Below are positions 1-64,000 of a stretch of 64,000 bases of DNA, piece after piece (positions within the stretch are counted from its first letter, which is position 1; every line of letters begins with the position of its first letter). Both the position numbers and the translations under genes were made by a program. The notes beneath the pieces were generated by a model that did no database searches, was not told where the DNA came from, and saw nothing but the letters and a program-made list of their open reading frames with translations. Origin of the DNA: Arthrobacter globiformis (GTDB lineage: Bacteria; Actinomycetota; Actinomycetes; Actinomycetales; Micrococcaceae). The stretch is from positions 4,588,001 to 4,652,000 of the forward strand of contig NZ_JAUSXI010000001.1 in assembly GCF_030815865.1 (NCBI RefSeq). The letters run 5' to 3'.

Positions 1-47
1 AGGTCGTTCAGCGGCGTGGTGTCTGCGGGTTCCGGCTGTTCAGTCAT
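1..47 (-). CDS. tmk: Start of a probable thymidylate kinase (partial)
   Basis: Only the first 15 codons are in the window, read leftwards from an ATG at 47; they give MTEQPEPADTTPLND. No diagnostic motif is visible. The identity is inferred from position: directly downstream of topA on the same strand, where tmk and the DNA polymerase III delta-prime gene usually lie in this actinobacterial family. The sequence itself shows only an open reading frame with a plausible start. Confidence 0.4.
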   Translation of the reverse strand, partial: MTEQPEPADTTPLND

Positions 48-100
48 GCATCTACTCGACCACGTTGCAGGGCACGAAGCAATTCCCGCAGCCGTCCCCC

Positions 101-2824
101 CTACTTCTTCGCTGCCGCCTTTTTCGCCGGGGCCTTGCGCGTGGTGGTGCGCTTGACCGGGCCCTTGGCCCGCTTTTCGGCGAGGAGTTCGACGGCGCGT
201 TCCCGGGTCAGTTCCTCCAGCGACGTGTCGCGGGGCACGGTGATGTTGGTGATGCCGTCGGTGATGTACGGACCGAAGCGGCCCTCCTTCACCACGATGT
301 TCTTCTCCGACACCGGGTCCGGGCCGAACTCGGCGAGCGGTGGCACGGCCGCGCGGGCTCCGCGCTGCTTGGGCTGGGAGTAGATCTCCAGGGCCTGTTC
401 CAGCGTGATAGTGAAGATTTCCTCTTCGGAGCCGATGGACCGGGAGTCCGTGCCCTTCTTCAGGTACGGGCCGAAGCGGCCGTTCTGCACCGTGATCACG
501 TTGCCCTCGGTGTCCTCGCCGAGCACCCGGGGAAGGCTCATGAGCTGCATGGCCTCGTCCAGGGTGACAGAGTCGACAGTCATGGACTTGAACAGCGAAC
601 CCGTGCGCGGCTTGGCCTTGACGGGCTTCTTCGGCGGCTTGGGCTTGCCATTCTTGTAGTACTCCACGGGCTGGTTGGCCAGCTGTTCCTCGGTCATCTC
701 CGGGATGATCTCGGTGACGTAGGCGCCGTACCGGCCGTTCTTGGCAACAACCGTGTGGCCGGTGTGGGGATCGGCACCCAGGACCCGTTCCTCAGGAGCG
801 GCCGTTTCCATGAGCTCCACTGCCTTGGCGGCAGTGAGCTCATCCGGGGCGAGGTCTTCCGGCACGTTGGCCCGGGCGGATTCCACCACTTCGCCGGTCT
901 TGGGATCCACCGTCGGCAGGGAGCTCTCCAGGTAGGGGCCGAACTTGCCGACGCGCAGCGTGATGCCGTCCGCGATGGGCACGGAGTTGATCTCCCGGGC
1001 GTCGATCTCGCCCAGGTTGTTCACGATGCTCAGCAGGCCGGGATCGGCGTCTTCGCCGTAGTAGAAGTGCTTGAGCCAGGCGGCACCCACAGCCTGGCCG
1101 TTGGCGATCTTGTCCAGGTCGCCCTCCATGTCGGCCGTGAACTCGTAGTCCACATAGTCCGTGAAGTGCTGTTCGAGGAGCCGCACCACGGAGAAGGCGA
1201 TCCAGCTAGGCACCAGGGCAGAGCCTTGCTTCCGCACGTAGCCGCGGTCCTGGATGGTGGAGATCGTGGAGGCATAGGTGGACGGGCGTCCGATGCCCTT
1301 CTTTTCCAGCTCGGCGGTCAGGGAAGCTTCCGTGTAGCGCGGCGGCGGCGAGGTCTCGTGGCCGACGGCGATAATGTCGGAGGCGGTCAGCGCGTCACCC
1401 TTCGTGACGTTCGGCAGGCGGCGGGCCTCGTCGGAGTCGTCGTCGCCGCGACTTTCGTCCTTACCTTCCTCATAGGCGGCCAGGAAGCCGGGGAACGTGA
1501 TGACCGTACCGGAGGCCGAGAACTCGGCGTCGCGGCCGTCCGAGGCTACAGCGCCCAGCCGGATGGTTGCGGTGGAGCCCTTGGCGTCGCCCATCTGGGA
1601 GGCGACGGTGCGCTTCCAGATCAGCTCATACAGGCGGAATTCGTCGCCGCTGAGCTGCTTGGCGACCTGTGCCGGGGTGCGGAAGGAGTCACCGGCGGGG
1701 CGGATGGCCTCGTGGGCCTCCTGCGCGTTTGCGGCCTTGCTGGTGTAGACGCGCGGCGACTGCGGCACGTATTCGGGGCCGTACAGCTCGGAAGCCTGGC
1801 GGCGCGCGGCCGTGACGGCCTCGTCGCTCAGCGCCGAGGAATCCGTACGCATATAGGTGATGTAGCCGTTCTCGTACAGCCGCTGGGCGACCTGCATGGT
1901 GCTCTTGGATGAGAACCGCAGCTTGCGGCCGGCCTCCTGCTGCAGCGTGGAGGTGGTGAAGGGCGCAGCGGGGCGGCGCGTGTACGGTTTGGTGTCCAGC
2001 GAGCGGACTCGGAAGTCGGCGTCCTGCAGGGCGGCGGCCAGCGAGGTGGCGAGTTCCTCGTTGAGGTGCGCAACATTGCGCGAGGTGAGTTCGCCGTCGT
2101 CGTTAAAGTCCCGGCCGGTGGCCACCTTGGCGCCGTCAACGGCGGCGAGCTTCGCTTTGAAGGAACCGGCGTCGGCACCGAACTGCCCGGTCAGGTCCCA
2201 GTAGGACGCGGCCTTGAATGCCATGCGTTCCCGTTCGCGGTCCACCACCATGCGGGTGACCACGGACTGCACGCGGCCGGCGGACAGTCCGCGCGCCACC
2301 TTGCGCCACAGCACCGGGGAGATCTCATAGCCGTAGAGGCGGTCCAGGATGCGGCGGGTTTCCTGCGCGTCAACCAGGGCGGCGTCGACGTCGCGGAGGT
2401 TGTCCATGGCACGGTGGATGGCTTCCTTGGTGATTTCGCCGAAGGTCATCCGGTACACGGGGACCTTGGGCTTCAGGACCTCCAGGAGGTGCCACGCGAT
2501 GGCTTCGCCCTCGCGGTCCCCATCGGTTGCGAGATAGAGCGCGTCGGCGTCTTTGAGCTGGGCCTTGAGCTCGGCCACCTTTTTCTTCTTGTCCGGGGAG
2601 ACCACGTAGTAGGGCTTGAAGTCGTTTTCGACGTCGACGGCGAACTTGCCCAGGGAGGTTTTCTTCAGGTCCGCGGGGAGCTCGGACGGCTGCGGCAGGT
2701 CGCGGATGTGACCAATGGAGGCCTCAACGATGAAGCCCTCGCCCAGATACTTGGCGATGGTCTTGCTCTTGGCCGGAGACTCCACGATCACGAGTTTCTT
2801 GCCGGTTTTGGCCTTGCTTGGCAC
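101..2824 (-). CDS. topA: DNA topoisomerase I (type IA)
   Basis: Relaxes negatively supercoiled DNA by transient single-strand breakage. The 907-residue protein opens with a Toprim domain (VIVESPAK with Glu15; DGDRE at 101-105). The catalytic tyrosine is Tyr324 in YMRTDSS, corresponding to E. coli Tyr319. The C-terminal third carries repeated actinobacterial topoisomerase modules marked by GRFGPY/GRYGAY motifs, and no zinc-finger cysteine clusters. It ends in a Lys/Ala-rich basic tail, a common feature of actinobacterial TopA linked to processivity. Length is normal for the phylum. The ATG at 2824 starts exactly before the conserved MPSKAKTGKKLVIVES segment. It lies upstream of a probable tmk and is likely transcribed with it. 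Confidence 0.98.
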   Translation of the reverse strand: MPSKAKTGKKLVIVESPAKSKTIAKYLGEGFIVEASIGHIRDLPQPSELPADLKKTSLGKFAVDVENDFKPYYVVSPDKKKKVAELKAQLKDADALYLATDGDREGEAIAWHLLEVLKPKVPVYRMTFGEITKEAIHRAMDNLRDVDAALVDAQETRRILDRLYGYEISPVLWRKVARGLSAGRVQSVVTRMVVDRERERMAFKAASYWDLTGQFGADAGSFKAKLAAVDGAKVATGRDFNDDGELTSRNVAHLNEELATSLAAALQDADFRVRSLDTKPYTRRPAAPFTTSTLQQEAGRKLRFSSKSTMQVAQRLYENGYITYMRTDSSALSDEAVTAARRQASELYGPEYVPQSPRVYTSKAANAQEAHEAIRPAGDSFRTPAQVAKQLSGDEFRLYELIWKRTVASQMGDAKGSTATIRLGAVASDGRDAEFSASGTVITFPGFLAAYEEGKDESRGDDDSDEARRLPNVTKGDALTASDIIAVGHETSPPPRYTEASLTAELEKKGIGRPSTYASTISTIQDRGYVRKQGSALVPSWIAFSVVRLLEQHFTDYVDYEFTADMEGDLDKIANGQAVGAAWLKHFYYGEDADPGLLSIVNNLGEIDAREINSVPIADGITLRVGKFGPYLESSLPTVDPKTGEVVESARANVPEDLAPDELTAAKAVELMETAAPEERVLGADPHTGHTVVAKNGRYGAYVTEIIPEMTEEQLANQPVEYYKNGKPKPPKKPVKAKPRTGSLFKSMTVDSVTLDEAMQLMSLPRVLGEDTEGNVITVQNGRFGPYLKKGTDSRSIGSEEEIFTITLEQALEIYSQPKQRGARAAVPPLAEFGPDPVSEKNIVVKEGRFGPYITDGITNITVPRDTSLEELTRERAVELLAEKRAKGPVKRTTTRKAPAKKAAAKK

Positions 2825-2998
2825 AGTGCTCCTACAGAAAAAGGTTGCTCGGGCAGATCAGCCCATACTGGCCTAGTTCACCATATTTTGCAGAATTCTG
2901 CGCTGTCATGTGGAAAACGGTGGCCCCCGTCACGGCCGTGGCTGCCAGCCGCCCGGACGTGTCCCCGCGGGCCAGCACGCGCCCGTCCGCCGCGCCCG

Positions 2999-3667
2999 TC
3001 AGGTGCCGCCGTGGCCCCCGGAGGCCTCCGGCAGGGTACGGTCGTCCGGAATCATTGACCACATTGTGGCGATCCGCTCGGCGCCCGGCGGAATGCGGTT
3101 GGGATCCTCCAGCTCGTAGTCCCGGAGCAGCTCAAAGACCCTTTCCGTCAGTTCCTTGCGCTGCTCGGCCGTCAGATAGAGAAGGTTGTTGGCGAGCAGC
3201 ACCGCCGACGCCGGCTCGGCGGACTCACCGCGTTGGCGCTGTTCGTCGCGGGTCCGGGCGTAAGCGCTGGCGCGGCGCCGGAATGCGTCCAGTTCGAGGT
3301 CGATCACCGCGAAGTCCGGACCGGCCACCGCCCCGCCGGAGTTGATCGCAAAGTCCGTGCCCGCCGCCTTCCACCGGCGTTCCCGCGCGTCGGCCGACGC
3401 CTCGGCCGGGACCACGATGCCCCACTTCTGCAGTGCCCGCAGGTGGTAGCTCATCGCGCTGGGGGTGAGCCCGGTCTGCTGGGCGAGTTCCGTGGCCGTG
3501 CGGCTGGACTGTGTGGAGTACAGCTCGGAAATGACTTCCAGGCGGGCGGCATGGGCCAGGGCCCGGATCGCCTTGGGGTCGGTGATTTCCACCTTCTTTC
3601 CCGGCCGGTTCCTGCGGCGCGGCGCGGCTTCCGGCTGCGGTCCCGGGGACAGCGCGTCAGTACTCAC
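2999..3667 (-). CDS. ArsR-type winged-helix transcriptional regulator
   Basis: A 222-residue DNA-binding protein that starts at GTG 3667. After a basic N-terminus, residues about 30-100 form a winged helix. The segment LAHAARLEVISELY, followed by ATELAQQTGLTPSAMSYHLR, is typical of ArsR-like helix-turn-helix domains. The C-terminal half is helical with many Arg/Glu residues and no metal-binding cysteine cluster, so metal sensing is unlikely. Members of this subgroup often control a neighbouring efflux pump, but none is adjacent here. A perfect inverted repeat at 3754-3770, upstream of the start, is a candidate operator. The ligand is unknown. Confidence 0.85.
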   Translation of the reverse strand: MSTDALSPGPQPEAAPRRRNRPGKKVEITDPKAIRALAHAARLEVISELYSTQSSRTATELAQQTGLTPSAMSYHLRALQKWGIVVPAEASADARERRWKAAGTDFAINSGGAVAGPDFAVIDLELDAFRRRASAYARTRDEQRQRGESAEPASAVLLANNLLYLTAEQRKELTERVFELLRDYELEDPNRIPPGAERIATMWSMIPDDRTLPEASGGHGGT

Positions 3668-3753
3668 TTCATCAGTTTACGCAGCACCAAGGAGCTCTGA
3701 AAGAAATGCTTGATATCCCCCGATCCGAGGCCAGTCGGCTTGCCCGGAAATAC

Positions 3754-3770
3754 TAAGCATGCTTTGCTTA
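3754..3770. promoter_or_regulatory. Inverted repeat, possible operator of the ArsR-type regulator
   Basis: TAAGCA-N5-TGCTTA is a perfect dyad in a locally AT-rich stretch. It contains a nested palindrome, AAGCATGCTT. It lies 87 bases upstream of the GTG of the regulator and 77 bases before the small gene on the other strand, so it could control either. Its size and symmetry suit a winged-helix dimer; binding is inferred. Confidence 0.45.
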
Positions 3771-3846
3771 TATGCGTAAACAGACCTCCCGCAAGCAGTT
3801 CGCGGCGGGGCAGCCAGCGTTGGCAGCCCCGTGAGAAGCCCAAAGG

Positions 3847-4167
3847 ATGACCATGATTACCCTCGACGAAGACACTTTGATGCCGGCAACCCGGCCCGCC
3901 GGAGAACTCACCGGCTCAAGCCTGGACGCGGGCACGGCCACCGACAGCTCCCTGCTGGCAGCAACGGGCACTCCGCGGCACTGCCGGCGGTCAATGAAGC
4001 GTCTGGATCAGGAATTCCCCCTGGAAATGGCCATTCGGGTGGACGGCCAGCGTCTGATCCGCTCCTTGAAGACGGTGGGCGCCGCCGACGCCGTGACCTA
4101 CCGCTGCATGTGCGGCTTCACCATCGACGTCCCTGCTCCCGGGATGGGCCGTGCCCTGAATAACTGA
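3847..4167 (+). CDS. Small hypothetical protein
   Basis: A 106-residue protein that I do not recognise. The first half is low in complexity (Thr/Ala/Gly/Leu). The second half looks folded and contains CRRSMKRLDQEF, a basic patch and a YRCMCGFTIDVPAP segment with a CxC pair. There is no signal peptide or membrane segment. It is divergent from the ArsR-type regulator, with a candidate operator between them. The start ATG (3847) follows a weak purine-rich sequence (AAAGGA), and a second ATG two codons on is equally possible. It is probably a real gene because codon usage matches its neighbours and a long hairpin follows it. Confidence 0.55.
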   Translation: MTMITLDEDTLMPATRPAGELTGSSLDAGTATDSSLLAATGTPRHCRRSMKRLDQEFPLEMAIRVDGQRLIRSLKTVGAADAVTYRCMCGFTIDVPAPGMGRALNN

Positions 4168-4185
4168 AAGTGCCTGCGCGCTCCC

Positions 4186-4251
4186 AGCGCGAACGTACAG
4201 TTGCGGCCCTAGATCCACTGAGATTCGGGGCCGCAACTGTCCGTTCGCGCT
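4186..4251. repeat. Long imperfect palindrome between convergent genes
   Basis: Arms of 24 bases (4186-4209 and 4228-4251) match at 23 positions around an 18-base loop. The arms start AGCGCGAACGTACAGTTGCG. The element lies between the ends of two convergent genes, so it may act as a bidirectional terminator. However, the long arms and absence of a T-tract look more like a repetitive extragenic palindrome than a simple terminator. Confidence 0.75.
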
Positions 4252-4262
4252 GTGGGCCGGCG

Positions 4263-5882
4263 TCAGTCCGACTCAACAGGCAGCAGGAATCCGTCCCGGA
4301 CCAGATTGGCCACTTCCGTGAGCAGACCAGACCGGAAGGTGTCGCCGTCGAACCCCTCCGTTCCGCCCAGCAGCGCCTCAAGGGCGCCGATAATCTGTCC
4401 GGCGGTCAGGTCGCCGTCGCACGCGGAGACAAAGCCCGCCAGTTCGGTGCTCAGCAGGTTGGTGCGGCGGAGGCCCGCTCCCTGGCGCAGCAGGATGACG
4501 CCGGGGTGTTCGGCACCGGGGCGCTGGTGCCGCTCCTCGGTGACGTCCTCGGCCACAAGAAGGTGGGCCGCGGTCACGTCGTGGGCCGCCAGCCAGTCGG
4601 CCCGTTCCACCGCTGCCGCCAGGTGGGGGCCGACCGGCTGTTCGATCGGGTAGGTGATCTCTTCGAACCGGCGGATCCGCCGTTCACCGGCCGGCCGGCG
4701 CAGGAAGACCATGCCGAAGCCGATGCCGCCGACATTCCGCGACGCGAAGTCCTCCAGGTACGCGGCGTAGGCCTCCTGATAGTGCCGGCGGTCCCGGGTT
4801 TCGGAGGCATCCTGCAGCCAGGTCTCGGCGTACTGCTCCGGCCCCACCTGTTCGCGCTGGATGAACCACGCGTCAGTGTCCGGACCGGCCCAGCTTTGCG
4901 GCCGCTCGTCCCACGCCGAACCCTCCGGGATTTCCCAGTTTCCCAGAAGCTGGGCTGTTCCGCCCGGGGCAAGCACGTCAGGCAGGGAGCGGATGAGCGA
5001 CGCGACGATGTCGTCGCCCGGCAGGCCGCCGTCGCGGTAGGTGAACTGGTCGGCCGCGGCCTCCCCCGCTGTGCGCGGTGTGATAACGAAGGGCGGATTG
5101 GACACGACGAGGTCAAAAGCCTCGCTGGCAACAGGCTCGAGGAGCGATCCGACCCGCAGGCTCACCCGCTCTTCCGGCCGTTCCGGATCAATGGCCAGGG
5201 CTTCAGCATTGAGCAGGAGGTTGAAGCGAGTGAATGCGAGTGCGCGCTCCGAGATGTCAGTGGCGGTGACGTGGCCGCTGTGCTGCAGGAGATGGAAGGT
5301 CTGGATGCCGCAGCCGGTGCCAAGGTCCAGTGCTCTTTCGGCATCGCGGCGGATGGTGGTCTGGACAAGGGTGGTGGATGCCTGCCCGATGCCCAGAACG
5401 TGGTCGTGCCTGAGGACGCCGGGCCGCTGGTGCGCGGCGAGGTCGCTGGCCACCCAGATTTCGACGCCGCCGTTCCCGCCCGAGTCCCAGCCGTAGGGGC
5501 GCAGGTCCGATTCGGCAGCAGCCTCGGTCCCCGTGATTTTCGCCAGGCCAAGAGCCACCAGGCCTTCGGAGCGGGTCCGCGGCAGCGCGGCGTCGAGCAC
5601 CCCCGCTTCCTGCGGAACGGCCAGTAGCCAGAAACGCACGACGGCGGCCAGCGCCGCGGTGCGTGGCTCGCCGGCGGCTGCTGCTTCAGTCGCGATCAGT
5701 GCCGGGATGAGCTGGTCCCGGTTCAGGGCCGCGTACGCCGAGTCCCCCAGCAGGTCCGCCACGCCCTCGAGGGTGTAGCCCACCGCGCGAAGGTCCGAGG
5801 CCAGGGCCTGCAGGAGGTCGGGCAGATCGCTGCGCGGTGCGTCGGGAATGTTGCCGGCGGTGAAGTGCGTTGGTTCGGTCAC
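4263..5882 (-). CDS. SAM-dependent methyltransferase with N-terminal DUF7059-like domain
   Basis: A 539-residue protein that starts at GTG 5882. Residues 1-150 form a helical N-terminal domain typical of this actinobacterial family. Residues about 180-300 form a class I methyltransferase fold, with the SAM-binding glycine motif DLGTGCGIQ (186-194) and an NPPF tetrapeptide (262-265). NPPF normally positions an amide or exocyclic amine of the substrate, as in HemK/PrmC and N6-adenine enzymes. The C-terminal 200 residues form a further domain of unknown role. The substrate is not known; a nucleic acid or a protein glutamine are both compatible. The gene stands alone between a palindrome and a divergent gene. 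Confidence 0.8.
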   Translation of the reverse strand: MTEPTHFTAGNIPDAPRSDLPDLLQALASDLRAVGYTLEGVADLLGDSAYAALNRDQLIPALIATEAAAAGEPRTAALAAVVRFWLLAVPQEAGVLDAALPRTRSEGLVALGLAKITGTEAAAESDLRPYGWDSGGNGGVEIWVASDLAAHQRPGVLRHDHVLGIGQASTTLVQTTIRRDAERALDLGTGCGIQTFHLLQHSGHVTATDISERALAFTRFNLLLNAEALAIDPERPEERVSLRVGSLLEPVASEAFDLVVSNPPFVITPRTAGEAAADQFTYRDGGLPGDDIVASLIRSLPDVLAPGGTAQLLGNWEIPEGSAWDERPQSWAGPDTDAWFIQREQVGPEQYAETWLQDASETRDRRHYQEAYAAYLEDFASRNVGGIGFGMVFLRRPAGERRIRRFEEITYPIEQPVGPHLAAAVERADWLAAHDVTAAHLLVAEDVTEERHQRPGAEHPGVILLRQGAGLRRTNLLSTELAGFVSACDGDLTAGQIIGALEALLGGTEGFDGDTFRSGLLTEVANLVRDGFLLPVESD

Positions 5883-6029
5883 CGGCCAAGTCTATTTCCC
5901 GGCTATGCCTGCGGGCCGGTCATGCCCTTCCGGCCACTCCGGCCCTCAGGCCGAGGACCCGGCACGGCGTGTGGTCCGCCTTATCGTCGGCGCCTGATTA
6001 TTGTCGGCGCCTAAAGCTACAGTTGGGCC

Positions 6030-6620
6030 ATGCTCGGAACCCAGGCAGTGGCGGCCGATCCCGATTGGCTGCGGTACGCGGCGGCATTCGCCCCGCTGCT
6101 GGCCGCCGTCATTGCCGGCTGGATCGCCTGGCGTGCGCTCGCCCAGCGGCGCGAGGCGGACCGGCGTGACCAATGGTGGAAGCGGACCCAGTGGGCCATC
6201 GACCTTGCAATGGACCGCGACTTCAGCAGGGCCATCGTGGGCCTGGTCGCGCTGAAGCACCTTGCGGCCAGCGATCTGTGCAGCGACGAGGACTACGAGA
6301 TGCTGGACAAGATCGGCGGCGCCAAGATCGATGCCCTGACCCTGTCCGAGGAGAGCGCCAGGCGCGAGGCCGTGAAACCCCCACCAACGGAACCGCAGCG
6401 GCCGGAACCGCAGCCCCCACATCACGAGACGGCGGTGCCGCCCGGCGCGGGACGGACCACGGTCATTCCCGTGACCCTGGAGTCACGGGGCGAGCGCGTG
6501 CTGGCGACCTCTGCCGGCATGGCCAAAGTGCTGGCTGAGGCAGACAGACTTGTCTCTTTTGTGGCCTCGCGGCGGAGCGGGAGAAGTGGAACGGAAACCG
6601 GCAGTACCTCGAACGGGTAA
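6030..6620 (+). CDS. Hypothetical single-pass membrane protein
   Basis: A 196-residue protein that I cannot assign to a named family. Residues about 14-34 form one hydrophobic helix (LRYAAAFAPLLAAVIAGWIA), followed by a basic, coiled-coil-like stretch with repeated Arg/Asp/Trp residues. A Pro/Glu-rich linker lies near residues 115-135 and a Ser/Arg/Gly-rich tail ends the protein. This is the layout of an N-terminally anchored protein with a cytoplasmic domain. It is followed closely by two lipoprotein genes on the same strand and may share their transcript. Confidence 0.65.
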   Translation: MLGTQAVAADPDWLRYAAAFAPLLAAVIAGWIAWRALAQRREADRRDQWWKRTQWAIDLAMDRDFSRAIVGLVALKHLAASDLCSDEDYEMLDKIGGAKIDALTLSEESARREAVKPPPTEPQRPEPQPPHHETAVPPGAGRTTVIPVTLESRGERVLATSAGMAKVLAEADRLVSFVASRRSGRSGTETGSTSNG

Positions 6621-6630
6621 GTTTGAAGTC

Positions 6631-7074
6631 ATGCCTGACCGTTCTCCTCTGTTTTCCCGTGCCGTGGGCGGGACGGCCGCGTCCGCCGTCATGGTTCTGG
6701 CAGTTACTGCCTGCTCCCCCGTGGTGTCGATCGAAAATGCCGATGTTCCGCAGTGGCGGGCCACCGCCCTGCCCTCCGACGGCCAGGCAGTGCTGGAAGA
6801 CGCCGGCAAGATCCTCAACCGGGACCGGATCATCCAGGCGGCAGCCAGCGTCCCGGCAGGCGAGTACACGCTGACCATCACCTGCGACGGCGGCGGGAAG
6901 GCGTTCTTCGCGGTGACGCTCGCCGGCAAGGAACTGGCGGAAGCCGGAGCGGCCTGCAACGGCAGCCTCGAAGCCGCGACGATCACCGTACCGAAGGCCG
7001 CGCGAATGGAGATCAGCGCCTCCAGCGTGGACGCGCCGCTCCTGTACGCCTACCATCTGGTTCCAGCGCGCTAA
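6631..7074 (+). CDS. Small lipoprotein, paralogue of the next gene
   Basis: A 147-residue predicted lipoprotein. The N-terminus MPDRSPLFSRAVGG leads into a hydrophobic stretch ending in the lipobox LAVTAC, so the mature protein would be anchored through that Cys outside the membrane. The C-terminal half has a pattern suggesting a beta-sandwich (GEYTLTITCDGG, FFAVTLAGKEL, ACNGS) that is also recognisable in the following gene. The ATG at 6631 is preferred over the upstream start in the same frame because it begins the signal peptide. Function unknown. Confidence 0.7.
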   Translation: MPDRSPLFSRAVGGTAASAVMVLAVTACSPVVSIENADVPQWRATALPSDGQAVLEDAGKILNRDRIIQAAASVPAGEYTLTITCDGGGKAFFAVTLAGKELAEAGAACNGSLEAATITVPKAARMEISASSVDAPLLYAYHLVPAR

Positions 7075-7194
7075 TCCGGGGCCCATTGACGGCGGGACCG
7101 CATGGACCCGCAGGTCCGGGACAGCCAGGGAGAATTTTTTCTCCCGGCGGATTACCATCTGTACCGGCGCCTCCGGCAGGCCTAAAGTCGGGGT

Positions 7195-7755
7195 ATGCCC
7201 ACGGTGCGGATCGCCTCCGCGCGTCGTTTTTTGGGGCGGGCGCAACGCACGGTTTGGCTGCGGGCGCCGGCAGCCGCCGTCGTGCTTTTCTTTGTGCTGG
7301 TTGCCGCCATCCTGGGCGGCTGTGAATACAGCTATGACGACGGCCGGGGCGAACTTCCAGATGCCCCTGCGGTGACGGATCCCGTGTTGCCCCGGGACCC
7401 GCTGGAGAACGTGCCGGTGTCGGGCGAGGAGCTCACCGAATGGGCGAAGGAAGTCATGCCTGACGCCGAGGGACAGGTTTTCAATACGAACTACGGCAGC
7501 GTTGAGAGGGGACACAGCAAGACGGAGTCCACCGGCCAGCTGCCGAGCGGCACGTACGCCCTCACCCTCGCCTGCCGGAGCGAGCGGCGGGTCTCATTCA
7601 CAGTCCGCGACGCCGAGTTCGCCCTGGTTGACCTGAGCCTCCGTTGCGGCACATCCCGCGTCAATGTGGTGCACCTGTCCAAGGACTCCGTGCTTCGGGT
7701 GACGGTGGAGGTGCGATCGGACGCCAATTTCGCCTACCGGATCAGCCGGATCTGA
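7195..7755 (+). CDS. Lipoprotein, paralogue of the preceding gene
   Basis: A 186-residue predicted lipoprotein. A long basic N-region precedes a hydrophobic helix (PAAAVVLFFVLVAAIL) and a lipobox GGC near residue 43. The C-terminal 70 residues repeat the pattern of the preceding protein: GTYALTLACRSE, VSFTVRDAEFALV, LRCGTS, and a final Tyr-containing strand. Two cysteines occur at equivalent places in both proteins and may form a disulfide. The middle segment is unique. Function unknown; tandem duplication with divergence is the simplest reading. Confidence 0.7.
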   Translation: MPTVRIASARRFLGRAQRTVWLRAPAAAVVLFFVLVAAILGGCEYSYDDGRGELPDAPAVTDPVLPRDPLENVPVSGEELTEWAKEVMPDAEGQVFNTNYGSVERGHSKTESTGQLPSGTYALTLACRSERRVSFTVRDAEFALVDLSLRCGTSRVNVVHLSKDSVLRVTVEVRSDANFAYRISRI

Positions 7756-7825
7756 CGCAACGGCTTTGCAGCCGTCCCGGCAGTCCGTCGCAGCCGTCGC
7801 TCCAGCCCAGCCGTCCCTGCGAAGT

Positions 7826-8719
7826 TCAGGCGGCGCAGCCGTCCGGGCAGCGCAGCGTCTCGGGGTTGGCCGCGCACCCGGCGCAGTACAGGGTGAGCGT
7901 GCGGCAGCTCAGGTTCGAGCAGTTCTCGAACTTGCTCGTGGGCGTCTGGCACCGGACGCACTCGCCGATGGTCTTGGCATCTTCGCTGAACTCGAGGTGC
8001 ATGCGCTTGTCGAAGACGTACAGGGAGCCCTCCCAGAGGCCCTGGTCCTTGAACTTTTCGCCGTAGCGCACAATGCCGCCGTCCAGCTGGTACACCTCTT
8101 TGAAGCCGCGGTTCACCATGAGGCTGGACAGCACCTCGCAACGAATGCCTCCGGTGCAGTACGTGACGACGGGCTGATCCTTGAGGTGGTCGTACTTGCC
8201 GGAGTCGAGCTCGGTGATGAAGTCGTGGGTGGTGGCGACGTCAGGGACAACGGCGTCCTTGAACTTGCCGATCTGTGCTTCAAAGGCGTTGCGGCCGTCA
8301 AAGAACACGATGTCCTGGCCGCTGGCCTTCCTCGAGTCGACGAGTTCGTGGAGTTCCTCGGGCAACAGATGCGTCCCGCCTCCCACGACGCCGTTATCGT
8401 CCACCTTCAGTTCGCCGGGCGCACCGAACGAGACGATCTCGTCGCGGACCTTGACGCTCAGGCGGGGGAAGTCCTCCGCACCGCCGCTGGACCACTTGAC
8501 GTCAATGCCGTGGAAGCCCCTGTATTCACGGGTGGTTTTCACGTACTGCTTGACGGCCCCGATCTCGCCACCGACGGTGGCGTTGATGCCGTCCTTGGAG
8601 ATAAGGATCCGTCCGGTCAGGCCGAGCTTTTCGCACAGGGCACGCTGCCAGAGCCGAACAGCGTCCGGGTCTGCGATGGGAGTAAAGCCGTAAAAAAGTA
8701 CGATTCGGTTCAAAGCCAC
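7826..8719 (-). CDS. trhO: tRNA uridine(34) hydroxylase (rhodanese family)
   Basis: Oxygen-dependent hydroxylation of tRNA wobble uridine 34 to 5-hydroxyuridine. The 297-residue protein has the N-terminal acylphosphatase-like domain of the YceA/TrhO family ([15 protein letters not shown]). A rhodanese domain follows, with the active-site loop CTGGIRC (catalytic Cys188). The C-terminal 45 residues contain eight cysteines (254, 257, 267, 272, 279, 282, 291, 295), the zinc-binding tail seen in many members. Length is typical. The gene appears to be monocistronic. Confidence 0.93.
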
Positions 8720-8844
8720 GTATTTAAGGGTACTTGGTGGCCGCCGGGGACCGGATTCAGACCCGGGAAGAGCCTCCTATCACAATTGCATAAGCAAGCG
8801 CCAAAGCCCTGTTGCTTATGACAGCGCTGGAATACTCTCGTCAC

Positions 8845-9537
8845 ATGACCCCAGAAGCCATGGTTGGAGACATCACTCACCTGCTTGAAGTTTGGGTAGC
8901 CGGTTGGGCAGGTTGCCGGGGCTATGAGACGCGCACCGAGGGACGGTTCCCCGCCGCCCTGCGTGCTGACACGACCGGGGACTGGGAATACTTCGCCTCT
9001 GATCCGACGGACGCCGAGTTCGCGGACCTGGCAGCAAAGACTGCCGAGGCCCCCAAGCGGGTCCTGACCATCCTGACCAATGATGTGGGACGCTACAAGC
9101 TCTTGGCTGAACAACACAACCTCAACGCCACGTCAGCATCCCAGACCATGATGGTGGTGGACATGGAAACCCAGGACTCCGAGGACCCCTGGCTCTCGGA
9201 CGACGACCTGTCCCTGAAAACATGGGAGTCCGACGGTGTCCACTTTGCCGAAGTACGATCCGACGACACGCTGGCCGTGAGCGGCCGTGTAATGGTCATC
9301 AACGGCACCGCGGTGTTCGACAAGATTGTCACCGAACCCTCCTTCCAGCGCCGAGGCCTGGGCAGCTTCATCATGAAGGCGCTGGCGGCGCAGGCGTTTT
9401 CGCACGATGTGGAGGACGGCCTCCTGCTGGCCTCCCTGGACGGGCAAAAGCTGTATTCACATCTGGGCTGGTCCTCGGTGTGCCACGTCCTGATGCTCTC
9501 CGCCTCCGATGAGGGCTCCGACCTCTCCGTGGTCTGA
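8845..9537 (+). CDS. GNAT-family acetyltransferase
   Basis: A 230-residue protein. The acetyl-CoA-binding motif A is visible as QRRGLGSFIMKALAAQA (about residues 168-184), followed by a strand and the YSHLGW motif common near the end of GNAT domains. The N-terminal 110 residues are an acidic extension without recognised motifs. ATG 8845 was chosen; ATG 8818 in frame is an alternative. The substrate is unknown. The gene is single, divergent from trhO. Confidence 0.82.
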   Translation: MTPEAMVGDITHLLEVWVAGWAGCRGYETRTEGRFPAALRADTTGDWEYFASDPTDAEFADLAAKTAEAPKRVLTILTNDVGRYKLLAEQHNLNATSASQTMMVVDMETQDSEDPWLSDDDLSLKTWESDGVHFAEVRSDDTLAVSGRVMVINGTAVFDKIVTEPSFQRRGLGSFIMKALAAQAFSHDVEDGLLLASLDGQKLYSHLGWSSVCHVLMLSASDEGSDLSVV

Positions 9538-9645
9538 CCCTTCCCTGCATACGCCCCCTGCCTGATTCCGTCCCGGGGCAGCTGTTCCGGCCCGGGGCCA
9601 GCTGTTTCGTGTCGGCGATTTTTGCCCGGATGAAACAATGTTGGG

Positions 9646-12045
9646 GTGAACCCCCATGACTCGCTGATTCCGTTGCTGGGCCGTGGCCCGGACCCGGAGC
9701 AGCTTCGGCATGTGCGGACCATTCCGGCCCGCAACGCCGTGCACGAACCGTGGCCGGCCTGGGCACACCCGGACCTTGTCGCGGCCTACGGCAAACTCGG
9801 CATCCACCAGCCCTACCGGCATCAGATCCGGGCGGCGGACATTGCCCACGGCGGCGGGCACGTGGTGATTGCAACCGGGACGGCATCCGGGAAATCCCTG
9901 GCCTACCAACTGCCGGCGCTGGATGCGATTCACCGCTCCGAGCTACGCGTCCTGTCGGACCCCGGAAAAATCCACGACGACGGCGCGGTGACGCTCTACC
10001 TCTCCCCCACCAAGGCGCTGGCTGCTGATCAGCTCGCGGCAATCCGGTCCCTGAACCTGCCCACCGTCCGGGCTGAAACCTACGACGGCGACACCGACCA
10101 GGCCTCCCGCCGCTGGATCCGCGACCACGCGAACTTCATTCTGGCCAACCCCGACATGCTGCACTTCGGCATCCTGCCGAACCATGCCTGGTGGGCGGGG
10201 TTCTTCCGGCGCCTGCGCTACGTGATCGTGGACGAGGCGCACAGCTACCGTGGTGTCTTCGGCTCCCATGTGGCCAACCTGATGCGCCGGCTGCGGCGTA
10301 TCTGCGCTTACTACGCGGCCGATGGCAGCTCCGCCGGACCGGTGTTCATCGCGGCGTCCGCCACCGCTTCCGAACCGGAGAAGTCCTTTGGCCGGCTCAT
10401 TGGCGCCGCCGTCCAGGGAGTCTCCGAAGACTCCTCGCCGCACGGGTCCACGACGGTGGCGTTCTGGGAACCTGCGCTCAGTGAGGTGCGCGGCGAAAAC
10501 GGGGCAAAGGAACGCAGGACGGCGGTGGCCGAGACCGCCGACCTTCTCGCGAACCTTGTCTCGTCACGGGTCCGGACCATCGCCTTCATCAAGTCCCGGC
10601 GCGGCGCCGAAACCATCTCTTCCATCACCAAGCGGCTCCTGGAAGAAGTTGACCCCAGCCTGCCGCAACGGGTGGCGGCCTACCGCTCCGGATACCTCCC
10701 GGAGGAACGCCGTGCCTTGGAAAGGGCGCTGCGGACCGGCCAGTTGCTGGGCATTTCCAGTACTTCGGCCCTCGAACTCGGCATCGACATCTCGGGGCTC
10801 GACGCGGTGCTGGTGGCCGGCTGGCCCGGCACCAGGGCGTCCCTTTTCCAGCAGATCGGCCGGGCGGGCCGCGCCGGACAGGACGCCATTGCCGCCTTCG
10901 TGGCCAGCGATGATCCCCTGGACACCTACCTGGTCAATCATCCGGAAGCCATCTTCGACGTGTCCGTTGAGGCGACTGTGTTTGATCCATCCAACCCCTA
11001 TGTCCTGGGCCCGCACCTCTGTGCCGCGGCCGCTGAGCTTCCGCTCGGCGTGGCCGAGCTGCCGCTGTTCGGAGCCACAGCAGAGAAACTGCTCGGGCAG
11101 CTGGTGGCACAGGGGTACCTGCGGCGGCGCCCGGCCGGCTGGTTCTGGACCCACCCGCAAAGCGCGGCCGCCATGGTGAACCTGCGGGCCGACGGCGGCG
11201 GGCCGGTGAGCATCGTGGATGCCGACACGGGTTCGCTGCTGGGAACCATGGATTCGCCGCAGACGCACTACCAGGCCCACACGGGGGCCGTGTACGTCCA
11301 TCAGGGCGCCAGCTACGTGGTGGAGGACCTGAACGAGGACGATCACTGCGTTGTGGTACGCCGGGCCAATCCCGACTACTACACGACTGCCCGGGACATC
11401 ACGCAGATCGAGGTACTCGAGACCCAGCGGACGGAGCAGTGGGGCGATGTTGCCGTGCACTTCGGTGACGTCAAGGTCACAACGCAAGTGGTCTCCTTTC
11501 AGCGGAAGGCCATGATTTCCAATGAAGTCCTGGGTGAGGAACCCCTCGAGTTGGGAGCCCGGGACCTGTTTACGAAGGCCGTGTGGTTTGTGGTGGAGAA
11601 CCGGTCACTCACGGGCGCCGGACTCATCGAAGCGCAGTTCCCCGGAGCCCTCCACGCGGCCGAGCACGCCGCCATCGGACTGCTGCCGCTGGTTGCCTCG
11701 AGCGACCGCTGGGACATCGGCGGGGTTTCGACCGCAATCCATGCCGACACCGGTGTACCGACGATTTTCGTGTACGACGGGCACCCGGGCGGCGCTGGCT
11801 TTGCCGAGCGGGGCTTCGAGAAAGCCAAGGTGTGGCTCTCGGCCACGCGAGACGCGATCGAGGCCTGCGAGTGCGAATCAGGTTGCCCTTCCTGCGTCCA
11901 GTCCCCGAAATGTGGCAACAAGAACAACCCGTTGGACAAGGACGCCGCCGTCACGCTGATCGATGTCCTGCTGAAGGACGCGCGGGACGCGTCAGCGCCA
12001 CAGGATTCCAGGGCGGACGCGGCGGCGCCGAACGCGGTGTTGTAA
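9646..12045 (+). CDS. DEAD/DEAH-box helicase with DUF1998 domain (MrfA/Hrq1-like)
   Basis: A 799-residue SF2 helicase. Walker A is TGTASGKS (77-84), DEAH lies at 196-199, and helicase motif VI appears as QQIGRAGRAGQ. The C-terminus carries a cysteine cluster (ACECESGCPSCVQSPKCGN), which in the characterised B. subtilis MrfA binds zinc. That family is linked to repair of mitomycin-type DNA adducts. Here no partner exonuclease gene lies next to it. It starts at GTG 9646. The same type of gene sits near topA in mycobacteria (Rv3649, from memory). Confidence 0.9.
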   Translation: MNPHDSLIPLLGRGPDPEQLRHVRTIPARNAVHEPWPAWAHPDLVAAYGKLGIHQPYRHQIRAADIAHGGGHVVIATGTASGKSLAYQLPALDAIHRSELRVLSDPGKIHDDGAVTLYLSPTKALAADQLAAIRSLNLPTVRAETYDGDTDQASRRWIRDHANFILANPDMLHFGILPNHAWWAGFFRRLRYVIVDEAHSYRGVFGSHVANLMRRLRRICAYYAADGSSAGPVFIAASATASEPEKSFGRLIGAAVQGVSEDSSPHGSTTVAFWEPALSEVRGENGAKERRTAVAETADLLANLVSSRVRTIAFIKSRRGAETISSITKRLLEEVDPSLPQRVAAYRSGYLPEERRALERALRTGQLLGISSTSALELGIDISGLDAVLVAGWPGTRASLFQQIGRAGRAGQDAIAAFVASDDPLDTYLVNHPEAIFDVSVEATVFDPSNPYVLGPHLCAAAAELPLGVAELPLFGATAEKLLGQLVAQGYLRRRPAGWFWTHPQSAAAMVNLRADGGGPVSIVDADTGSLLGTMDSPQTHYQAHTGAVYVHQGASYVVEDLNEDDHCVVVRRANPDYYTTARDITQIEVLETQRTEQWGDVAVHFGDVKVTTQVVSFQRKAMISNEVLGEEPLELGARDLFTKAVWFVVENRSLTGAGLIEAQFPGALHAAEHAAIGLLPLVASSDRWDIGGVSTAIHADTGVPTIFVYDGHPGGAGFAERGFEKAKVWLSATRDAIEACECESGCPSCVQSPKCGNKNNPLDKDAAVTLIDVLLKDARDASAPQDSRADAAAPNAVL

Positions 12046-12186
12046 CGAACACGGTCTGGGTGACGAACACGGTCTGGGTGGCGAACGCCGCCTATGTTGA
12101 CGCCGGGACCCGAGCTGGAACGGGGCCCAAGAGTAAGGGTCAAGTACCGTCTAAGCCCGGCGCGCATGTTTGGAGCCGCGCGAAGT

Positions 12187-12582
12187 TCAGGGCGGCGGTC
12201 CCGCCCTGGCACGGCCGGTGGCGATGCCCAGGAGCTGCCCAGCAGACAGCTCCGTGCTGACTTCGACAGACTGGTCGCCTCCCGCGGTGCAGCTGGTGAG
12301 CGTTGCCTTGTGGCGGGCAGCCACCGCCGCAGCCACGAGGCAGGGCTCCCCCGGTGAAACGCCGCGGAGCGCGTCAGCCGCGGCCAACGCGGCGAGGTCG
12401 GCCGCGGCGGCGGCCTTGGACGCCGCCGCGGACGCCTGCGCCAGCAGGAGGAGCAGTGACATGACCATGACCACCACCATGCCGAGCGCCGCGGCCAGCA
12501 CCGTGCCTGATCCGCGTTCGGATCCGACTCCCGGCACCGGATTCCAGCGCTTGCCAAGGCGCTGTTTGTGCTGCTGGTTCAC
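12187..12582 (-). CDS. TadE-like secretion/helicase-neighbourhood protein (Rv3654c type)
   Basis: A 131-residue protein starting at GTG 12582, which overlaps the stop of the upstream TadE-like gene by 4 bases (GTGA). After a short basic N-terminus it has GSGTVLAAALGMVVVMVMSL, a prepilin-like hydrophobic helix. An Ala-rich helix and a small Cys-containing C-terminal domain follow. This is the layout of the Rv3654c family, the last gene of the actinobacterial tad locus and often found beside a DEAD helicase, as here. Probable minor pseudopilin; role not established. Confidence 0.8.
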   Translation of the reverse strand: MNQQHKQRLGKRWNPVPGVGSERGSGTVLAAALGMVVVMVMSLLLLLAQASAAASKAAAAADLAALAAADALRGVSPGEPCLVAAAVAARHKATLTSCTAGGDQSVEVSTELSAGQLLGIATGRARAGPPP

Positions 12583-13130
12583 AGGGGCCGCCCGGCAGCA
12601 ACGCCGTATCCAAGGTCGGCCCGCGCCGACCGCATCGCCTGCACCGGTCCAGGAGGCGGCGCCGATGTTGCCGTTTCGCTGCGCGCCTCGGCCCTGGCGG
12701 TCAACGTCCAGGGCACCATGCGGCCCAGGGGTCCCGCCGCCCGGTCCGACACTGTGACGCTCATCCATTCACTGCCGGGCACCACTGCCGACGACGCCGA
12801 AGGGCCAGCCAGCTTCCGCACAATACCGTCGACGGCGGCAGGGTCCTCACCCCTGGCAAGTGCCCTGGCACCGGCCCGGGCCGCATCCTCCAGCCGCAAC
12901 TGGGTGATCCCCGCCGCAGACCCCGCGAGCAGCATCGCCAAAAGCAGCAGGACCGCCGGAAGAGCGACCGCAAACTCGGCGGTCACCGCGCCGCGGCTGT
13001 TCCCGTGGTCCGTCTTGGCACCGCGGGCCTTCCCCTGACCGCGGCTGCCGGCCTCATCTCCGGTTGGGCTCCTGTGCTGCCGGCAGGACATAAGTCCGGC
13101 CGCCTGAAGGGTCTGCGGAGCGGGTTTCAC
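12579..13130 (-). CDS. TadE-family pseudopilin
   Basis: A 183-residue protein. A 40-residue basic leader precedes RGAVTAEFAVALPAVLLLLA (about residues 46-65), the TadE signature with Glu five positions after the probable processing glycine. The rest is an extracytoplasmic domain. It probably contributes a minor pilin to the Flp/Tad pilus. The start at 13130 overlaps the stop of the pilin gene by 4 bases. A start nearer the signature is possible, since the leader is longer than usual. Confidence 0.85.
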   Translation of the reverse strand: MKPAPQTLQAAGLMSCRQHRSPTGDEAGSRGQGKARGAKTDHGNSRGAVTAEFAVALPAVLLLLAMLLAGSAAGITQLRLEDAARAGARALARGEDPAAVDGIVRKLAGPSASSAVVPGSEWMSVTVSDRAAGPLGRMVPWTLTARAEARSETATSAPPPGPVQAMRSARADLGYGVAAGRPL

Positions 13131-13414
13131 GGCAGGGCCAGCGCCGTACGGATCAGGTTGAGCAGGAAGCCACGGACTTCGTCGCTTCGCAGGATGAACA
13201 CCAAGAGCCCGGCGAAGCCTACCGCCGCCAGCGTGGCGATGGCATACTCGGCAGTCGCCATGCCGGCTTCAGAGCCCATGAGACGCCTGCGTGGCCGTGG
13301 CTTCACCCGCGGCGCCATGCGGGCTCCCGGATAGATCTCCAGCACGTCGGCTTCTTCGGAGTCCGGGCGCAAGGCACGGGCGGCTTCACCCGTGGTGTGG
13401 TGGTTGAGGGACAT
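13127..13414 (-). CDS. Flp-type pilin, DUF4244 family
   Basis: A 95-residue small protein and the likely major subunit of the Tad pilus. The basic stretch KPRPRRRL is followed by GSEAGMATAEYAIATLAAVG. This is a type IVb prepilin motif with Glu and Tyr after the cleavage glycine, then a hydrophobic helix to the C-terminus. ATG 13414 was chosen because AAAGGA lies just upstream and the longer frame has no signal. It is separated from tadC by a 385-base gap that may carry its own promoter, so it could be transcribed at a higher level than the assembly genes. Confidence 0.85.
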   Translation of the reverse strand: MSLNHHTTGEAARALRPDSEEADVLEIYPGARMAPRVKPRPRRRLMGSEAGMATAEYAIATLAAVGFAGLLVFILRSDEVRGFLLNLIRTALALP

Positions 13415-13799
13415 AAATTTTTCCTTTCTGGAGTCCCGGCCAATTGCCGGTGCATTGAACTCTCCCGTCCGCCGCCCGGACCGGTAAGGCTTGACCTTCC
13501 CTAAGTGGAAAAGCGACCAGATCGGCCGCATGTGGAGGGAGAGTACCGGTGTATCCGCGGCGGCCCACGGGCAGTGTGCCCGTGTGGCAGCGTCAAAATA
13601 CGAGGCAGCGGTAATGCATGGCAGCGCTACATACGTGGCAGCGCGAAAAGGCTTGTGGCGTCAGTTTTGACGCCGGGAAAGATGTGCCAACTCCGCCGGA
13701 CATGCGGCTGGAAGCAATGTGCCAGTCCCGCTAGACATGCGGCGCAGGAGAATGCGGCACGATCGCACGCACCAACCGGGGTTGTAAGACCGATGGACC
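13415..13799. other. Gene-free gap upstream of the pilin gene, with short repeats
   Basis: No gene is supported here. The gap contains a hairpin GGCGTCA-N4-TGACGCC (13657-13674). Four copies of GGCAGCG lie at 13586, 13604, 13620 and 13637, spaced 16-18 bases. Two imperfect 27-base direct repeats (13682-13708 and 13717-13743) are 35 bases apart and both end in GACATGCGGC. The position suggests a control region for the pilin and pseudopilin genes. Confidence 0.6.
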
Positions 13800-14414
13800 T
13801 CAGCTGCCCGAAGGAACCAGGGCGAGCAGCACTGGAACGACTCCCAGGCATATGAAGGCGGGCAGTGAACAAAGCCCCAGCGGAACCACCAGCTTGATCC
13901 CGAGGGAGGCCGCGCGTTTCTCCGCGGCCCGGAAGCGTTCCCGCCGCATTCTGGCGGCCTGGGCATAAAGGATGGACGACGACGGCGCACCAGTCAGCGC
14001 AGCGAAGCCCAAGGCGTCTCGCAGAGCGAGTATTTCCGGCGAGCACACGTCTGAACTCCGCCAAGCCGTCCCCCAGTCGGCGCCAATGGCCATGGCTCCC
14101 ACGACAGGCCGCAGGGCGCGGCCATACTCGGGTGAGGCCGCAGCGGCCACCAGTTCCAAGGCTCGTCCGATACCCGCCCCTGCATGGAGCATGGCGGCAA
14201 TCAGCTCAAGCATCATGGCGGTATCCCGCAATCCTGGGGACCGCCCTGCCCGATCTTGAGAATCGTCGTCCCCATCCGTAATACCGTTGCCCGCCGCCCG
14301 GCCGCGCTGGCGGAGGAGCCCTGATCTCCCGTGAGCGGTTCGACTAAAGGCGAGGCCTGCGGATGCAGCCAGCGCAAGGGAGATAAGGGCAGCAGCCAGA
14401 ACTGATCCGCTCAT
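13800..14414 (-). CDS. Tad pilus inner-membrane platform protein, TadC-like
   Basis: A 204-residue type II secretion F-domain protein. There is an N-terminal membrane helix (SVLAAALISLALAASAGLAF). The T2SS-F domain begins about residue 60 (MLELIAAMLHAGAGIGRALELVA), and a C-terminal hydrophobic hairpin (LVVPLGLCSLPAFICLGVVP) closes the protein. It pairs with the preceding TadB-like protein to form the assembly platform. ATG 14414 begins the membrane helix; the longer frame overlaps tadB out of register. Confidence 0.85.
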   Translation of the reverse strand: MSGSVLAAALISLALAASAGLAFSRTAHGRSGLLRQRGRAAGNGITDGDDDSQDRAGRSPGLRDTAMMLELIAAMLHAGAGIGRALELVAAAASPEYGRALRPVVGAMAIGADWGTAWRSSDVCSPEILALRDALGFAALTGAPSSSILYAQAARMRRERFRAAEKRAASLGIKLVVPLGLCSLPAFICLGVVPVLLALVPSGS

Positions 14415-14457
14415 TGGCCCAATCCCGTCATGCAGGGGCAGTCGGATTGGTGGATTT

Positions 14458-15258
14458 TCATGGCACGGCCTCGCCGGCCGCTGCCCGGACGAGCCTCGCG
14501 GACCAGATGCGGCCAGCAACGGTCAGCCCGATGCCCGCGACCAGGGCAGCCATCCCGAACGGCGTACCCAGCAACATAGCCAGCGGGTCCACGCCGAGGC
14601 AGACACCCAGTCCCAGTCCCAGCAGCGGGAGCCAGGTCAGCAGTGCGACCGTCGCTTTCGGTCCGGCGAGCGCCGTCTGCCGGGCTGCTTCAGCGTCGTC
14701 TTCAACCTCCAGCTGAGCCGCAAAGCGCGTCAGGACGTCAGCCAGCGGACAGCCGCTGGCGGCCGCTATCTCGAAGCAGGCTGCCAACTCAGCCCAGATC
14801 CGAGGCTCTCTGCTACCGGATCCATGACGCGAGGGCCAACATGCCGACCGCATAGCGTCCGCTACCGGAGCTCCCCGCAGGGCCGCTCCCCGGGCGGCTG
14901 ACAGGACGGCCGCCGATCCGGGGCTGAGCCGTGGCCGGCGGGGGTCGTCATCTGCGGACCCCTGCTCCACGTAGAGCTGCCACAGTTCGTCCCACAGGCG
15001 CGAAGGAGACCGGCCACCCTTCAGCAGGGCAGCCAGCTGCTGAACCACAACGGTTAGGGACACGGAGGTCTCCTTGCGGCCCCGGGCGAGGCCAATACCG
15101 CCCCGCCCCGTTGTTGCAGGCCTGCCGCTGCGGCGGACACGGCCGCCGGTTGCGCCACCCGGGCCGAAGGCACTGCGTGCCCGCCGAAGTGGCCCACGCG
15201 CAGGGCTCAGGATCAGCCACGCGGCAAGCACCAGTACGCCAACAAAGACCGCGGTCAT
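14458..15258 (-). CDS. Tad pilus inner-membrane platform protein, TadB-like
   Basis: A 266-residue T2SS-F family protein. It has an N-terminal membrane helix (MTAVFVGVLVLAAWLIL), an Arg/Gly-rich loop and a cytoplasmic F domain (VVQQLAALLKGGRSPSRLWD). Two hydrophobic segments near the end (ATVALLTWLPLLGLGLGVCL; MAALVAGIGLTVAGRIW) follow. The start overlaps the tadA stop by 4 bases. It forms the membrane platform on which the ATPase acts. Confidence 0.88.
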   Translation of the reverse strand: MTAVFVGVLVLAAWLILSPARGPLRRARSAFGPGGATGGRVRRSGRPATTGRGGIGLARGRKETSVSLTVVVQQLAALLKGGRSPSRLWDELWQLYVEQGSADDDPRRPRLSPGSAAVLSAARGAALRGAPVADAMRSACWPSRHGSGSREPRIWAELAACFEIAAASGCPLADVLTRFAAQLEVEDDAEAARQTALAGPKATVALLTWLPLLGLGLGVCLGVDPLAMLLGTPFGMAALVAGIGLTVAGRIWSARLVRAAAGEAVP

Positions 15259-16733
15259 GCTGCTGCCCTGCGGGCTCCACGTTTTTCACTCATGATCCCC
15301 CGACCGTCGTGTCCCGTCGACACGGCGGGCGCGTCCGGCTGCGCCCGCTCCGGCCCGTCAGCCACTGTCGTACCCAGACCGGCACTGGGGGCGGGGTCGG
15401 AGTCGCTGGCGGGGACGGAGCCGCGTACGTGGCCGGCATCAGGGACAGTGCCTGCATCCAGGGCAAGGCACGGATCGAGGGCCAGGCGCTGGGCAAGGAT
15501 CTCCCACGCCGGCCCGGGAACCGGCCCGCCGGCTGAAACGTCCACGGCAACGGCGACGTCGAGGCCACCCGGCCGCTCGGCCAGGACGCCGATGCACGCG
15601 ACGTAACGTCCGTGCCTTGACCGGGCCACATGCACCACCACCTCAAGGGCGCTGGCAACCTGCAGCCGGACCGCATCCTGGCCAAGCCCAGCCAGGGCTC
15701 CGAGAGCGGTGAGCCGGGCCGGAACCGCACCTGCGGCGTTCGCGTGGATGGTGCCGCCGCCTCCGGTGTGGCCCGTGTTCATGGCCGTCAGGAGTTCGCG
15801 CACCTCGGCACCCCTGCACTCCCCCACAATCAGACGGTCCGGCCGCATCCTCAGGGCCTGGCGAACGAGTTCCCCAAGGTCCACGGCGCCGCCTCCCTCG
15901 AGGTTGCCGTGCCGCGACTCCAGCGAGACGACGTGAGGGTGCACCGGATTAAGCTCCGAGGCGTCCTCGATCAGGACCAGCCGCTCCCCCGGATGGCAGA
16001 GCCCCAGCAGGGTAGACAGGAGGGTCGTCTTTCCGGAGCCGGTGGCTCCGCTGACCAGGAAGCTCAGCCGCTGCTCCACCATGCGTTCCAGAACGCGTTG
16101 AACCAGCGGCCCAAACATGCCCCCGTCCCGGAGCTCGTCCATGCTGAAGACCTGTTCCCGCCGGATCCTGATGCTGAGCAGCGTGCCAGCCGCCGAGATG
16201 GGCGGCAGGACGGCATGGACCCGGTAGCCGCCCTCGAGCCGCACATCCACGCACGGCGATCCGTCGTCCAGCCGCCTGCCGCCCGATGCCACAAGCCTGG
16301 CGGCAAGGGCCCTGAGCTGCGCCTCCCCTGCGAAGGTCACGGATGTCCGTTCGATGCCGCGGCCCCTGTCCAGCCACACGGAGTCCGGGGCGTTCACGAA
16401 GATGTCCGTGACCGACGGGTCCCGGACCAGATGCTGCAACGGCCCCAGGCCGTTGAGCTCAGCGCTGATGCGCTCAGCGGCGGCGAGGGAACCGGCTGTG
16501 CCCAGCAGCTTCCCGGTGGCCTGCACCGCGGCCGCCACCCGCGACGGGGTCACCGGCCCGGCGTCGGCCATGACCGACTCGCGGACGGTCTCAAGAAGCC
16601 CCGCATCCAGGACCCGGGCCGCACGCCGGCGCCCGGCAGTCTCCGCGAGCGCGGCGCGGGAGGTGGGTGCACCGGGTGCGGCGCGGCCGCCGGTATCGGC
16701 ACCGGCCGGGGGCACTCCCAGATGCGCACTCAC
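15255..16733 (-). CDS. tadA: Tad pilus assembly ATPase
   Basis: A 492-residue secretion ATPase of the PilT/VirB11 superfamily that powers pilus assembly. The N-terminal domain (40-200) contains DIFVNAPDSVW and SIRIRR. Walker A is GATGSGKT (229-236), the Asp box includes LIEDASELNP, and the Walker B segment is RLIVGECRGAEV. A His motif is seen in GGGGTIHANAA. A Pro/Ala/Asp-rich tail of about 70 residues follows the fold. Start and stop overlap the flanking genes by 4 bases each, so the genes are translationally coupled. Confidence 0.93.
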   Translation of the reverse strand: MSAHLGVPPAGADTGGRAAPGAPTSRAALAETAGRRRAARVLDAGLLETVRESVMADAGPVTPSRVAAAVQATGKLLGTAGSLAAAERISAELNGLGPLQHLVRDPSVTDIFVNAPDSVWLDRGRGIERTSVTFAGEAQLRALAARLVASGGRRLDDGSPCVDVRLEGGYRVHAVLPPISAAGTLLSIRIRREQVFSMDELRDGGMFGPLVQRVLERMVEQRLSFLVSGATGSGKTTLLSTLLGLCHPGERLVLIEDASELNPVHPHVVSLESRHGNLEGGGAVDLGELVRQALRMRPDRLIVGECRGAEVRELLTAMNTGHTGGGGTIHANAAGAVPARLTALGALAGLGQDAVRLQVASALEVVVHVARSRHGRYVACIGVLAERPGGLDVAVAVDVSAGGPVPGPAWEILAQRLALDPCLALDAGTVPDAGHVRGSVPASDSDPAPSAGLGTTVADGPERAQPDAPAVSTGHDGRGIMSEKRGARRAAA

Positions 16734-18040
16734 CGGAGGTCCCCGGCCTGCAGGTCGCCGGCGAGGAGGCCCAGCACCGACGAGGCGAAACGCCGGACAG
16801 TCTTCCGCCTGCCCTGGTCGAGCAGGCGGCCCAGCTCGGTGGCCGAGGCCGTCCCCCGCACTTCGGGCATGACTCCGTGCAGGGGGAGCCCCACGGATTC
16901 GGCGACCAGCGCGGCGTCAAGAGCAACCCCGGCCTTCCCCCTGATGACCAGGGCCGATTCGACCGGCGGAAGCTCCTGCATCAGCCGGGCGGCGGCGACT
17001 GCAGCCTTCAGCTGGGCCGGTACGACGACGAGGAGGCGGTCGCAATCCCAGGCGAACGTGCGCAGCGGCTCGGCGTTGCGGCCGATATCGACAATCACCA
17101 CCTCGTAGCCCCGCCGCGCGGCGTCGAGGACGTTTCCCACGGTGACCGGGTCCACGAGCGGCGGCCGTTCCCTGCTTCCGGGCCAGGACAGAAATGAGAA
17201 CCCGCCGGCGACGGGTAAGGCGTCCGCGAGCTGCTGCGGGTCAATGCTGCCACTCGCATCGGCCAGGTCTGGCCAGCGGAGACCCGGGGATTCCTCCGCT
17301 GCGAGGGCCAGTTCGAGTCCGCCGCCCCACGGATCGGCGTCGACGAGCAGGACCCGGGCACCGAGTTCAGCTGCTGCCTGGGCGAGCCACGCCGCCGCGG
17401 TGGTGGCGCCTGCCCCTCCGCAGCCCCCGGTAATGCCGAGCACCAGGCCTCCGGCCTCCGGTGAACGTGACCGGTTGAGGTACTCGGCCAGCCACGCGGC
17501 GGCGTCGGGAAGTACGGCGACGCGTTGCGCACCCAACGCGGCGCCCAGATGCCAGAGAGTGTCCCCTTCCCCGCTCAGCCCGACGAGGACGGCAGGGGCA
17601 CGGCGCCGGGGCGGCAGTTCACGGACGTCGCTGCCAACCAGGACGTCAGCGGCGGAATCCCAGAATGGCGCGGCCTGCGCAACGTCGTCCACCACCCGGA
17701 GCCGCCCTCCGGCGGCTGCAACAATCCGTTCCACTTCACCCCGCAGGAATTCAAAGCCCGTGACCAGCAGGACGTCACCACCGTCAGCGGGAAGCCAGGT
17801 TCCGGGTTCAGAGCCGGTCAGTGACCCCACCTGCGCCGGCCTGGGCTGGGCCGCTGGCCGCCGGCTGCTCCGAGGCGCCGGTGAGGGTCCATCCGGGAAG
17901 CCGCCCGTCGGCTCTGCCCAAAGACCGTCTGCACCAGACGCCGCAGCACCGGGCAGCCTGCCTTCGGGCGGCGCAGCATCCGGCAGCGCGGTGTCCGGGT
18001 CTGATGGGAGTCGCCGGTTCCGGGCGTGGTGCCTGCTCAT
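16730..18040 (-). CDS. CpaE-like/septum-site-determining P-loop protein (Rv3660c/Ssd type)
   Basis: A 436-residue protein at the head of the tad locus. The N-terminal 90 residues are disordered (Pro/Ala/Ser-rich). A receiver-like domain follows (DVLLVTGFEFLRGEVERIV), then a ParA/MinD-type ATPase. Its deviant Walker A reads GGCGGAGATT in place of KGGVGKTT, as in related Ssd proteins. VLLVDADPWGGGLE and VVIVDIGRN supply further ATPase motifs. It probably positions the pilus machine at the membrane. ATG 18040 is the most likely start; the longer frame runs into the opposite-strand promoter region. Confidence 0.85.
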   Translation of the reverse strand: MSRHHARNRRLPSDPDTALPDAAPPEGRLPGAAASGADGLWAEPTGGFPDGPSPAPRSSRRPAAQPRPAQVGSLTGSEPGTWLPADGGDVLLVTGFEFLRGEVERIVAAAGGRLRVVDDVAQAAPFWDSAADVLVGSDVRELPPRRRAPAVLVGLSGEGDTLWHLGAALGAQRVAVLPDAAAWLAEYLNRSRSPEAGGLVLGITGGCGGAGATTAAAWLAQAAAELGARVLLVDADPWGGGLELALAAEESPGLRWPDLADASGSIDPQQLADALPVAGGFSFLSWPGSRERPPLVDPVTVGNVLDAARRGYEVVIVDIGRNAEPLRTFAWDCDRLLVVVPAQLKAAVAAARLMQELPPVESALVIRGKAGVALDAALVAESVGLPLHGVMPEVRGTASATELGRLLDQGRRKTVRRFASSVLGLLAGDLQAGDLR

Positions 18041-18261
18041 GCAGCAACTGTGCCCAATGGACCGGCCGCCCGTTAGAGACGAATGAGTGTATGTGGAAAA
18101 CCTGCCCCCGCCTCGCGCCGGGAAAGCCCAGCTCGTGGAGGACAAGAGGCAGCGGACATGCGGCAGAGGACAGAAGCGGCGGGACCTTGCGGACAATCCG
18201 GTGGCGCACCAGACCTCGGCCACGACGCCAGACAGCCCCGCGGCAGGGCAGAATTGGACAT

Positions 18262-20073
18262 ATGTATCTGTTGCTCGCCGCCCACCCCGACGGCGCAGCC
18301 ATACAGGAACTCACGGCGGAGGGCCTCCTCCACCCCGCCAATCCGGAACCACGGATCGTCAGCCTGACCCCGCCGCGAGCCCATCAGGAAGCCCCGCCAC
18401 CTACGGCGCCCCGGACCGCGCCCCAAACCGCACCCACCAGCGGCACCAGCCTGGCCGGCGTCGTCCGCGAACTCGAGAAGCGGCGCCCACGCTGGATCTG
18501 GCACCGCACCCAGGACTGGTACCCGTCTCTGCTGGCGGCGGGCGTGGACGTGGAACGCTGCTACGACCTCTCCCTGTGCGGCGCTATCCTGGCCCATTCC
18601 GAGTTCACGGCGCACACCCCGTACGCCAAAAACGCCGAGAAACTCACCCAGGACGACGAGCTGCAGCCGCCCCGGCTGCTCCAGCCGCCCCCTCCGCCTG
18701 CGGACCAGGGCGCCCTTTTCGATGACCCGGGCGCGGCAACCGAACCGAGGCAGTCCCTGGCCGAACTGCGCGCCGAATACGCTGCCCAGCAGGAGGCCCT
18801 CGCGCTTGCCGCGCTGGCAGTCGCCGCAGGAGCAGCCGCGGCAGGAGACGAAAACCGGCGGCAACGGCTCCAGCTCCTCCTCGCCGCAGAATCGGCCAGC
18901 GCCCTGGTCGCGGCCGAGATGCAGCATGCCGGCGTGCCTTGGCGGGAGGAACTGCACGAGCACATCCTGGCCGAGCACCTGGGCCCGCGGCCGCCGCTTG
19001 GCCACCGCCCCGCCAAACTCGAGGCCCTGAACACCGAACTCCGGGACCTGCTGAATGCACCGTCACTGAATCCGGATTCGCCGCAGGAGCTGATGCGCGC
19101 CCTGCACCGCAACGGCATCGAGGTGAAGTCCACCCGGCAATGGGAGCTGAAGGGATCCAGCCATCCGGCCATCGCGCCCCTGCTGGCCTACAAGAAACTG
19201 TCACGGCTGCACACCGCCAACGGCTGGGCGTGGCTGGACGCCTGGGTGCGGCACGGTCGGTTTCGGCCAGAATACGTGGTGGGCGGAGTGGTGTCGGGCC
19301 GCTGGGCGTCCCGCGGCGGCGGGGCACTGCAGATCCCCCGCCAGGTCCGCGGCGCGGTGCACGCGGACCCGGGACACAAGCTCATCGTGGCCGACGCGTC
19401 CCAGCTGGAACCCCGCGTTCTCGCCGCCCTGGCGCAGGATTCGAGCATGGCCGAGGCCGCACGGGACCAGGATCTCTACGCGGGGATCGCCGCCAAGGGG
19501 TTCGGCGGCGACCGGAGCAAGGCAAAAATGGCCCTGCTGGGGGCCATGTACGGGGCCACCTCGGGCGAGGCAGGCCGCCTGATGCCGCAGCTGGCCAGGA
19601 CCTACCCGCGGGCCGTGGGCTTCGTCGAGCGCGCCGCGCGCGACGGCGAAGCCGGCAGGACCGTCACCTCGCGCCTTGGGCGCAGCAGCCCGCCGCCGTC
19701 GGAACGCTGGTTCCTCAGCCAGCGCTCCACCTCGGCGGAGGAACAGCGCCGCGCGGACTCAATCGCCCGTTCCCGGGGACGATTCACGCGCAATTTTGTG
19801 GTCCAGGGTTCAGCCGCGGACTGGGCCGCCTGCTGGCTGGCTGAATTGCGACGGCGGCTGCGCACCATGCGTGCCGACGGTTCAGCCACCGGTGAACTCG
19901 TGTTCTTCCTGCACGACGAGGTGATGGTCCACGCCCCCGACTCTGCTGTGGACGCCTGCATCCGTGCCATCGAGGAAGCCGCCAACGCTGCGAAGGAGCT
20001 GCTCTTCGGCCCCATTCCGGTCGAATTCCCGGTGAGCGTCGCCGTCGTCGATTCCTACGACAACGCAAAGTAG
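18262..20073 (+). CDS. Family A DNA polymerase (annotated bifunctional exonuclease/polymerase type)
   Basis: A 603-residue actinobacterial polymerase related to the C-terminal half of Pol I. Palm motif A is VADASQLEPRVLA with Asp378, and motif C is HDEV with Asp552 and Glu553. The fingers helix reads KAKMALLGAMYGATSGEAGR. The N-terminal part corresponds to the 3'-5' exonuclease domain, but I see no DxE motif and the region is rich in Ala/Pro, so proofreading is probably lost. A role in repair synthesis is likely. Divergent from the tad locus; ATG 18262 begins the conserved MYLLLAAHPDG. Confidence 0.88.
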   Translation: MYLLLAAHPDGAAIQELTAEGLLHPANPEPRIVSLTPPRAHQEAPPPTAPRTAPQTAPTSGTSLAGVVRELEKRRPRWIWHRTQDWYPSLLAAGVDVERCYDLSLCGAILAHSEFTAHTPYAKNAEKLTQDDELQPPRLLQPPPPPADQGALFDDPGAATEPRQSLAELRAEYAAQQEALALAALAVAAGAAAAGDENRRQRLQLLLAAESASALVAAEMQHAGVPWREELHEHILAEHLGPRPPLGHRPAKLEALNTELRDLLNAPSLNPDSPQELMRALHRNGIEVKSTRQWELKGSSHPAIAPLLAYKKLSRLHTANGWAWLDAWVRHGRFRPEYVVGGVVSGRWASRGGGALQIPRQVRGAVHADPGHKLIVADASQLEPRVLAALAQDSSMAEAARDQDLYAGIAAKGFGGDRSKAKMALLGAMYGATSGEAGRLMPQLARTYPRAVGFVERAARDGEAGRTVTSRLGRSSPPPSERWFLSQRSTSAEEQRRADSIARSRGRFTRNFVVQGSAADWAACWLAELRRRLRTMRADGSATGELVFFLHDEVMVHAPDSAVDACIRAIEEAANAAKELLFGPIPVEFPVSVAVVDSYDNAK

Positions 20074-20340
20074 CGGCTGGCCCGGAGAAGCCGGCCGAAC
20101 CCAAACGGGACACTTCGGCACTCGACGCGACTGCCGGGCACCGCGGAGCCGGACAGTAGCCTCTTCCCAGGGGAAACAAAAGTCACATCAGCCACAGAAA
20201 GAATAATTGGTTGTACTGAGTAATGTACCGACGGGTAGTTCGCATCGTGTGGCGTGGGCCACTAAGCTCTATGGTGGCCGGGCAGTGGCAATAAGTTGGC
20301 CCGGCAGTGCGACGAAGCATCAGCAGGGGGTCCCACGCCA

Positions 20341-20532
20341 ATGGCGGGCAAGTTTGAAGTTCACCAGGACAGCGATCAGTCTTACAAATTCCGTCTCATC
20401 GATGGGGACGGAAACATCGTGGCAGAGTCGCCGCGGTTCAAGAGCGTTTCGGGAGTAGTGGCCGGCATCAACGCATTACGCGAAAACGCCGCCACCGGTC
20501 TGGTGGTGGATCTGCGGAAATCGCAGCACTGA
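20341..20532 (+). CDS. YegP-family (DUF1508) small protein
   Basis: A 63-residue protein with one DUF1508 repeat: KFEVHQDSDQSYKFRLIDGD, then a strand with AESPRFKS and a helix GVVAGINALRENA. The fold is a small beta-beta-beta-alpha unit; E. coli YegP has two such repeats. Function unknown. ATG 20341 is used because it begins the domain. The 267-base region upstream contains TGTACCGACGGGTAG, a weak dyad. Confidence 0.85.
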   Translation: MAGKFEVHQDSDQSYKFRLIDGDGNIVAESPRFKSVSGVVAGINALRENAATGLVVDLRKSQH

Positions 20533-20592
20533 CACTGGCGGGATAGCCAGCGGAAACACCGCCCGCGGAACGGCCAAAGCCAGCAGTGCCGC

Positions 20593-21270
20593 CTACAGGT
20601 CCAGCGGGTGCAGCCTGGTCCTGTCCCAGGGGACGGCCCAGCCTAGCTGGTCGAACAGTTCGTTCAGGATCATGCCCGTGAAACCCCAGACCACCAGGCT
20701 GTTCACGTTGAACGCCGGGCTCTGGAACGTCTGGTTCAGGCGGGTCACGGCTGCCATGGTGCGGTTTTCGGGGTCCAGCAGGTCCCGGACCGGCACCCGG
20801 AAGACCTGCGCCGACTCGCCGTAATCCACCACCCGGACCGGCGACGGCGCGGCCCACCAGGCCAGGACGGGGGTCACCAGGAAGTTTCCGCGCGGAAGGG
20901 CCAGTTCCGGCAGGGCACCCAGCACTTCGACGCCTGAGGGGTCCACGCCGGTCTCTTCCTCCGCTTCCCGAAGCGCGGCCTCCACGGGAGTCTCACCCAC
21001 GTGGATGCCGCCGCCGGGAAAGGCCACCTGTCCTGGATGGTCATCGAGGGTGTGGGCGCGTTCCAGGAGCAGGACGTCCAAGTCGGCAGCAGCGAGCGGC
21101 TTGCCGGAGGCTGCAGGCACATCGTCCAGGGCGCCGAAAAGGATCAGGACGGCCGCCTTGCGGGCAACGGACTCGTCAACGGTCAGCTTGCGCCAGTATG
21201 GATTCCGGGCAGGACCTGTTCCCGCCCGGATAGAGTCGACGAGGTCCACCAGGTCCTGGCGCGCCGTCAC
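20593..21270 (-). CDS. NUDIX hydrolase, CoA pyrophosphatase type
   Basis: A 225-residue protein. The NUDIX box spans about residues 99-121 and matches GX5EX7[23 protein letters not shown], then [10 protein letters not shown]. The [18 protein letters not shown] context just before it is the UPF0035 signature of CoA-cleaving enzymes (NudL/PCD1-like). Start GTG 21270 overlaps the nth stop by 4 bases, so the two are co-translated. The same pair lies close together in mycobacteria (Rv3672c and Rv3674c, from memory). Confidence 0.9.
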
Positions 21271-22196
21271 GGCGTCCTCCGCTGGGATTCCATCCGGATC
21301 TCGGCGGCGCGGTGAGTGTCGGCCAGCAGCCTCGCCAGAAGCTCCTCGCTCCCGGGCGCCAGTTCGTACTTCAGCAGCTTCGCGGCCTTGGCGGGGTTCG
21401 TCTCGCCCGAGCCAAAGCTGGGGCACCAGTTGGCCACGGCGCAGGCCCCGCAGGCCGGCTTGCGGGCATGGCACACCCGCCGGCCATGAAAGACCACCCG
21501 GTGGGACAGCATGGTCCAGTCCCTGGGCTCAAACAGTTCCGCCACGTCGGACTCGATCCGGACCGGGTCATCAGACTCCGTCCAGCCGAAGCGCCGCGCC
21601 AGTCGCCCGAAGTGGGTGTCCACCGTAATGCCCGGAATGCCGAACGCATTGCCCAGCACCACGTTCGCGGTTTTCCGTCCGACGCCAGGCAGCGTCACCA
21701 GATCTTCCAGCCGGCCGGGCACCACGCCGTCGTACTCGTCCACCACCCGGTTCGCCAGCGCGAGGAGGTTCCGCGTCTTGGCACGGAAAAACCCCGTCGG
21801 CTTGATGATGGCTTCAAGCTCCGCGGTGTCGGCTTCCGCCATGGCGCGGGCGTCCGGGTAACTGGAGAAGAGCAGCGGAGTGATCAGGTTGACCGTCACG
21901 TCCGTGGTCTGGGCGGAGAGCACCGTGGCCACGAGGAGCTCGAAGGGGTTCCGGAAGTCGAGCTCGGCGTGGGCGTACGGGTACTGCTCAGCGAGGGCCC
22001 GGTTGATCCTGCGCGCCCGGCGCTTCAACGCCAGCGCCGACTCGCCGGAACGGGCCGGCGCGCCAGCCACAGCCCCGTTTTCGGCGGGGAGGGTATCAGT
22101 GGGAACCCCGGCGGGCACGTCCGCGGGAACCTCCCCGGAAGCAGGTACCACCGGGATGCCCGGCGTGCCGCGCCGGCGCGAAGCGGAATCGGCCAC
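21267..22196 (-). CDS. nth: Endonuclease III, DNA glycosylase/AP lyase
   Basis: Excises oxidised pyrimidines and cleaves abasic sites. The helix-hairpin-helix is [12 protein letters not shown] (169-180) with catalytic Lys175, and the catalytic Asp193 lies in VDTHFGR. A [4Fe-4S] cluster is given by Cys242-x6-Cys249-x2-Cys252-x5-Cys258. The 309-residue protein is longer than E. coli Nth (211) because of a Pro/Ala-rich N-terminal extension of about 55 residues; an internal start cannot be excluded. Coupled to the NUDIX gene downstream. Confidence 0.96.
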
Positions 22197-22205
22197 GGCG
22201 GCCGG

Positions 22206-23786
22206 CTAGCCGCGCTCGATGTTGCTGAGGTCGCGCAGGACGCCCACCCGGCCGTCCGTGTGCTGCACCAGGAATTCGTCCCCGCGGTCCTCCAGTGCCA
22301 GAACCCATCCCCCGGGCTCGATACCGAACAGCGGTGCGCCGGTGCGCTCATCAACGGCAGTGCGGTGCTGGGCCACGGCGAACCAGAAGGCCTCGTGGAC
22401 CTGCTCATGTTCGGACTCCTCCGGCCGGCTTGCCGGGTCGACCGTGGCACCGATCGGTTCCTGCGACCGCACCTGCTGCTGCACATCCACCCTCGGGTGG
22501 ACGGCGGTGGCAGGCGTGGCCGAGGCAGCACGCGCAGCCTCTTCCGCAGCTGCACGCGCGGCAGCGTCGGACTTGCCTTCTGTGACGGCGGCTTCCGCTG
22601 CGGGCGCCTCCGTGGCCGCAGCTTCCCCTACAGGCGCTCCTGCGGCAGCCGCCGGGGCGGCCGTGGCTCCGTCCAACTGGGTCCGCTCGGCCTCCTCGGC
22701 GGCCCGCTGCGCGGCCGCTTCGGCTTTGGCGGACGGCACTGCGCCCGCCTGCGCGGCGGCGTCACCAGTCTGCGCAGAGGGCACGACGGCGGCCTGTCCC
22801 GTTTCCGGCGACGCTGCGGCGCTGCTCGCCGCGTTAGCGGCCGGCCACATCCCGGTCACGGGCGCTGGGCCGGCGGTTCCGGCACCAGCGGTTCCGCCAC
22901 CAGCAGCAGCGCCGGCGGTGCCGGCGCCGGCAGCTGCGGCACCAGTAATTCCGGCACCACCAATTCCGGCGCCGGGGGTTCCGGTCTGGGCTGCGCCGTG
23001 CCCCGGCTGGCCGACCGCCGTCGCACCATGGGATACAGGACCCCGGGATTCAGGACCCATAGGCGCCGCGCTGGCGGCCACAGCGCTGCCGGCCGCAGCG
23101 CTACCTGAGACCGCACCCGCCGAAGCAGCGCCCTTAGTGGAAGCAGCACCGGGCATGGCCTGGGCAGCCTTCGGTTCCTTGGGCGCTTTAGGCTTGCGCA
23201 CGGGAACGGCCGAGTCACGCGCCATGATGTGGGCCGGGACGTCGGGGCGGTCCAGGAAGTCGCCGGCGAAGAACGGGATGAACCGGGCCAGCACTGTGGC
23301 GGCCAGCAGCACGAGGGAGCCGATCAGGCCCACGAGCAGGCTGGGCGTGTAGGCGCCGGCAACGGACAGGAAGAAGAAGGCCACCGCAAACGAGGCCACC
23401 ACAGAACCGAACTGGTCCACCGAAAGGGATCCGATGCGGACCTTCGTGTCGTGGGCGAGCCGGCGGGCCACAAACAACGCCGCAACAATGAGCGGCAGCA
23501 CCACGCCGAGCCCCAGGAAGAACAGGCTTCCGAGGTTCCACAGGTTGTAGCGCACAGCGAACATCGGAATCAGCGATGCGATAAAGAGGACAAGAGTGGC
23601 CGCGAAGACGGTCAGGTCCCGAACGGTGAAAGGTCCAGCAACGGCCTCATTCCGCACGCCCTGCTGCTTCATGAAATTCGGCGCCGCAGTGTGCGCTTCC
23701 GGCCGCCCGGACGGTCCCGCCCCAAGCGGTGCCTGGCCTTGGCCCGGCTGGGTCGAGCCCTGCTGGGGCTGGCTTTGCTGATTCAT
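22206..23786 (-). CDS. Four-helix membrane protein with long Ala/Gly-rich linker
   Basis: A 526-residue protein. A Gln/Gly-rich N-terminus is followed by four membrane helices (about 57-77, 85-107, 126-145, 148-170). A low-complexity stretch of some 280 residues then contains Gly-Ala-Gly repeats, Pro and Thr. The conserved C-terminal domain of about 60 residues begins FWFAVAQHRTAVDERTGAPL. The linker probably places that domain away from the membrane. ATG 23786 follows GGAGAA. Function unknown. Directly upstream of nth on the same strand and probably co-transcribed. Confidence 0.75.
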   Translation of the reverse strand: MNQQSQPQQGSTQPGQGQAPLGAGPSGRPEAHTAAPNFMKQQGVRNEAVAGPFTVRDLTVFAATLVLFIASLIPMFAVRYNLWNLGSLFFLGLGVVLPLIVAALFVARRLAHDTKVRIGSLSVDQFGSVVASFAVAFFFLSVAGAYTPSLLVGLIGSLVLLAATVLARFIPFFAGDFLDRPDVPAHIMARDSAVPVRKPKAPKEPKAAQAMPGAASTKGAASAGAVSGSAAAGSAVAASAAPMGPESRGPVSHGATAVGQPGHGAAQTGTPGAGIGGAGITGAAAAGAGTAGAAAGGGTAGAGTAGPAPVTGMWPAANAASSAAASPETGQAAVVPSAQTGDAAAQAGAVPSAKAEAAAQRAAEEAERTQLDGATAAPAAAAGAPVGEAAATEAPAAEAAVTEGKSDAAARAAAEEAARAASATPATAVHPRVDVQQQVRSQEPIGATVDPASRPEESEHEQVHEAFWFAVAQHRTAVDERTGAPLFGIEPGGWVLALEDRGDEFLVQHTDGRVGVLRDLSNIERG

Positions 23787-24188
23787 TCTGTTCTCCTTAG
23801 CGTGGCGGTGCCCGGACGGGTGTCCGCTGCGTGGTTCCGCCCTACGGCCGGAGCCTGACCACAAGCGGCCTGGCTGCCTCCGGCCCCTGTCACGAGTCCA
23901 TCTCAGCCTAGCCAAGTGGAGGGTGCTTCACTAGCTGACTGGCCGCGGTGCGGTGCGCTCACAGAAGCGGCACAGGTCTCCCAAAGAACCATTCACCGCT
24001 AAATGGGCACCGCTCACGGCTCCTAATGTGACGCGGCCCACGCGCAGTTGCATGACGCGCTAGTCTGGTCTCGGAACAGCTCTTTGCGGTTTATCCGTGA
24101 CGGGCCGTTGCCCGACGCCGTGCAGCGCGGGGCAATGGCCGGGACCGGCGCGCCGCGCAGGAAAGATCGATGAATGATGAGGTTCACC
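23787..24188. other. Intergenic region upstream of acs
   Basis: The region between the membrane protein and acs starts is about 400 bases long and holds no supported gene. A partial Crp-like site, TGTGA-N6-CCACG, occurs at 24027-24042. No clear promoter box or hairpin stands out. Confidence 0.5.
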
Positions 24189-26186
24189 ATGTCCCAGGAC
24201 ACCCCCGGCTCGACGGCCACCGCTGCCACCCCCAGCCAGCAGGGCGATGCTCTTGAAAACCTGCTGCATGAGAACCGCAAGTTTGCCCCTTCCGAGGAGT
24301 TCGCTGCCAACGCCGTGGTGGGCGCCGAAGTCTACGCTGAGGCAGCAGCCGACCGGCCCGCATTCTGGGCCAAACAGGCCCGTGAACTCCTGACCTGGAA
24401 CAAGGACTTCACCGAGGCCCTCGACTGGTCCAACCCGCCGTTCGCCAAGTGGTTCGTGGGCGGCGAGGTCAACGCCGCGTACAACGCCCTGGACCGGCAC
24501 GTGGAGAACGGCCTTGGGGACCGGGTAGCAATCTACTTCGAGGGCGAGCCGGGCGATTCCCGCTCCTACACCTACGCGGAACTGACCGAGGAAGTGAAGA
24601 AGGCCGCGAACGCCTTCGAGTCCCTCGGCGTGGCCAAGGGCGACCGGGTGGCCGTCTACCTGCCGATGATCCCCGAAGCTGTCATCACGCTGCTGGCCTG
24701 TGCCCGGATCGGTGCGGTGCACTCGGTGGTGTTCGGCGGGTTCTCCGCCGACGCGCTCCGGTCCCGGATCGAGGACGCCGAGGCAAAGCTCGTGGTCACC
24801 GCGGACGGCACCTACCGGCGCGGCAAGCCCAGCGCCCTGAAAACCGCAGTCGACGCCGCCCTCGAGCAGGAGGGGCACACCGTCCGGAACGTCGTGGTGG
24901 TCAAGCGCAACGGCCAGGACGTCGACTGGCACGAGGGCCGGGACCACTGGTGGGAGGACACCGTCGGGGCAGCGTCGGCCGAGCACACCGCCGTCGGGCA
25001 CGACTCCGAGCACCCGCTGTTCATCCTCTACACCTCCGGCACCACCGGCAAGCCCAAAGGCATCCTCCACACCACCGGCGGCTACCTCACCCAGACCGCC
25101 TACACCCACAAGACGGTCTTCGACCTGCACCCCGAAACGGACGTGTACTGGTGCACGGCCGACGTCGGATGGGTCACCGGCCACTCGTACGTCGCCTACG
25201 CGCCGCTCATCAACGGCGCCACCCAGGTCATGTACGAAGGCACCCCGGACTCCCCGCACCAGGGCCGCTGGTGGGAGATCGTGGAAAAGTACAAGGTCTC
25301 CATCCTCTACACCGCCCCCACCGCCATCCGCACGTTCATGAAGTGGGGCCGGGACATCCCGGACAAGTACGACCTCTCCTCCATCCGGGTCCTGGGCTCC
25401 GTGGGCGAACCCATCAACCCGGAGGCCTGGATGTGGTACCGCGACGTCATCGGGGGCAACAAGGCCCCCATCGTGGACACCTGGTGGCAGACCGAAACCG
25501 GTGCCCAGATGATCGCCCCGCTGCCCGGCGTGACCGCCACCAAGCCCGGCTCCGCCCAGGTGCCGCTGCCGGGCATCGCCGTGGACGTCGTGGACGAGAA
25601 CGGCGCCTCGGTGCCCGACGGGCACGGCGGCTTCCTGGTGATCCGCGAACCCTGGCCGGCCATGCTGCGCGGCATCTGGGGCGACCCGGAACGGTTCAAG
25701 GACACCTATTGGTCCCGCTTCGAAACCATGTACTTCGCCGGCGACGGCGCCAAGAAGGACGAGGACGGCGACATCTGGCTCCTGGGCCGCGTGGACGACG
25801 TCATGAACGTCTCCGGGCACCGCCTCTCCACCACCGAAATCGAATCCGCGCTGGTGAGCCACCCCGCGGTGGCGGAGGCCGCCGTCGTGGGTGCCACCGA
25901 CGAAACCACCGGGCAGGCGGTGGTGGCGTTTGTCATCCTCCGCGGCGACGCCGTTGACTCCGGCGACGAGACCGTCCAGGACCTCCGCAACCATGTCGGC
26001 AAGGAAATCGGCCCGATCGCCAAACCCAAGACCATCCTCGTGGTGCCCGAACTGCCCAAGACCCGCTCCGGCAAAATCATGCGCCGCCTCCTCAAGGACG
26101 TCGCCGAAGGACGCGACGTCGGAGACGCCACCACGCTCGCCGATAACACCGTCATGCAGCAGATCGCCGCCTCGCTGAAGAAGTAG
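24189..26186 (+). CDS. acs: Acetyl-CoA synthetase, AMP-forming
   Basis: Converts acetate, ATP and CoA to acetyl-CoA through acetyl-AMP. The 665-residue ANL-family enzyme has the P-loop [11 protein letters not shown] (281-291). TWWQTETG forms part of the acetate/AMP pocket, and the hinge and ligand segment [11 protein letters not shown] is present. The acetylatable Lys629 in RSGKIMRR is the usual control point of these enzymes. ATG 24189 is preferred over the two ATGs at 24174/24177 because GATGAGG lies 6 bases upstream. A strong terminator follows, so the gene is monocistronic. Confidence 0.97.
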
Positions 26187-26196
26187 CGGGGCCAAA

Positions 26197-26234
26197 CAGG
26201 GCCCGTCCGGAGCGCCGGACGGGCCCTGCGTTTT
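26197..26234 (+). terminator. Intrinsic terminator after acs
   Basis: Perfect 14-base stem: CAGGGCCCGTCCGG (26197-26210) pairs with 26215-26228 around a 4-base loop, followed by CGTTTTGC. It begins 10 bases after the acs stop codon. Confidence 0.9.
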
Positions 26235-26320
26235 GCTGTCCTACGGTGCCACGCCGCCGGAAAACCGCGTGTTGTTTTTCGATCTTTCCTGTTCCCTTTT
26301 GCGAGGTTATAGTCAGTAAT

Positions 26321-26338
26321 ATGTGACAGATGTCACAT
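26321..26338. promoter_or_regulatory. Perfect Crp/GlxR-type palindrome
   Basis: ATGTGACAGATGTCACAT is an exact 18-base palindrome. Its core matches TGTGA-N6-TCACA, the consensus of cAMP-responsive Crp/GlxR proteins. It lies 23 bases upstream of the sugar-binding protein gene, immediately after a possible -10 element (TTATAGT). A site this close to the start could repress as well as activate. A crp gene of this type is present at 41661-42338. Confidence 0.8.
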
Positions 26339-26361
26339 GACTCCATTCCCCGGGAGAGATC

Positions 26362-27672
26362 ATGGCAACACATCCGGAAGCGTCCACCAGCGCCGGGCCA
26401 GCCCGGCGGACCTTCCTCAAAACTATTGGCGTGAGTGCCGCCGGCCTGGGCGGCGTGCCACTGCTGGCGGCGTGCACCGGAGGCAGCGGACCGTCCGCCG
26501 GAGGCTCGGAAGCCTCCGGCCTGTCGTTCGGCTCAGGCTCCTCCGACGAAGTTCCCAAGAATGCGTACCAGGCAGTCACCGATGCCTTCACCCAGAAGAC
26601 GGGCAAGACGGTCCGCACCAACGTGGTGCCGCACAACGACTTCCAGAACAAGATCAACTCCTACCTGCAGGGCTCGCCGGACGACGCCTTTACCTGGTTC
26701 GCCGGCTACAGGATGCAGTTCTATGCCGGCAAGGGGCTCCTGGCGCCGGTTGATGACGTCTGGGGCAAGATTGGGGGCAATTTCTCCGACGCCCTGAAGA
26801 AGGCGTCCACCGGCCCGGACGGGAAGATGTACTTTGTCCCCAACTACAACTATCCGTGGGGTTTCTTCTATCGAAAGAGCGTGTGGGCAGACAAGGGTTA
26901 CGAGGTGCCGGATACCTTCGATGCCCTCAAGACCCTGGCGGCCAAGATGAAGGCCGACGGCATCATCCCGATCGGTTTTGCGGACAAGGACGGCTGGCCC
27001 GCCATGGGCACGTTCGACTACATCAACATGCGCCTCAACGGTTACCAGTTCCACGTGGACCTGTGCGCCCACAAAGAGTCCTGGGACCAAAAGAAGGTGA
27101 CCGACGTCTTCGACACCTGGTCCGCCCTGCTGCCTTTCCAGGATCCTGCGGCACTCGGCCAGACCTGGCAGGACGCCGCAAGGGCGCTTGCGGCCAAGAA
27201 GACAGGCATGTACCTGCTCGGCTCCTTCGTCACACAGCAGTTCACGGATCCCGCTGTGTTGAAGGACATCGATTTCTTCCCCTACCCGGAGATCGCCAGC
27301 GAGGGGCGGGATGCGGTGGAAGCCCCCATCGACGGTCTGCTGCTGTCCACCAAGGGCGGCGGGAACGCGGCCGCGCACCAGTTCATGGAGTTCATCGGCA
27401 CACCCGAAGGCCAAGACATCTACGCCTCGGTGGACGCCTCCAACATCGCCACGGCCAAGGGCGCGGACACCTCGAAGTTCACGGCGCTCAGCAAGAAATT
27501 GGCCGACACCATCGCGCAGGCGAAGTCCATCAGCCAGTTCTTTGACCGTGACGCCCTGCCCGCCATGGCCAACAACGTCATGATCCCGGCCCTGCAGACC
27601 TTCCTCAAGGACGGCAAGATGGACGTCAAGAACCTTGAGGCGCAGGCCAAGTCACTGTACGCGGCCCAGTAG
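26362..27672 (+). CDS. Carbohydrate ABC transporter substrate-binding lipoprotein
   Basis: A 436-residue family 1 solute-binding protein. The N-terminus has a twin-arginine motif (ARRTFLKTIG) followed by a lipobox LLAAC, so export is probably by Tat and the mature protein lipid-anchored. The body has typical family features such as FTWFAGYRMQFYAG and a YPWGFFYRKS hinge region. First gene of a unit with two permeases and a DeoR regulator. The sugar is unknown. GGAGAG lies upstream of ATG 26362. Confidence 0.92.
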   Translation: MATHPEASTSAGPARRTFLKTIGVSAAGLGGVPLLAACTGGSGPSAGGSEASGLSFGSGSSDEVPKNAYQAVTDAFTQKTGKTVRTNVVPHNDFQNKINSYLQGSPDDAFTWFAGYRMQFYAGKGLLAPVDDVWGKIGGNFSDALKKASTGPDGKMYFVPNYNYPWGFFYRKSVWADKGYEVPDTFDALKTLAAKMKADGIIPIGFADKDGWPAMGTFDYINMRLNGYQFHVDLCAHKESWDQKKVTDVFDTWSALLPFQDPAALGQTWQDAARALAAKKTGMYLLGSFVTQQFTDPAVLKDIDFFPYPEIASEGRDAVEAPIDGLLLSTKGGGNAAAHQFMEFIGTPEGQDIYASVDASNIATAKGADTSKFTALSKKLADTIAQAKSISQFFDRDALPAMANNVMIPALQTFLKDGKMDVKNLEAQAKSLYAAQ

Positions 27673-27688
27673 CAGTCCGGGGACTCCC

Positions 27689-28660
27689 ATGAGCACAACA
27701 GCAAGAGACCTGGTCCCGCCGGAGTCCCGGGCGCCCTCCGGGGCACCGGCGAAGGGGGTCCGCAGCGGAAAAGTCCGCCGGCTCTCCAAACGCGACAAGG
27801 CGGTCCTGTCCCTGATGGTGGGCATTCCCACCCTGATCCAAGTGGCGTTTATCTGGCTGCCCACGGTGATGTCCGTCGGGCTGAGCTTCACGCGCTGGAA
27901 CGGCCTCGCCCTGAGCGACATCAGGCCGGCGGGCGCGGACAACTACCAGTACATTTCCCAGGATTACCCGCCGTTCTGGCCGGCCATCCAGCACAACCTG
28001 CTGTGGCTGGCCTTCCTGGCCCTGGTGGCCACCCCGCTGGGCCTGCTGCTCGCGGTGCTGCTGGACCAGCAAATCCGCGGCAGCAGGATCTACCAGAGCA
28101 TCTTCTTCGCTCCGGTGATGCTGTCGCTGGCACTGATCGGCATCATCTGGCAGCTGTTCTACCAGCGTGATAACGGCTTGCTGAACTTCCTGCTCGGAAC
28201 CTCGGGGGCGCCTCAGGCCGTTGATTGGTTCGGGGACTCCTCGGTGAACATCTGGGCAGCCATGATCGCCGCCACGTGGCGGCACGCCGGCTACGTCATG
28301 CTGCTGTACCTGGCGGGCCTGAAGGGCGTGGATCCCACCCTGAAGGAGGCCGCGGCCATCGATGGGGCCAACGCGGCGCAGACCTTTTTCCGCGTGGTCT
28401 TCCCTGCCATGCGGCCCATCAACATCGTCATCGTCGTGATCACCGTCATCGAGTCATTGCGGGCGTTCGACGTCGTGTACGTCATCAACCGCGGCACCAA
28501 CGGCCTGGAGCTCCTCAGCGCCCTGGTGATACAGAACCTCGTGGGCGAAGGCCAGGTGATCGGCGTCGGCTCCGCCCTTGCGGTAGTCCTGCTGGTCATC
28601 TCCCTCGTGCCCATCGTGTTCTACCTCAGCCGCACCTTCGGCAAGGAGAACAGGGCATGA
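27689..28660 (+). CDS. Carbohydrate ABC transporter permease (MalF type)
   Basis: A 323-residue integral membrane protein with six predicted helices; the first begins SLMVGIPTLIQVAFIWLP after a basic N-terminus. The coupling loop is EAAAIDGANAAQTFFRVVFP, the EAA motif that contacts the ATPase. It starts 16 bases after the binding-protein stop, and its own stop overlaps the next permease start (ATGA), so the two are translationally coupled. Confidence 0.94.
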   Translation: MSTTARDLVPPESRAPSGAPAKGVRSGKVRRLSKRDKAVLSLMVGIPTLIQVAFIWLPTVMSVGLSFTRWNGLALSDIRPAGADNYQYISQDYPPFWPAIQHNLLWLAFLALVATPLGLLLAVLLDQQIRGSRIYQSIFFAPVMLSLALIGIIWQLFYQRDNGLLNFLLGTSGAPQAVDWFGDSSVNIWAAMIAATWRHAGYVMLLYLAGLKGVDPTLKEAAAIDGANAAQTFFRVVFPAMRPINIVIVVITVIESLRAFDVVYVINRGTNGLELLSALVIQNLVGEGQVIGVGSALAVVLLVISLVPIVFYLSRTFGKENRA

Positions 28661-29568
28661 GCGCCGCCGTCTCCCCCGGCAGGGCCATGACCGGGAAAAC
28701 TGAACGCTCCGGCAGCAAGCCGAAGCGGCATTACGGCACGCATATCTTCCTGACGGCCATGGCGGTCATGTGGCTGATCCCCCTGATCTGGGCCGTGTTC
28801 ACCGCCCTGCGGCCGATCGTCTCCACCAACGAGCACGGCTACTTCAGCCTGGCCGGCGACTTCAACTTCGACAACTTCAGTCAGGCCTGGTCCCAGGGCG
28901 GCTTTGCCAAATACCTCTGGAACTCGGTGATCATCTGCGTTCCGGCGGTACTGCTGGTGCTCTTTTTCGCTTCCATGATGGCGTTTGCCGTCAGCCGGGT
29001 GAGCTGGAAGTTCAACGTCACGCTGCTCATCATGTTCACGGCGGGGAACCTGCTGCCGCCCCAGGTGCTGGCGGCGCCGCTGTTCGAGATGGCCAAGCAT
29101 TTCCAGGTGCCCTACTCCTTCAGCGATTCGGGCAACATGCTGAACACATACATCATCGTCATCGCCGTGAACATGGCGTTCCAGATGGGGTTCTGCACGT
29201 TCGTGCTGTCCAACTACATGAAGGCGCTCTCCGCGGACCTGACCGAGGCCGCCCTCGTGGACGGCGCCGGCATCTGGCGCCAGTACCGGGAAATCATCAT
29301 GCCGCTGTGCCGGCCGGCCTTCGCGGCCCTTGCAACGCTGGAAGTCATCTTCATCTACAACGACTTCTTCTGGCCTCTGTTGTTCATTCAGAGCGGCGAC
29401 CGGCTGCCCGTCACCACCGCGATCAACAACCTCCAGGGCGAGTTCCTGAACAACTACAACCTGCTGGCAGCCGGCGCCGTCATTACGGTAATTCCCACCC
29501 TGATTGTTTACCTGCTCCTGCAACGGCAGTTTGTTGCGGGCCTGACTCTTGGTTCCAGCAAGGGCTAG
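28657..29568 (+). CDS. Carbohydrate ABC transporter permease (MalG type)
   Basis: A 303-residue membrane protein with six helices (first TAMAVMWLIPLIWAVFTAL) and an EAA loop EAALVDGAGIWRQYREIIMP. It forms the second half of the channel with the preceding permease. No ATP-binding subunit is encoded in the unit or in the window; importers of this class often share a single MsiK/MsmX-type ATPase encoded elsewhere. Confidence 0.94.
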   Translation: MSAAVSPGRAMTGKTERSGSKPKRHYGTHIFLTAMAVMWLIPLIWAVFTALRPIVSTNEHGYFSLAGDFNFDNFSQAWSQGGFAKYLWNSVIICVPAVLLVLFFASMMAFAVSRVSWKFNVTLLIMFTAGNLLPPQVLAAPLFEMAKHFQVPYSFSDSGNMLNTYIIVIAVNMAFQMGFCTFVLSNYMKALSADLTEAALVDGAGIWRQYREIIMPLCRPAFAALATLEVIFIYNDFFWPLLFIQSGDRLPVTTAINNLQGEFLNNYNLLAAGAVITVIPTLIVYLLLQRQFVAGLTLGSSKG

Positions 29569-29612
29569 GCGATGATGGGCAGTACCAGGTTTCATCCACT
29601 GAAAGGATCCCG

Positions 29613-30395
29613 ATGCTTCCCGCGGCCCGCCACCAGTCCATAGTGGACGCCGTCCGGCGCGAGCGGGTGGTCCGCGTGTCGGATCTGGCCCAGCAGCTGG
29701 GCGTGTCCCTGATGACGGTGCGCCGCGACATCGAGATGCTCGAGGAAAGCGGCCAGGTGGAACGGATCCACGGGGGTGCCAAGCTGCCCGGCGATGCCAG
29801 CACGCACGAGCCCGGATTCGAATTGAAATCCACCCAGCTGACCGCACAGAAACGCGCCATTGCCCTGGAGGCCGCCGCCCTGGTCCACGAGGGCATGGCC
29901 GTGGCTTTGAGCGCAGGCACCACCACCTGGGCGTTGGCCAAGGAACTTGCCAACGGTCCCCGGATCACCGCGGTGACCAACTCGGTGAAGATCGCCGACC
30001 TCTTCCACCATGCCTCCGCGTCGGGGTCCGGGCGCCACGCCTCCACAGTGATCCTCATCGGCGGCGAGCGCACGCCGTCGGACGCCCTGGTGGGCCCCAT
30101 CGCGACGGCGGCGCTCCGCCAACTCCACCTGGACCTGCTGTTCCTCGGCGTACACGGCATGGACGCGGAGGCCGGCTACACCACGCCGAACCTCCTGGAG
30201 GCGGAAACCAACCGCGCCTTTATCGCCGCGTCCCGCAAGGTGGTGGTCCTGGCGGACCACACCAAGTGGGGCACCCAGGGAATCAGCACCATCGCCAAAC
30301 TTGAGGAAGCCGACGAGGTGATCAGCGATTCCGGCCTATCCCCCGACGCCCAGCGGATCCTCCGGGACCGGGTGGGCCGGCTCCGGCTGGTTTAG
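29613..30395 (+). CDS. DeoR-family transcriptional regulator
   Basis: A 260-residue sugar-phosphate-responsive regulator. The N-terminal helix-turn-helix (RVSDLAQQLGVSLMTVRRDI, about residues 20-39) is followed by the family signature ERIHGGA. The C-terminal phosphosugar-sensing domain includes ALSAGTTTWALAKEL and FLGVHGMDAEAG. Last gene of the first sugar unit, start ATG 29613 after GAAAGGA. It probably represses the transporter in the absence of the sugar phosphate; together with the Crp site this gives two layers of control. Confidence 0.92.
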   Translation: MLPAARHQSIVDAVRRERVVRVSDLAQQLGVSLMTVRRDIEMLEESGQVERIHGGAKLPGDASTHEPGFELKSTQLTAQKRAIALEAAALVHEGMAVALSAGTTTWALAKELANGPRITAVTNSVKIADLFHHASASGSGRHASTVILIGGERTPSDALVGPIATAALRQLHLDLLFLGVHGMDAEAGYTTPNLLEAETNRAFIAASRKVVVLADHTKWGTQGISTIAKLEEADEVISDSGLSPDAQRILRDRVGRLRLV

Positions 30396-30408
30396 GCCCG
30401 TACCGGCT

Positions 30409-31437
30409 TCAGGGGCAGCCGCAGGACTGCCTGATCAGGAGTCTCGTCGGAAAAACGCGGTGCTCTGCGGGGGCGCCGCGGTCCGCCCCGACGAGCGCCC
30501 GGACGGCTGCCTCGGCCATATCCCGCACCGGCTGCTCCACGGTGGTCAGCGTTGGCCAGGAGTATTCGGCGTCCTCTGAACCGTCGAACGAGGCCAGTGC
30601 GATATCCCCCGGGACGGACAGGCCGGCCTCGTGGAGCGCGCGGAGGATGCCGATGGCCTGCATGTCAGAGCTGGCGAAGATGGCGGTAGGCCGGTGCCCG
30701 GACGCCAGGAGCCGCTGCCCTGCGGCGTAGCCGCCAACACGGGTGAAGGCGCTGCGGGCAATGGGGCCTTCCGGCAGCCCGGCGTCCCTGAGTGCCCGCA
30801 CCCAGCCCTCTTCGCGGGCGTCCGCTTCGTCGCCGGTGGTGGTGCCCATGGCCAGGCCGATGTTGGTGTGACCGTGCCCGATCAGATGCTCGACGGCGAT
30901 GCGCGCGCCCTTTGCCAGGTCCACGCCCACCGTGGTGACCCCGGCCGAACTACCGCTGTGGCTCAGGAGCACGGACGGGATTTCCGCAGTCTCCAGATCG
31001 GTCAGGTCAGGCTCGAACAACACGCTGGCCAGAACCACGCCGTCCACCTGCCGGGCCGCGAGGTTCCGGATGTTCCGGCGCTCCTTGGCCAGGTTGCCGT
31101 CCGAGTTGGTCAGCACCAGGGCGTAGCCGAGGGCGGCCGCTGCGTCCTCCACGGCGTGGGCCAGCATGGAGAAGAACGGGTTGCTGTTGTCCGGAATGAC
31201 CAGACCTATCGTTTCGCTGGACCCCAGCTTCAGGGCCCGCGCAGCCGCGTTGGGGCGGTAGCCCAGCTGCCGGATGGCTTCCTGGACCTTCGCCTCGGTG
31301 GCGGGGGCCACCTTCTTCGGCCCGCCGTTCACCACGTAGCTGACGACGGCGGTGCTCACCCCGGCGTACCGGGCAACGTCCTTGCGGGTCACCTGGGTCC
31401 GCGGGGCGGGCGCTGCCGGAATGGTCATAGTGTCCAT
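30409..31437 (-). CDS. LacI-family transcriptional regulator
   Basis: A 342-residue repressor. The N-terminal helix-turn-helix is VTRKDVARYAGVSTAVVSYV, followed by the hinge helix NAAARALKLGSS and a periplasmic-binding-protein-like sensor (TIGLVIPDNSNPFFS). A distinctive C-terminus contains CGC, seen in several actinobacterial LacI proteins. ATG 31437 or 31428. It is 17 bases downstream of the Gfo/Idh gene and probably co-transcribed with it. Its likely targets are the two operator-like sites at 32734-32826, which have the central CG typical of LacI operators. Confidence 0.93.
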   Translation of the reverse strand: MDTMTIPAAPAPRTQVTRKDVARYAGVSTAVVSYVVNGGPKKVAPATEAKVQEAIRQLGYRPNAAARALKLGSSETIGLVIPDNSNPFFSMLAHAVEDAAAALGYALVLTNSDGNLAKERRNIRNLAARQVDGVVLASVLFEPDLTDLETAEIPSVLLSHSGSSAGVTTVGVDLAKGARIAVEHLIGHGHTNIGLAMGTTTGDEADAREEGWVRALRDAGLPEGPIARSAFTRVGGYAAGQRLLASGHRPTAIFASSDMQAIGILRALHEAGLSVPGDIALASFDGSEDAEYSWPTLTTVEQPVRDMAEAAVRALVGADRGAPAEHRVFPTRLLIRQSCGCP

Positions 31438-31454
31438 GCTAGCTACAGCCCGCC

Positions 31455-32657
31455 CTAGAGGGTGGCCGGAGCATCGCCGAAGTCGCGGATGGGAAGGCGT
31501 TCGCCGTTCCGCACGGCGGATTCGTGGGCCACGATGCCGGGCAGGGTGAACCGCGCGGCCGTCCATGCGTTGACCGGCGGCAGCGACCCCGTATTCACGG
31601 CCGTGACAAAGTCGTCCACCAGGAACTGGTGGCTGCCTTCGTGGCCGTTGGGGGCACCCCGGAACTCCTCCGGCAGCCTGTCGCTGTCATGCACCGGGGC
31701 CAGCCCGGACACGAAGGCGTCCCGCAGTTCGGGGGCCACATTGGCGAGCGACGGATCGTCCAGCGCAACGCTGGGCCGGGACTCCACCTGCTCTGAGATG
31801 TCGTGAACGTTGGCCTTGTCCTGCCACACCGTCACCTTGGCCAGCTGCTCAAAGCTGGCCTCGGTGCCGAAGAACCGGAAACGGGACTCACGGATGTGGG
31901 AGGGGTATCCCACCCGGCGCATTTCATTGGTCCGCATGGCACCGCCGTCGTTCAGTTCGAAGAGGGCCGTGGCGTTGGAGAAGTCGTTCCCGAACATGCT
32001 GATGTCCTTGTCGAACACCCCGTCCTGGCGGTCGTCCTTCACGCCGACGCAGCTGACGCTCACGGCGTGCGCCGGCAGGGCACCGAGGACGCCGCCAATC
32101 GCGTGGGTCGGGTACAGCATGGGCGGGTAGCTGGCAGTCTCCTTCCAGCGCTCCCCGCCGCTGTACTGGTAAGCGTCGTAGAAGCCCAGGTCCATGTCGT
32201 GCACGTAGTCGCCTTCGGAGTAAAACACCCTCCCGAACCGGCCGGCCGCATGCTGCTGGCGCGCGTAGACAGTGGCCGGGTTGTAGTAACTCGTTTCACC
32301 CATCATGTAGACGTTGCGGGTGTCCCGGACGGCGTCGATGATCTTCGCGATCTCGTCCTCGGTGACGGCCATGGGCACGGCCGAGTAGACATGCTTTCCC
32401 GCCCGGAGCGCCCGTTCCACCAGCGGCCCGTGGGTCCACCGCTGCGTGAAGATGGCGACGGCGTCGACGTCGGACGCCAGCAGCTCATCGAAGGTGGCCA
32501 TGGAACCGGCCAGGTCATATTGCCCAACTGCTTCGGCCGCACGGTCGGCCCGTTCATCTACCGCAAAGACTTCGCTGACCCCGGGGTGCAGATTGAAGAG
32601 GTGCGCGAACTGGCCACCGAACTGCCCCACGCCAACTACTCCGATCGAAAACGCCAT
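31455..32657 (-). CDS. Gfo/Idh/MocA-family sugar dehydrogenase
   Basis: A 400-residue NAD(P)-dependent oxidoreductase. The Rossmann motif is GVVGVGQFGGQ near the N-terminus. YSAVPMAVTEDE replaces the usual EKP motif, with Ala and Val around Pro instead of Glu-Lys, so the catalytic lysine is not obvious. The C-terminal domain has the beta-sheet of the family. ATG 32657 follows AAAGGCAGG. It may convert a sugar or sugar acid released by the alpha-galactosidase; the exact substrate is not known. Confidence 0.85.
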   Translation of the reverse strand: MAFSIGVVGVGQFGGQFAHLFNLHPGVSEVFAVDERADRAAEAVGQYDLAGSMATFDELLASDVDAVAIFTQRWTHGPLVERALRAGKHVYSAVPMAVTEDEIAKIIDAVRDTRNVYMMGETSYYNPATVYARQQHAAGRFGRVFYSEGDYVHDMDLGFYDAYQYSGGERWKETASYPPMLYPTHAIGGVLGALPAHAVSVSCVGVKDDRQDGVFDKDISMFGNDFSNATALFELNDGGAMRTNEMRRVGYPSHIRESRFRFFGTEASFEQLAKVTVWQDKANVHDISEQVESRPSVALDDPSLANVAPELRDAFVSGLAPVHDSDRLPEEFRGAPNGHEGSHQFLVDDFVTAVNTGSLPPVNAWTAARFTLPGIVAHESAVRNGERLPIRDFGDAPATL

Positions 32658-32733
32658 TGTTCCTGCCTTTCTAGGCCTAGGCGGCACCGCTTTCCGGTGC
32701 GCACACATGTTTGCGTCACAGTCTTTCAGCCGA

Positions 32734-32749
32734 ATCTACTCGAGTCAAT
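32734..32749. promoter_or_regulatory. LacI-type operator-like site A
   Basis: ATCTACTC-GAGTCAAT is a 16-base dyad with central CG and two mismatched pairs. It lies in the divergent region between the Gfo/Idh gene (start 32657) and the permease gene (start 32869). It shares its left half with site B at 32811. Confidence 0.55.
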
Positions 32750-32810
32750 AATTGCAACGTTGGAGAAAACTCGGCCAGCAATGGTGTGAAAATATTCCTT
32801 GCGGTCCCGG

Positions 32811-32826
32811 ATCTACTCGTGTAGAT
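32811..32826. promoter_or_regulatory. LacI-type operator-like site B
   Basis: ATCTACTC-GTGTAGAT is a 16-base dyad with central CG and one mismatched pair. It is 77 bases (centre to centre) from site A and 43 bases before the permease start. Paired sites suggest looping or cooperative repression of both divergent units. A one-mismatch Crp-like site (TGTTA-N6-TCACA, 32837-32852) follows. Confidence 0.6.
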
Positions 32827-32868
32827 TTGTGGCGATTGTTAGTTCCATCACACACCCAGGAAGGGTCG

Positions 32869-33822
32869 ATGATGACCACCCTTACTAAAAACCCTGCAGC
32901 CAGGAGTGATCAGCGTCCGGCGCGGTCCGGCAGGATCCGCCCATGCGGCCTCCGGCGGTACGGCGACCTCAAGATCGCCCTCTTCTTCATCGCCCCGGCA
33001 ATGATCGGCTTCGTCCTCTTCTACGTGGTGCCCACCCTCCGGGGGATTTACCTGAGCTTCACGGAGTACAACATCCTCGGCGACCCGGAGTGGGTGGGCC
33101 TGGACAACTACGCGGCGATTGCCAAGGATCCGCTGTTCTGGAATTCCCTGGCCGTCACAGGGCAGTACGTCCTCATGAACATCGCGCTCCAGACGACGCT
33201 GGCCCTCGGCCTGGCCCTCCTGATGGACCGGGTGGCCAAATCCACCCTGGTCCGGGGTGCCCTGCTCCTGCCCTACCTGATGTCGAACGTCATCGCGGCC
33301 CTGCTCTGGTTCTGGATGCTGGACTACCAGATCGGCATCGTGAACCAGTTCATCGAATGGGCGGGCCTCCCCCGCGTCGCATTCTTCGGCAGCGAGGAGT
33401 GGGCAATTCCCACCCAGGCCCTGATCAACACGTGGCGGCACATGGGCTACACCGCCCTGCTGATCTTCGCCGGCCTCCAGGCCGTCCCGCAGCACCTCTA
33501 CGAAGTGGCCAAACTGGACGGCGCGTCACCGTTCCAGACCTTCCGTAAGATCACCATGCCGCTGCTTCGCCCGGTCCTGGTCCTGGTGCTCGTCGTCACC
33601 GTGATCGGTTCCTTCCAGGTCTTCGACACCGTGGCAGTAACCACGCAGGGCGGACCGGTCAACGCCACCCGCGTCATCCAGTACTACATCTACCAGCGCG
33701 CCTTCACCGAGTCGGACTTCGGCTACGGGTCCGCCATCGCCGTCATCCTCTTCCTCATCCTCGCCCTCGTTGCCTTCATTCAAATGAAGTTCCTCAAGGG
33801 CAACGAGTCGGACCTGGACTAA
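32869..33822 (+). CDS. Alpha-galactoside ABC transporter permease (MalF type)
   Basis: A 317-residue permease with six membrane helices (first LKIALFFIAPAMIGFVLFYV) and the EAA-type loop EVAKLDGASPFQTFRKITMP. AGGAAGGG lies before the tandem ATGs at 32869 and 32872. First gene of the divergent unit leading to the alpha-galactosidase, which suggests raffinose, melibiose or a related alpha-galactoside as transported sugar. Confidence 0.93.
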   Translation: MMTTLTKNPAARSDQRPARSGRIRPCGLRRYGDLKIALFFIAPAMIGFVLFYVVPTLRGIYLSFTEYNILGDPEWVGLDNYAAIAKDPLFWNSLAVTGQYVLMNIALQTTLALGLALLMDRVAKSTLVRGALLLPYLMSNVIAALLWFWMLDYQIGIVNQFIEWAGLPRVAFFGSEEWAIPTQALINTWRHMGYTALLIFAGLQAVPQHLYEVAKLDGASPFQTFRKITMPLLRPVLVLVLVVTVIGSFQVFDTVAVTTQGGPVNATRVIQYYIYQRAFTESDFGYGSAIAVILFLILALVAFIQMKFLKGNESDLD

Positions 33823-33832
33823 GGAGCCCCGC

Positions 33833-34774
33833 ATGACCACCACCACCAGTCGCGCACCGCAACCGGCCGCCGCACGCCGCCCGGCAACCACCCGCCGTCG
33901 TCCTTTCAACGCCCGCCGCGCCGGCGCCTGGACCCTGCTGGCCCTCGCCATCGCCGTCTCCGTGCTCCCGTTCCTCTGGGTGTTCCGCACCGCGCTGTCC
34001 ACCAACGGAGCACTGGCCACGCAATCGGCCAGCCTGCTTCCGGCAGACTTCACCGTTGGCGCCTTCATGCGGGTCTTCGGGCTGCAGAGCCCCGCCGACG
34101 CCGTCGCGGAGGGCGGTTCCGGTGCCGCCATCGACTTCTGGCTGTACCTGCGCAACTCGATCATCTTTTCCTCCATCACCACCGCCGGGGCCGTGTTCTT
34201 CAGCGCGATGGCTGCCTACGCCTTTGCCCGGCTGCGCTGGAAGGGCCGGAATGCTGTATTCAGCCTGTTCCTGGGCACCATGCTGGTCCCGCCGATCTTC
34301 ACCGCCCTGCCCAACTTCCTCCTGATCAAGAACCTGGACCTGCTCAACACGATGCTCGGGATGGTTCTGCCGTACGTCTTTATGACTCCGTTCGCCATCT
34401 TCTTCCTCCGGCAGTTCTTCCTGAACATGTCCCGTGAAGTCGAGGAGGCAGCCATGCTCGACGGCGCCAAGCACCTCCGCATCTTCTTCCAGATCGTTCT
34501 GCCCAACGCCGCAGCCCCCATCGCCACGCTGGCGCTGCTGACCTTCATCGGCCAGTGGAACGAATACTTCTGGCCCCTGCTGGTCGGATCCCAGGACGAC
34601 GTACGCGTTCTCCAAGTGGGGCTCGGCGTCTTCAAATCGCAGTCCCCGCAGGGGGCACCGGACTGGTCCGGCCTCATGGCCGCCACCCTGGTCTCGGCGC
34701 TGCCTGTCCTGATCCTCTTCGCCGCCTTCGGCAAGAAGATCGTCAACTCCATCGGATTCTCCGGAATCAAGTAA
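33833..34774 (+). CDS. Alpha-galactoside ABC transporter permease (MalG type)
   Basis: A 313-residue permease. The first helix is GAWTLLALAIAVSVLPFLWV and the EAA loop is EAAMLDGAKHLRIFFQIVLP. It starts 10 bases after the preceding gene with AGGAG upstream. It forms the translocation channel with that permease. As in the first system, no ATPase gene is nearby. Confidence 0.93.
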   Translation: MTTTTSRAPQPAAARRPATTRRRPFNARRAGAWTLLALAIAVSVLPFLWVFRTALSTNGALATQSASLLPADFTVGAFMRVFGLQSPADAVAEGGSGAAIDFWLYLRNSIIFSSITTAGAVFFSAMAAYAFARLRWKGRNAVFSLFLGTMLVPPIFTALPNFLLIKNLDLLNTMLGMVLPYVFMTPFAIFFLRQFFLNMSREVEEAAMLDGAKHLRIFFQIVLPNAAAPIATLALLTFIGQWNEYFWPLLVGSQDDVRVLQVGLGVFKSQSPQGAPDWSGLMAATLVSALPVLILFAAFGKKIVNSIGFSGIK

Positions 34775-34821
34775 GCACCCGCCTCCTCCTCTTCACCCCA
34801 ATCCCGAACGGAAAGAAAACA

Positions 34822-36162
34822 ATGAAGAAATCCCTCGGCACCGTCGCCGTCGCCGCAGCCATGGCCCTCTCCCTCTCCGCGTGCGGCGGCTCAGGATCCT
34901 CTGCAGAATCGGCCAAGGGCGAGATCAGCTACTGGCTCTGGGACGCCAACCAGCTTCCCGCGTACCAGCAGTGCGCCGACGACTTCACCAAGGCCAACCC
35001 CGACATCAAGGTCAAGATCACCCAGCGCGGTTGGGACGACTACTGGAGCACGCTCACCAACGGGTTTGTCGGCGGCACGGCCCCCGACGTCTTCACCAAC
35101 CACCTCGGGCGCTACGGCGAACTCGCCGAAAACAAGCAGCTGCTGCCCATTGACGACGCAGTCAAGAAGGACAACGTGGACCTGTCCGCCTACAACGAGG
35201 GCCTGGCGGACCTGTGGGTGGGCCAGGACGGCAAGCGCTACGGCCTGCCGAAGGACTGGGACACCATCGGGCTCTTCTACAACAAGGCGATGCTCACAAA
35301 AGCCGGCATCTCCGAGGACCAGATGAAGAACCTGACCTGGAACCCGCAGGACGGCGGAACGTACGAGAAAGTCATCGCCCACCTGACCGTCGACAAGAGC
35401 GGCAAGCGCGGGGATGAAGCCGGCTTCGACAAGAACAACGTGGCCGTCTACGGCCTCGGACTCAACGGCGGCGGCGACTCCTCAGGCCAAACGGAGTGGA
35501 GCTACTTTGCCAACACCACCGGCTGGTCCCATACCGACAAGAACCCGTGGGGCACGCACTACAACTACGACGACCCCAAGTTCCAGTCTTCCATCGACTG
35601 GTTCGCCGGACTGGTCAAGAAGGGCTACATGCCCAAGCTAGAGTCCACCGTCGGCGCAAGCATGGCCGACACGTTCGCTGCCGGCAAGTCGGCCATCAAC
35701 GCCCACGGCTCATGGATGGTCGGCCAGTACACGGGCTACAAGGGCATCAAGGTGGGCATCGCTCCGACCCCGACGGGCCCGGAGAGCAAGCGCGCGTCGA
35801 TGTTCAACGGCCTGGCCGACTCGATCTGGGCCGGAACCAAGAAGAAGGACGCATCCATCAAGTGGGTGGAATACCTCGCCTCGGCACCGTGCCAGGACGT
35901 CGTTGCCTCCAAGGCCGTAGTCTTCCCAGCACTCAAGGGCTCCTCTGACAAGGCTGCTGCAGCGTTCAAGGCCAAGGGCGTTGACGTCACCGCCTTCACC
36001 GAGCACGTGAAGAACAAAACCACCTTCCTGTACCCCATCACTGACAACACCGCCAAGGTCAAGGGCATCATGGAACCTGCCATGGACGCCGTGGTGTCCG
36101 GCAAGCAGCCCGCCAGTTCGCTGACCGAAGCAAACAACCAGGTCAACGCCCTCTTCAAGTAG
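34822..36162 (+). CDS. Alpha-galactoside ABC transporter substrate-binding lipoprotein
   Basis: A 446-residue solute-binding protein. The Sec signal peptide MKKSLGTVAVAAAMALSLSA ends in a lipobox with Cys21, followed by a Gly/Ser linker. The body shows FVGGTAPDVFTNHLGRYGEL and a GLPKDWDTIGLFYNK hinge typical of sugar-binding proteins. ATG 34822 follows GAAAGAAAA. A hairpin between this gene and the galactosidase may stabilise or attenuate the transcript, which would give more binding protein than enzyme. Confidence 0.94.
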   Translation: MKKSLGTVAVAAAMALSLSACGGSGSSAESAKGEISYWLWDANQLPAYQQCADDFTKANPDIKVKITQRGWDDYWSTLTNGFVGGTAPDVFTNHLGRYGELAENKQLLPIDDAVKKDNVDLSAYNEGLADLWVGQDGKRYGLPKDWDTIGLFYNKAMLTKAGISEDQMKNLTWNPQDGGTYEKVIAHLTVDKSGKRGDEAGFDKNNVAVYGLGLNGGGDSSGQTEWSYFANTTGWSHTDKNPWGTHYNYDDPKFQSSIDWFAGLVKKGYMPKLESTVGASMADTFAAGKSAINAHGSWMVGQYTGYKGIKVGIAPTPTGPESKRASMFNGLADSIWAGTKKKDASIKWVEYLASAPCQDVVASKAVVFPALKGSSDKAAAAFKAKGVDVTAFTEHVKNKTTFLYPITDNTAKVKGIMEPAMDAVVSGKQPASSLTEANNQVNALFK

Positions 36163-36212
36163 GGCCGGAACTGGGCGAAAATCAAAGTCCAGGCATCCAC
36201 ACAGCACCACAC

Positions 36213-36252
36213 CTGCGGGGCCGGAACCGCACACACCGCGCCGGCCCCGCAG
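36213..36252 (+). other. Intercistronic hairpin within the alpha-galactoside operon
   Basis: CTGCGGGGCCGG (36213-36224) pairs perfectly with 36241-36252 around a 16-base loop. There is no T-tract, so it is not a simple terminator. It lies between the binding-protein stop and the galactosidase start, where such stems often protect the upstream message. Confidence 0.7.
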
Positions 36253-36294
36253 CACCCCACATACCTATCTGCTCATCGCGAAAGAGACCTACCT

Positions 36295-38490
36295 ATGGAT
36301 CCCCTGCACCTCCGTTCCGCCGGCACCAGCCTGGTGATCAGCTTCGACAGCGGGGAGGCCGAGGTCGTCCACTGGGGTGCCGACCTTGGCAGCGAACTCC
36401 CTGACCTGTCCATCCTCACGGAGGCCATCCCCAACTCCGCCGTCGACACCACCGTCCCGGCGGGACTGCTCCCCCAGGCGTCCTCCAGCTGGCGCGGGCG
36501 GCCGGGCCTGCGCGGGCACCGGATTGCCGACGGCGTCTCCGGACTCGACTTCTCCGTTCGCCTGCGCGCCGTGGGCACCACAGTCAACGGCCGCTCCGCC
36601 GCCCTCGTCCAGCAGGATGCCGACGCCGGCATCACCGTGGAATCCACCCTCACCCTCCACGACGGCGGCCTGCTGGAACTGCAGCACACCGTCACGAACA
36701 CCGGAACCACGGCTTTCCAGCTCGATGAACTGGCCGCCGTCCTCCCGGTGGCTCCGGACGCCGTCGAAATTCTCGACCTGACCGGGCGCTGGTGCCGGGA
36801 ACGGCACCCGCAGCGCCGCCCCATCCAGCAGGGCACCTGGGTGCGGACCGGCCGGCACGGCCGCACCGGGCACGACTCCTCGCTGCTGTTCGCGGCCGGC
36901 ACCGCCGGCTTCGGAAACCGCCACGGCCGGGTCTGGGCCACGCACCTGGCCTGGAGCGGCAACCACGAACAGTTCGCGGACACCCTCGCCGACGGGCGCA
37001 CCATGATCGGCGGCTCCGAACTGCTGGGCCCTGCCGAGGTCATCCTCCAGCCCGGCGGAAGCTACGCCACCCCCAAGCTCTTCGCCGCCTACTCGGGCCG
37101 CGGCCTGGATGGCATCAGCGAGGCGTTCTACAGCTGGTTCCGCTCCCGCCCGCACCACGTGCTCCCGGCCGCGGGCGGCGGGAAGCCGCGCCCCGTGGTG
37201 CTCAACACGTGGGAGGCCGTCTACTTCGACCACAACCTGGACACCCTGATCGAACTCGCGGACTCGGCCGCAGACCTCGGCGTGGAGCGCTTCGTCCTCG
37301 ACGACGGCTGGTTCCGCGGCCGCCGCGACGACACAGCCGGTCTAGGCGACTGGTTCGTGGACGAGACGCTATGGCCGGACGGGCTGACGCCGCTCATCGA
37401 AGCAGTCACGTCCCGGGGCATGGAGTTCGGCCTGTGGGTGGAACCCGAGATGATCAACCTCAATTCGGACGTGGCACGGGCGCACCCGGACTGGATCGTA
37501 GGACCCGCCACAGCCTCGCACAAGGACGGCGGACGCCTGCCGCTGTCCTGGCGGAACCAGCACATCATCGACCTGGTGAACCCGGAGGCATGGCAGTACA
37601 TCTTTGACCGGATCGACGCCCTGCTGCGCGAAAATAACATCAGCTACCTGAAGTGGGACCAGAACCGGGACCTCACCGAACACGGGCACGCCGGGCGCTC
37701 CTCCGTTCACGAGCAGACCCTCGCCGCCTACCGCCTGTTCGATGAGCTTCGGAAGGCCCATCCCGGCGTCGAAATTGAAAGCTGCTCCTCGGGCGGGGCG
37801 CGCGTGGACCTCGGCATCCTCGACCGCACGGACCGCATCTGGGGTTCAGACTGCAACGACGCCCTGGAGCGGCAGACCATCCAACGTTGGACCGGCGTCG
37901 TGGTTCCGCCCGAACTGGTGGGCGGGCACGTCGGCCCCACCACGTCCCACACCACCGCCCGCACCCATGACCTGTCCTTCCGTGCCATCACGGCGCTGTT
38001 CGGCCACTTCGGAATGGAATGGGACGTACGCGAGGTGCAGAGCGAGCAACGCGAGGAGCTCAAGCGCTTCATCGAGCTGTACAAGGAGCACCGCGGGCTG
38101 ATCCACAGCGGCCGGATGGTCCGGGCCGATGTGCCTGACGAGTCGCTGATGCTCCACGGTGTGGTGGCCGGTTCCGCTGCTGGTTCCGGTTCCGTTGCTG
38201 CGGGCACGACGGCGGCGCTGTTCGCCCTGGTGAGCACACGCACCTCGTTCGCCGAGCAGCTGGGGCGGGTCGCCCTGCCCGGGCTCGAGGCGGATTGCCG
38301 CTACCGGGTGGAGGCCATTTTCCCGGCCCCGGGGGACGCCGATTACGGCCACACCTTCACCCAGGTCCAGCCGCCGGCATGGCTGGCCTCCGGCGCGGAG
38401 GCCAGCGGCCGCTTCCTGGCCGAGGTGGGAGTCCCGATGCCCAGCCTCAACCCGGAGCACGCGCTGGTGCTGAAGGTCACGGCCCTCTGA
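36295..38490 (+). CDS. Alpha-galactosidase, glycoside hydrolase family 36
   Basis: Releases terminal alpha-galactose from raffinose-type sugars. The 731-residue protein has the N-terminal beta-sandwich (1-290). A TIM barrel follows with NTWEAVYFDHN (304-314), VLDDGWFRGRRDD, and the nucleophile Asp455 in YLKWDQNRD. The probable acid/base Asp519 lies in WGSDCND. No signal peptide, so it acts in the cytoplasm on imported sugar. GAAAGAGA lies upstream of ATG 36295. Last gene of the operon, followed by a strong terminator. Confidence 0.95.
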   Translation: MDPLHLRSAGTSLVISFDSGEAEVVHWGADLGSELPDLSILTEAIPNSAVDTTVPAGLLPQASSSWRGRPGLRGHRIADGVSGLDFSVRLRAVGTTVNGRSAALVQQDADAGITVESTLTLHDGGLLELQHTVTNTGTTAFQLDELAAVLPVAPDAVEILDLTGRWCRERHPQRRPIQQGTWVRTGRHGRTGHDSSLLFAAGTAGFGNRHGRVWATHLAWSGNHEQFADTLADGRTMIGGSELLGPAEVILQPGGSYATPKLFAAYSGRGLDGISEAFYSWFRSRPHHVLPAAGGGKPRPVVLNTWEAVYFDHNLDTLIELADSAADLGVERFVLDDGWFRGRRDDTAGLGDWFVDETLWPDGLTPLIEAVTSRGMEFGLWVEPEMINLNSDVARAHPDWIVGPATASHKDGGRLPLSWRNQHIIDLVNPEAWQYIFDRIDALLRENNISYLKWDQNRDLTEHGHAGRSSVHEQTLAAYRLFDELRKAHPGVEIESCSSGGARVDLGILDRTDRIWGSDCNDALERQTIQRWTGVVVPPELVGGHVGPTTSHTTARTHDLSFRAITALFGHFGMEWDVREVQSEQREELKRFIELYKEHRGLIHSGRMVRADVPDESLMLHGVVAGSAAGSGSVAAGTTAALFALVSTRTSFAEQLGRVALPGLEADCRYRVEAIFPAPGDADYGHTFTQVQPPAWLASGAEASGRFLAEVGVPMPSLNPEHALVLKVTAL

Positions 38491-38571
38491 GCGCCCTCTA
38501 ACCCGGGCGGCTCTGAGCTGCGCCGCCCGCGGGTGCTGCCCGCCCGCCGTCGTTCTCCGTCCCGCACTATC

Positions 38572-38621
38572 GCGTCCCGCACCGCCGGCCCTCCAGCCGG
38601 CGGTGCGGGACGCCGCATTTT
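38572..38621 (+). terminator. Intrinsic terminator after the alpha-galactosidase operon
   Basis: Perfect 18-base stem: GCGTCCCGCACCGCCGGC (38572-38589) pairs with 38596-38613 around a 6-base loop, followed by CGCATTTTCC. It ends the operon 80 bases after the stop. Confidence 0.9.
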
Positions 38622-38678
38622 CCGTAACGAAAGCCTCGCCCTCGGAGCCCGGCAACCCGACGCGATAGATTTGCAGAC

Positions 38679-39155
38679 ATGACTGAAGCCCCCTCCGCCA
38701 CCGAAGCCGGCCGCGGCACCATCCTTGTCCTCAACGGCCCCAACCTGAACCTCCTCGGCACCCGCGAACCGGAGAAGTACGGCACGTCGACCCTGGCCGA
38801 CGTCGAACAGCTCGCCAAGGACGCCGGCGCCGCCCATGGTCTCGACGTCGAATGCTTCCAGTCCAACCATGAAGGCGCGCTGGTGGACGCCATCCACGCC
38901 GCCCGGGGCAAGGCAATCGGCATCGTGCTGAATGCGGGCGCGTACACCCACACCTCGGTCGCGATCCGGGACGCCATCTCGGCGGTGCAGGTGCCCGCGG
39001 TGGAGGTCCACATCACCAATGTTCATGCCCGCGAGGCGTTCCGCCACCACTCCTACCTCTCGGACATCAGCAAGGCCGTGATTGCCGGTGCCGGGATCAT
39101 GGGCTACCGGTTCGCCGTGGAGTACCTCGCCGACCTGAATGCCGGCAAGGCCTGA
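38679..39155 (+). CDS. aroQ: 3-dehydroquinate dehydratase, type II
   Basis: Third step of the shikimate pathway. The 158-residue protein has the signature [14 protein letters not shown] (18-31), the catalytic Tyr34 in EKYG, FQSNHEG (60-66), NAGAYTHTS and the catalytic His111 in EVHITN. Type II enzymes are dodecamers of about 145 residues, so length is normal. The following DUF2332 gene starts 2 bases after the stop. Confidence 0.97.
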
Positions 39156-39157
39156 CC

Positions 39158-40224
39158 ATGCCGGCGGCGGCCCTCGGCACCGCAGAGTGGTACCGGCACT
39201 TCGGCACGGTTGATGCCCCCGGTTCCTCGCCCTGCTACTCCGACTGGTCGCTGCATATCGCCGACGATGCCGGGCTGATCGCCCGGATCGACCGCTGGCC
39301 GTACAACAAGCGCCAGCCCCTGCTGATGCTCGCCGCCGCCCGTTTCCTCGGCGCCAAGGTCTCCCGTATCCGGAGTTCCGCACGTTCCTGGACGAGCACT
39401 GGACCGAGGTCTCGCGCACCGTCATGTCCCGCGCCACCCAGACAAACGAGGTGGGCCGCTGCGCCACCCTGCTTCCGTCGCTCGCTGCCATCGCGGCTGC
39501 CGAGGGCAGGCCGCTCGCGCTGATCGAGGTGGGCGCCTCGGCGGGACTCGCACTGTTCCCGGACCGCTACAGCTACGAGTTCGACGACGGCGCGACAGTC
39601 ACGCGGCTGGATCCCGGCGCGTCCGGCGAACTGCCGGCCGGTTCCGGCCTACCGCCAGCCCGTTCCAGCCTTCGGCCGGAGCCTCCCGTCCTGCGCTGCC
39701 GGACAGCAGGCCCGGTTCCCCTGCCGGACAGCTTGCCTTCTGTGGTGTGGCGGGCCGGGATCGACCTCAATCCCTTGGACGCACGGAATCCCGACGACGT
39801 CGCCTGGCTTGAGGCGCTGATCTGGCCGGAGCAGGAGTTCCGCCGTGAGCGGCTGCGCCGGGCCATTGCCGTTGCGCGCCGAGATCCGCCTCTACTTGTA
39901 GCCGGCGACCTCAACGAACAGCTGCTGTCGCTGGCCGGCCAGGCCCCTCCCGGCGCCGCGCTGGTGGTGTTCCACAGTGCCGTCATGGGTTATGTCAGCG
40001 CTGACGGGCGCGCCAGGTTCCGGGCCATCATGCAGAGCCTGGCGCGGGACCGGGGTTGTCACTGGCTGTCCAACGAGGGCGAGACCGTGATCATCCAGGA
40101 GGACGGCTCGGCGGTTGTCCCGGAGATGGATTCCGGCCGGCTCCGCGGCAACTTCCTGCTGCTGCACAACGGCCAGCCGGTGGCCATCACCGGCCCGCAC
40201 GGCCAGAGCCTGGACTGGCTGTAA
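39158..40224 (+). pseudogene. DUF2332 protein gene with a one-base frameshift
   Basis: The reading frame begins at ATG 39158 with MPAAALGTAEWYRHFG and stays in register for about 69 codons. It then continues in the next frame as YPEFRTFLDEHWTEVSRTVM and runs to 40224. Adding one C to the C-run at 39363-39365 restores a single protein of about 355 residues. DUF2332 proteins have no established function. The break is either a sequencing error or a recent mutation, because the rest of the gene is intact. Confidence 0.8.
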
Positions 40225-40280
40225 CCGGCTGATCCTTTCGCTGGATGCCTATTGCCGGATGCCGCTACTGCTGGATGCCG

Positions 40281-41468
40281 CTACTGCTGGATGCACTGTC
40301 CCGACGACACCGGGCTGGACAGGCTCGGCGCCTCTGCGGCCACCGGCCGGAGGTCGATCATCGGAATCGCGAAGCCCAAGGCTGCGTTGGATGTTGTCTT
40401 CGCGAAGATAACGCCTGCCACCTCTCCGTTGGTGGTGAGCAGGGGCCCGCCGGAGTTGCCGGGCTGGACGTCGCCGGCAAGCTTGTACACCTCGTCCGGA
40501 ACAGGGTTGTTGCCATAGATGTCCGGCACCAGCACCGTGGAAATGCCCTGCACAGTGGCCGGCTTGGACTGGTAGGGGCCGCCGTGCGGGTAGCCGGCAA
40601 ACGCGGCGGCGGTTCCCGCGGGCAAGTCAGAGCTCAGCGGCAGCGCCGCGGTGGGCAGTCCGTCCACGGCCAGGACTGCGAGGTCGCGCTTGCTGTCGAA
40701 GTACACCACGCTGCCGGGCATGGCACCGCCGCCGGGGACCTCCACGACAGGCTGCGACACCCCCGCAACGACGTGCGCGTTGGTCACTACGCGTCCGGAT
40801 GACACCACGAAGCCTGTTCCGGTCTGGTTCTGCCCGCACTGGAATGCGGTTCCCGCGATCTTCAGGACCGAACCGGCGGCCCTGTTCAAGGCCGGTGTGT
40901 CCGTGTTGGCGTTCGGAACCGGAACCTGCTGCTGGTCCTGGCCGATGCCCTCAATGAGCGTGGGGATGCCGTCGCCCATGACCGCCGAGCGCAGCTGCGC
41001 CATGGCGGTTTTGACCGGGTTGGGCGTCAGTCCGTCTATGAAACGGATCACCTTTGACTCGGCCAGCTGCTGCGATACGAAAGGCACGCCGAGTGCGCTG
41101 ATGCTGAAGGCCAGCATGGACATGACCAGAGCGGACACCACCACGTTCAGGGCACCGCCGATGATTCTGTCCATAGCCCGGAGCGGCCGCATGCGGACGG
41201 CACTCCGGATGCTGCGCCCGATCATGGTGCCGAGCGCGTTGCCGAGAACCACCAGCAGGACGGCGGTGCCGATAATGGCGGTCAGGCGCCACCCGCTGTC
41301 CTCCACGAAGTCGCTGACCAGCGGAACGGAGAGGAAAGCGGCCACGGCGCCGGCCGCGAAGCCGGCAAGGCCGCCGATGGTCACCAGGAAGCCGTTGCGC
41401 AGGCCGTAGATAAGATAGGACAGAAGCGTGAGTATCAACGCAAGGTCCAGAACGGTCAGGCCAAACAC
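40281..41468 (-). CDS. marP: Membrane-anchored trypsin-like serine protease (MarP-like)
   Basis: A 395-residue protein with an N-terminal CvpA/colicin V-type domain of four membrane helices (about 3-23, 28-50, 62-85, 103-127). A periplasmic serine protease domain follows with His232 (TNAHVV), Asp262 (KRDLAVL) and Ser339 (GNSGG). Two cysteines (211 and 392) may form the disulfide known to regulate mycobacterial MarP, which protects against acid and oxidative stress. GTG 41468 follows GAGGAG. The position one gene from crp resembles mycobacteria. Confidence 0.92.
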   Translation of the reverse strand: MFGLTVLDLALILTLLSYLIYGLRNGFLVTIGGLAGFAAGAVAAFLSVPLVSDFVEDSGWRLTAIIGTAVLLVVLGNALGTMIGRSIRSAVRMRPLRAMDRIIGGALNVVVSALVMSMLAFSISALGVPFVSQQLAESKVIRFIDGLTPNPVKTAMAQLRSAVMGDGIPTLIEGIGQDQQQVPVPNANTDTPALNRAAGSVLKIAGTAFQCGQNQTGTGFVVSSGRVVTNAHVVAGVSQPVVEVPGGGAMPGSVVYFDSKRDLAVLAVDGLPTAALPLSSDLPAGTAAAFAGYPHGGPYQSKPATVQGISTVLVPDIYGNNPVPDEVYKLAGDVQPGNSGGPLLTTNGEVAGVIFAKTTSNAALGFAIPMIDLRPVAAEAPSLSSPVSSGQCIQQ

Positions 41469-41579
41469 CGGGTCTCCTCATAAGCAGCTAGGCCCCGATT
41501 CTACTGGCGAAGTCTGACAGTATGCCGTGGATACGGGGAGCCGCCGCTGGTCTCGCGGCGTCTTTTAGGGCGTTTCAGC

Positions 41580-41595
41580 TGCCAAGTACGTCACA
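41580..41595. promoter_or_regulatory. Possible Crp self-regulatory site
   Basis: TGCCAAGTACGTCACA keeps a complete right half (TCACA), the central TA of the GlxR consensus and TG-A in the left half. It lies 66 bases upstream of the crp start. The match is partial, so autoregulation is only a suggestion. Confidence 0.35.
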
Positions 41596-41660
41596 GACCG
41601 TTGAAAATTCTGAAACAATGGCACAAGCGCCCCAGACGACACTTTTACTCAGGAGAATTC

Positions 41661-42338
41661 ATGGACATCGAGGTATTGCGACGCGCACCCCTTTTCGCCA
41701 CGCTGGACGACGACGCGTTCCGCCTGCTGACGGACGAACTGACCGAGGTCGACCTGTCCCGCGGCGCATCCGTCTTCCGCGAGGGCGACCAGGGTGACCA
41801 GCTCTACTTCATCGTCGCCGGCAAGGTGAAGCTCGGCCGCACCTCCCCCGACGGCCGCGAATCCCTGCTGGCCATCCTCGGCCCCGGTGAGCTCTTCGGC
41901 GAGATGGCCCTGTTCGACCCGAGCCCGCGCACCGCCACGGCCACCGCCGTCTCGGAAACCCGCCTGGCCGGCCTCAAGAACGAGAGCCTGAACTCCCTGC
42001 TGCGGACCCGTCCCGAGGTGTCGGCACAGCTGCTGCAGGCGCTGGCCCGCCGCCTCCGCCGCACCAACGACTCCCTCTCCGACCTGGTCTTCTCCGACGT
42101 TCCCGGCCGCGTGGCCAAGGCCCTCCTGGACCTCGCCGACCGCTTCGGCCGTCCCGCCACCGACGGCGTCCTCGTGGCACACGAGCTCACCCAGGAAGAG
42201 CTGGCCCAGCTCGTTGGCGCATCCCGCGAAACCGTCAACAAGGCACTGGCCGAGTTCGTCCAGCGCGGCTGGCTGCGCCTCGAGGCCCGCGCCGTCGTGA
42301 TCTTGGACATGCAGCGCCTCCGCCAGCGCTCGCGCTAG
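41661..42338 (+). CDS. crp: Crp/GlxR-type cAMP-responsive global regulator
   Basis: A 225-residue Crp/Fnr protein. The cyclic-nucleotide phosphate-binding cassette is FGEMALFDPSPRTATA (79-94) with Arg90 and Thr91. The C-helix follows, and the helix-turn-helix is TQEELAQLVGASRETVNKAL (177-196). The sequence is of the Rv3676/GlxR subgroup, which binds TGTGA-N6-TCACA, and exactly such a site occurs at 26321-26338 in this window. Start ATG 41661 follows AGGAG. A terminator follows at 42351. Confidence 0.95.
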   Translation: MDIEVLRRAPLFATLDDDAFRLLTDELTEVDLSRGASVFREGDQGDQLYFIVAGKVKLGRTSPDGRESLLAILGPGELFGEMALFDPSPRTATATAVSETRLAGLKNESLNSLLRTRPEVSAQLLQALARRLRRTNDSLSDLVFSDVPGRVAKALLDLADRFGRPATDGVLVAHELTQEELAQLVGASRETVNKALAEFVQRGWLRLEARAVVILDMQRLRQRSR

Positions 42339-42350
42339 GTCACGATGCCC

Positions 42351-42384
42351 AAAGGCCGCCTCCACGTGGGGCGGCCTTTTGCTT
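42351..42384 (+). terminator. Intrinsic terminator after crp
   Basis: AAAGGCCGCC (42351-42360) pairs perfectly with GGCGGCCTTT (42370-42379) around a 9-base loop, then TGCTTTT. It lies 12 bases after the crp stop. Confidence 0.9.
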
Positions 42385-42428
42385 TTAACTCACCACCGGC
42401 TGATAACGGCCCTTCGGCATCGCCTCGT

Positions 42429-42576
42429 CGAAACCAACTGAAAGTCCGCTGGTTGAGCCTGTCGAAACCAAACGAAAGCCCGCTGGTCGAGCCTGTCCAA
42501 ACCAACTGAAAGCCCGCTGGTTGAGCCTGTCCAAACCAACTGAAAGCCCGCTGGTTGAGCCTGTCGAAACCAACTC
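42429..42576. repeat. 34-bp tandem repeat, four full units and a partial fifth
   Basis: Units start at 42429, 42463, 42497 and 42531, with a partial copy from 42565. The core GGTTGAGCCTGTCGAAACC recurs with small changes (TCGA/TCCA, TTGA/TCGA). The period is not a multiple of three and all three minus-strand frames stay open through it, so the apparent ORFs here are not genes. The rest of the gap to 42764 contains a duplicated ACTGAGGAAGCGTTGG (42601 and 42633) and no gene. The core resembles an intergenic repeat common in Micrococcaceae, from memory. Confidence 0.9.
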
Positions 42577-42764
42577 GCCAAGCCCTCGATCTCGACAAGG
42601 ACTGAGGAAGCGTTGGGAAAAACCCGACAAGAACTGAGGAAGCGTTGGTCCCTGCGACCGCAGGGGCCCTTTCGATTGTGTCTAAGTGACGGCGAAGGCC
42701 CGCCGCCCGGCGGACGGAACCAAAGCGAACCAGCAGATCTCGACAAGCTCGCCAACGGGAAGGC

Positions 42765-43676
42765 TTAGCGCTCGCGCTGGGGCTCCCCGGCCACGGTTTT
42801 GGCCGCCTCGACTTCGAGCATCAGAGTCCCGTTTTCGTCGACGAGCTTGGGTTGGTACACGTGCGGGGTGCGCTTGTAGCTGAGGTAGGCGATGCAGCCG
42901 TTGGCCTTGGCCATCTTCTCCAGCATGATCTCGGAGCCGGGAACCATGAGCTGGCCGAGGGTGAGGCCGACCGTGTTCTCCTGGCCCACCTCGTCACCCA
43001 GCACGGTCGTGTCGCGCTCGGCGATCGCCTTGGTGGCGCACACCCACCGGCCCCAGACGCCTTTGCTCTCCAGGATGGACGGCTGCTGGTTCATGGGGAC
43101 CGTGGCGGCAAAATACCGGGTGTTGAAGCGCCGGTGCGCGAAGTCCGGGCTCAGCCAGTTCACGAGCGGCTTGAGCAGGTCGGTGCGCAGGGACAGGCCC
43201 CGCTTGGCCAGCTCCTCTGTGAACGACTTTTCCTGCGACGCAACCGCTTCGCGGGCCTTCATCCACTCCACCGTGGACGTGGCCTCCACGGTGGAGGACA
43301 GGTCCGGGCCCGCCAGCAGCACGCCGGTCTCCTCGAACAGCTCACGGACTGCACCCACCACGTGGCGGCGGGCCAGGCCGACGTCGTCCGTTCCCATTTG
43401 CTCGGCCCAGTGCTGGGGCGAGGGCCCCAGCCAGCCGACGGCATCGTCATCGGAGGCGTCCAAGGAGCCGCCCGGGAAGGCGAGGACGCCCAGCGGGGAC
43501 GAGCCGGGACGGTACCCGAGCCAGGTTTCCAGGCCGGTGGGCGAATCCCGGAGGAGTACCACGGAGGACGCGAAACGGGGTTTGCGCGGAGTCCGTTCGC
43601 CGTGTTCGAGCCAGCTTTGTGCCGCCCCTTCAAGATCGGGAGGAAGAACAAAGAGCCGGCGTGCTAGCTGGGGCAA
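42765..43676 (-). CDS. NUDIX hydrolase
   Basis: A 303-residue protein. The NUDIX box is interrupted: FPGGSLD begins it and GAVRELFEETGVLL completes it about 40 residues later, with an Asp/Trp/Gln-rich insertion between. This split is characteristic of the RNR-like/NUDT19 subgroup and not a defect. The C-terminal part has RRFNTRYFAATVP, typical of that group. The substrate is unknown, possibly CoA derivatives. It is downstream of RidA on the same strand. Confidence 0.82.
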   Translation of the reverse strand: MPQLARRLFVLPPDLEGAAQSWLEHGERTPRKPRFASSVVLLRDSPTGLETWLGYRPGSSPLGVLAFPGGSLDASDDDAVGWLGPSPQHWAEQMGTDDVGLARRHVVGAVRELFEETGVLLAGPDLSSTVEATSTVEWMKAREAVASQEKSFTEELAKRGLSLRTDLLKPLVNWLSPDFAHRRFNTRYFAATVPMNQQPSILESKGVWGRWVCATKAIAERDTTVLGDEVGQENTVGLTLGQLMVPGSEIMLEKMAKANGCIAYLSYKRTPHVYQPKLVDENGTLMLEVEAAKTVAGEPQRER

Positions 43677-43692
43677 AGGAACCTACTGCTCC

Positions 43693-44226
43693 TTAACTGA
43701 ATTCGGCGATCAGTTCGACTTCCACCGGAGAGTCGAGCGGCAGGACTGAAACGCCGACGGCGGAACGGGCGTGCTGGCCCGCGTCACCGAAGACCCGGCC
43801 CAGGAGCTCGGAGGCGCCGTTGATGACGCCGGGCTGGCCGGTGAAGGACGGGTCGGAGGAGACGAAGCCCACAACCTTGACGATGCGCGTGATGCGGTCG
43901 AGGTCGCCGATGACGCTCTTCACGGCGGCCAGGGCGTTCACGGCGCAGACGGCGGCGTATGCCTTGGCGTCTTCCGGGGACACAGTCGGTTCGTCCGAGG
44001 TGCCCTCGGTGCCGGCGGACACCTTGCCAGTAGCTTCGAGTTTGCCGTTAATAAACGGCAGCTGTCCGGAGGTGTAGACGTGGTTGCCGGAGACGACCGC
44101 CGGTACGTAGGCGGCGACGGGGGCGGCAACTTCCGGGAGGGTCAGTCCGAGCTCGGAAAGACGCTGTTCGACGGCGGACGACGGCGTCAGATCAGCACTG
44201 GAGGCGGTTTCCTGGGGGGTGGTCAT
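43693..44226 (-). CDS. RidA-family protein
   Basis: A 177-residue YjgF/YER057c/UK114 member; classical RidA proteins hydrolyse reactive enamine/imine intermediates. Recognisable segments are VYTSGQLPFING, AAVCAVNALAAVKSVIGDL and the terminal PVEVELIAEF. The Arg that defines deaminase-active RidA proteins is not clearly placed, so this is probably an Rv3678c-like member of undefined activity. ATG 44226 lies 1 base after the preceding small gene, so the two are coupled. Confidence 0.88.
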   Translation of the reverse strand: MTTPQETASSADLTPSSAVEQRLSELGLTLPEVAAPVAAYVPAVVSGNHVYTSGQLPFINGKLEATGKVSAGTEGTSDEPTVSPEDAKAYAAVCAVNALAAVKSVIGDLDRITRIVKVVGFVSSDPSFTGQPGVINGASELLGRVFGDAGQHARSAVGVSVLPLDSPVEVELIAEFS

Positions 44227-44227
44227 G

Positions 44228-44383
44228 CTAGTGCTTCTCCCTCTTGAGGTAGGCGACAAGGCCGTTGCCGTCGGGTCCGGGGACTACCTGGACAAGCTCC
44301 CAGCCGTCGTCTCCCCACTGGTCCAGAATCTGCTTCGTGGCGTGGATGATGAGCGGAATCGTGGCGTACTCCCATTTGGTCAT
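44228..44383 (-). CDS. Small DUF4177-type protein
   Basis: A 51-residue protein, MTKWEYATIPLII to YLKREKH, with the pattern of DUF4177 (KWEYATIP, ILDQWGDDGWELVQVVP). Genes of this size precede RidA in other actinobacteria (Rv3678A in M. tuberculosis, from memory). Function unknown. Too short for many gene finders but well supported by pattern and tight spacing. Confidence 0.85.
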   Translation of the reverse strand: MTKWEYATIPLIIHATKQILDQWGDDGWELVQVVPGPDGNGLVAYLKREKH

Positions 44384-44420
44384 GAAATAAAGCCTAATCG
44401 TTGCCGGTAAACTGGAGAAC

Positions 44421-46757
44421 ATGGCGACTCGTAAGAACCCCATATTCGACACGGCCACCACCCTCGGAAAGATTTTTGGCTTCCTTGGCGTGAGCGCTAT
44501 TTGTGGTGTCCTCGTGGCCGGCCTGCTGGTTCCCGCAGCCGCCGTCTCGGGCAGCACAGCCAGCGGCTCGATCGAATTCTTTGACACCCTGCCCGCTGAA
44601 CTCCAGGTGGACCCGCCCAGCCAGTCCACCAAGGTCCTGGCCGCCGACGGGAGCGTGATCGCCAACCTGTATGCGGAAAACCGCACCCGCGTTCCGCTAG
44701 AACAGATCTCCCCGTACATGAAGGACGCGGTGATCGCCATTGAGGACAGCCGGTTCTACGAGCACGGCGGTGTGGACACCACCGGCATCCTCCGCGCCTT
44801 GGTCAGCACGGCCCGGGGCAACAAACAGGGTGCCTCCACCATCACTCAGCAGTACGTCAACAACGTCCTCAACGCCAACCTTGAAGCCGAAGGCAACTCC
44901 GACGAGATCAAGCTCAACGGCGTTAACAAGGGCGTCGGCGACAAGCTCCGCGAAATGAAGCTCGCGATCGCCCTGGAGAAGAAATTCACCAAGGAGCAGA
45001 TCCTTGAGGGCTACCTGAACATCGTCTTTTTCAATCGCGACGCGTACGGTATTGAGGCCGCCTCCAAGTTCTTCTTCAGCACCACCGCGAAGAACCTCAC
45101 GCTCCCACAGGCCGCGCTGCTTGCCGGCCTCGTAAACAGCCCTTCGGCCTTTGACCCGATCAGCAATCCGGATAACGCCAAGAAGCGCAGGGACCTGGTG
45201 CTGAGTGCAATGCTCACGCACGGCAAGATCACCAAGGCCCAGTACACCGCCGCCGTCGCCACCCCTGTCACGCCGAAGGTGACCCCGGCACGGCAGGGCT
45301 GCGCCTACTCGCCCACCGCCCCGTACTTCTGCGATTACGTCCTGCACCTCCTGCTGAACAACCCTGCCTACGGCGCGGACGCCACCGAACGCGAGAAGAA
45401 GGTGTTCCGCGGCGGCCTGACCATCAAGACCACCCTGGACCCGAAGGCGCAGAAGGCCGCACAGGACCAGGTGAACACCGCTGCCGGCTCGAACCCGGAC
45501 AAGTGGGGCGCCGCGCTGGTTTCCGTTGAACCGGGCACGGGCAAGATCACGAACATGGCCCAGAACACCTCGTGGTTTGCCGGCAAGGGCAAGTTCGATT
45601 CCCAGATCAACTTCAGCGTGGACCAGTACGACGACCAGGGCAACGACCTGAACGGCCTGGGCGGTGCGCAGCCCGGCTCCACGATGAAACCGTTCACGTT
45701 TGCCGAGTGGCTGAACGAAGGCAAGCCGATGAACACCATCGTCAACGCCGCCCAGCGCCGGTACCAGCAGGATTTCCCGTGGCAGAACACCTGCCCCACC
45801 CCCACGGTGGGCTGGTATGACAGCACGAACGGCACCGATGACCTGCAGAACGCCGAGGAGGGCTATTACCGGCCCATGACCGTGCTGGATGGCCTGAAGA
45901 ACTCCATCAACACGGCCACGTTCGCCTCGGCGTCGCAGGTTGACCTGTGCGGCATCCAGAAGGTTGTGGACGCCGTCGGGCTGCACGGCGGCCTCCCGAC
46001 AAGGGACAAGGAAACCAACGCGGTGGTCGATGCGAACCCGAGCATCACCATGACCACCCTTGGCAACCTGCTGGGCTCCACGCAGACCGCGCCGCTGACC
46101 ATGGCCACCGCCTTTGCCACGTTCGCAAATGACGGCAAGTACTGCGCGCCGATCGCCATCACGTCGGTGACTGACCAGACCGGCGCGCAGCTGCCGGCGC
46201 AGTCTCCCGCCTGCCGGGACGCCCTCAAGCCCGAGGTGGCGCGCGGCGTGAACTATGCCCTGCAGCAGGTCCTCAATGAAGGCTCCGGCTCGCTGATCGA
46301 GCCGCGAATCTCCACCCGGACCAACTTCCCCATTGCGGCCAAGACTGGAACGTCGAACAACAACGGCTCCACCTGGGTTGTCGGCCACACCATGGGCCTC
46401 GCGACGGCTGCCTGGTTCGGTGACGCGCTCGGCTCCCAGGGCCGGGCCGGCCAGAACGTGACGGTCAACGGCAGGTTCTACACGGGCATCGACGGCTACA
46501 TGATCGCCGGCCCGATGTTCTCCAACTTCATGTCGCAAATCGCGCCGGGCTACGGCACGGACCCCTTCCCGGAACCGCCGTCGAACCTGCTTTACGGCAC
46601 GCCGCAGTACCAGCCACCCGCCCCCGAGAACCCGTTCCCGGGCGGGACCACCGGCGGAAACACCGACACCGGCAACAGCGGCGGAAACACCGGGGGCAAC
46701 AGTGACAACAGCAGTAATGACAAAGGAAACGGCAACAGCAACAAGGGCAACGGCTGA
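44421..46757 (+). CDS. Bifunctional class A penicillin-binding protein (PonA2-like)
   Basis: Polymerises and cross-links peptidoglycan. The 778-residue protein has an N-terminal membrane anchor (about 19-40). The GT51 transglycosylase domain shows IEDSRFYEHGGVD with catalytic Glu108 and GASTITQQY. The transpeptidase domain shows STMK (Ser420, Lys423), a SIN motif (SINTATF) and KTGTS. The tail is a low-complexity Gly/Asn/Ser/Asp stretch of about 50 residues ending in Lys-Gly-Asn-Gly; no PASTA domain is present. GGAG lies upstream of ATG 44421. Confidence 0.96.
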   Translation: MATRKNPIFDTATTLGKIFGFLGVSAICGVLVAGLLVPAAAVSGSTASGSIEFFDTLPAELQVDPPSQSTKVLAADGSVIANLYAENRTRVPLEQISPYMKDAVIAIEDSRFYEHGGVDTTGILRALVSTARGNKQGASTITQQYVNNVLNANLEAEGNSDEIKLNGVNKGVGDKLREMKLAIALEKKFTKEQILEGYLNIVFFNRDAYGIEAASKFFFSTTAKNLTLPQAALLAGLVNSPSAFDPISNPDNAKKRRDLVLSAMLTHGKITKAQYTAAVATPVTPKVTPARQGCAYSPTAPYFCDYVLHLLLNNPAYGADATEREKKVFRGGLTIKTTLDPKAQKAAQDQVNTAAGSNPDKWGAALVSVEPGTGKITNMAQNTSWFAGKGKFDSQINFSVDQYDDQGNDLNGLGGAQPGSTMKPFTFAEWLNEGKPMNTIVNAAQRRYQQDFPWQNTCPTPTVGWYDSTNGTDDLQNAEEGYYRPMTVLDGLKNSINTATFASASQVDLCGIQKVVDAVGLHGGLPTRDKETNAVVDANPSITMTTLGNLLGSTQTAPLTMATAFATFANDGKYCAPIAITSVTDQTGAQLPAQSPACRDALKPEVARGVNYALQQVLNEGSGSLIEPRISTRTNFPIAAKTGTSNNNGSTWVVGHTMGLATAAWFGDALGSQGRAGQNVTVNGRFYTGIDGYMIAGPMFSNFMSQIAPGYGTDPFPEPPSNLLYGTPQYQPPAPENPFPGGTTGGNTDTGNSGGNTGGNSDNSSNDKGNGNSNKGNG

Positions 46758-46759
46758 CC

Positions 46760-47707
46760 GTGACTGACCTTTCACAGGTGGCTAGCCGCGTCCGGAGCAT
46801 CGGGCGCGGCTTTGCCGTCACCGCTGGCGCCGGGACCGCTGCCGCCCTCGCCGCTACGGCCTACGGATTGTGGGAAAAAAACCAGTTTGTCCTCCGCGAG
46901 GAGACCGTCCCGGTCCTTCCTGCGGGAAGGCCCCCGTTCCGGATCCTGCATCTGAGCGACATCCATTTCGTGCCCGGCCAGAAGGCCAAGGCAGAGTGGT
47001 TGCAGTCGCTGGCGGCGCTCAGGCCCGACCTTGTGGTGAACACGGGTGACAACCTCAGCCACCCCAAGGCCGTGGACCCGCTGCTCAACGCGCTGGCACC
47101 GCTCATGGAGTTCCCGGGCGTGTTTGTTCCGGGCTCCAATGACTACTATGCGCCCAAGCTGAAGAACCCCGCCGCATACCTCATGGGCCCCTCGAAGGCC
47201 GCGCCGGACCGGGAGGAACTTGACTGGCCCCGCCTGCGGGCCGGCTTCGGCATGGGCGGCTGGATCGACCTGACCAACCGGCACCAGTCCATCGTCCTTA
47301 GCGGCATGCGGTTCGACTTCTCGGGCGTGGATGATCCGCACCTCAACCGCGAACGCTACGCCGGGTGGCCGCGCGGCACCCGAGGCCAGAACGCCAAGGA
47401 CCACCTGCGGGTCGCCGTCATCCATGCCCCCTACCAGCGGGTCCTGGACCACTTCACCGAGGACGGCGCGGACCTGCTCCTGGCCGGCCACACGCACGGG
47501 GGCCAGTTGTGCATCCCGGGGTACGGCGCCGTCGTCGCGAACTGCGACATACCCACCTGGCGGGCCAAGGGCCTCAACGACTGGAGCAGCAACGGGCGTA
47601 CGACGCCGGTCAACGTCTCGGGCGGGATCGGCACCTCGCGCTTTGCGCCGGTCCGTATCGCCTGCAAGCCCGAGGCCGTCCTGCTGACGCTCACCCCTCG
47701 CGCCTGA
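46760..47707 (+). CDS. Calcineurin-like metallophosphoesterase
   Basis: A 315-residue protein with an N-terminal membrane segment (about 20-38). Metal-binding motifs in order are SDIH, GDN, GSNDYY, IHAP and GHTHGGQ. The usual GNH(D/E) block reads GSND, so the His that normally protonates the leaving group is replaced by Asn. Other actinobacterial homologues show similar changes. It starts 2 bases after the PBP stop and is probably translated with it, suggesting a cell-envelope role. Substrate unknown. Confidence 0.9.
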   Translation: MTDLSQVASRVRSIGRGFAVTAGAGTAAALAATAYGLWEKNQFVLREETVPVLPAGRPPFRILHLSDIHFVPGQKAKAEWLQSLAALRPDLVVNTGDNLSHPKAVDPLLNALAPLMEFPGVFVPGSNDYYAPKLKNPAAYLMGPSKAAPDREELDWPRLRAGFGMGGWIDLTNRHQSIVLSGMRFDFSGVDDPHLNRERYAGWPRGTRGQNAKDHLRVAVIHAPYQRVLDHFTEDGADLLLAGHTHGGQLCIPGYGAVVANCDIPTWRAKGLNDWSSNGRTTPVNVSGGIGTSRFAPVRIACKPEAVLLTLTPRA

Positions 47708-47812
47708 TTGCCTGCGCCATCATTCGTCCGGGAGAGCCGCTGCTCCTCCGGTGACCGACGGCCTGTTAAGGGTGCAGCCCATGGCATAGGGTAGTTGCTA
47801 CGGGAGACTACA

Positions 47813-47854
47813 CACAGTTGATTTCACGCAGCTGATTTCACGCAGTTGAGTTCA
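47813..47854 (+). promoter_or_regulatory. Three 14-bp direct repeats before the ABC exporter
   Basis: Consecutive units CACAGTTGATTTCA, CGCAGCTGATTTCA and CGCAGTTGAGTTCA (47813, 47827, 47841) lie 10 bases upstream of the first exporter gene. The period of 14 places each unit about 1.3 turns apart. They may bind a regulator or form part of the leader. The gene start has only AAGAAGCGGGC as ribosome-binding sequence. Confidence 0.6.
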
Positions 47855-47864
47855 AGAAGCGGGC

Positions 47865-49682
47865 ATGGCCAAGCAGAGTTCATTTTTTCGATCCGTCAGC
47901 CGTCTCTATCCGCACGTGAAGCCGGTCCTGCCGCGCCTGTTTATGGGCCTGCTGTCGGCGCTCCTGGCCAGCGTGGTTGCCCTTGCCATCCCGCAGGTGC
48001 TGCGCGTGCTCATCAATGATTCCCTCCGGCCCGGGGCCACCGCAGACGCCGTGTGGGGCTCAGCCGGCCTCATCCTGGCCTTGGGCGTCGCCGAAGCGGT
48101 GCTGGTTGCCCTGCGCCGCACGTTCGTGATCAACCCGGCCACCACCGTGGAGACCCGGATGAGGGTCTCGCTCTACGGCCACCTGCAGGACCTCCCCGTC
48201 TCCTTCCATGATCGCTGGGGCTCTGGCCAACTGCTCTCCCGCGCCATGACGGACCTCAACTTCATCCGACGCTGGATGGCATTCGGGGCCATCATGCTGG
48301 TGGTGACCACCCTGACGGTGGTGATCGGCGTCGTCGTCATGTTCACCATGAGCTGGCAGCTGGCCCTGATCTTCGTGGCCGCCGCGGGACCCGTGATGGT
48401 CTACGGGTTCCGGTTCCGGACCCGCTTCAGCAAGGTCACCCGCCGCAGCCAGGACCAGGCCGGTGACCTCGCCACCACGGTTGAAGAATCCGTCCACGGC
48501 ATCCGCGTGCTGAAGGCCTTCGGCCGCAGCCGCGAAGCACTGGAAACCTTCAACGGCCAGGCCGAGGAACTGCGCCAGACGGAGATTGCCAAGGCCCGGC
48601 ACCAGGCCGTATTCAGCATGGTCGTGACGCTCCTGCCCGAGCTGGCGCTGGGCGCGGGTCTGGTAACTGGAATCATGCTCGCAGCCAGTGGCCAGCTCAG
48701 CATCGGCTCCCTCGTGGCCTTCTTCGCCACCGCCGCCGTCATCGCCGCGCCCGTCGAGTTCTCGGGCATGCTGCTGGCCATGGCCTTGACGGCGAAAACT
48801 GCCCTGGACCGGCACTTCGAGGTCATGGATTCCCAAAACACGATCACCGGCGCGGCCGAGCCCCGCCGCCTGGCCGACGTTAGAGGCGCGCTGAGCTTCA
48901 ACAACGTGGCGTTCGCGTTCGACGACGCCCCGGACAAACCGGTCCTGAAGGACATCCGGCTGGATATCCGTCCGGGCGAGACCATGGCGCTGGTGGGCAT
49001 CACCGGCAGCGGCAAAAGTGCCCTGCTGCAGCTGGTGCCCCGGCTCTATGACGTCACGGCGGGTTCCATTGAACTCGACGGCGTGGACCTGCGGGACTTC
49101 AGCGTCGAGGAACTCCGCACCCTGGTGGCTGTTGCCTTCGAGGACACCACCCTGTTCTCCAGCTCGGTGCGCGACAATGTGCTGCTCGGCGTCCGGTCCG
49201 AAGACACCGGCACCCGCGAAAAGATCCTGGCCGAGGCACTGGACACCGCCCAGGCACACTTCGCCTACTCGCTGCCTGAGGGGCTGGACACCCTCATCGG
49301 CGAGGAAGGCCTCAGCCTGTCCGGCGGCCAGCGCCAGCGCCTCGCCCTGGCGCGGGCCATCGCAGCCGCGCCCGCCGTGCTGGTCCTGGACGATCCCCTC
49401 TCCGCCCTGGACGTGAACACCGAGGAGCTCGTGGAAAACCGCCTGCGGGAGGTGCTGGCAGGCACCACGACGCTCATCGTCGCCCACCGCCCGTCCACCG
49501 TGGCGCTGGCCGACAGGGTGGCGCTGCTGGAGGACGGCCGCATCTCCGCCGTCGGAACCCACACCGAACTGCTGGCCGGCAACAGCCATTACCGTCACGT
49601 GATCGCGAGCCTGGAGACGGAGCCCCGTGACCTGGACTCCGAGCTGTCGGCCCTCGACGACGCCGAGGAGGTCAGCCGGTGA
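47865..49682 (+). CDS. ABC exporter half-transporter, subunit 1
   Basis: A 605-residue type IV ABC exporter subunit: six membrane helices (about 20-310) and one nucleotide-binding domain. Walker A is GITGSGKS and the signature is [16 protein letters not shown]. Walker B is [12 protein letters not shown], where Asp510 replaces the catalytic Glu, and the H-loop is VAHRPSTV. It therefore supplies the inactive-site Walker motifs and the active-site signature. It overlaps the next gene by 4 bases (GTGA) and forms a heterodimer with it, as in TM287/288 or BmrCD. Substrate unknown; multidrug or lipid. Confidence 0.93.
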
Positions 49683-51562
49683 GCAACACAGCCTTCGGTA
49701 CCGCCAATGAGGACAACGCCAACCTGAGCAAGAGCGACAGCAAGGCAGTACGGCGCCGGTCGCTCGCCTTGCTGGGATCGCTGATCCGGCCGGTGCAGTT
49801 GCGTTTCTGGCTCACGATCGCCATGGTGGTCCTGGCACAGACGGCCCGGGTGGCCGGCCCGGCGCTGATCGCCTTCGGCATCGACCATGCGTTGCCCGCC
49901 CTCCGCGCGGGCAACAGCCTCCCGCTGGTGCTGGCCGGCGTCGCCTACCTGATCACGGCGCTGGCGGCAGCCGGACTCACCGCCCTGTACGTAACGTCGA
50001 CGGCGAGGCTCAGCCAGGCCATGCTGCTGGACCTGCGGCTGTGGGTTTTCCGCCACACCCAGCGGCTCAGCCTCGAGTTCCACGAGAAGTACACCTCGGG
50101 GCGGATCATCGCGCGGCAGACCTCGGACCTGGAGGCCCTGCGTGAACTCCTGGACTCGGGGGTCAGCTCGCTCGCCTCCGGCCTGCTGTTCATGCTGTTC
50201 ACCGCCGTCACCGTCTTTGCCCTCGACTGGCGCAGCGGACTGGTAGTGCTGGCCGCGGCCGTCCCCATGTTTTTCCTGGCCCGCTGGTACCAGAAGCACT
50301 CGCAGAAAGCGTTCCGCCAGTCCCGGGTGGTCTCGGCCCGGCTTATCGTGCACTTCATCGAGACCATGACCGGCATCCGCGCGGTCAAGGCCTTCCGTAA
50401 GGAACGCGAAAACGCCGGCCGCTACGGCGAACTCGCCGAGGACTACCGGCGGGCGACTGTCCGCTCCATCAACCTGAACGGCGTCTTCCAGCCCGGCCTG
50501 GTGCTGATCGGCAACGTCTGCGTGGCCGCCGTGCTGCTGTTCGGCGGCTTCCGGGTGCTGACCGGTGACCTGGCCGTGGGCGTGCTGCTGGCCCTCATGC
50601 TCTCCACTAAGCGCTTCTTCCAGCCCGTGGACCAGATGGCCATGTTCTACAACTCCTTCCAAAGCGCGCAGGCCGCGCTGGAGAAGGTCTCGGGCCTGCT
50701 CGAGGAGGTGCCCACGGTGCGCCCGCCGCGGAACGCGGTGGAACTCCACGACGCCCGCGGCGCCGTCGAATTCCGTGACGTTGAGTTCCGCTACAGCACC
50801 GGGCCGCTCATCATCCCCACGCTGAACCTCACCATTCCGGCGGGCCAGACCGTGGCGCTGGTGGGCCAGACCGGTGCGGGCAAGTCCACGCTTGCCAAGC
50901 TGATTGCCCGCTTCTATGACGTGTCCGCCGGTTCTGTGACGCTCGACGGCGTGGACGTCCGGCAGCTGGCCACCGCGGACCTGCGGCGGAACATTGTGAT
51001 GGTGACGCAGGAGGCCTTCCTGTTCAGCGGCTCGGTGGCGGACAACATCGCCCTGGGCCGGCCGGAGGCACCGCGTGAGGAGATCGAGGCCGCCGCAAAG
51101 GCCGTGGGTGCGCACGAGTTCATCATGGAGCTCCCCGAGGGATACGACACCGACGTCAACAAGCGCGGCGGCCGGGTCTCCGCGGGCCAGCGCCAGCTGA
51201 TCAGCTTTGCGCGCGCGTTCCTTGCCCGGCCGGCGGTCCTGATCCTGGACGAGGCCACGTCCTCGCTGGACATTCCCTCCGAACGGCTCGTGCAGAGCGG
51301 CCTGGCCAGGCTCCTGCGAGGAATGGACGGCACCGGCCGCGGCCGCGCAACTCAGGGAGCGCCGACCGCCGACGGAACGTCCCGCGGAACCGCGCGCACG
51401 GCGCTGATCATCGCGCACCGGCTATCGACCGTGGAGACGGCTGACAGGGTGCTCGTGGTCCATGACGGACAGGTGGTGGAGGACGGAACGCCGGACGAAC
51501 TGATCGGTGGCAAGGGCCGCTTCGCCCGCCTGCACAGCGCCTGGAAGGACTCGCTGGTCTGA
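49679..51562 (+). CDS. ABC exporter half-transporter, subunit 2
   Basis: A 627-residue partner of the preceding subunit. Walker A is GQTGAGKST, and Walker B is intact, [11 protein letters not shown] with Glu525. The signature is degenerate, VSAGQRQ (500-506), instead of LSGGQ. About 25 residues rich in Gly/Thr/Arg are inserted before the H-loop IAHRLSTV. The degenerate signature faces the Asp510-containing Walker B of subunit 1, so one of the two ATP sites is expected not to hydrolyse. Confidence 0.93.
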
Positions 51563-51646
51563 GCCACAGCGGCTCTTCCGGACCCCGATTTCACATGTTG
51601 GCCCAGTATCGGATATTCTTGTTCAGTTGCTTTCACCGCAGCGGAT

Positions 51647-51723
<77 letters not shown>

Positions 51724-51728
51724 AAAGG

Positions 51729-51760
51729 AAAGAGGGTCTCCCCAGGGAGACCCTCTTTCT
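51729..51760 (+). terminator. Terminator after tRNA-Pro
   Basis: AAAGAGGGTCTCC (51729-51741) pairs perfectly with 51746-51758, followed by CTGTTTCTT. It begins 6 bases after the tRNA CCA end. Confidence 0.88.
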
Positions 51761-51825
51761 GTTTCTTCGGCCTCCCCAACTAGGTGGGCCCACACCTGCA
51801 GGGTTCCCTGGCCGAGCTTGCGAGG

Positions 51826-52194
51826 CTAGGGTGCGGGTGGGGAGTTGCCGCCGAGGCTCTGATGGTTAATGTTCTGGGTCGCCTGCCCGTCACCCAGCAG
51901 GGGGACCCTCGGCCGGCGGGATCCGTCGTCCGTCAGGTAGGCGCCCCGGCTGTCGTAGCTTTGGGCCTGGTTCAGGTAGCGGTGGCGGAGGCGCAGGCCG
52001 ACGGCGAAAAGCACCAGCGACTCCAGCAGCGCCGCAATGCCGATCAGCCCCCAGACGAAAGTCCCGGCGTCGGCCGTTCCCTTGAACACCTCAACCACAG
52101 CGGCTCCGGCGGCGGCTGCCACAATCAGTGACGTGCCGGCGATGGTCCAGAGGAAAAAGGCCCGCTGTAGGCCGTCGGCTACTCTCCGTGTCAT
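51826..52194 (-). CDS. Small hypothetical membrane protein
   Basis: A 122-residue protein with two hydrophobic helices (about 14-37 and 48-68), a basic loop and a polar C-terminal tail of about 50 residues (RHRYLNQAQSYDSRGAYL). GAGGAG lies upstream of ATG 52194; the in-frame GTG at 52203 is too close to that sequence. Not recognised. It is downstream of the repeat-peptide gene but separated from it by a terminator, so it need not belong to the same unit. Confidence 0.65.
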   Translation of the reverse strand: MTRRVADGLQRAFFLWTIAGTSLIVAAAAGAAVVEVFKGTADAGTFVWGLIGIAALLESLVLFAVGLRLRHRYLNQAQSYDSRGAYLTDDGSRRPRVPLLGDGQATQNINHQSLGGNSPPAP

Positions 52195-52237
52195 GGTCCC
52201 CACTCCTCCTCAGCTACGGCTGCTGTTTCTGGAAAGA

Positions 52238-52287
52238 AAAACGGCCCCGGAACATGATGTGCGCATGTTCCGGGACCGTTTTCCTCA
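52238..52287 (-). terminator. Terminator of the repeat-peptide gene
   Basis: Arms 52238-52256 (AAAACGGCCCCGGAACATG) and 52264-52282 match at 18 of 19 positions with a 7-base loop. Read on the minus strand the stem is followed by a U-rich run (TTTTTCTTT), beginning 16 bases after the peptide stop. This marks the peptide gene as its own short transcript. Confidence 0.85.
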
Positions 52288-52297
52288 TGGAAGCTGT

Positions 52298-52531
52298 TTA
52301 CATGGGATCAGGCCAGTTGCCAATGGTGGTCTCTGACACCATGGGATCAGGCCAGTTGCCGATAGTGGTCTTGTTCACGTCCTTGACGCGCATCGGATCC
52401 GGCCAGTTGCCAATGGCAACCGAGGTGCCCGCGTTGTCCGCCATCGAGCCTGCAGACAGAACGGCGGGAGCCGCAGCAGAAAATGCAAGGGCCCCTGCCA
52501 AAATGGCGGCGGCTGCTATCTTCTTTAACAT
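52298..52531 (-). CDS. Secreted peptide precursor with three IGNWPDPM repeats
   Basis: A 77-residue protein unlike any family I can name. A Lys-Lys N-region and hydrophobic helix (MLKKIAAAAILAGALAFSAA) form a Sec signal peptide; cleavage is possible after APA (about residue 23) or SA (about 27). The mature part carries IGNWPDPM exactly three times at 40-47, 57-64 and 70-77, the last copy ending the protein. Copies 2 and 3 are preceded by Thr-Thr. No cysteines, so it is not a disulfide-bonded toxin. AGGAA lies upstream of ATG 52531. It has its own promoter and terminator and is divergent from an XRE-TPR regulator. A multi-copy signalling-peptide precursor is the best explanation. Confidence 0.8.
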   Translation of the reverse strand: MLKKIAAAAILAGALAFSAAAPAVLSAGSMADNAGTSVAIGNWPDPMRVKDVNKTTIGNWPDPMVSETTIGNWPDPM

Positions 52532-52584
52532 GTGAGAGTTCCTCAATACGAGTCGGATTTGCTACCAAGTCAGCACAGTCCTTG

Positions 52585-52624
52585 TTGACATACATTGTAA
52601 AATGTTGTCCACAGAGGGTGTCAA
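52585..52624. promoter_or_regulatory. Divergent promoter region with a dyad between peptide and regulator genes
   Basis: Minus strand: -35 TTGACA (complement of 52619-52624) and -10 TTTACA (complement of 52596-52601) are 17 bases apart and would drive the peptide gene with a leader of about 60 bases. The overlapping TACAAT is an alternative -10. Plus strand: another TTGACA lies at 52585-52590. GACA-ACATT and AATGT-TGTC form an approximate dyad across 52587-52609, overlapping the peptide promoter, a natural place for the adjacent regulator to bind. Confidence 0.6.
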
Positions 52625-52663
52625 GCATTCTGTACAAAGGCTGTCCGGAATAGGAGGAACTCA

Positions 52664-53926
52664 GTGGGCAACGGATTCGGGGAGAAGCTCCGCGCTGAGC
52701 GGCTGGAGCGCGGACTGACCCAGGCCGAACTGGGCAGGGATCTGTACTCCCCCAGCTACATTTCCCTGCTGGAGACAGGCCGGCGGGAACCCACAGCCGA
52801 CGTCATCGAAGAGCTCGCCCGCAGGCTGGAGCTCGCGCCCAAGGCGCTCGAAGCGTGGAGCCAGCCCATCTCGGTCAGCGACGCCGAGTACGTGCTGGCC
52901 GGCCTCTATGCCCGGCAGGCATGGGACTTGCGCGACTACGGCCTCGCGGCCGAACACGCCGCGAACGCTGCCCGGATCGCCCTCGACGGCAAGAACACCA
53001 GCGCCTGGTGGAACATGACCTACATGCAGGCCGAATGCCTCATGAAGCAGGGCCAGCTCAAGGAATGCCAGAAGATCATGGAGCACCTCTCCGAGCACCC
53101 CATGGCCACGGAATCGGCCGGTCTGGGTGTCCGGGCGCGCCAGATGCTCGCCGCCCTGTGCCACGGGCAGGGCCAGCTGGGCACCGCCGTCGAACACGCC
53201 GAGAAGGCCGTGGAGCTGTGCGCGCAGCTACCCAAAGGCTCAACACTGATCATTGGGGCGCTCCGCGCGCTGATAGGGGCGCTGGCCGAGAGTGGCCGGC
53301 TCGACGAGGCGTGGAAGTACTGCCAGGACATGAATGAGCAGATGGACGAGCATTCGATGTCCCAGCTCGCGGGCGAGGTGGCATGGGTGATCGGCAATGT
53401 CGCGTTCATGCGGCACGACTACCCGGAGGGCATCAAGCACCACGAGCGGGCGGCTAAGCTGCTCTCCCCCGCCAACGACATCGAGCTGTGGGCCCGCTTT
53501 AACAAGGCGTCGGCCGCCGTCCGCCTCTCCTCCGGAATCGTTGAGCCGGAGACCCTGTCCGCCATTGAGCGCGCCGAACTCGCGCTGTCCATCGTCGGCG
53601 GGAACAAGACGGACCAACTGGAAGTCGCCTTCATCCGCGCCCGCTGGCTCTATCTCACGGGCGACATCGTGGCTGCAGTCCAGAAGCTCCGCGACATCCA
53701 CGCCGAACGCATGGATCTGGCCAAGCACACGGCCGGCGAGGTTTCGCTGCTTCTCGGCAAATCGCTAAAGGCTGCGGGCGAAGGGGATGAGGCGCTGGTG
53801 CATCTGCAGGAGGCGCAGAAGGAATTCAGTGCCGCCGGCGCGCAGGACCGGGTCCAGCAGGCCCTCGATGCCGTGCTGGAGATCCGGCTCGCCCAGCGCC
53901 GTGCGGCAGCAGCCGAAGCCAGCTAG
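52664..53926 (+). CDS. XRE-family regulator with C-terminal TPR domain (RRNPP-like)
   Basis: A 420-residue protein. Residues 8-58 form a Cro/CI helix-turn-helix (GLTQAELGRDLYSPSYISLL). The remaining 350 residues are helical with repeated TPR patterns (for example WWNMTYMQAECLMKQGQLKE and ALRALIGALAESGRLDEAW). This is the architecture of RRNPP peptide receptors such as Rgg and PlcR, where the TPR groove binds a short imported peptide. GGAGG lies before GTG 52664. It is divergent from a gene for a secreted triple-repeat peptide, which is the likely ligand. Helical-repeat XRE regulators without peptide partners also exist. Confidence 0.85.
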   Translation: MGNGFGEKLRAERLERGLTQAELGRDLYSPSYISLLETGRREPTADVIEELARRLELAPKALEAWSQPISVSDAEYVLAGLYARQAWDLRDYGLAAEHAANAARIALDGKNTSAWWNMTYMQAECLMKQGQLKECQKIMEHLSEHPMATESAGLGVRARQMLAALCHGQGQLGTAVEHAEKAVELCAQLPKGSTLIIGALRALIGALAESGRLDEAWKYCQDMNEQMDEHSMSQLAGEVAWVIGNVAFMRHDYPEGIKHHERAAKLLSPANDIELWARFNKASAAVRLSSGIVEPETLSAIERAELALSIVGGNKTDQLEVAFIRARWLYLTGDIVAAVQKLRDIHAERMDLAKHTAGEVSLLLGKSLKAAGEGDEALVHLQEAQKEFSAAGAQDRVQQALDAVLEIRLAQRRAAAAEAS

Positions 53927-53941
53927 CAGCCACTACGCAAA

Positions 53942-53989
53942 ACAGGAGGCACCCCTTGGGACCAGTCCCGGGGCGCCTCCTGTCTTTTT
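53942..53989. terminator. Bidirectional terminator between the XRE-TPR gene and purC
   Basis: ACAGGAGGCACCCC (53942-53955) pairs with 53970-53983 at 13 of 14 positions, followed by CTTTTT. The genes are convergent, so it may serve both. Confidence 0.85.
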
Positions 53990-54004
53990 GGAAGCCTGGA
54001 GCGC

Positions 54005-54949
54005 CTAGCTGAACGTGCGGCCGGTCAGCTTCTCGTAGGCCTCGATGTAGCGGGCCCGGGTACGGTCCACGATGTCCGCGGGCAGGGCCGGCGGCGGCGT
54101 GTCGGAGGCCTTGTCCCAGCCGGATTCGGCGGACGTCAGCCAGTCCCGGACAAACTGCTTGTCGTAGGAGGGCTGCGCCTTGCCGGGCTCGTACGTGGCG
54201 GCGTCCCAGAACCGGGACGAGTCCGGCGTCAGGACCTCGTCGCCCAGGGTGATGGCCCCGTTCACGACGTCATAACCGAACTCCACCTTGGTGTCGGCCA
54301 GGATGATGCCGCGTTCACGGGCGATCCCCTCGGCCTTGGTGTAGATGCCCAGCGTCAGTTCGCTCAGGCGCGCGGCGATGTCGTCGCCCACGATGGACAC
54401 GACGGCGTCGTAGGTAATGTTTTCGTCGTGCTCCCCCACCTCGGCCTTGGCCGACGGGGTGAAGATGGCCTGCTCTAGGCGGGAGCCGTCCACCAGGCCT
54501 TCCGGCAGCGGGATCTCGCAGACGGTGCCGGACTGCCGGTACTCCACGAGGCCGGAGCCGGTGAGGTAGCCGCGGGCGATGCATTCCACCGGGAACATTT
54601 CCAGCTTCTTGCAGATCATGGCCCGGCCCTCGACCGCTGCCGGCACGCCGTCCTCCACCGTGGAGGCCAGGACGTGGTGTTCCACATCCAGCTGGTCGAA
54701 CCACCAGAGGCTCAGCTGGGTCAGGACCCGTCCCTTGTCCGGGATTTCGCTGCTGAGCACGTGGTCGTAGGCACTGATGCGGTCACTGGCCACCACCAGC
54801 ACGCATTCCTGCCCGAACTGCTCGTTGATGGACTCGCTAGCCGGGACGTACAGGTCGCGGACCTTGCCGGAGTAGACATGCTTCCAGCCGGGCAGCTCCG
54901 CGTGGGCGGTGTCCAGGCCGCGGGTGTTTTCCTGTTCAGCCACTGTCAA
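54005..54949 (-). CDS. purC: Phosphoribosylaminoimidazole-succinocarboxamide synthase
   Basis: Joins CAIR and aspartate in purine synthesis. The 314-residue protein has the family signatures YSGKVRDLY, VASDRISAYD, LTQLSLWWFD, ARGYLTGSG and ILADTKVEFG. The start TTG 54949 overlaps the purD stop; GTG 54943 is an alternative with nearly the same N-terminus. Length is as in other actinobacteria and plants, longer than the 237 residues of E. coli. Confidence 0.96.
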   Translation of the reverse strand: MTVAEQENTRGLDTAHAELPGWKHVYSGKVRDLYVPASESINEQFGQECVLVVASDRISAYDHVLSSEIPDKGRVLTQLSLWWFDQLDVEHHVLASTVEDGVPAAVEGRAMICKKLEMFPVECIARGYLTGSGLVEYRQSGTVCEIPLPEGLVDGSRLEQAIFTPSAKAEVGEHDENITYDAVVSIVGDDIAARLSELTLGIYTKAEGIARERGIILADTKVEFGYDVVNGAITLGDEVLTPDSSRFWDAATYEPGKAQPSYDKQFVRDWLTSAESGWDKASDTPPPALPADIVDRTRARYIEAYEKLTGRTFS

Positions 54950-56277
54950 GCCTTTTCTTCCGAAGCGGAGCCGGCCTGGGCAGCCGACGGGGCGGTGACG
55001 GCGGACGACACCTTGATTTCACCGCGTGCGGCCTTGCCTGCGATGTCCGTGCGGAACTGGGCGCCTTCCAGCTGAACCAGCTCCACGCCGTCGTACGCCC
55101 TTTCCCGGGCCTCCACGAGGTCGGATCCGAGCGCCACCACGGCCAGCACGCGGCCGCCGGCGGAGACCACCTTGCCCTCGCCGTCGAGCGTGGTTCCGGC
55201 GTGGATCACGTGGACACCCTCCAGCTCGTCAACCTTCTTGAGGCCGCGGATGCGGTCACCCGTCCGGGGGGTGTCGGGGTAATTTTCGGAGGCGACGACG
55301 ACGGCGACTGCTGTGTCCTTGGACCAGCGCAGCTCTTCTGCCTGGTCCAGTTCGCCCTTGGCGGCTGAGAGGAGCAGGGAACCGAGGGGCGTCTTGAGCC
55401 GTGCGAGCACAGCCTGGGTTTCGGGGTCGCCGAAGCGGACGTTGAATTCGATGACCCGCGTGCCGCGCGTGGTCAGCGCCAGGCCGACGAACAGCACGCC
55501 GACGAACGGGGTGCCGCGGCGGGCCATCTCGTCCACGGTGGGCTGGGCGATGCGGTCAATGACCTCCTGGACAAGGCCTTCAGGAGCCCAGTCGAGCGGG
55601 GTGTAGGCACCCATGCCGCCGGTGTTGGGGCCTTCGTCGTTGTCGTAGATGCGCTTGAAGTCCTGCGCCGGGGACAGTGCCACCGTGTTGCGGCCGTCGC
55701 ACAAGACGAACACGGAGACCTCCGGGCCGTCCAGGAACTCCTCGATGACCACGGTTCCGCCGGCGTCGAAGCAGCTCTGGGCGTGCGCCAGGGCGTCGTC
55801 CCGGTTGTTGGTGACCACCACGCCCTTGCCTGCGGCCAGGCCGTCGTCCTTGACGACGTAGGGTGCGCCGAAAGTGTCGAGCGCTGCGGCTGCCTCGTCG
55901 GCATTGGCAGCCACCAGCGCCATCGCCGTGGGAACGCCGGCTTCGGCCATGATCTGCTTCGCGAAAGCCTTGGAGGCCTCGAGTTGGGCGGCGTCTTTGC
56001 TGGGCCCGAACACCGGGATGCCGGCGTCGCGCACGGCATCGGACACACCGGCCGCAAGGGGGGCTTCGGGACCAACCACCACCAGGTCGACGTCGAGCCG
56101 GGTGGCGAGCGCCGCCACCGCGTCCGGATCGTTCCCGTTGATCGCGTGCGTGGGGACGAGCTTGCTGATGCCGGCGTTGCCCGGAGCCGCGTGGACTTCG
56201 GAAACGTTGGGGTCGGCAAGGAGGGAGCGGACAATGGCGTGTTCGCGGCCGCCGGGGCCAATGACGAGTACCTTCAC
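54946..56277 (-). CDS. purD: Phosphoribosylamine-glycine ligase
   Basis: Second step of purine synthesis. The 443-residue ATP-grasp enzyme begins VKVLVIGPGGREHAI and shows YVVKDDGLAAGKGV, VIEEFLDGPEVSVF and GGMGAYTP, and ends with a GARS C-domain. GTG 56277 is chosen because it begins the Rossmann motif; an upstream in-frame start would add 19 unconserved residues. GGAG lies 3 bases before it. Coupled to purC. Confidence 0.96.
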   Translation of the reverse strand: MKVLVIGPGGREHAIVRSLLADPNVSEVHAAPGNAGISKLVPTHAINGNDPDAVAALATRLDVDLVVVGPEAPLAAGVSDAVRDAGIPVFGPSKDAAQLEASKAFAKQIMAEAGVPTAMALVAANADEAAAALDTFGAPYVVKDDGLAAGKGVVVTNNRDDALAHAQSCFDAGGTVVIEEFLDGPEVSVFVLCDGRNTVALSPAQDFKRIYDNDEGPNTGGMGAYTPLDWAPEGLVQEVIDRIAQPTVDEMARRGTPFVGVLFVGLALTTRGTRVIEFNVRFGDPETQAVLARLKTPLGSLLLSAAKGELDQAEELRWSKDTAVAVVVASENYPDTPRTGDRIRGLKKVDELEGVHVIHAGTTLDGEGKVVSAGGRVLAVVALGSDLVEARERAYDGVELVQLEGAQFRTDIAGKAARGEIKVSSAVTAPSAAQAGSASEEKA

Positions 56278-56433
56278 AGTCTCCAAGGGTACTTTGTGCA
56301 CCGTGCTGGCTCCTAAGCTGCAACCGGGACGCACTTGTGACCGGGTCTCCCAGTGTGGCCTGCCCTCGCCTGTGACCTGCCCTCAGCTGTGACCGGCGGC
56401 AATCCGGGCGGCCCGCCGCTACGAACCAATGTC

Positions 56434-58011
56434 ATGAAGAAGCTCATGAGGTGGTTGAGGGGACCAGCCGCGTTGGCGGCCCTTGCAGGGGTGGCCGCCG
56501 CCGCCGTCGTACTTTCCGTTGCGGAACTGGCGGGGGCGTTCTTTACCGCCCGCGCCACTCCCCTGTTTGCCCTGGGTTCGACGTTCATCGACTTCACGCC
56601 GCCACGGCTGAAGGACTTCGCGATTGCGACGTTCGGCACCAATGACAAAGCCGCGCTCTTCGCCGGGATGGGCCTGACAATTTTCGTGCTGGCGTGCGTG
56701 CTGGGCGTGGTGGCGTACCGGAGATGGGTGCTGGGCGCGGCCGGCGTGCTGTTCATGGGCGCGGTGATCGTGGCCAGCGTGGTGACCCGCGCGGGCGTCA
56801 GGCCGCTGGACGCCGTGCCCTCGCTCCTCGGAACCGTGGCCGGGCTGGTCGTGCTGCGGTTGCTGGTCTCGCGGCTGTGGCGGCTGCAGGTCTTTCCGGA
56901 TGCTCCCGCCGATGTGGCGGCCAAGGCGCCGGAGCGCCCGGCCACCTCCCGGCGGGCCTTCTTCGCGGCCACCGGCCTCACGGCGGCCGCCGCGGGCATC
57001 GCGGCCACCGGGGGCCGGCTGCTCAGCGCGGCGCGCAGCAATGTGGCCCAGGCGAGGGAGTCCCTCCGGCTGCCGGCGCCGGGCCGGCCCGCAACCGCCG
57101 TGCCCGCCGGAGTACAGTCGGCCACGCCGGGCGTGACGCCGTGGCTGACGCCCGGCAAGGACTTCTACCGGATTGACACCGCCCTCAGCGTCCCGGAGAT
57201 CAAGGCGGAGGAGTGGGAACTGCGCGTGCACGGGCTGGTGGAGGAGGAGGTCCGGCTCACCTTCCAGGACCTCCTCGACGCCGACCTGATCGAGTCCCAC
57301 GTGACCCTCACCTGCGTCTCCAATCCGGTGGGCGGCAACCTCGCCGGCAACGCCAAGTGGCTGGGGCTCCCCATCCGCGAGGTGCTCAAGCGGGCCAGGC
57401 CCACCGCCGGCGCGGACATGGTGCTCTCCACCTCCATCGACGGGTTCAGCGCCTCCACGCCTCTGGAGGTCCTGCAGGACGGCCGCGACGCCATGCTCGC
57501 CATCGGCATGAACGGCGAGCCACTGCCGCTGGAACATGGCTATCCCGTGCGCATGGTGGTGCCGGGACTCTACGGGTTCGTGTCCGCCACGAAGTGGGTG
57601 GTGGACCTGGAGGTGACCCGCTTCGCCGACAGCAAGGCCTACTGGACCCAGCGCGGCTGGTCGGAGCGCGGCCCCATCAAGACGATGGCCCGGGTGGAGG
57701 TGCCCAAATCCTTCGCCGTGGTGCCGGCCGGGAAGGTAGCCATCGGAGGCACCGCGTGGGCGCAGACCAGGGGCATCACCAAGGTGGAGGTGCAAATCGA
57801 CGGCGGCGACTGGGCCGCAGCCGTTCTCTCGGACGAGGCCTCCGTTGATACATGGCGGCAGTGGTCCTTCGCCTGGGACGCTCAGCCCGGCTCGCACTAC
57901 ATCAAGGTGCGCGCCACGGACGGGACCGGCGAGGTGCAGACGGAGAAGCGCGCCGATCCCGTGCCCGACGGCGCCTCCGGCTGGCAGTCGGTCATGGTCA
58001 CCGTTGAGTAG
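56434..58011 (+). CDS. Membrane-anchored sulfite-oxidase-type molybdopterin protein
   Basis: A 525-residue protein with four N-terminal membrane helices (about 12-35, 74-94, 98-118, 128-146). A fifth hydrophobic segment is preceded by Arg173-Arg174 (TSRRAFFAATG), resembling a twin-arginine signal. The catalytic domain has the molybdenum-ligand Cys294 in VTLTCVSNPVGG and a KWLGLPIREVL segment. A C-terminal dimerisation domain of Mo-co oxidoreductase type ends the protein. It probably acts outside the membrane. Substrate unproven: sulfite, or protein methionine sulfoxide as in MsrP-type systems. Confidence 0.9.
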   Translation: MKKLMRWLRGPAALAALAGVAAAAVVLSVAELAGAFFTARATPLFALGSTFIDFTPPRLKDFAIATFGTNDKAALFAGMGLTIFVLACVLGVVAYRRWVLGAAGVLFMGAVIVASVVTRAGVRPLDAVPSLLGTVAGLVVLRLLVSRLWRLQVFPDAPADVAAKAPERPATSRRAFFAATGLTAAAAGIAATGGRLLSAARSNVAQARESLRLPAPGRPATAVPAGVQSATPGVTPWLTPGKDFYRIDTALSVPEIKAEEWELRVHGLVEEEVRLTFQDLLDADLIESHVTLTCVSNPVGGNLAGNAKWLGLPIREVLKRARPTAGADMVLSTSIDGFSASTPLEVLQDGRDAMLAIGMNGEPLPLEHGYPVRMVVPGLYGFVSATKWVVDLEVTRFADSKAYWTQRGWSERGPIKTMARVEVPKSFAVVPAGKVAIGGTAWAQTRGITKVEVQIDGGDWAAAVLSDEASVDTWRQWSFAWDAQPGSHYIKVRATDGTGEVQTEKRADPVPDGASGWQSVMVTVE

Positions 58012-58107
58012 GCGGTCCTGTCACTGGGCGTCTTGCCGTTGTAAAAGCCGGCCGGCCGCCCCTGACGGCTCCCGGAGAATGCCGCTGCCGCACCATAGAC
58101 TGGGCCC

Positions 58108-59124
58108 ATGGCCCTAACTTCGCACGCCACGTTCACTGTGGATTCCGCCGTCGAACTCGCAGTGGTTGAACGAAGCGGATTCGTGGAGTCGCGCCATATC
58201 GGGGCGGCGGTGGTGCTCGCCGCGGACGGCCACGTGGTCACGCAGCTGGGCGACATCTCCACCCCCATCCTGGCCCGGTCCACGCTCAAGCCCCTGCAGG
58301 CGCTGGCGGCCATGCAGTCCGGTGTTCCTCTGCGTGGCGCCCAGGTGGCCCTCGCCTGCGCCAGCCACACCGGATCGCTCGACCACATGGACGTCGTGGA
58401 AGGCATGCTCAAGGCCGCGGGTGTTAAGGAGGACCAGCTGCAGTGCCCCGCCGCCTGGCCACAGGACGAGACGGCACGCACCTGGCTGACCAGGTCTGAG
58501 CGGGGCAAGTCCCGGCTGGCGTTCAACTGCTCGGGGAAGCATGCGGCTTTCCTGTGGGCCTGCACGGAAAACGGCTGGGACACGCACAGCTACCTGGAGC
58601 CCAACCACCCGCTGCAGCAGCGCATCCGCACCGTGATCGAGGAGTACTCCGGCGAGCAGATCGCACACCTGGGCATCGACGGCTGCGGCGCTCCGGTGGC
58701 CGCCATCTCGCTGACCGGCCTGGCCCGCGCCTACTCCCTGCTCGCCAAAGCCCCCTCCGACAAATCCGCCAACGCCCGCGCCGCCACCATCGCCACCTCC
58801 ATGCTGGACTACCCCTGGGCGGTCCAGGGCAGGGGCGAGGCCAACACGGTCGTGATGGAGGAGCTGGACGTCATCGCCAAGATCGGCGCCGAGGGCATCC
58901 TGGTCATGGCCACCTCCCAGGGGGTCTCCGTGGCCCTCAAGATGCTCGACGGCAACCTGCGGGCCACCTCGCTGGTGGGCCTGACGCTGCTGGCGGCCTG
59001 CGGAGCCGTCGACATCCCGGGTGTGTCCAGCGTGCTCGAGAAGGTGGTGGAGCCGGTCCTCGGCGGTGGCCGTCCCGTGGGCAAGATCCGCCTGGGCCAC
59101 GCTGTCTCGGCCCTGCTGGACTAA
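58108..59124 (+). CDS. L-asparaginase, Rhizobium etli type
   Basis: Hydrolyses asparagine to aspartate and ammonia. The 338-residue protein has the class 3 signature ARSTLKPLQALAAM with Ser58 and Lys61, plus ASHTGSLDHMDV and NCSGKHAAFL. These correspond to the Ser/Lys pairs and metal-binding Cys region of ReAII/ReAV. No signal peptide, so cytoplasmic. It begins about 100 bases after the sulfite-oxidase-type gene. Confidence 0.9.
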   Translation: MALTSHATFTVDSAVELAVVERSGFVESRHIGAAVVLAADGHVVTQLGDISTPILARSTLKPLQALAAMQSGVPLRGAQVALACASHTGSLDHMDVVEGMLKAAGVKEDQLQCPAAWPQDETARTWLTRSERGKSRLAFNCSGKHAAFLWACTENGWDTHSYLEPNHPLQQRIRTVIEEYSGEQIAHLGIDGCGAPVAAISLTGLARAYSLLAKAPSDKSANARAATIATSMLDYPWAVQGRGEANTVVMEELDVIAKIGAEGILVMATSQGVSVALKMLDGNLRATSLVGLTLLAACGAVDIPGVSSVLEKVVEPVLGGGRPVGKIRLGHAVSALLD

Positions 59125-59153
59125 CGTACTTTTGGCTTTTCAAGGAGGCACCG

Positions 59154-59555
59154 GTGGCAGTTGCGCGCCGCAGAATTGACCCGGCCAGCGGCAAAGCGGC
59201 CCTGATCGAATGGGCGGCAGGTGCCGTCCCGCCGTCGGACGCTGCTCCGGCGGTTCCGGCCGCTCCGGCCGTCCCCCGTTCGGTGATCGCGACGGCGGTC
59301 CGGTACTCGCTCGAGGAGGTCACCGCCCGCGCGCCCGGGAATTCGGTGGAGGTGCGGGTGCCTCCGTTCGGCGTCACCCAGTGCGTGGAGGGTCCGCGGC
59401 ACACGCGCGGCACTCCCCCGAACGTCATCGAGTGCGACGCCGCCACCTGGCTTGCGATGGTGACCGGACGGCTGAGCTGGGCGGACGCCGTGGGCGCCGG
59501 ACGCGTGGCCGCCTCCGGCCTGCGCGCGGACCTGTCAGCCCTGCTCCCGCTCTGA
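59154..59555 (+). CDS. Sterol carrier-like protein
   Basis: A 133-residue protein starting at GTG 59154 after AAGGAGG. N-terminal MAVARRRIDPASGKAAL is followed by a Pro/Ala linker. A compact alpha/beta domain (SVEVRVPPFGVTQCVEGPRH, NVIECDAATWLAM) ends in a helix. This is the pattern of small actinobacterial SCP2-like proteins; ligand unknown. Probably co-transcribed with the asparaginase 29 bases upstream. Confidence 0.78.
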   Translation: MAVARRRIDPASGKAALIEWAAGAVPPSDAAPAVPAAPAVPRSVIATAVRYSLEEVTARAPGNSVEVRVPPFGVTQCVEGPRHTRGTPPNVIECDAATWLAMVTGRLSWADAVGAGRVAASGLRADLSALLPL

Positions 59556-59573
59556 GCACTGCCAGCTTAAAGA

Positions 59574-59623
59574 GGCAGGATCCCGCCCCGGACTGAACTG
59601 CTCAGCCGGGACGGGATCCTGCC
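59574..59623 (+). terminator. Terminator after the sterol-carrier-like gene
   Basis: GGCAGGATCCCGCCCCGG (59574-59591) pairs with 59606-59623 at 17 of 18 positions around a 14-base loop; CTCATTCCTTT follows. The palindromic element at 59635 lies directly after it. Confidence 0.8.
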
Positions 59624-59634
59624 CTCATTCCTTT

Positions 59635-59699
59635 GGAGTTTTTGTACAGATATCGCGACTTCAAGGGCCTTCAGCGGACGATATCTGTACAAAAACTCC
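59635..59699. repeat. Long perfect palindrome, copy 1 of a repeat family
   Basis: Arms of 21 bases (59635-59655 and 59679-59699) are perfectly complementary: the left arm begins GGAGTTTTTGTACAGATATC and the loop is 23 bases. It sits 5 bases after the dctA stop. A diverged relative is at 61315-61380, on the other side of dctA. Confidence 0.85.
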
Positions 59700-59704
59700 G
59701 TGCG

Positions 59705-61187
59705 CTATTCGTGGTTGATGGCTGCCGACGGCCTGCTCATCTGGAACTCCGGCATCTCACCGGGGTTCGGGCCGCCGCGGAACTTGGGCGAAGCCTGCCC
59801 GCCCCCGCTGATCCGTTCGAGTTCCTGCTCCTGGAAGTCCTCCTCCACGCCGAGCATGACCGCCGAATCATGGTTGGTGATCTCGCCGCGGAATGCCCGG
59901 ACCATGACGCTGCGGTCAAACTGGCCCTCCCACTTGGAGACCACAAAAGTTGCCACGCAGTTGCCCAGCAGGTTGACCACCACGCGCATGGAGTCCATGA
60001 GCCGGTCGGCGCCAAGGAGCAGGGCGACGCCGGCCACCGGGAAGATTCCCAGCGCAGCTGCCGTGGCGGACAGTGCCAGGAAGGACGAGCCGGGAACGCC
60101 GGCCATGCCCTTGGAGGTCAGCAGCAGCACTCCGAGGGCGGCCAACTGCTGGCCGAGGTCCAGGTGGTGGCCGAAGGCCTGGGCGAGGAACAGCAGGGAG
60201 ATGGACAGGTAGATCGCGGCTCCGTCCAGGTTGAAGGAGTAGCCCGTGGGCACCACCAGGCCGGTGGTGGCCCGGGAGCATCCGGCATTCGTCAGCTTGG
60301 TCATGATGCGAGGCATTACGGCCTCGGTGGACGCGGTGCCGAGGGCCAGCAGGAATTCCTCGCGGGTGTACTTGAGGAACTGCCACAGCGGAACCCGGGC
60401 GAAGCTCCAGGCCACGACGAACAGGAGCCCAATGAACACCACAGCCGCGCCATAGCAGGCGGCAATCAGCATGGCGTAGGTGCCGAGGGTGTCCAGCCCG
60501 TACTGGCCGATGATGAAGGCCATCGCCCCGAAAGCACCGATCGGCGCAACCTTCATGATCCAGGACATGATCTTGAAAACGAGTTCCAGGACCGTCTCCA
60601 TGAGGCTGACAACCGGGAGGCACCGCTCGCGGCCGATGACGACGATCGCGGCGCCGAAGAACACGGAGAAGAAGAGGACCTGCAGCAGGCTGTTGTTGGC
60701 GAAGGCGCCGATGACGCTGGTGGGGATGACGTCCAGGATAAAGGCCGCTGCGTCCTTCGGCACGGCGTGGCCGGTCTTGGCGTCCACGGCTTCCTGGGAC
60801 AGCGTGCTCGGGTCAATGTTCAGCCCGGCACCGGGCTGGACGATGTTGCCTACGATCAGGCCGAAGACCAGCGCGAAAAGCGTGGCCGCGGTGAAGTAGA
60901 GAAGGGCTTTGACTCCGACCCTTCCGACCGCCTTGACGTCGCCAACGGCCGAAATTCCCGTGACGATCACGAGAAAGATCAGCGGCGCAATGATCATCTT
61001 GATGAGCCTGGATGAAGCCGTCACCGAGCGGCCTCAGTTGAGCGCCTAGGTCCGGCGGCCAGAAATGCCCTATAAGAACACCCGCCACGACGGCGATCAG
61101 AATTTGGAAGAAGAGCGACCTATACAAGGGCTTCTTCTTCGACGGCACCGAACTCGCCTTCAGCGCCGCGGAATCTGGGATCTTCAT
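59705..61187 (-). pseudogene. dctA: C4-dicarboxylate:cation symporter gene with a one-base frameshift
   Basis: The N-terminus (MKIPDSAALKASSVPSKKKP, with helix FFQILIAVVAGVLIGHFW) is read from ATG 61187 to about 61011. The body (LIKMIIAPLIFLVIVTG onward) is in another frame to 59705. Removing one base at 61010-61011 joins them as GDGFIRLIKMII, matching the DctA pattern. The body has LGTASTEAVMPR and VPTGYSFNLDGAAIY, both needed for dicarboxylate and sodium/proton binding. About 490 residues if restored. A sequencing error or recent mutation is equally possible. Confidence 0.88.
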
Positions 61188-61314
61188 TGATCTGTACCTA
61201 TCAATTTGGGAACAGCCCCGGATCGGGGTCTGCTTCCAACGTAACCCCAGTCACACTATTCCGCAAGAGGAAATTCAGTTTTCACGATGCGGAACTCTGG
61301 GGCCGGTCACGATT

Positions 61315-61380
61315 GAGTTTTTTGTCCACTTATTGGGAGTTACAGCCCCCTCCAGCGGCCATTATCTGTCCAAAAACTCC
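61315..61380. repeat. Diverged palindrome, copy 2 of the repeat family
   Basis: The right part ends CCAAAAACTCC and carries CAGCGG and ATTATCTGT at the same spacing as copy 1. The left arm begins GAGTTTTTTGTCCACTTAT. The stem is imperfect. It lies upstream of dctA and abuts the end of the DUF559 remnant. Confidence 0.7.
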
Positions 61381-61836
61381 TACTGCTGCCAGCCCTGCTT
61401 GCGCAGCGCCTGCCGCACCCGCGAAACGACCCAGTCCCGCCCATGGCCCATGTCGACGCTGTTGACTTTGACCTGCCGCCAGCCCGCGTCCGTCACGCGC
61501 TGGTCGCAGCAGGCGTCCAGCGCCTGTTGCTCGGGGGTCGGGTGATGGAGCCCCTGATACTCCATGCACGTCCGGAACCTCACGCACCCCAGGTCCGTCC
61601 AGACCGGCCTGTTGAGGACGTCATCCACACGGCAGTTCGGCGTGAACTCCGGAAGGCCGGCGTCGTCCAGCAGCAGGCGGAGCTTGCTTTCCGGCGGCGA
61701 GTCGGGCCTGAACTCCGCCCACGGCGGCAGCGGAACGCCGTGGACTTCCGCCGCGGTGACCAGGCTGGCGAAGATGTCCGCATCAAGTGCGGTGTGCGTC
61801 GGAAGGAAAGGAAGGCAGCTCGGGAGGAGAGAGCGT
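61380..61836 (-). pseudogene. N-terminally truncated DUF559-type protein
   Basis: The minus-strand frame is open from the SDR stop region down to 61380. It encodes FASLVTAAEVHGVPLPPWAE, then PPESKLRLLLDDAGLPEF, a DLGCVRFRTCMEYQGLHH segment and a C-terminal GWRQVKVNSVDMGHGRDWVV. This is the C-terminal part of actinobacterial DUF559 proteins (Vsr-like nuclease fold). The first possible start is GTG 61628, well inside the domain, and the N-terminal half is missing. The Asp/Glu of the nuclease core appears partly kept (EYQG). Degraded remnant. Confidence 0.75.
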
Positions 61837-62597
61837 TAGCCGCGGCCTATGAAGGGCATTCCGGCGGCCGTGATGACCACTGAGCCCACGCTGGCCGACG
61901 CCGGCATCCCCGCCATCATCAGCACGGCCCGCGCAGCGTCCTCCACCGGGAACATCGGTTCCACCCTGCGGCTTCCGTCGGCCTGGAGCGCCCCCGTGCC
62001 GACCCCGATGGTGTCCATGATTTCCGTGGCCGTGTTGCCGATGTCGATCTGCCCGCAGGTGACGCCGAACTCCCTGCCATCCAGCTCAATACTCTTGGTC
62101 AGGCCCGTCATGGCGTGCTTGGTGACGGCATATGCCACGGTCCGCGGCCGGGGTGAGTGCGCGGAGATCGAGCCGTTGTTGATGATCCGCCCGCCCTGCG
62201 GCGACTGCGCCTTCATCGCCCGGACGGCCGCCCCAGCGCACAGCACCGAACCGGTCAGGTTCACGGCGACGGTGGCCTCCCAGTCCGCCAGGCTGATCTC
62301 GTCTACCGACGCCGCCGGGCCAAAGACGCCGGCGTTGTTGAACAGGACGTCCACCCGGCCCCAGCGCTGGAGGACGGCGGCGAAAAGGCGCTCGACGTCG
62401 TCGGGCACCGTGACATCGCACGGCACCGCAAGCGCCTCCGGATGGCCGTCGGCCGTTTCCAGGAGCTGCGGCTCACGGCGGCCCGCCAGGGCCACCCGGT
62501 AACCGTCCGCCAGCATCTGCCGGGCAACCGCCCGTCCGATGCCGGAACCGGCGCCGGTGACGACGGCGACCCGTCCCGGAGTGGGTGGAACGGTCAT
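61836..62597 (-). CDS. Short-chain dehydrogenase/reductase
   Basis: A 253-residue classical SDR. The cofactor motif is TGAGSGIG (14-21), then NNAG, a catalytic Ser in NNGSISAHS and YAVTK for Tyr/Lys. RREP after the second strand suggests NADP. Substrate unknown. It is downstream of a hydantoin-racemase-like gene and an NCS1 permease on the same strand, so an intermediate of that pathway is plausible. Confidence 0.92.
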
Positions 62598-62624
62598 GCT
62601 GCTTCTCCTGAGTAGTTGGAAACC

Positions 62625-63368
62625 CTAGGCGCTGGCGGGAAGGTCATTCACCGCCAGCGGCCAGCCTATGACGGTCTTGGGCCGCGGCGTGGCGTACGTC
62701 CGCACCTTGGACGTGGAGAGCCGCATCCGGACCAAGGACTCCGCGATGGTCACTGCGGCCGCAACGCCGTCGACCACCGGCACTCCGGCGCGCTGCCGGA
62801 TCTGTTCGTCCAAACCCGCCATGCCGCCGCAGCCGAGCACGATCACCTCGGCTTTGTCCTCCCGGACGGCGAGCAGCGCCTGGCTGATGATGGCCTCGAC
62901 CGCCCGCTCCGGCTCCTCCTCCAGTTCCAGTACGGCCATGCCGCTGGCCCGCACGGAAGCGCAGCGGGCGTCGAGGCCGGCCAGCTTCAGCCGGTCCTCG
63001 ATGAGCGGCACGGCACGGTCCAGTGTGGTGACCACGGAGTATTTGTGGCCCAGGAACATGGCCGTGCTGGCCGCCGCCTCGGTGATGTCGACGACGGGCA
63101 CGTCCAGCAGCTCCTGCAGCCCCTCCCTGCCGTGCTCGCCGTACCCTGCCTGGATGACGGCGTCGAAGGGTTCGGGGTAGTTGACCACCCTGTCCATCAC
63201 GGCGATCGCGGCCAGGTAGCTTTCAAAGTTGCCCTCGCAGGAGTCGGCTCCGAAGCGCGGCGTGATCCCGACGATCTCCGTGCCGGGCGCAGCGATGCTG
63301 CGTGCCTGCTCGGCGATGGAGTCGGTCATGGACTGGGTGGTGTTGACGTTCGCAACGAGTATGCGCAT
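62625..63368 (-). CDS. Asp/Glu/hydantoin racemase-family protein
   Basis: A 247-residue protein beginning MRILVANVNTTQSMTDSI, typical of the hydantoin/allantoin racemase family. The second catalytic Cys is present (VIVLGCGGMAGL). At the first position the usual AC(F/Y)GDPG reads AGYGEHG, so Gly replaces Cys. Two-base racemisation would be lost; the protein may be an isomerase or have a different role. GGAGGA lies upstream of ATG 63368. Follows an NCS1 permease. Confidence 0.85.
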   Translation of the reverse strand: MRILVANVNTTQSMTDSIAEQARSIAAPGTEIVGITPRFGADSCEGNFESYLAAIAVMDRVVNYPEPFDAVIQAGYGEHGREGLQELLDVPVVDITEAAASTAMFLGHKYSVVTTLDRAVPLIEDRLKLAGLDARCASVRASGMAVLELEEEPERAVEAIISQALLAVREDKAEVIVLGCGGMAGLDEQIRQRAGVPVVDGVAAAVTIAESLVRMRLSTSKVRTYATPRPKTVIGWPLAVNDLPASA

Positions 63369-63391
63369 GGTGTCCTCCTCGATGGGTTTTG

Positions 63392-63457
63392 CCCAACTGA
63401 CTCGCAGTTGTTGTCGTTTTGGGCGCTCAAAACGACATTAAGTGCGAGTCAGTTGGG
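63392..63457. repeat. Long imperfect palindrome between permease and racemase genes
   Basis: Arms of 30 bases (63392-63421 and 63428-63457) match at 27 positions with a 6-base loop. The arms begin CCCAACTGACTCGCAGTTGT. No T-tract. It occupies most of the gap between two same-strand genes, so it may attenuate or process the transcript. Confidence 0.8.
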
Positions 63458-63469
63458 TGGGATGGCTGC

Positions 63470-64000
63470 TTAGTGGGTGCTGGCGACGGCGATGGCCTCG
63501 CCGTCGGCGTCCTCGAAGCGTTGCTTGCGGTCGGCGATCACGTAGTAGCACAGTGCGCCGACGCCGGCACCGAAGAACCAGGCAAACGGCGCCGCCGCCG
63601 CAAAGACAGGGAGGAAAGCGACAAGGATGGCCAGGACGGCCGCCGGCACCAGCGCGATGATGGCCCTCGGATTGACGCCCCGCTTGTAGAAGTAGGCTCC
63701 GGCGGGGTCCTCGCTGTACAGCTCGGGGACGTTGACCCTTCCGCGGCGGAGCAGCCAGTAGTCGGCCATGACGACGCCGAACAGCGGCCCAAGGAGGGCG
63801 CCGAGTCCGCCAAGGAAGTAGACGATGACGAGGGGGTTGTTGTAGAGGTTCCACGGCAGGATGACCAGTCCGATGGTGCCGCTCACCCAGGCCGCCCGGC
63901 GAAAGTTGAGACGCTTGGGAAAGAGGTTGGTGAGGGCATAAACGGGGGCCACGAAGTTCGCCATGAGGTTGACCGCAATGGTCAGGATGAGGATCGCGAG
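63470..64000 (-). CDS. NCS1-family permease, C-terminal part
   Basis: The last 176 residues of a transporter that begins beyond the window edge. Membrane helices include AWVSGTIGLVILPWNLYNNP, VIVYFLGGLGALLGPLFGVV and paired helices near the end. MADYWLLRRGRVNVPELYSE is the conserved NCS1 segment after helix 10. The family imports hydantoins, allantoin, uracil or cytosine; the adjacent racemase-like gene favours hydantoin or allantoin. Confidence 0.9.
   Translation of the reverse strand, partial: LAILILTIAVNLMANFVAPVYALTNLFPKRLNFRRAAWVSGTIGLVILPWNLYNNPLVIVYFLGGLGALLGPLFGVVMADYWLLRRGRVNVPELYSEDPAGAYFYKRGVNPRAIIALVPAAVLAILVAFLPVFAAAAPFAWFFGAGVGALCYYVIADRKQRFEDADGEAIAVASTH

Follow-up and report, generated by a model that had tools for sequence, protein, structure and literature searches.

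The question raised by this locus is whether a small secreted protein with a repeated octapeptide and the regulator encoded beside it form a peptide-pheromone system. The locus lies in a window of 64,000 nucleotides from Arthrobacter globiformis, and all positions refer to this window. Signalling in Actinomycetota typically uses enzyme-made small molecules (PMC10075063, in excerpt), and gamma-butyrolactones as well as cyclic or modified peptides are among the signals named (PMC4748050, in excerpt). Our literature search found no peptide-receptor system of the present kind; the excerpts retrieved place the RRNPP family in Firmicutes or Gram-positives and hold no actinobacterial case. We put the probability of an RRNPP-like peptide-pheromone system in Actinomycetota at about 0.77.

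The proposed precursor gene has the following features.

52298..52531, minus strand: putative pheromone precursor gene, 77 aa, ATG start, stop at 52298-52300
52451..52531, minus strand: putative Sec-type signal peptide, about residues 1-27, MLKKIAAAAILAGALAFSAAAPAVLSA, from sequence and hydropathy of the precursor and its orthologues
52391..52414, minus strand: IGNWPDPM copy 1, residues 40-47, from sequence
52340..52363, minus strand: IGNWPDPM copy 2, residues 57-64, from sequence
52301..52324, minus strand: IGNWPDPM copy 3, residues 70-77, exactly C-terminal, from sequence

The open reading frame 52531-52298 gives precisely the 77-residue protein with three exact IGNWPDPM copies described in the initial annotation, and copy 3 is its C-terminus. 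The signal peptide proposed there agrees with an N-terminus of Lys-Lys followed by a hydrophobic stretch, which is Sec-like as judged by hydropathy. Linked precursors have such an N-terminus in 29 of 30 genus loci in one listing, and the thirtieth (L012) was found to have it on later inspection. Nearly all distinct genus precursors (97/98) stop exactly on the octapeptide, 95/98 carry two to four copies, and the consensus is [IV]GNWPDP[MAV]. Some precursors have a degenerate extra copy (GNWADQ in seven). Conservation drops outside positions -1 and +6 of the unit, although the inner positions of this profile also rest on recognition by the pattern G[NI]WP[DNY]P. The repeat unit is therefore the octapeptide; the decapeptide TTIGNWPDPM, offered earlier as an alternative, was rejected for its weak conservation ahead of position -1.

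Homologues are named "hypothetical protein" or "low-complexity protein" and once "predicted phage tail protein" (among 120 homologues listed). Such names would suit functionless low-complexity tandem duplications, conserved through recent duplication or shared ancestry, but this explanation is extremely improbable, because copies within one precursor differ at synonymous sites (pS 0.546) and hardly at nonsynonymous sites (pN 0.020; 287 copy pairs, loose recognition by 3 of 6 core residues) and the spacers between them are unconserved. Exact recognition by G[NI]WP[DNY]P, which leaves out degenerate copies and makes core conservation partly a matter of construction, gave pS 0.55 and pN 0.0016; the codon count was repeated with loose recognition. 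Codon analysis (pS about 0.55 versus pN about 0.02) thus contradicts a chance repeat or recent duplication, and the repeat is kept at the protein level.

The divergent gene encodes the proposed receptor.

52664..53926, plus strand: receptor-regulator, 420 aa, XRE HTH and TPR, GTG start, from the open reading frame and profile matches
52676..52855, plus strand: HTH domain, residues 5-64 (PF13560/PF01381)
52886..53908, plus strand: TPR domain, about residues 75-415, proposed to bind the octapeptide, from alignment and conservation
53042..53059, plus strand: codons 127-132 (M127, L132), covarying with octapeptide residue 1
53162..53164, plus strand: H167, the third covarying residue

HTH_31/HTH_3 and TPR_12/TPR_14 match this protein above Pfam cut-offs, which bears out the annotated XRE-TPR architecture. 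The two genes are divergent, as annotated (52531-52298 minus, 52664-53926 plus). Residues conserved in the TPR domain are W115, W116, N245, H260, N280, R287, and W328.

The precursor is retained beside the regulator in related genomes, as the peptide-receptor reading had demanded. The named relatives are the best 80 of 298; of these, 77 have an uninterrupted divergent precursor beside the receptor, with two to four octapeptide copies in 76 of the 77; the other three loci have a stop codon after copy 1. Applied downstream as a control, the rule used here gave 6 and 0 matches in 184 loci. A further rule for HTH receptor loci gave 146 matches over 178 loci, three of them chance-like. No peptide adjoins the receptor at 32 of the 178 (loci, not independent genomes), including 16 of 18 g45 loci fetched and seven extra g28 paralogues. 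A degenerate DNA motif occurs in 114 of 395 family genomes, and the reversed control pattern in five.

The co-occurrence proposed for relatives holds in that diverged receptors carry diverged W-P peptides. The exact motif is absent from 4 of 77 same-genus genomes, which have SGNWPNPM or SGNWPYP[MV] instead, beside receptors that belong to the most strongly diverged ones in the genus. In other genera, diverged receptors are paired with peptides such as VGDWPHS, FVGNWPDAV, and PGIWPDS, repeated or single (g28, g31, g36, g38, g39, g40, g45, g49, g50, g51, g52, g53), and in another family (f17) a W-P peptide stands beside a diverged receptor in two of four loci. The taxonomic range is Arthrobacter and relatives. 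Distant plasmid relatives were found in 16 records, 14 from Streptomyces (24.7-27.8% identity in ten listed); three were inspected, had no convincing W-P precursor, and the group was left out of the family.

Two further features concern expression of the pair.

52234..52286, minus strand: intrinsic-terminator hairpin 3' of the precursor gene, -38.4 kcal/mol, z -8.0
52585..52624, no strand assigned: candidate conserved divergent promoter/operator block TTGACA...ACATTGTAAAATGT...TGTCAA, from intergenic alignment

The terminator claimed for the precursor gene is a 23-bp hairpin with a U-run closing the 3' arm, and none of 200 shuffles was as good. The promoter claimed with it fared less clearly: our promoter scan found no sigma-70-like site under its rule, and the block TTGACA...TGTCAA, with its palindrome at 52592-52605, is conserved across 60 aligned intergenic regions (of 87 distinct ones in the genus) and makes an own promoter plausible. 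Two operator patterns searched in the own genome with up to three mismatches matched only the divergent promoter itself, and the search for a regulon by operator pattern gave nothing beyond it.

If the octapeptide is the ligand of the TPR domain, the two should vary together. Given the neighbouring purC gene (confirmed as SAICAR synthetase), TPR and octapeptide distances were correlated (partial Mantel r 0.566, 0/2000 permutations; 75 of the 80 named loci, five being left out for want of a usable precursor, octapeptide, or purC). The same test for the HTH gave -0.11 (75 of the 80 named loci; best 80 of 298), and the HTH is near-invariant, so its missing covariation carries little power. The residue-level comparison used 95 of the 102 distinct receptors that have an octapeptide. 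Octapeptide residue 1 agrees with receptor residues 127/132 in 95/95: Ile occurs with Leu132 in 61/61 and Val with Trp or Tyr132 in 34/34, while residue 167 is His with Ile in 61/61 and Gln with Val in 33/34. Mutual information over all genera (identical receptors merged to 148; peptide labels hand-entered for L069, L102, L103, L104, L108, and L233; three chance-like labels omitted) was dominated by phylogeny and the missing HTH, and within-clade contrasts on the purC tree were therefore used. Residue 1 and residues 127/132 switched jointly in 7/7 contrasts on supported branches (p 0.0156; columns 127, 132, and 167 had been selected as the best in a scan of the whole receptor on these very data, not by prior hypothesis). 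Outside the clade, residue 132 is aromatic in 22 of 28 receptors whose peptide begins with Val, Pro, or Thr versus 2 of 17 with Ile or Met (Fisher 1.4e-5, kinship ignored). Octapeptide residue 1 thus probably packs near receptor residue 132, and through this covariation binding of the octapeptide by the TPR domain is supported. Because a tree restricted to receptor residues 110-175 has only two I/V switches, the co-switching can be read as exchange of a peptide-receptor segment rather than as repeated point co-evolution.

A second receptor family has the TPR without HTH and is paired with GWWPN-type peptides. These receptors align along the length of the TPR region, with no Pfam TPR model at cut-off; all 17 genus loci fetched have an xxWP peptide, mostly GWWP, beside the receptor, and a GGDEF-EAL gene adjoins it in the same 17/17 and in 24/28 overall. 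Since HTH-less receptors keep the peptide neighbour, the conserved link is peptide-TPR, not peptide-HTH. This bears on the idea that the exported repeat peptide serves a different purpose (as an antimicrobial or a surface ligand, or in binding metal or the wall) and that the HTH-TPR protein regulates it on another cue. Simple local regulation would account for a divergent regulator and a conserved promoter block, but we regard this idea as improbable given the peptide neighbour of HTH-less receptors, the tracking of the octapeptide by the TPR domain beyond purC, and the window's list of open reading frames, in which no gene for peptide modification or immunity stood out next to the pair.

The same octapeptide also comes from unlinked open reading frames that have no signal peptide, and the peptides of these frames mostly match the receptor type of their own genome (20 loci from among the motif matches listed; L110, L117, L119, L121, L123, and L126 set aside by eye as chance-like). 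Nine of these loci gave no Rfam match at gathering score, and a nearby RNA element was rejected. To our knowledge, such sources pose a question not raised by known RRNPP systems. Together with short leaderless precursors (16-32 aa) that adjoin the receptor in some other genera (g31 and g53), they would fit a TPR ligand that acts only inside the producing cell and reports synthesis, secretion, or proteolysis, with no cell-to-cell signalling. We consider this unlikely, as the Sec-like N-terminus in all 30 genus loci listed is odd for a purely cytosolic ligand. The system is wider than a single pair: the HTH-less family, the unlinked leaderless sources, and the other genera belong to it.

RRNPP/RRNPPA systems offer the closest comparison. 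The present pairs share a C-terminal TPR with or without HTH, an adjacent small gene for a propeptide with a signal by hydropathy (77/80 named loci, best 80 of 298; none at 32/178 HTH loci), and a short peptide at the propeptide C-terminus (97/98 genus precursors ending on the octapeptide, where cutting is presumed); they occur outside Bacillota. RRNPP-specific Pfam and NCBIfam models, such as RNPP_C, ComR_TPR, and Rgg C-terminal, matched 0 of 56 receptors (E ≤ 0.001), the matching models being generic ones for HTH and TPR. A 56-sequence receptor profile matched PlcR (2qfc; E 2.1e-8, 36.7 bits, residues 3-194), with the HTH-only match already at 35.1 bits, and a TPR-only profile found no solved RRNPP receptor. 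An arbitrium-like (AimR-AimP) phage-borne system was rejected, as tblastn of the receptor against 50,697 phage records gave nothing at 1e-5.

PlcR-PapR and NprR-NprX of Bacillus are alike in their HTH-TPR receptor, adjacent small secreted propeptide, and short C-terminal peptide, and PlcR is the RRNPP receptor matched along the HTH and part of the TPR. The present system differs in its actinobacterial host, divergent order, W-P core, two to four copies as a rule, and lack of an RRNPP-specific model match. Rgg-SHP and ComR-ComS of Streptococcus have very short leaderless precursors like those of g31 and g53, whereas precursors of the principal family here have a Sec-type signal and repeats, and TIGR01716 matches 0/56 receptors. 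ComS peptides contain Trp residues. Rap-Phr of Bacillus (including phi105 and phi3T with duplicated Phr) resembles the GWWPN family in its HTH-less TPR beside a Sec-type propeptide, but here a GGDEF-EAL gene adjoins the receptor, and a Rap-specific model did not match the own-genome HTH-less member at E ≤ 0.01. In AloR-AloP of Paenibacillus polymyxa, too, a single lineage holds numerous paralogous pairs of HTH-TPR receptor and propeptide; the system is from Bacillota, has aloR-aloP operon order rather than divergent genes, and is likened here by architecture, not peptide sequence (PMC7425212, in excerpt). Multiple copies had been called unusual for RRNPP peptides, which does not stand: in excerpts of two papers, propeptides of NprR among the atypically large ones are repeated in 17/17 (PMC9765709), and duplicated Phr pheromones reach eight copies (PMC11343458). 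Linkage, repeat conservation, and diverged receptor-peptide pairs support the RRNPP-like reading of the initial annotation.

Under the RRNPP-like reading, the 77-aa precursor would be exported by Sec and cut into octapeptides [IV]GNWPDP[MAV], a unit defined by conservation. The octapeptide would re-enter the cytosol through an oligopeptide permease; oligopeptide-binding proteins (SBP_bac_5), a general class, are present in the genome. There the HTH-TPR protein encoded in the opposite direction would bind it in its TPR domain, as covariation suggests. Loaded or free, this receptor may act at the ACATT-GTAA-AATGT site to govern the divergent promoter common to both genes, which would complete a feedback loop. 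The pair appears to have diversified into paralogues and orthologues whose W-P peptides differ. The HTH-less branch, mostly beside a GGDEF-EAL gene, is for that reason probably Rap-like and acting on c-di-GMP signalling. More tentatively, there may be a two-source network with matched alleles (pherotypes), in which the exported precursor and unlinked leaderless genes supply the same octapeptide, set or bypass a quorum, and couple transcription to c-di-GMP, with receptor segment and peptide gene exchanged between strains as a specificity cassette. In this network the leaderless genes would act from inside the cell or on lysis and would sometimes supply the GWWP peptide of the HTH-less receptor as well.

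Judged from their sequences, peptide and likely receptor change together in evolution, which points to a family of chemical messages in bacteria not described before, and the covariation offers ready hypotheses on contacts between peptide and receptor residues. If the RRNPP-like reading is true, a genus-wide and multi-genus W-P code with intracellular TPR receptors would make linear-peptide communication testable in Actinomycetota, in common soil bacteria, and the HTH-less receptor family beside GGDEF-EAL genes would tie peptide signalling to c-di-GMP.

The receptor pair consists of a short precursor gene and a divergent regulator gene, and re-reading of both ORFs bore out the coordinates and the three IGNWPDPM copies of the initial annotation:

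52531-52298, minus strand, precursor ORF, 77 aa: MLKKIAAAAILAGALAFSAAAPAVLSA-GSMADNAGTSVA-IGNWPDPM-RVKDVNKTT-IGNWPDPM-VSETT-IGNWPDPM
52664-53926, plus strand, receptor ORF divergent from the precursor, 420-aa HTH-TPR protein

The precursor gene had also been credited with its own promoter and terminator. The terminator stands, as a strong hairpin lies 3' of the gene; the promoter is suggested by conservation, because a consensus scan upstream of the gene found none. Two consecutive ABC exporter-type ORFs (ABC_membrane and ABC_tran) are located upstream of the pair (47865-51562, plus strand), with a tRNA-Pro (51647-51723) and a 125-aa ORF in between.

RRNPP systems of Bacillota combine an HTH-TPR or TPR-only receptor with an adjacent secreted propeptide and a short C-terminal peptide, and the present pair resembles them in all of these features, with signal peptides assigned from hydropathy. 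We consider it probable (about 0.77) that the pair works like RRNPP peptide-pheromone systems. The receptors gave no match to RRNPP-specific profiles, and the match of PlcR to the receptor profile was weak (E 2.1e-8).

Comparison of repeat copies within precursors indicates selection on the peptide unit. A strict count of exact-pattern copies, which omits degenerate ones (95 precursors distinct by repeat DNA, 261 copies, 263 pairs), gave differences at 531 of ~966 synonymous versus 6 of ~3768 nonsynonymous sites. A loose count of any window with 3/6 core residues (271 copies, 287 pairs) gave pS 0.546 and pN 0.020, with a degenerate GNWADQ copy found in 7 precursors accounting for most of the added changes; the repeat, whose conservation had been put forward as a check, is conserved. 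Position -1 (I/V) and M, neither of which is fixed by the pattern, hold 3.2 and 3.8 bits of information, respectively; beyond the octapeptide, values are mostly 1.0-1.8 bits (2.2 at -2). The octapeptide forms the exact C-terminal end of 97 of 98 distinct precursors, which carry one (2 precursors), two (49), three (27), four (19), or five copies (1). Unit conservation and these exact ends point to [IV]GNWPDP[MAV] as the likely ligand, with spacers that are likely disposable.

All 37 same-genus genomes searched (own included) have a receptor relative (E <= 1e-20), as do 221 of the 395 genomes of the family, spread over 17 of 32 genera; none of 22 genomes from other families does. The degenerate motif GGNAAYTGGCCNGAYCC occurred in 114 of the 395 family genomes versus 5 for the reversed control. 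As read from the motif table, two or more same-strand copies occur in 70 of the 77 genomes of the genus, fewer in three, and none in four. The motif-less genomes encode SGNWPNPM x2 (G399 and G433), SGNWPYPM x2 (G425), or SGNWPYPV x1 (G015), and at 78-81% identity their receptors belong to the most divergent in the genus. Of 298 named relatives (Arthrobacter, Pseudarthrobacter, Paenarthrobacter), the best 80 were compared, and 77 of these have a divergent W-P ORF, with 2-4 copies in 76; the precursor is kept beside the regulator, as the initial annotation had expected. Applied downstream of 184 loci as a control, the same W-P ORF rule gave 6 matches on the minus strand and 0 on the plus strand. 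At three Arthrobacter/Pseudarthrobacter loci (L155, L156, L188), an in-frame stop interrupts the precursor behind its first octapeptide copy and the receptor is kept; these strains are possibly non-signalling listeners.

Covariation of receptor and peptide was assessed in 75 named loci, mostly from one genus, with the neighbouring gene purC as control. TPR and octapeptide distances were correlated (Mantel r 0.535), and the correlation persisted when purC distance was controlled for (partial r 0.566, 0/2000 permutations). Values were -0.11 for HTH versus octapeptide given purC, a null with little power because the HTH averages 97% identity, and -0.32 for purC given TPR. The 95 distinct receptors with a GNWPDP peptide fall into two groups by octapeptide residue 1: all 61 whose peptide has I carry M127/L132, and all 34 whose peptide has V carry I/L127 and W/Y132. 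These columns were the best among all receptor columns scanned. The larger peptide side chain goes with the smaller receptor side chain, and the reverse. The best purC tree has at least 14 I/V changes, many on unsupported branches, and residue 132 switches along in 7 of 7 supported-branch contrasts (p 0.0156, with the column chosen on the same data). Trees built from the remainder of the receptor have 8 I/V changes and the tree of residues 110-175 alone has 2, which suggests that the peptide gene and the receptor specificity segment move together, through exchange or repeated change; by either route, peptide and segment show no mismatch in this sample. Outside the clade, position 132 is aromatic in 22/28 with V, P, or T at peptide position 1 versus 2/17 with I or M, a trend with exceptions and uncorrected for kinship.

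The intergenic region conserves TTGACATACATTGTAAAATGTTTTCCACAG...CTGTCAAG across the genus, and the palindrome ACATT-GTAA-AATGT overlaps a putative -10 element for the precursor gene. With up to 3 mismatches, neither operator pattern matched the own genome besides its own promoter, which argues for local feedback control as the best-supported output of the system.

The octapeptide is also encoded at sites unlinked to the receptor, including two in the own genome (G000):

about 1,598,399-1,598,605 (locus L032, 4400-4606), minus strand, signal-less ORF with IGNWPDPM x4
about 4,727,199-4,727,447 (locus L034, 5200-5448), minus strand, signal-less 83-aa ORF ending NIGNWPDPM

Signal-less unlinked small ORFs with one to four IGNWPDPM copies also occur at loci L035, L036, L122, and L128, and L036 and L122 carry GNWPDPM and GWWP, the motif of the second receptor family, in a single ORF. 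By eye, 14 of 20 further unlinked sites look like such ORFs and 6 like chance. Several unlinked ORFs start with MS and have a Shine-Dalgarno match; some of the 14 are without this match, and one (L114) has 11 codons. Residue 1 agrees between unlinked and linked copies in 4 of 4 V genomes (G243, G439, G435, G272) and 9 of 10 I genomes (the miss is G394), for which hand calculation gave 5/1001 = 0.005; in G029 (linked T), unlinked copies are mixed at this residue. Beside these signal-less sources stands the reading that the octapeptide binds the TPR domain but acts only inside the producing cell. We regard this as unlikely and favor an RRNPP-like pheromone system, in which the adjacent propeptide would be secreted.

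Receptors compared from other genera are 43-77% identical, and W-P is the element common to all peptides of these genera and of f17, another family of the same order.

Precursor peptides in other genera (g, genus)
g28: AIGNWPDPM
g40: VGNWPDP[SATF]
g39: AVGIWPNS
g49: FVGNWPDAV, RVGNWPDAS, ATGNWPN
g50: PGNWPD
g45: PGIWPDS, VWIWPD
g38: VGDWPH[SA] and relatives, up to 8 copies
g51: VGEWPH
g36: AVGNWPDRF x5
g31 and g53 (very short, no clear signal): MRNFVSFISGRVNWPF; MKILQAPNPASAGTRVGDWPD; 32-aa ORF ending GIGDWPHA[AD]

At one of four f17 receptor loci lies a 58-aa Sec-type ORF with GGSWPT x3, and at a second a 56-aa ORF ending MSDTWPA. An adjacent peptide is missing at 32 of 178 HTH receptor loci, which come from overlapping genome sets and are not independent genomes; of the 146 positives, three resemble chance matches. 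The 32 include 7 extra g28 paralogues and 16 of 18 g45 loci examined (L055-L058, L062, L063, L077-L086). The latter are possible solo receptors; similar solo receptors in Bacillota have been proposed to be eavesdroppers (PMC9765709). At locus L248, an ORF of 77 aa (2766-2999) whose N-terminus is hydrophobic and rich in Ala overlaps a distant Streptomyces plasmid HTH-TPR regulator (~26% identity), possibly another receptor-peptide pair, without the W-P motif.

Multiple copies per precursor had been called unusual for RRNPP peptides. This does not hold: repeated propeptides are known in Bacillota (PMC9765709, PMC11343458), so repetition alone is not new. Databases name the receptors helix-turn-helix, XRE-family, or pentatricopeptide repeat proteins and the precursors mostly hypothetical proteins. 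Within the accessible portions of the open-licence literature, searches on RRNPP or peptide quorum sensing in Actinomycetota (including Arthrobacter, Micrococcaceae, and Streptomyces) and for the literal peptide motif found no such system, and RRNPP accounts, as far as excerpted, name no actinobacterial case (PMC10075063, PMC9765709, PMC6540685, PMC13220807). A 2016 Actinobacteria review mentions LuxR-type homologues in Arthrobacter; for the phylum it lists gamma-butyrolactones as well as cyclic or modified peptides (PMC4748050).

The own genome encodes a second pair, with the following receptor:

G000 about 4,509,238-4,510,305 (locus L033, 5239-6306), 355-aa HTH-less TPR paralogue, 41-42% identity to the receptor TPR

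A 52-aa Sec-type ORF that ends in SVGWWPH diverges from it; in this region (L033 3073-8263), a GGDEF-EAL gene lies beside the pair and a histidine kinase on the other side. A Sec-type W-P ORF accompanies the paralogue in 17 of 17 further same-genus loci examined (L092-L108; 12 from one scan and 5 from another), with 1 to 5 copies of IGWWPN, VGWWPN, PGWWPD, VNWWPN, VDYWPN, IGSWPN, and similar motifs. A GGDEF-EAL gene is within the retrieved flank at all 17, and at 24 of 28 TPR-only loci from all genera examined versus 0 of 80 named HTH loci. The HTH-less receptor and its GWWP-type peptide may possibly provide a peptide input to c-di-GMP signalling. With second-pair receptors lacking the HTH, the conserved link is that of the peptide to the TPR domain.
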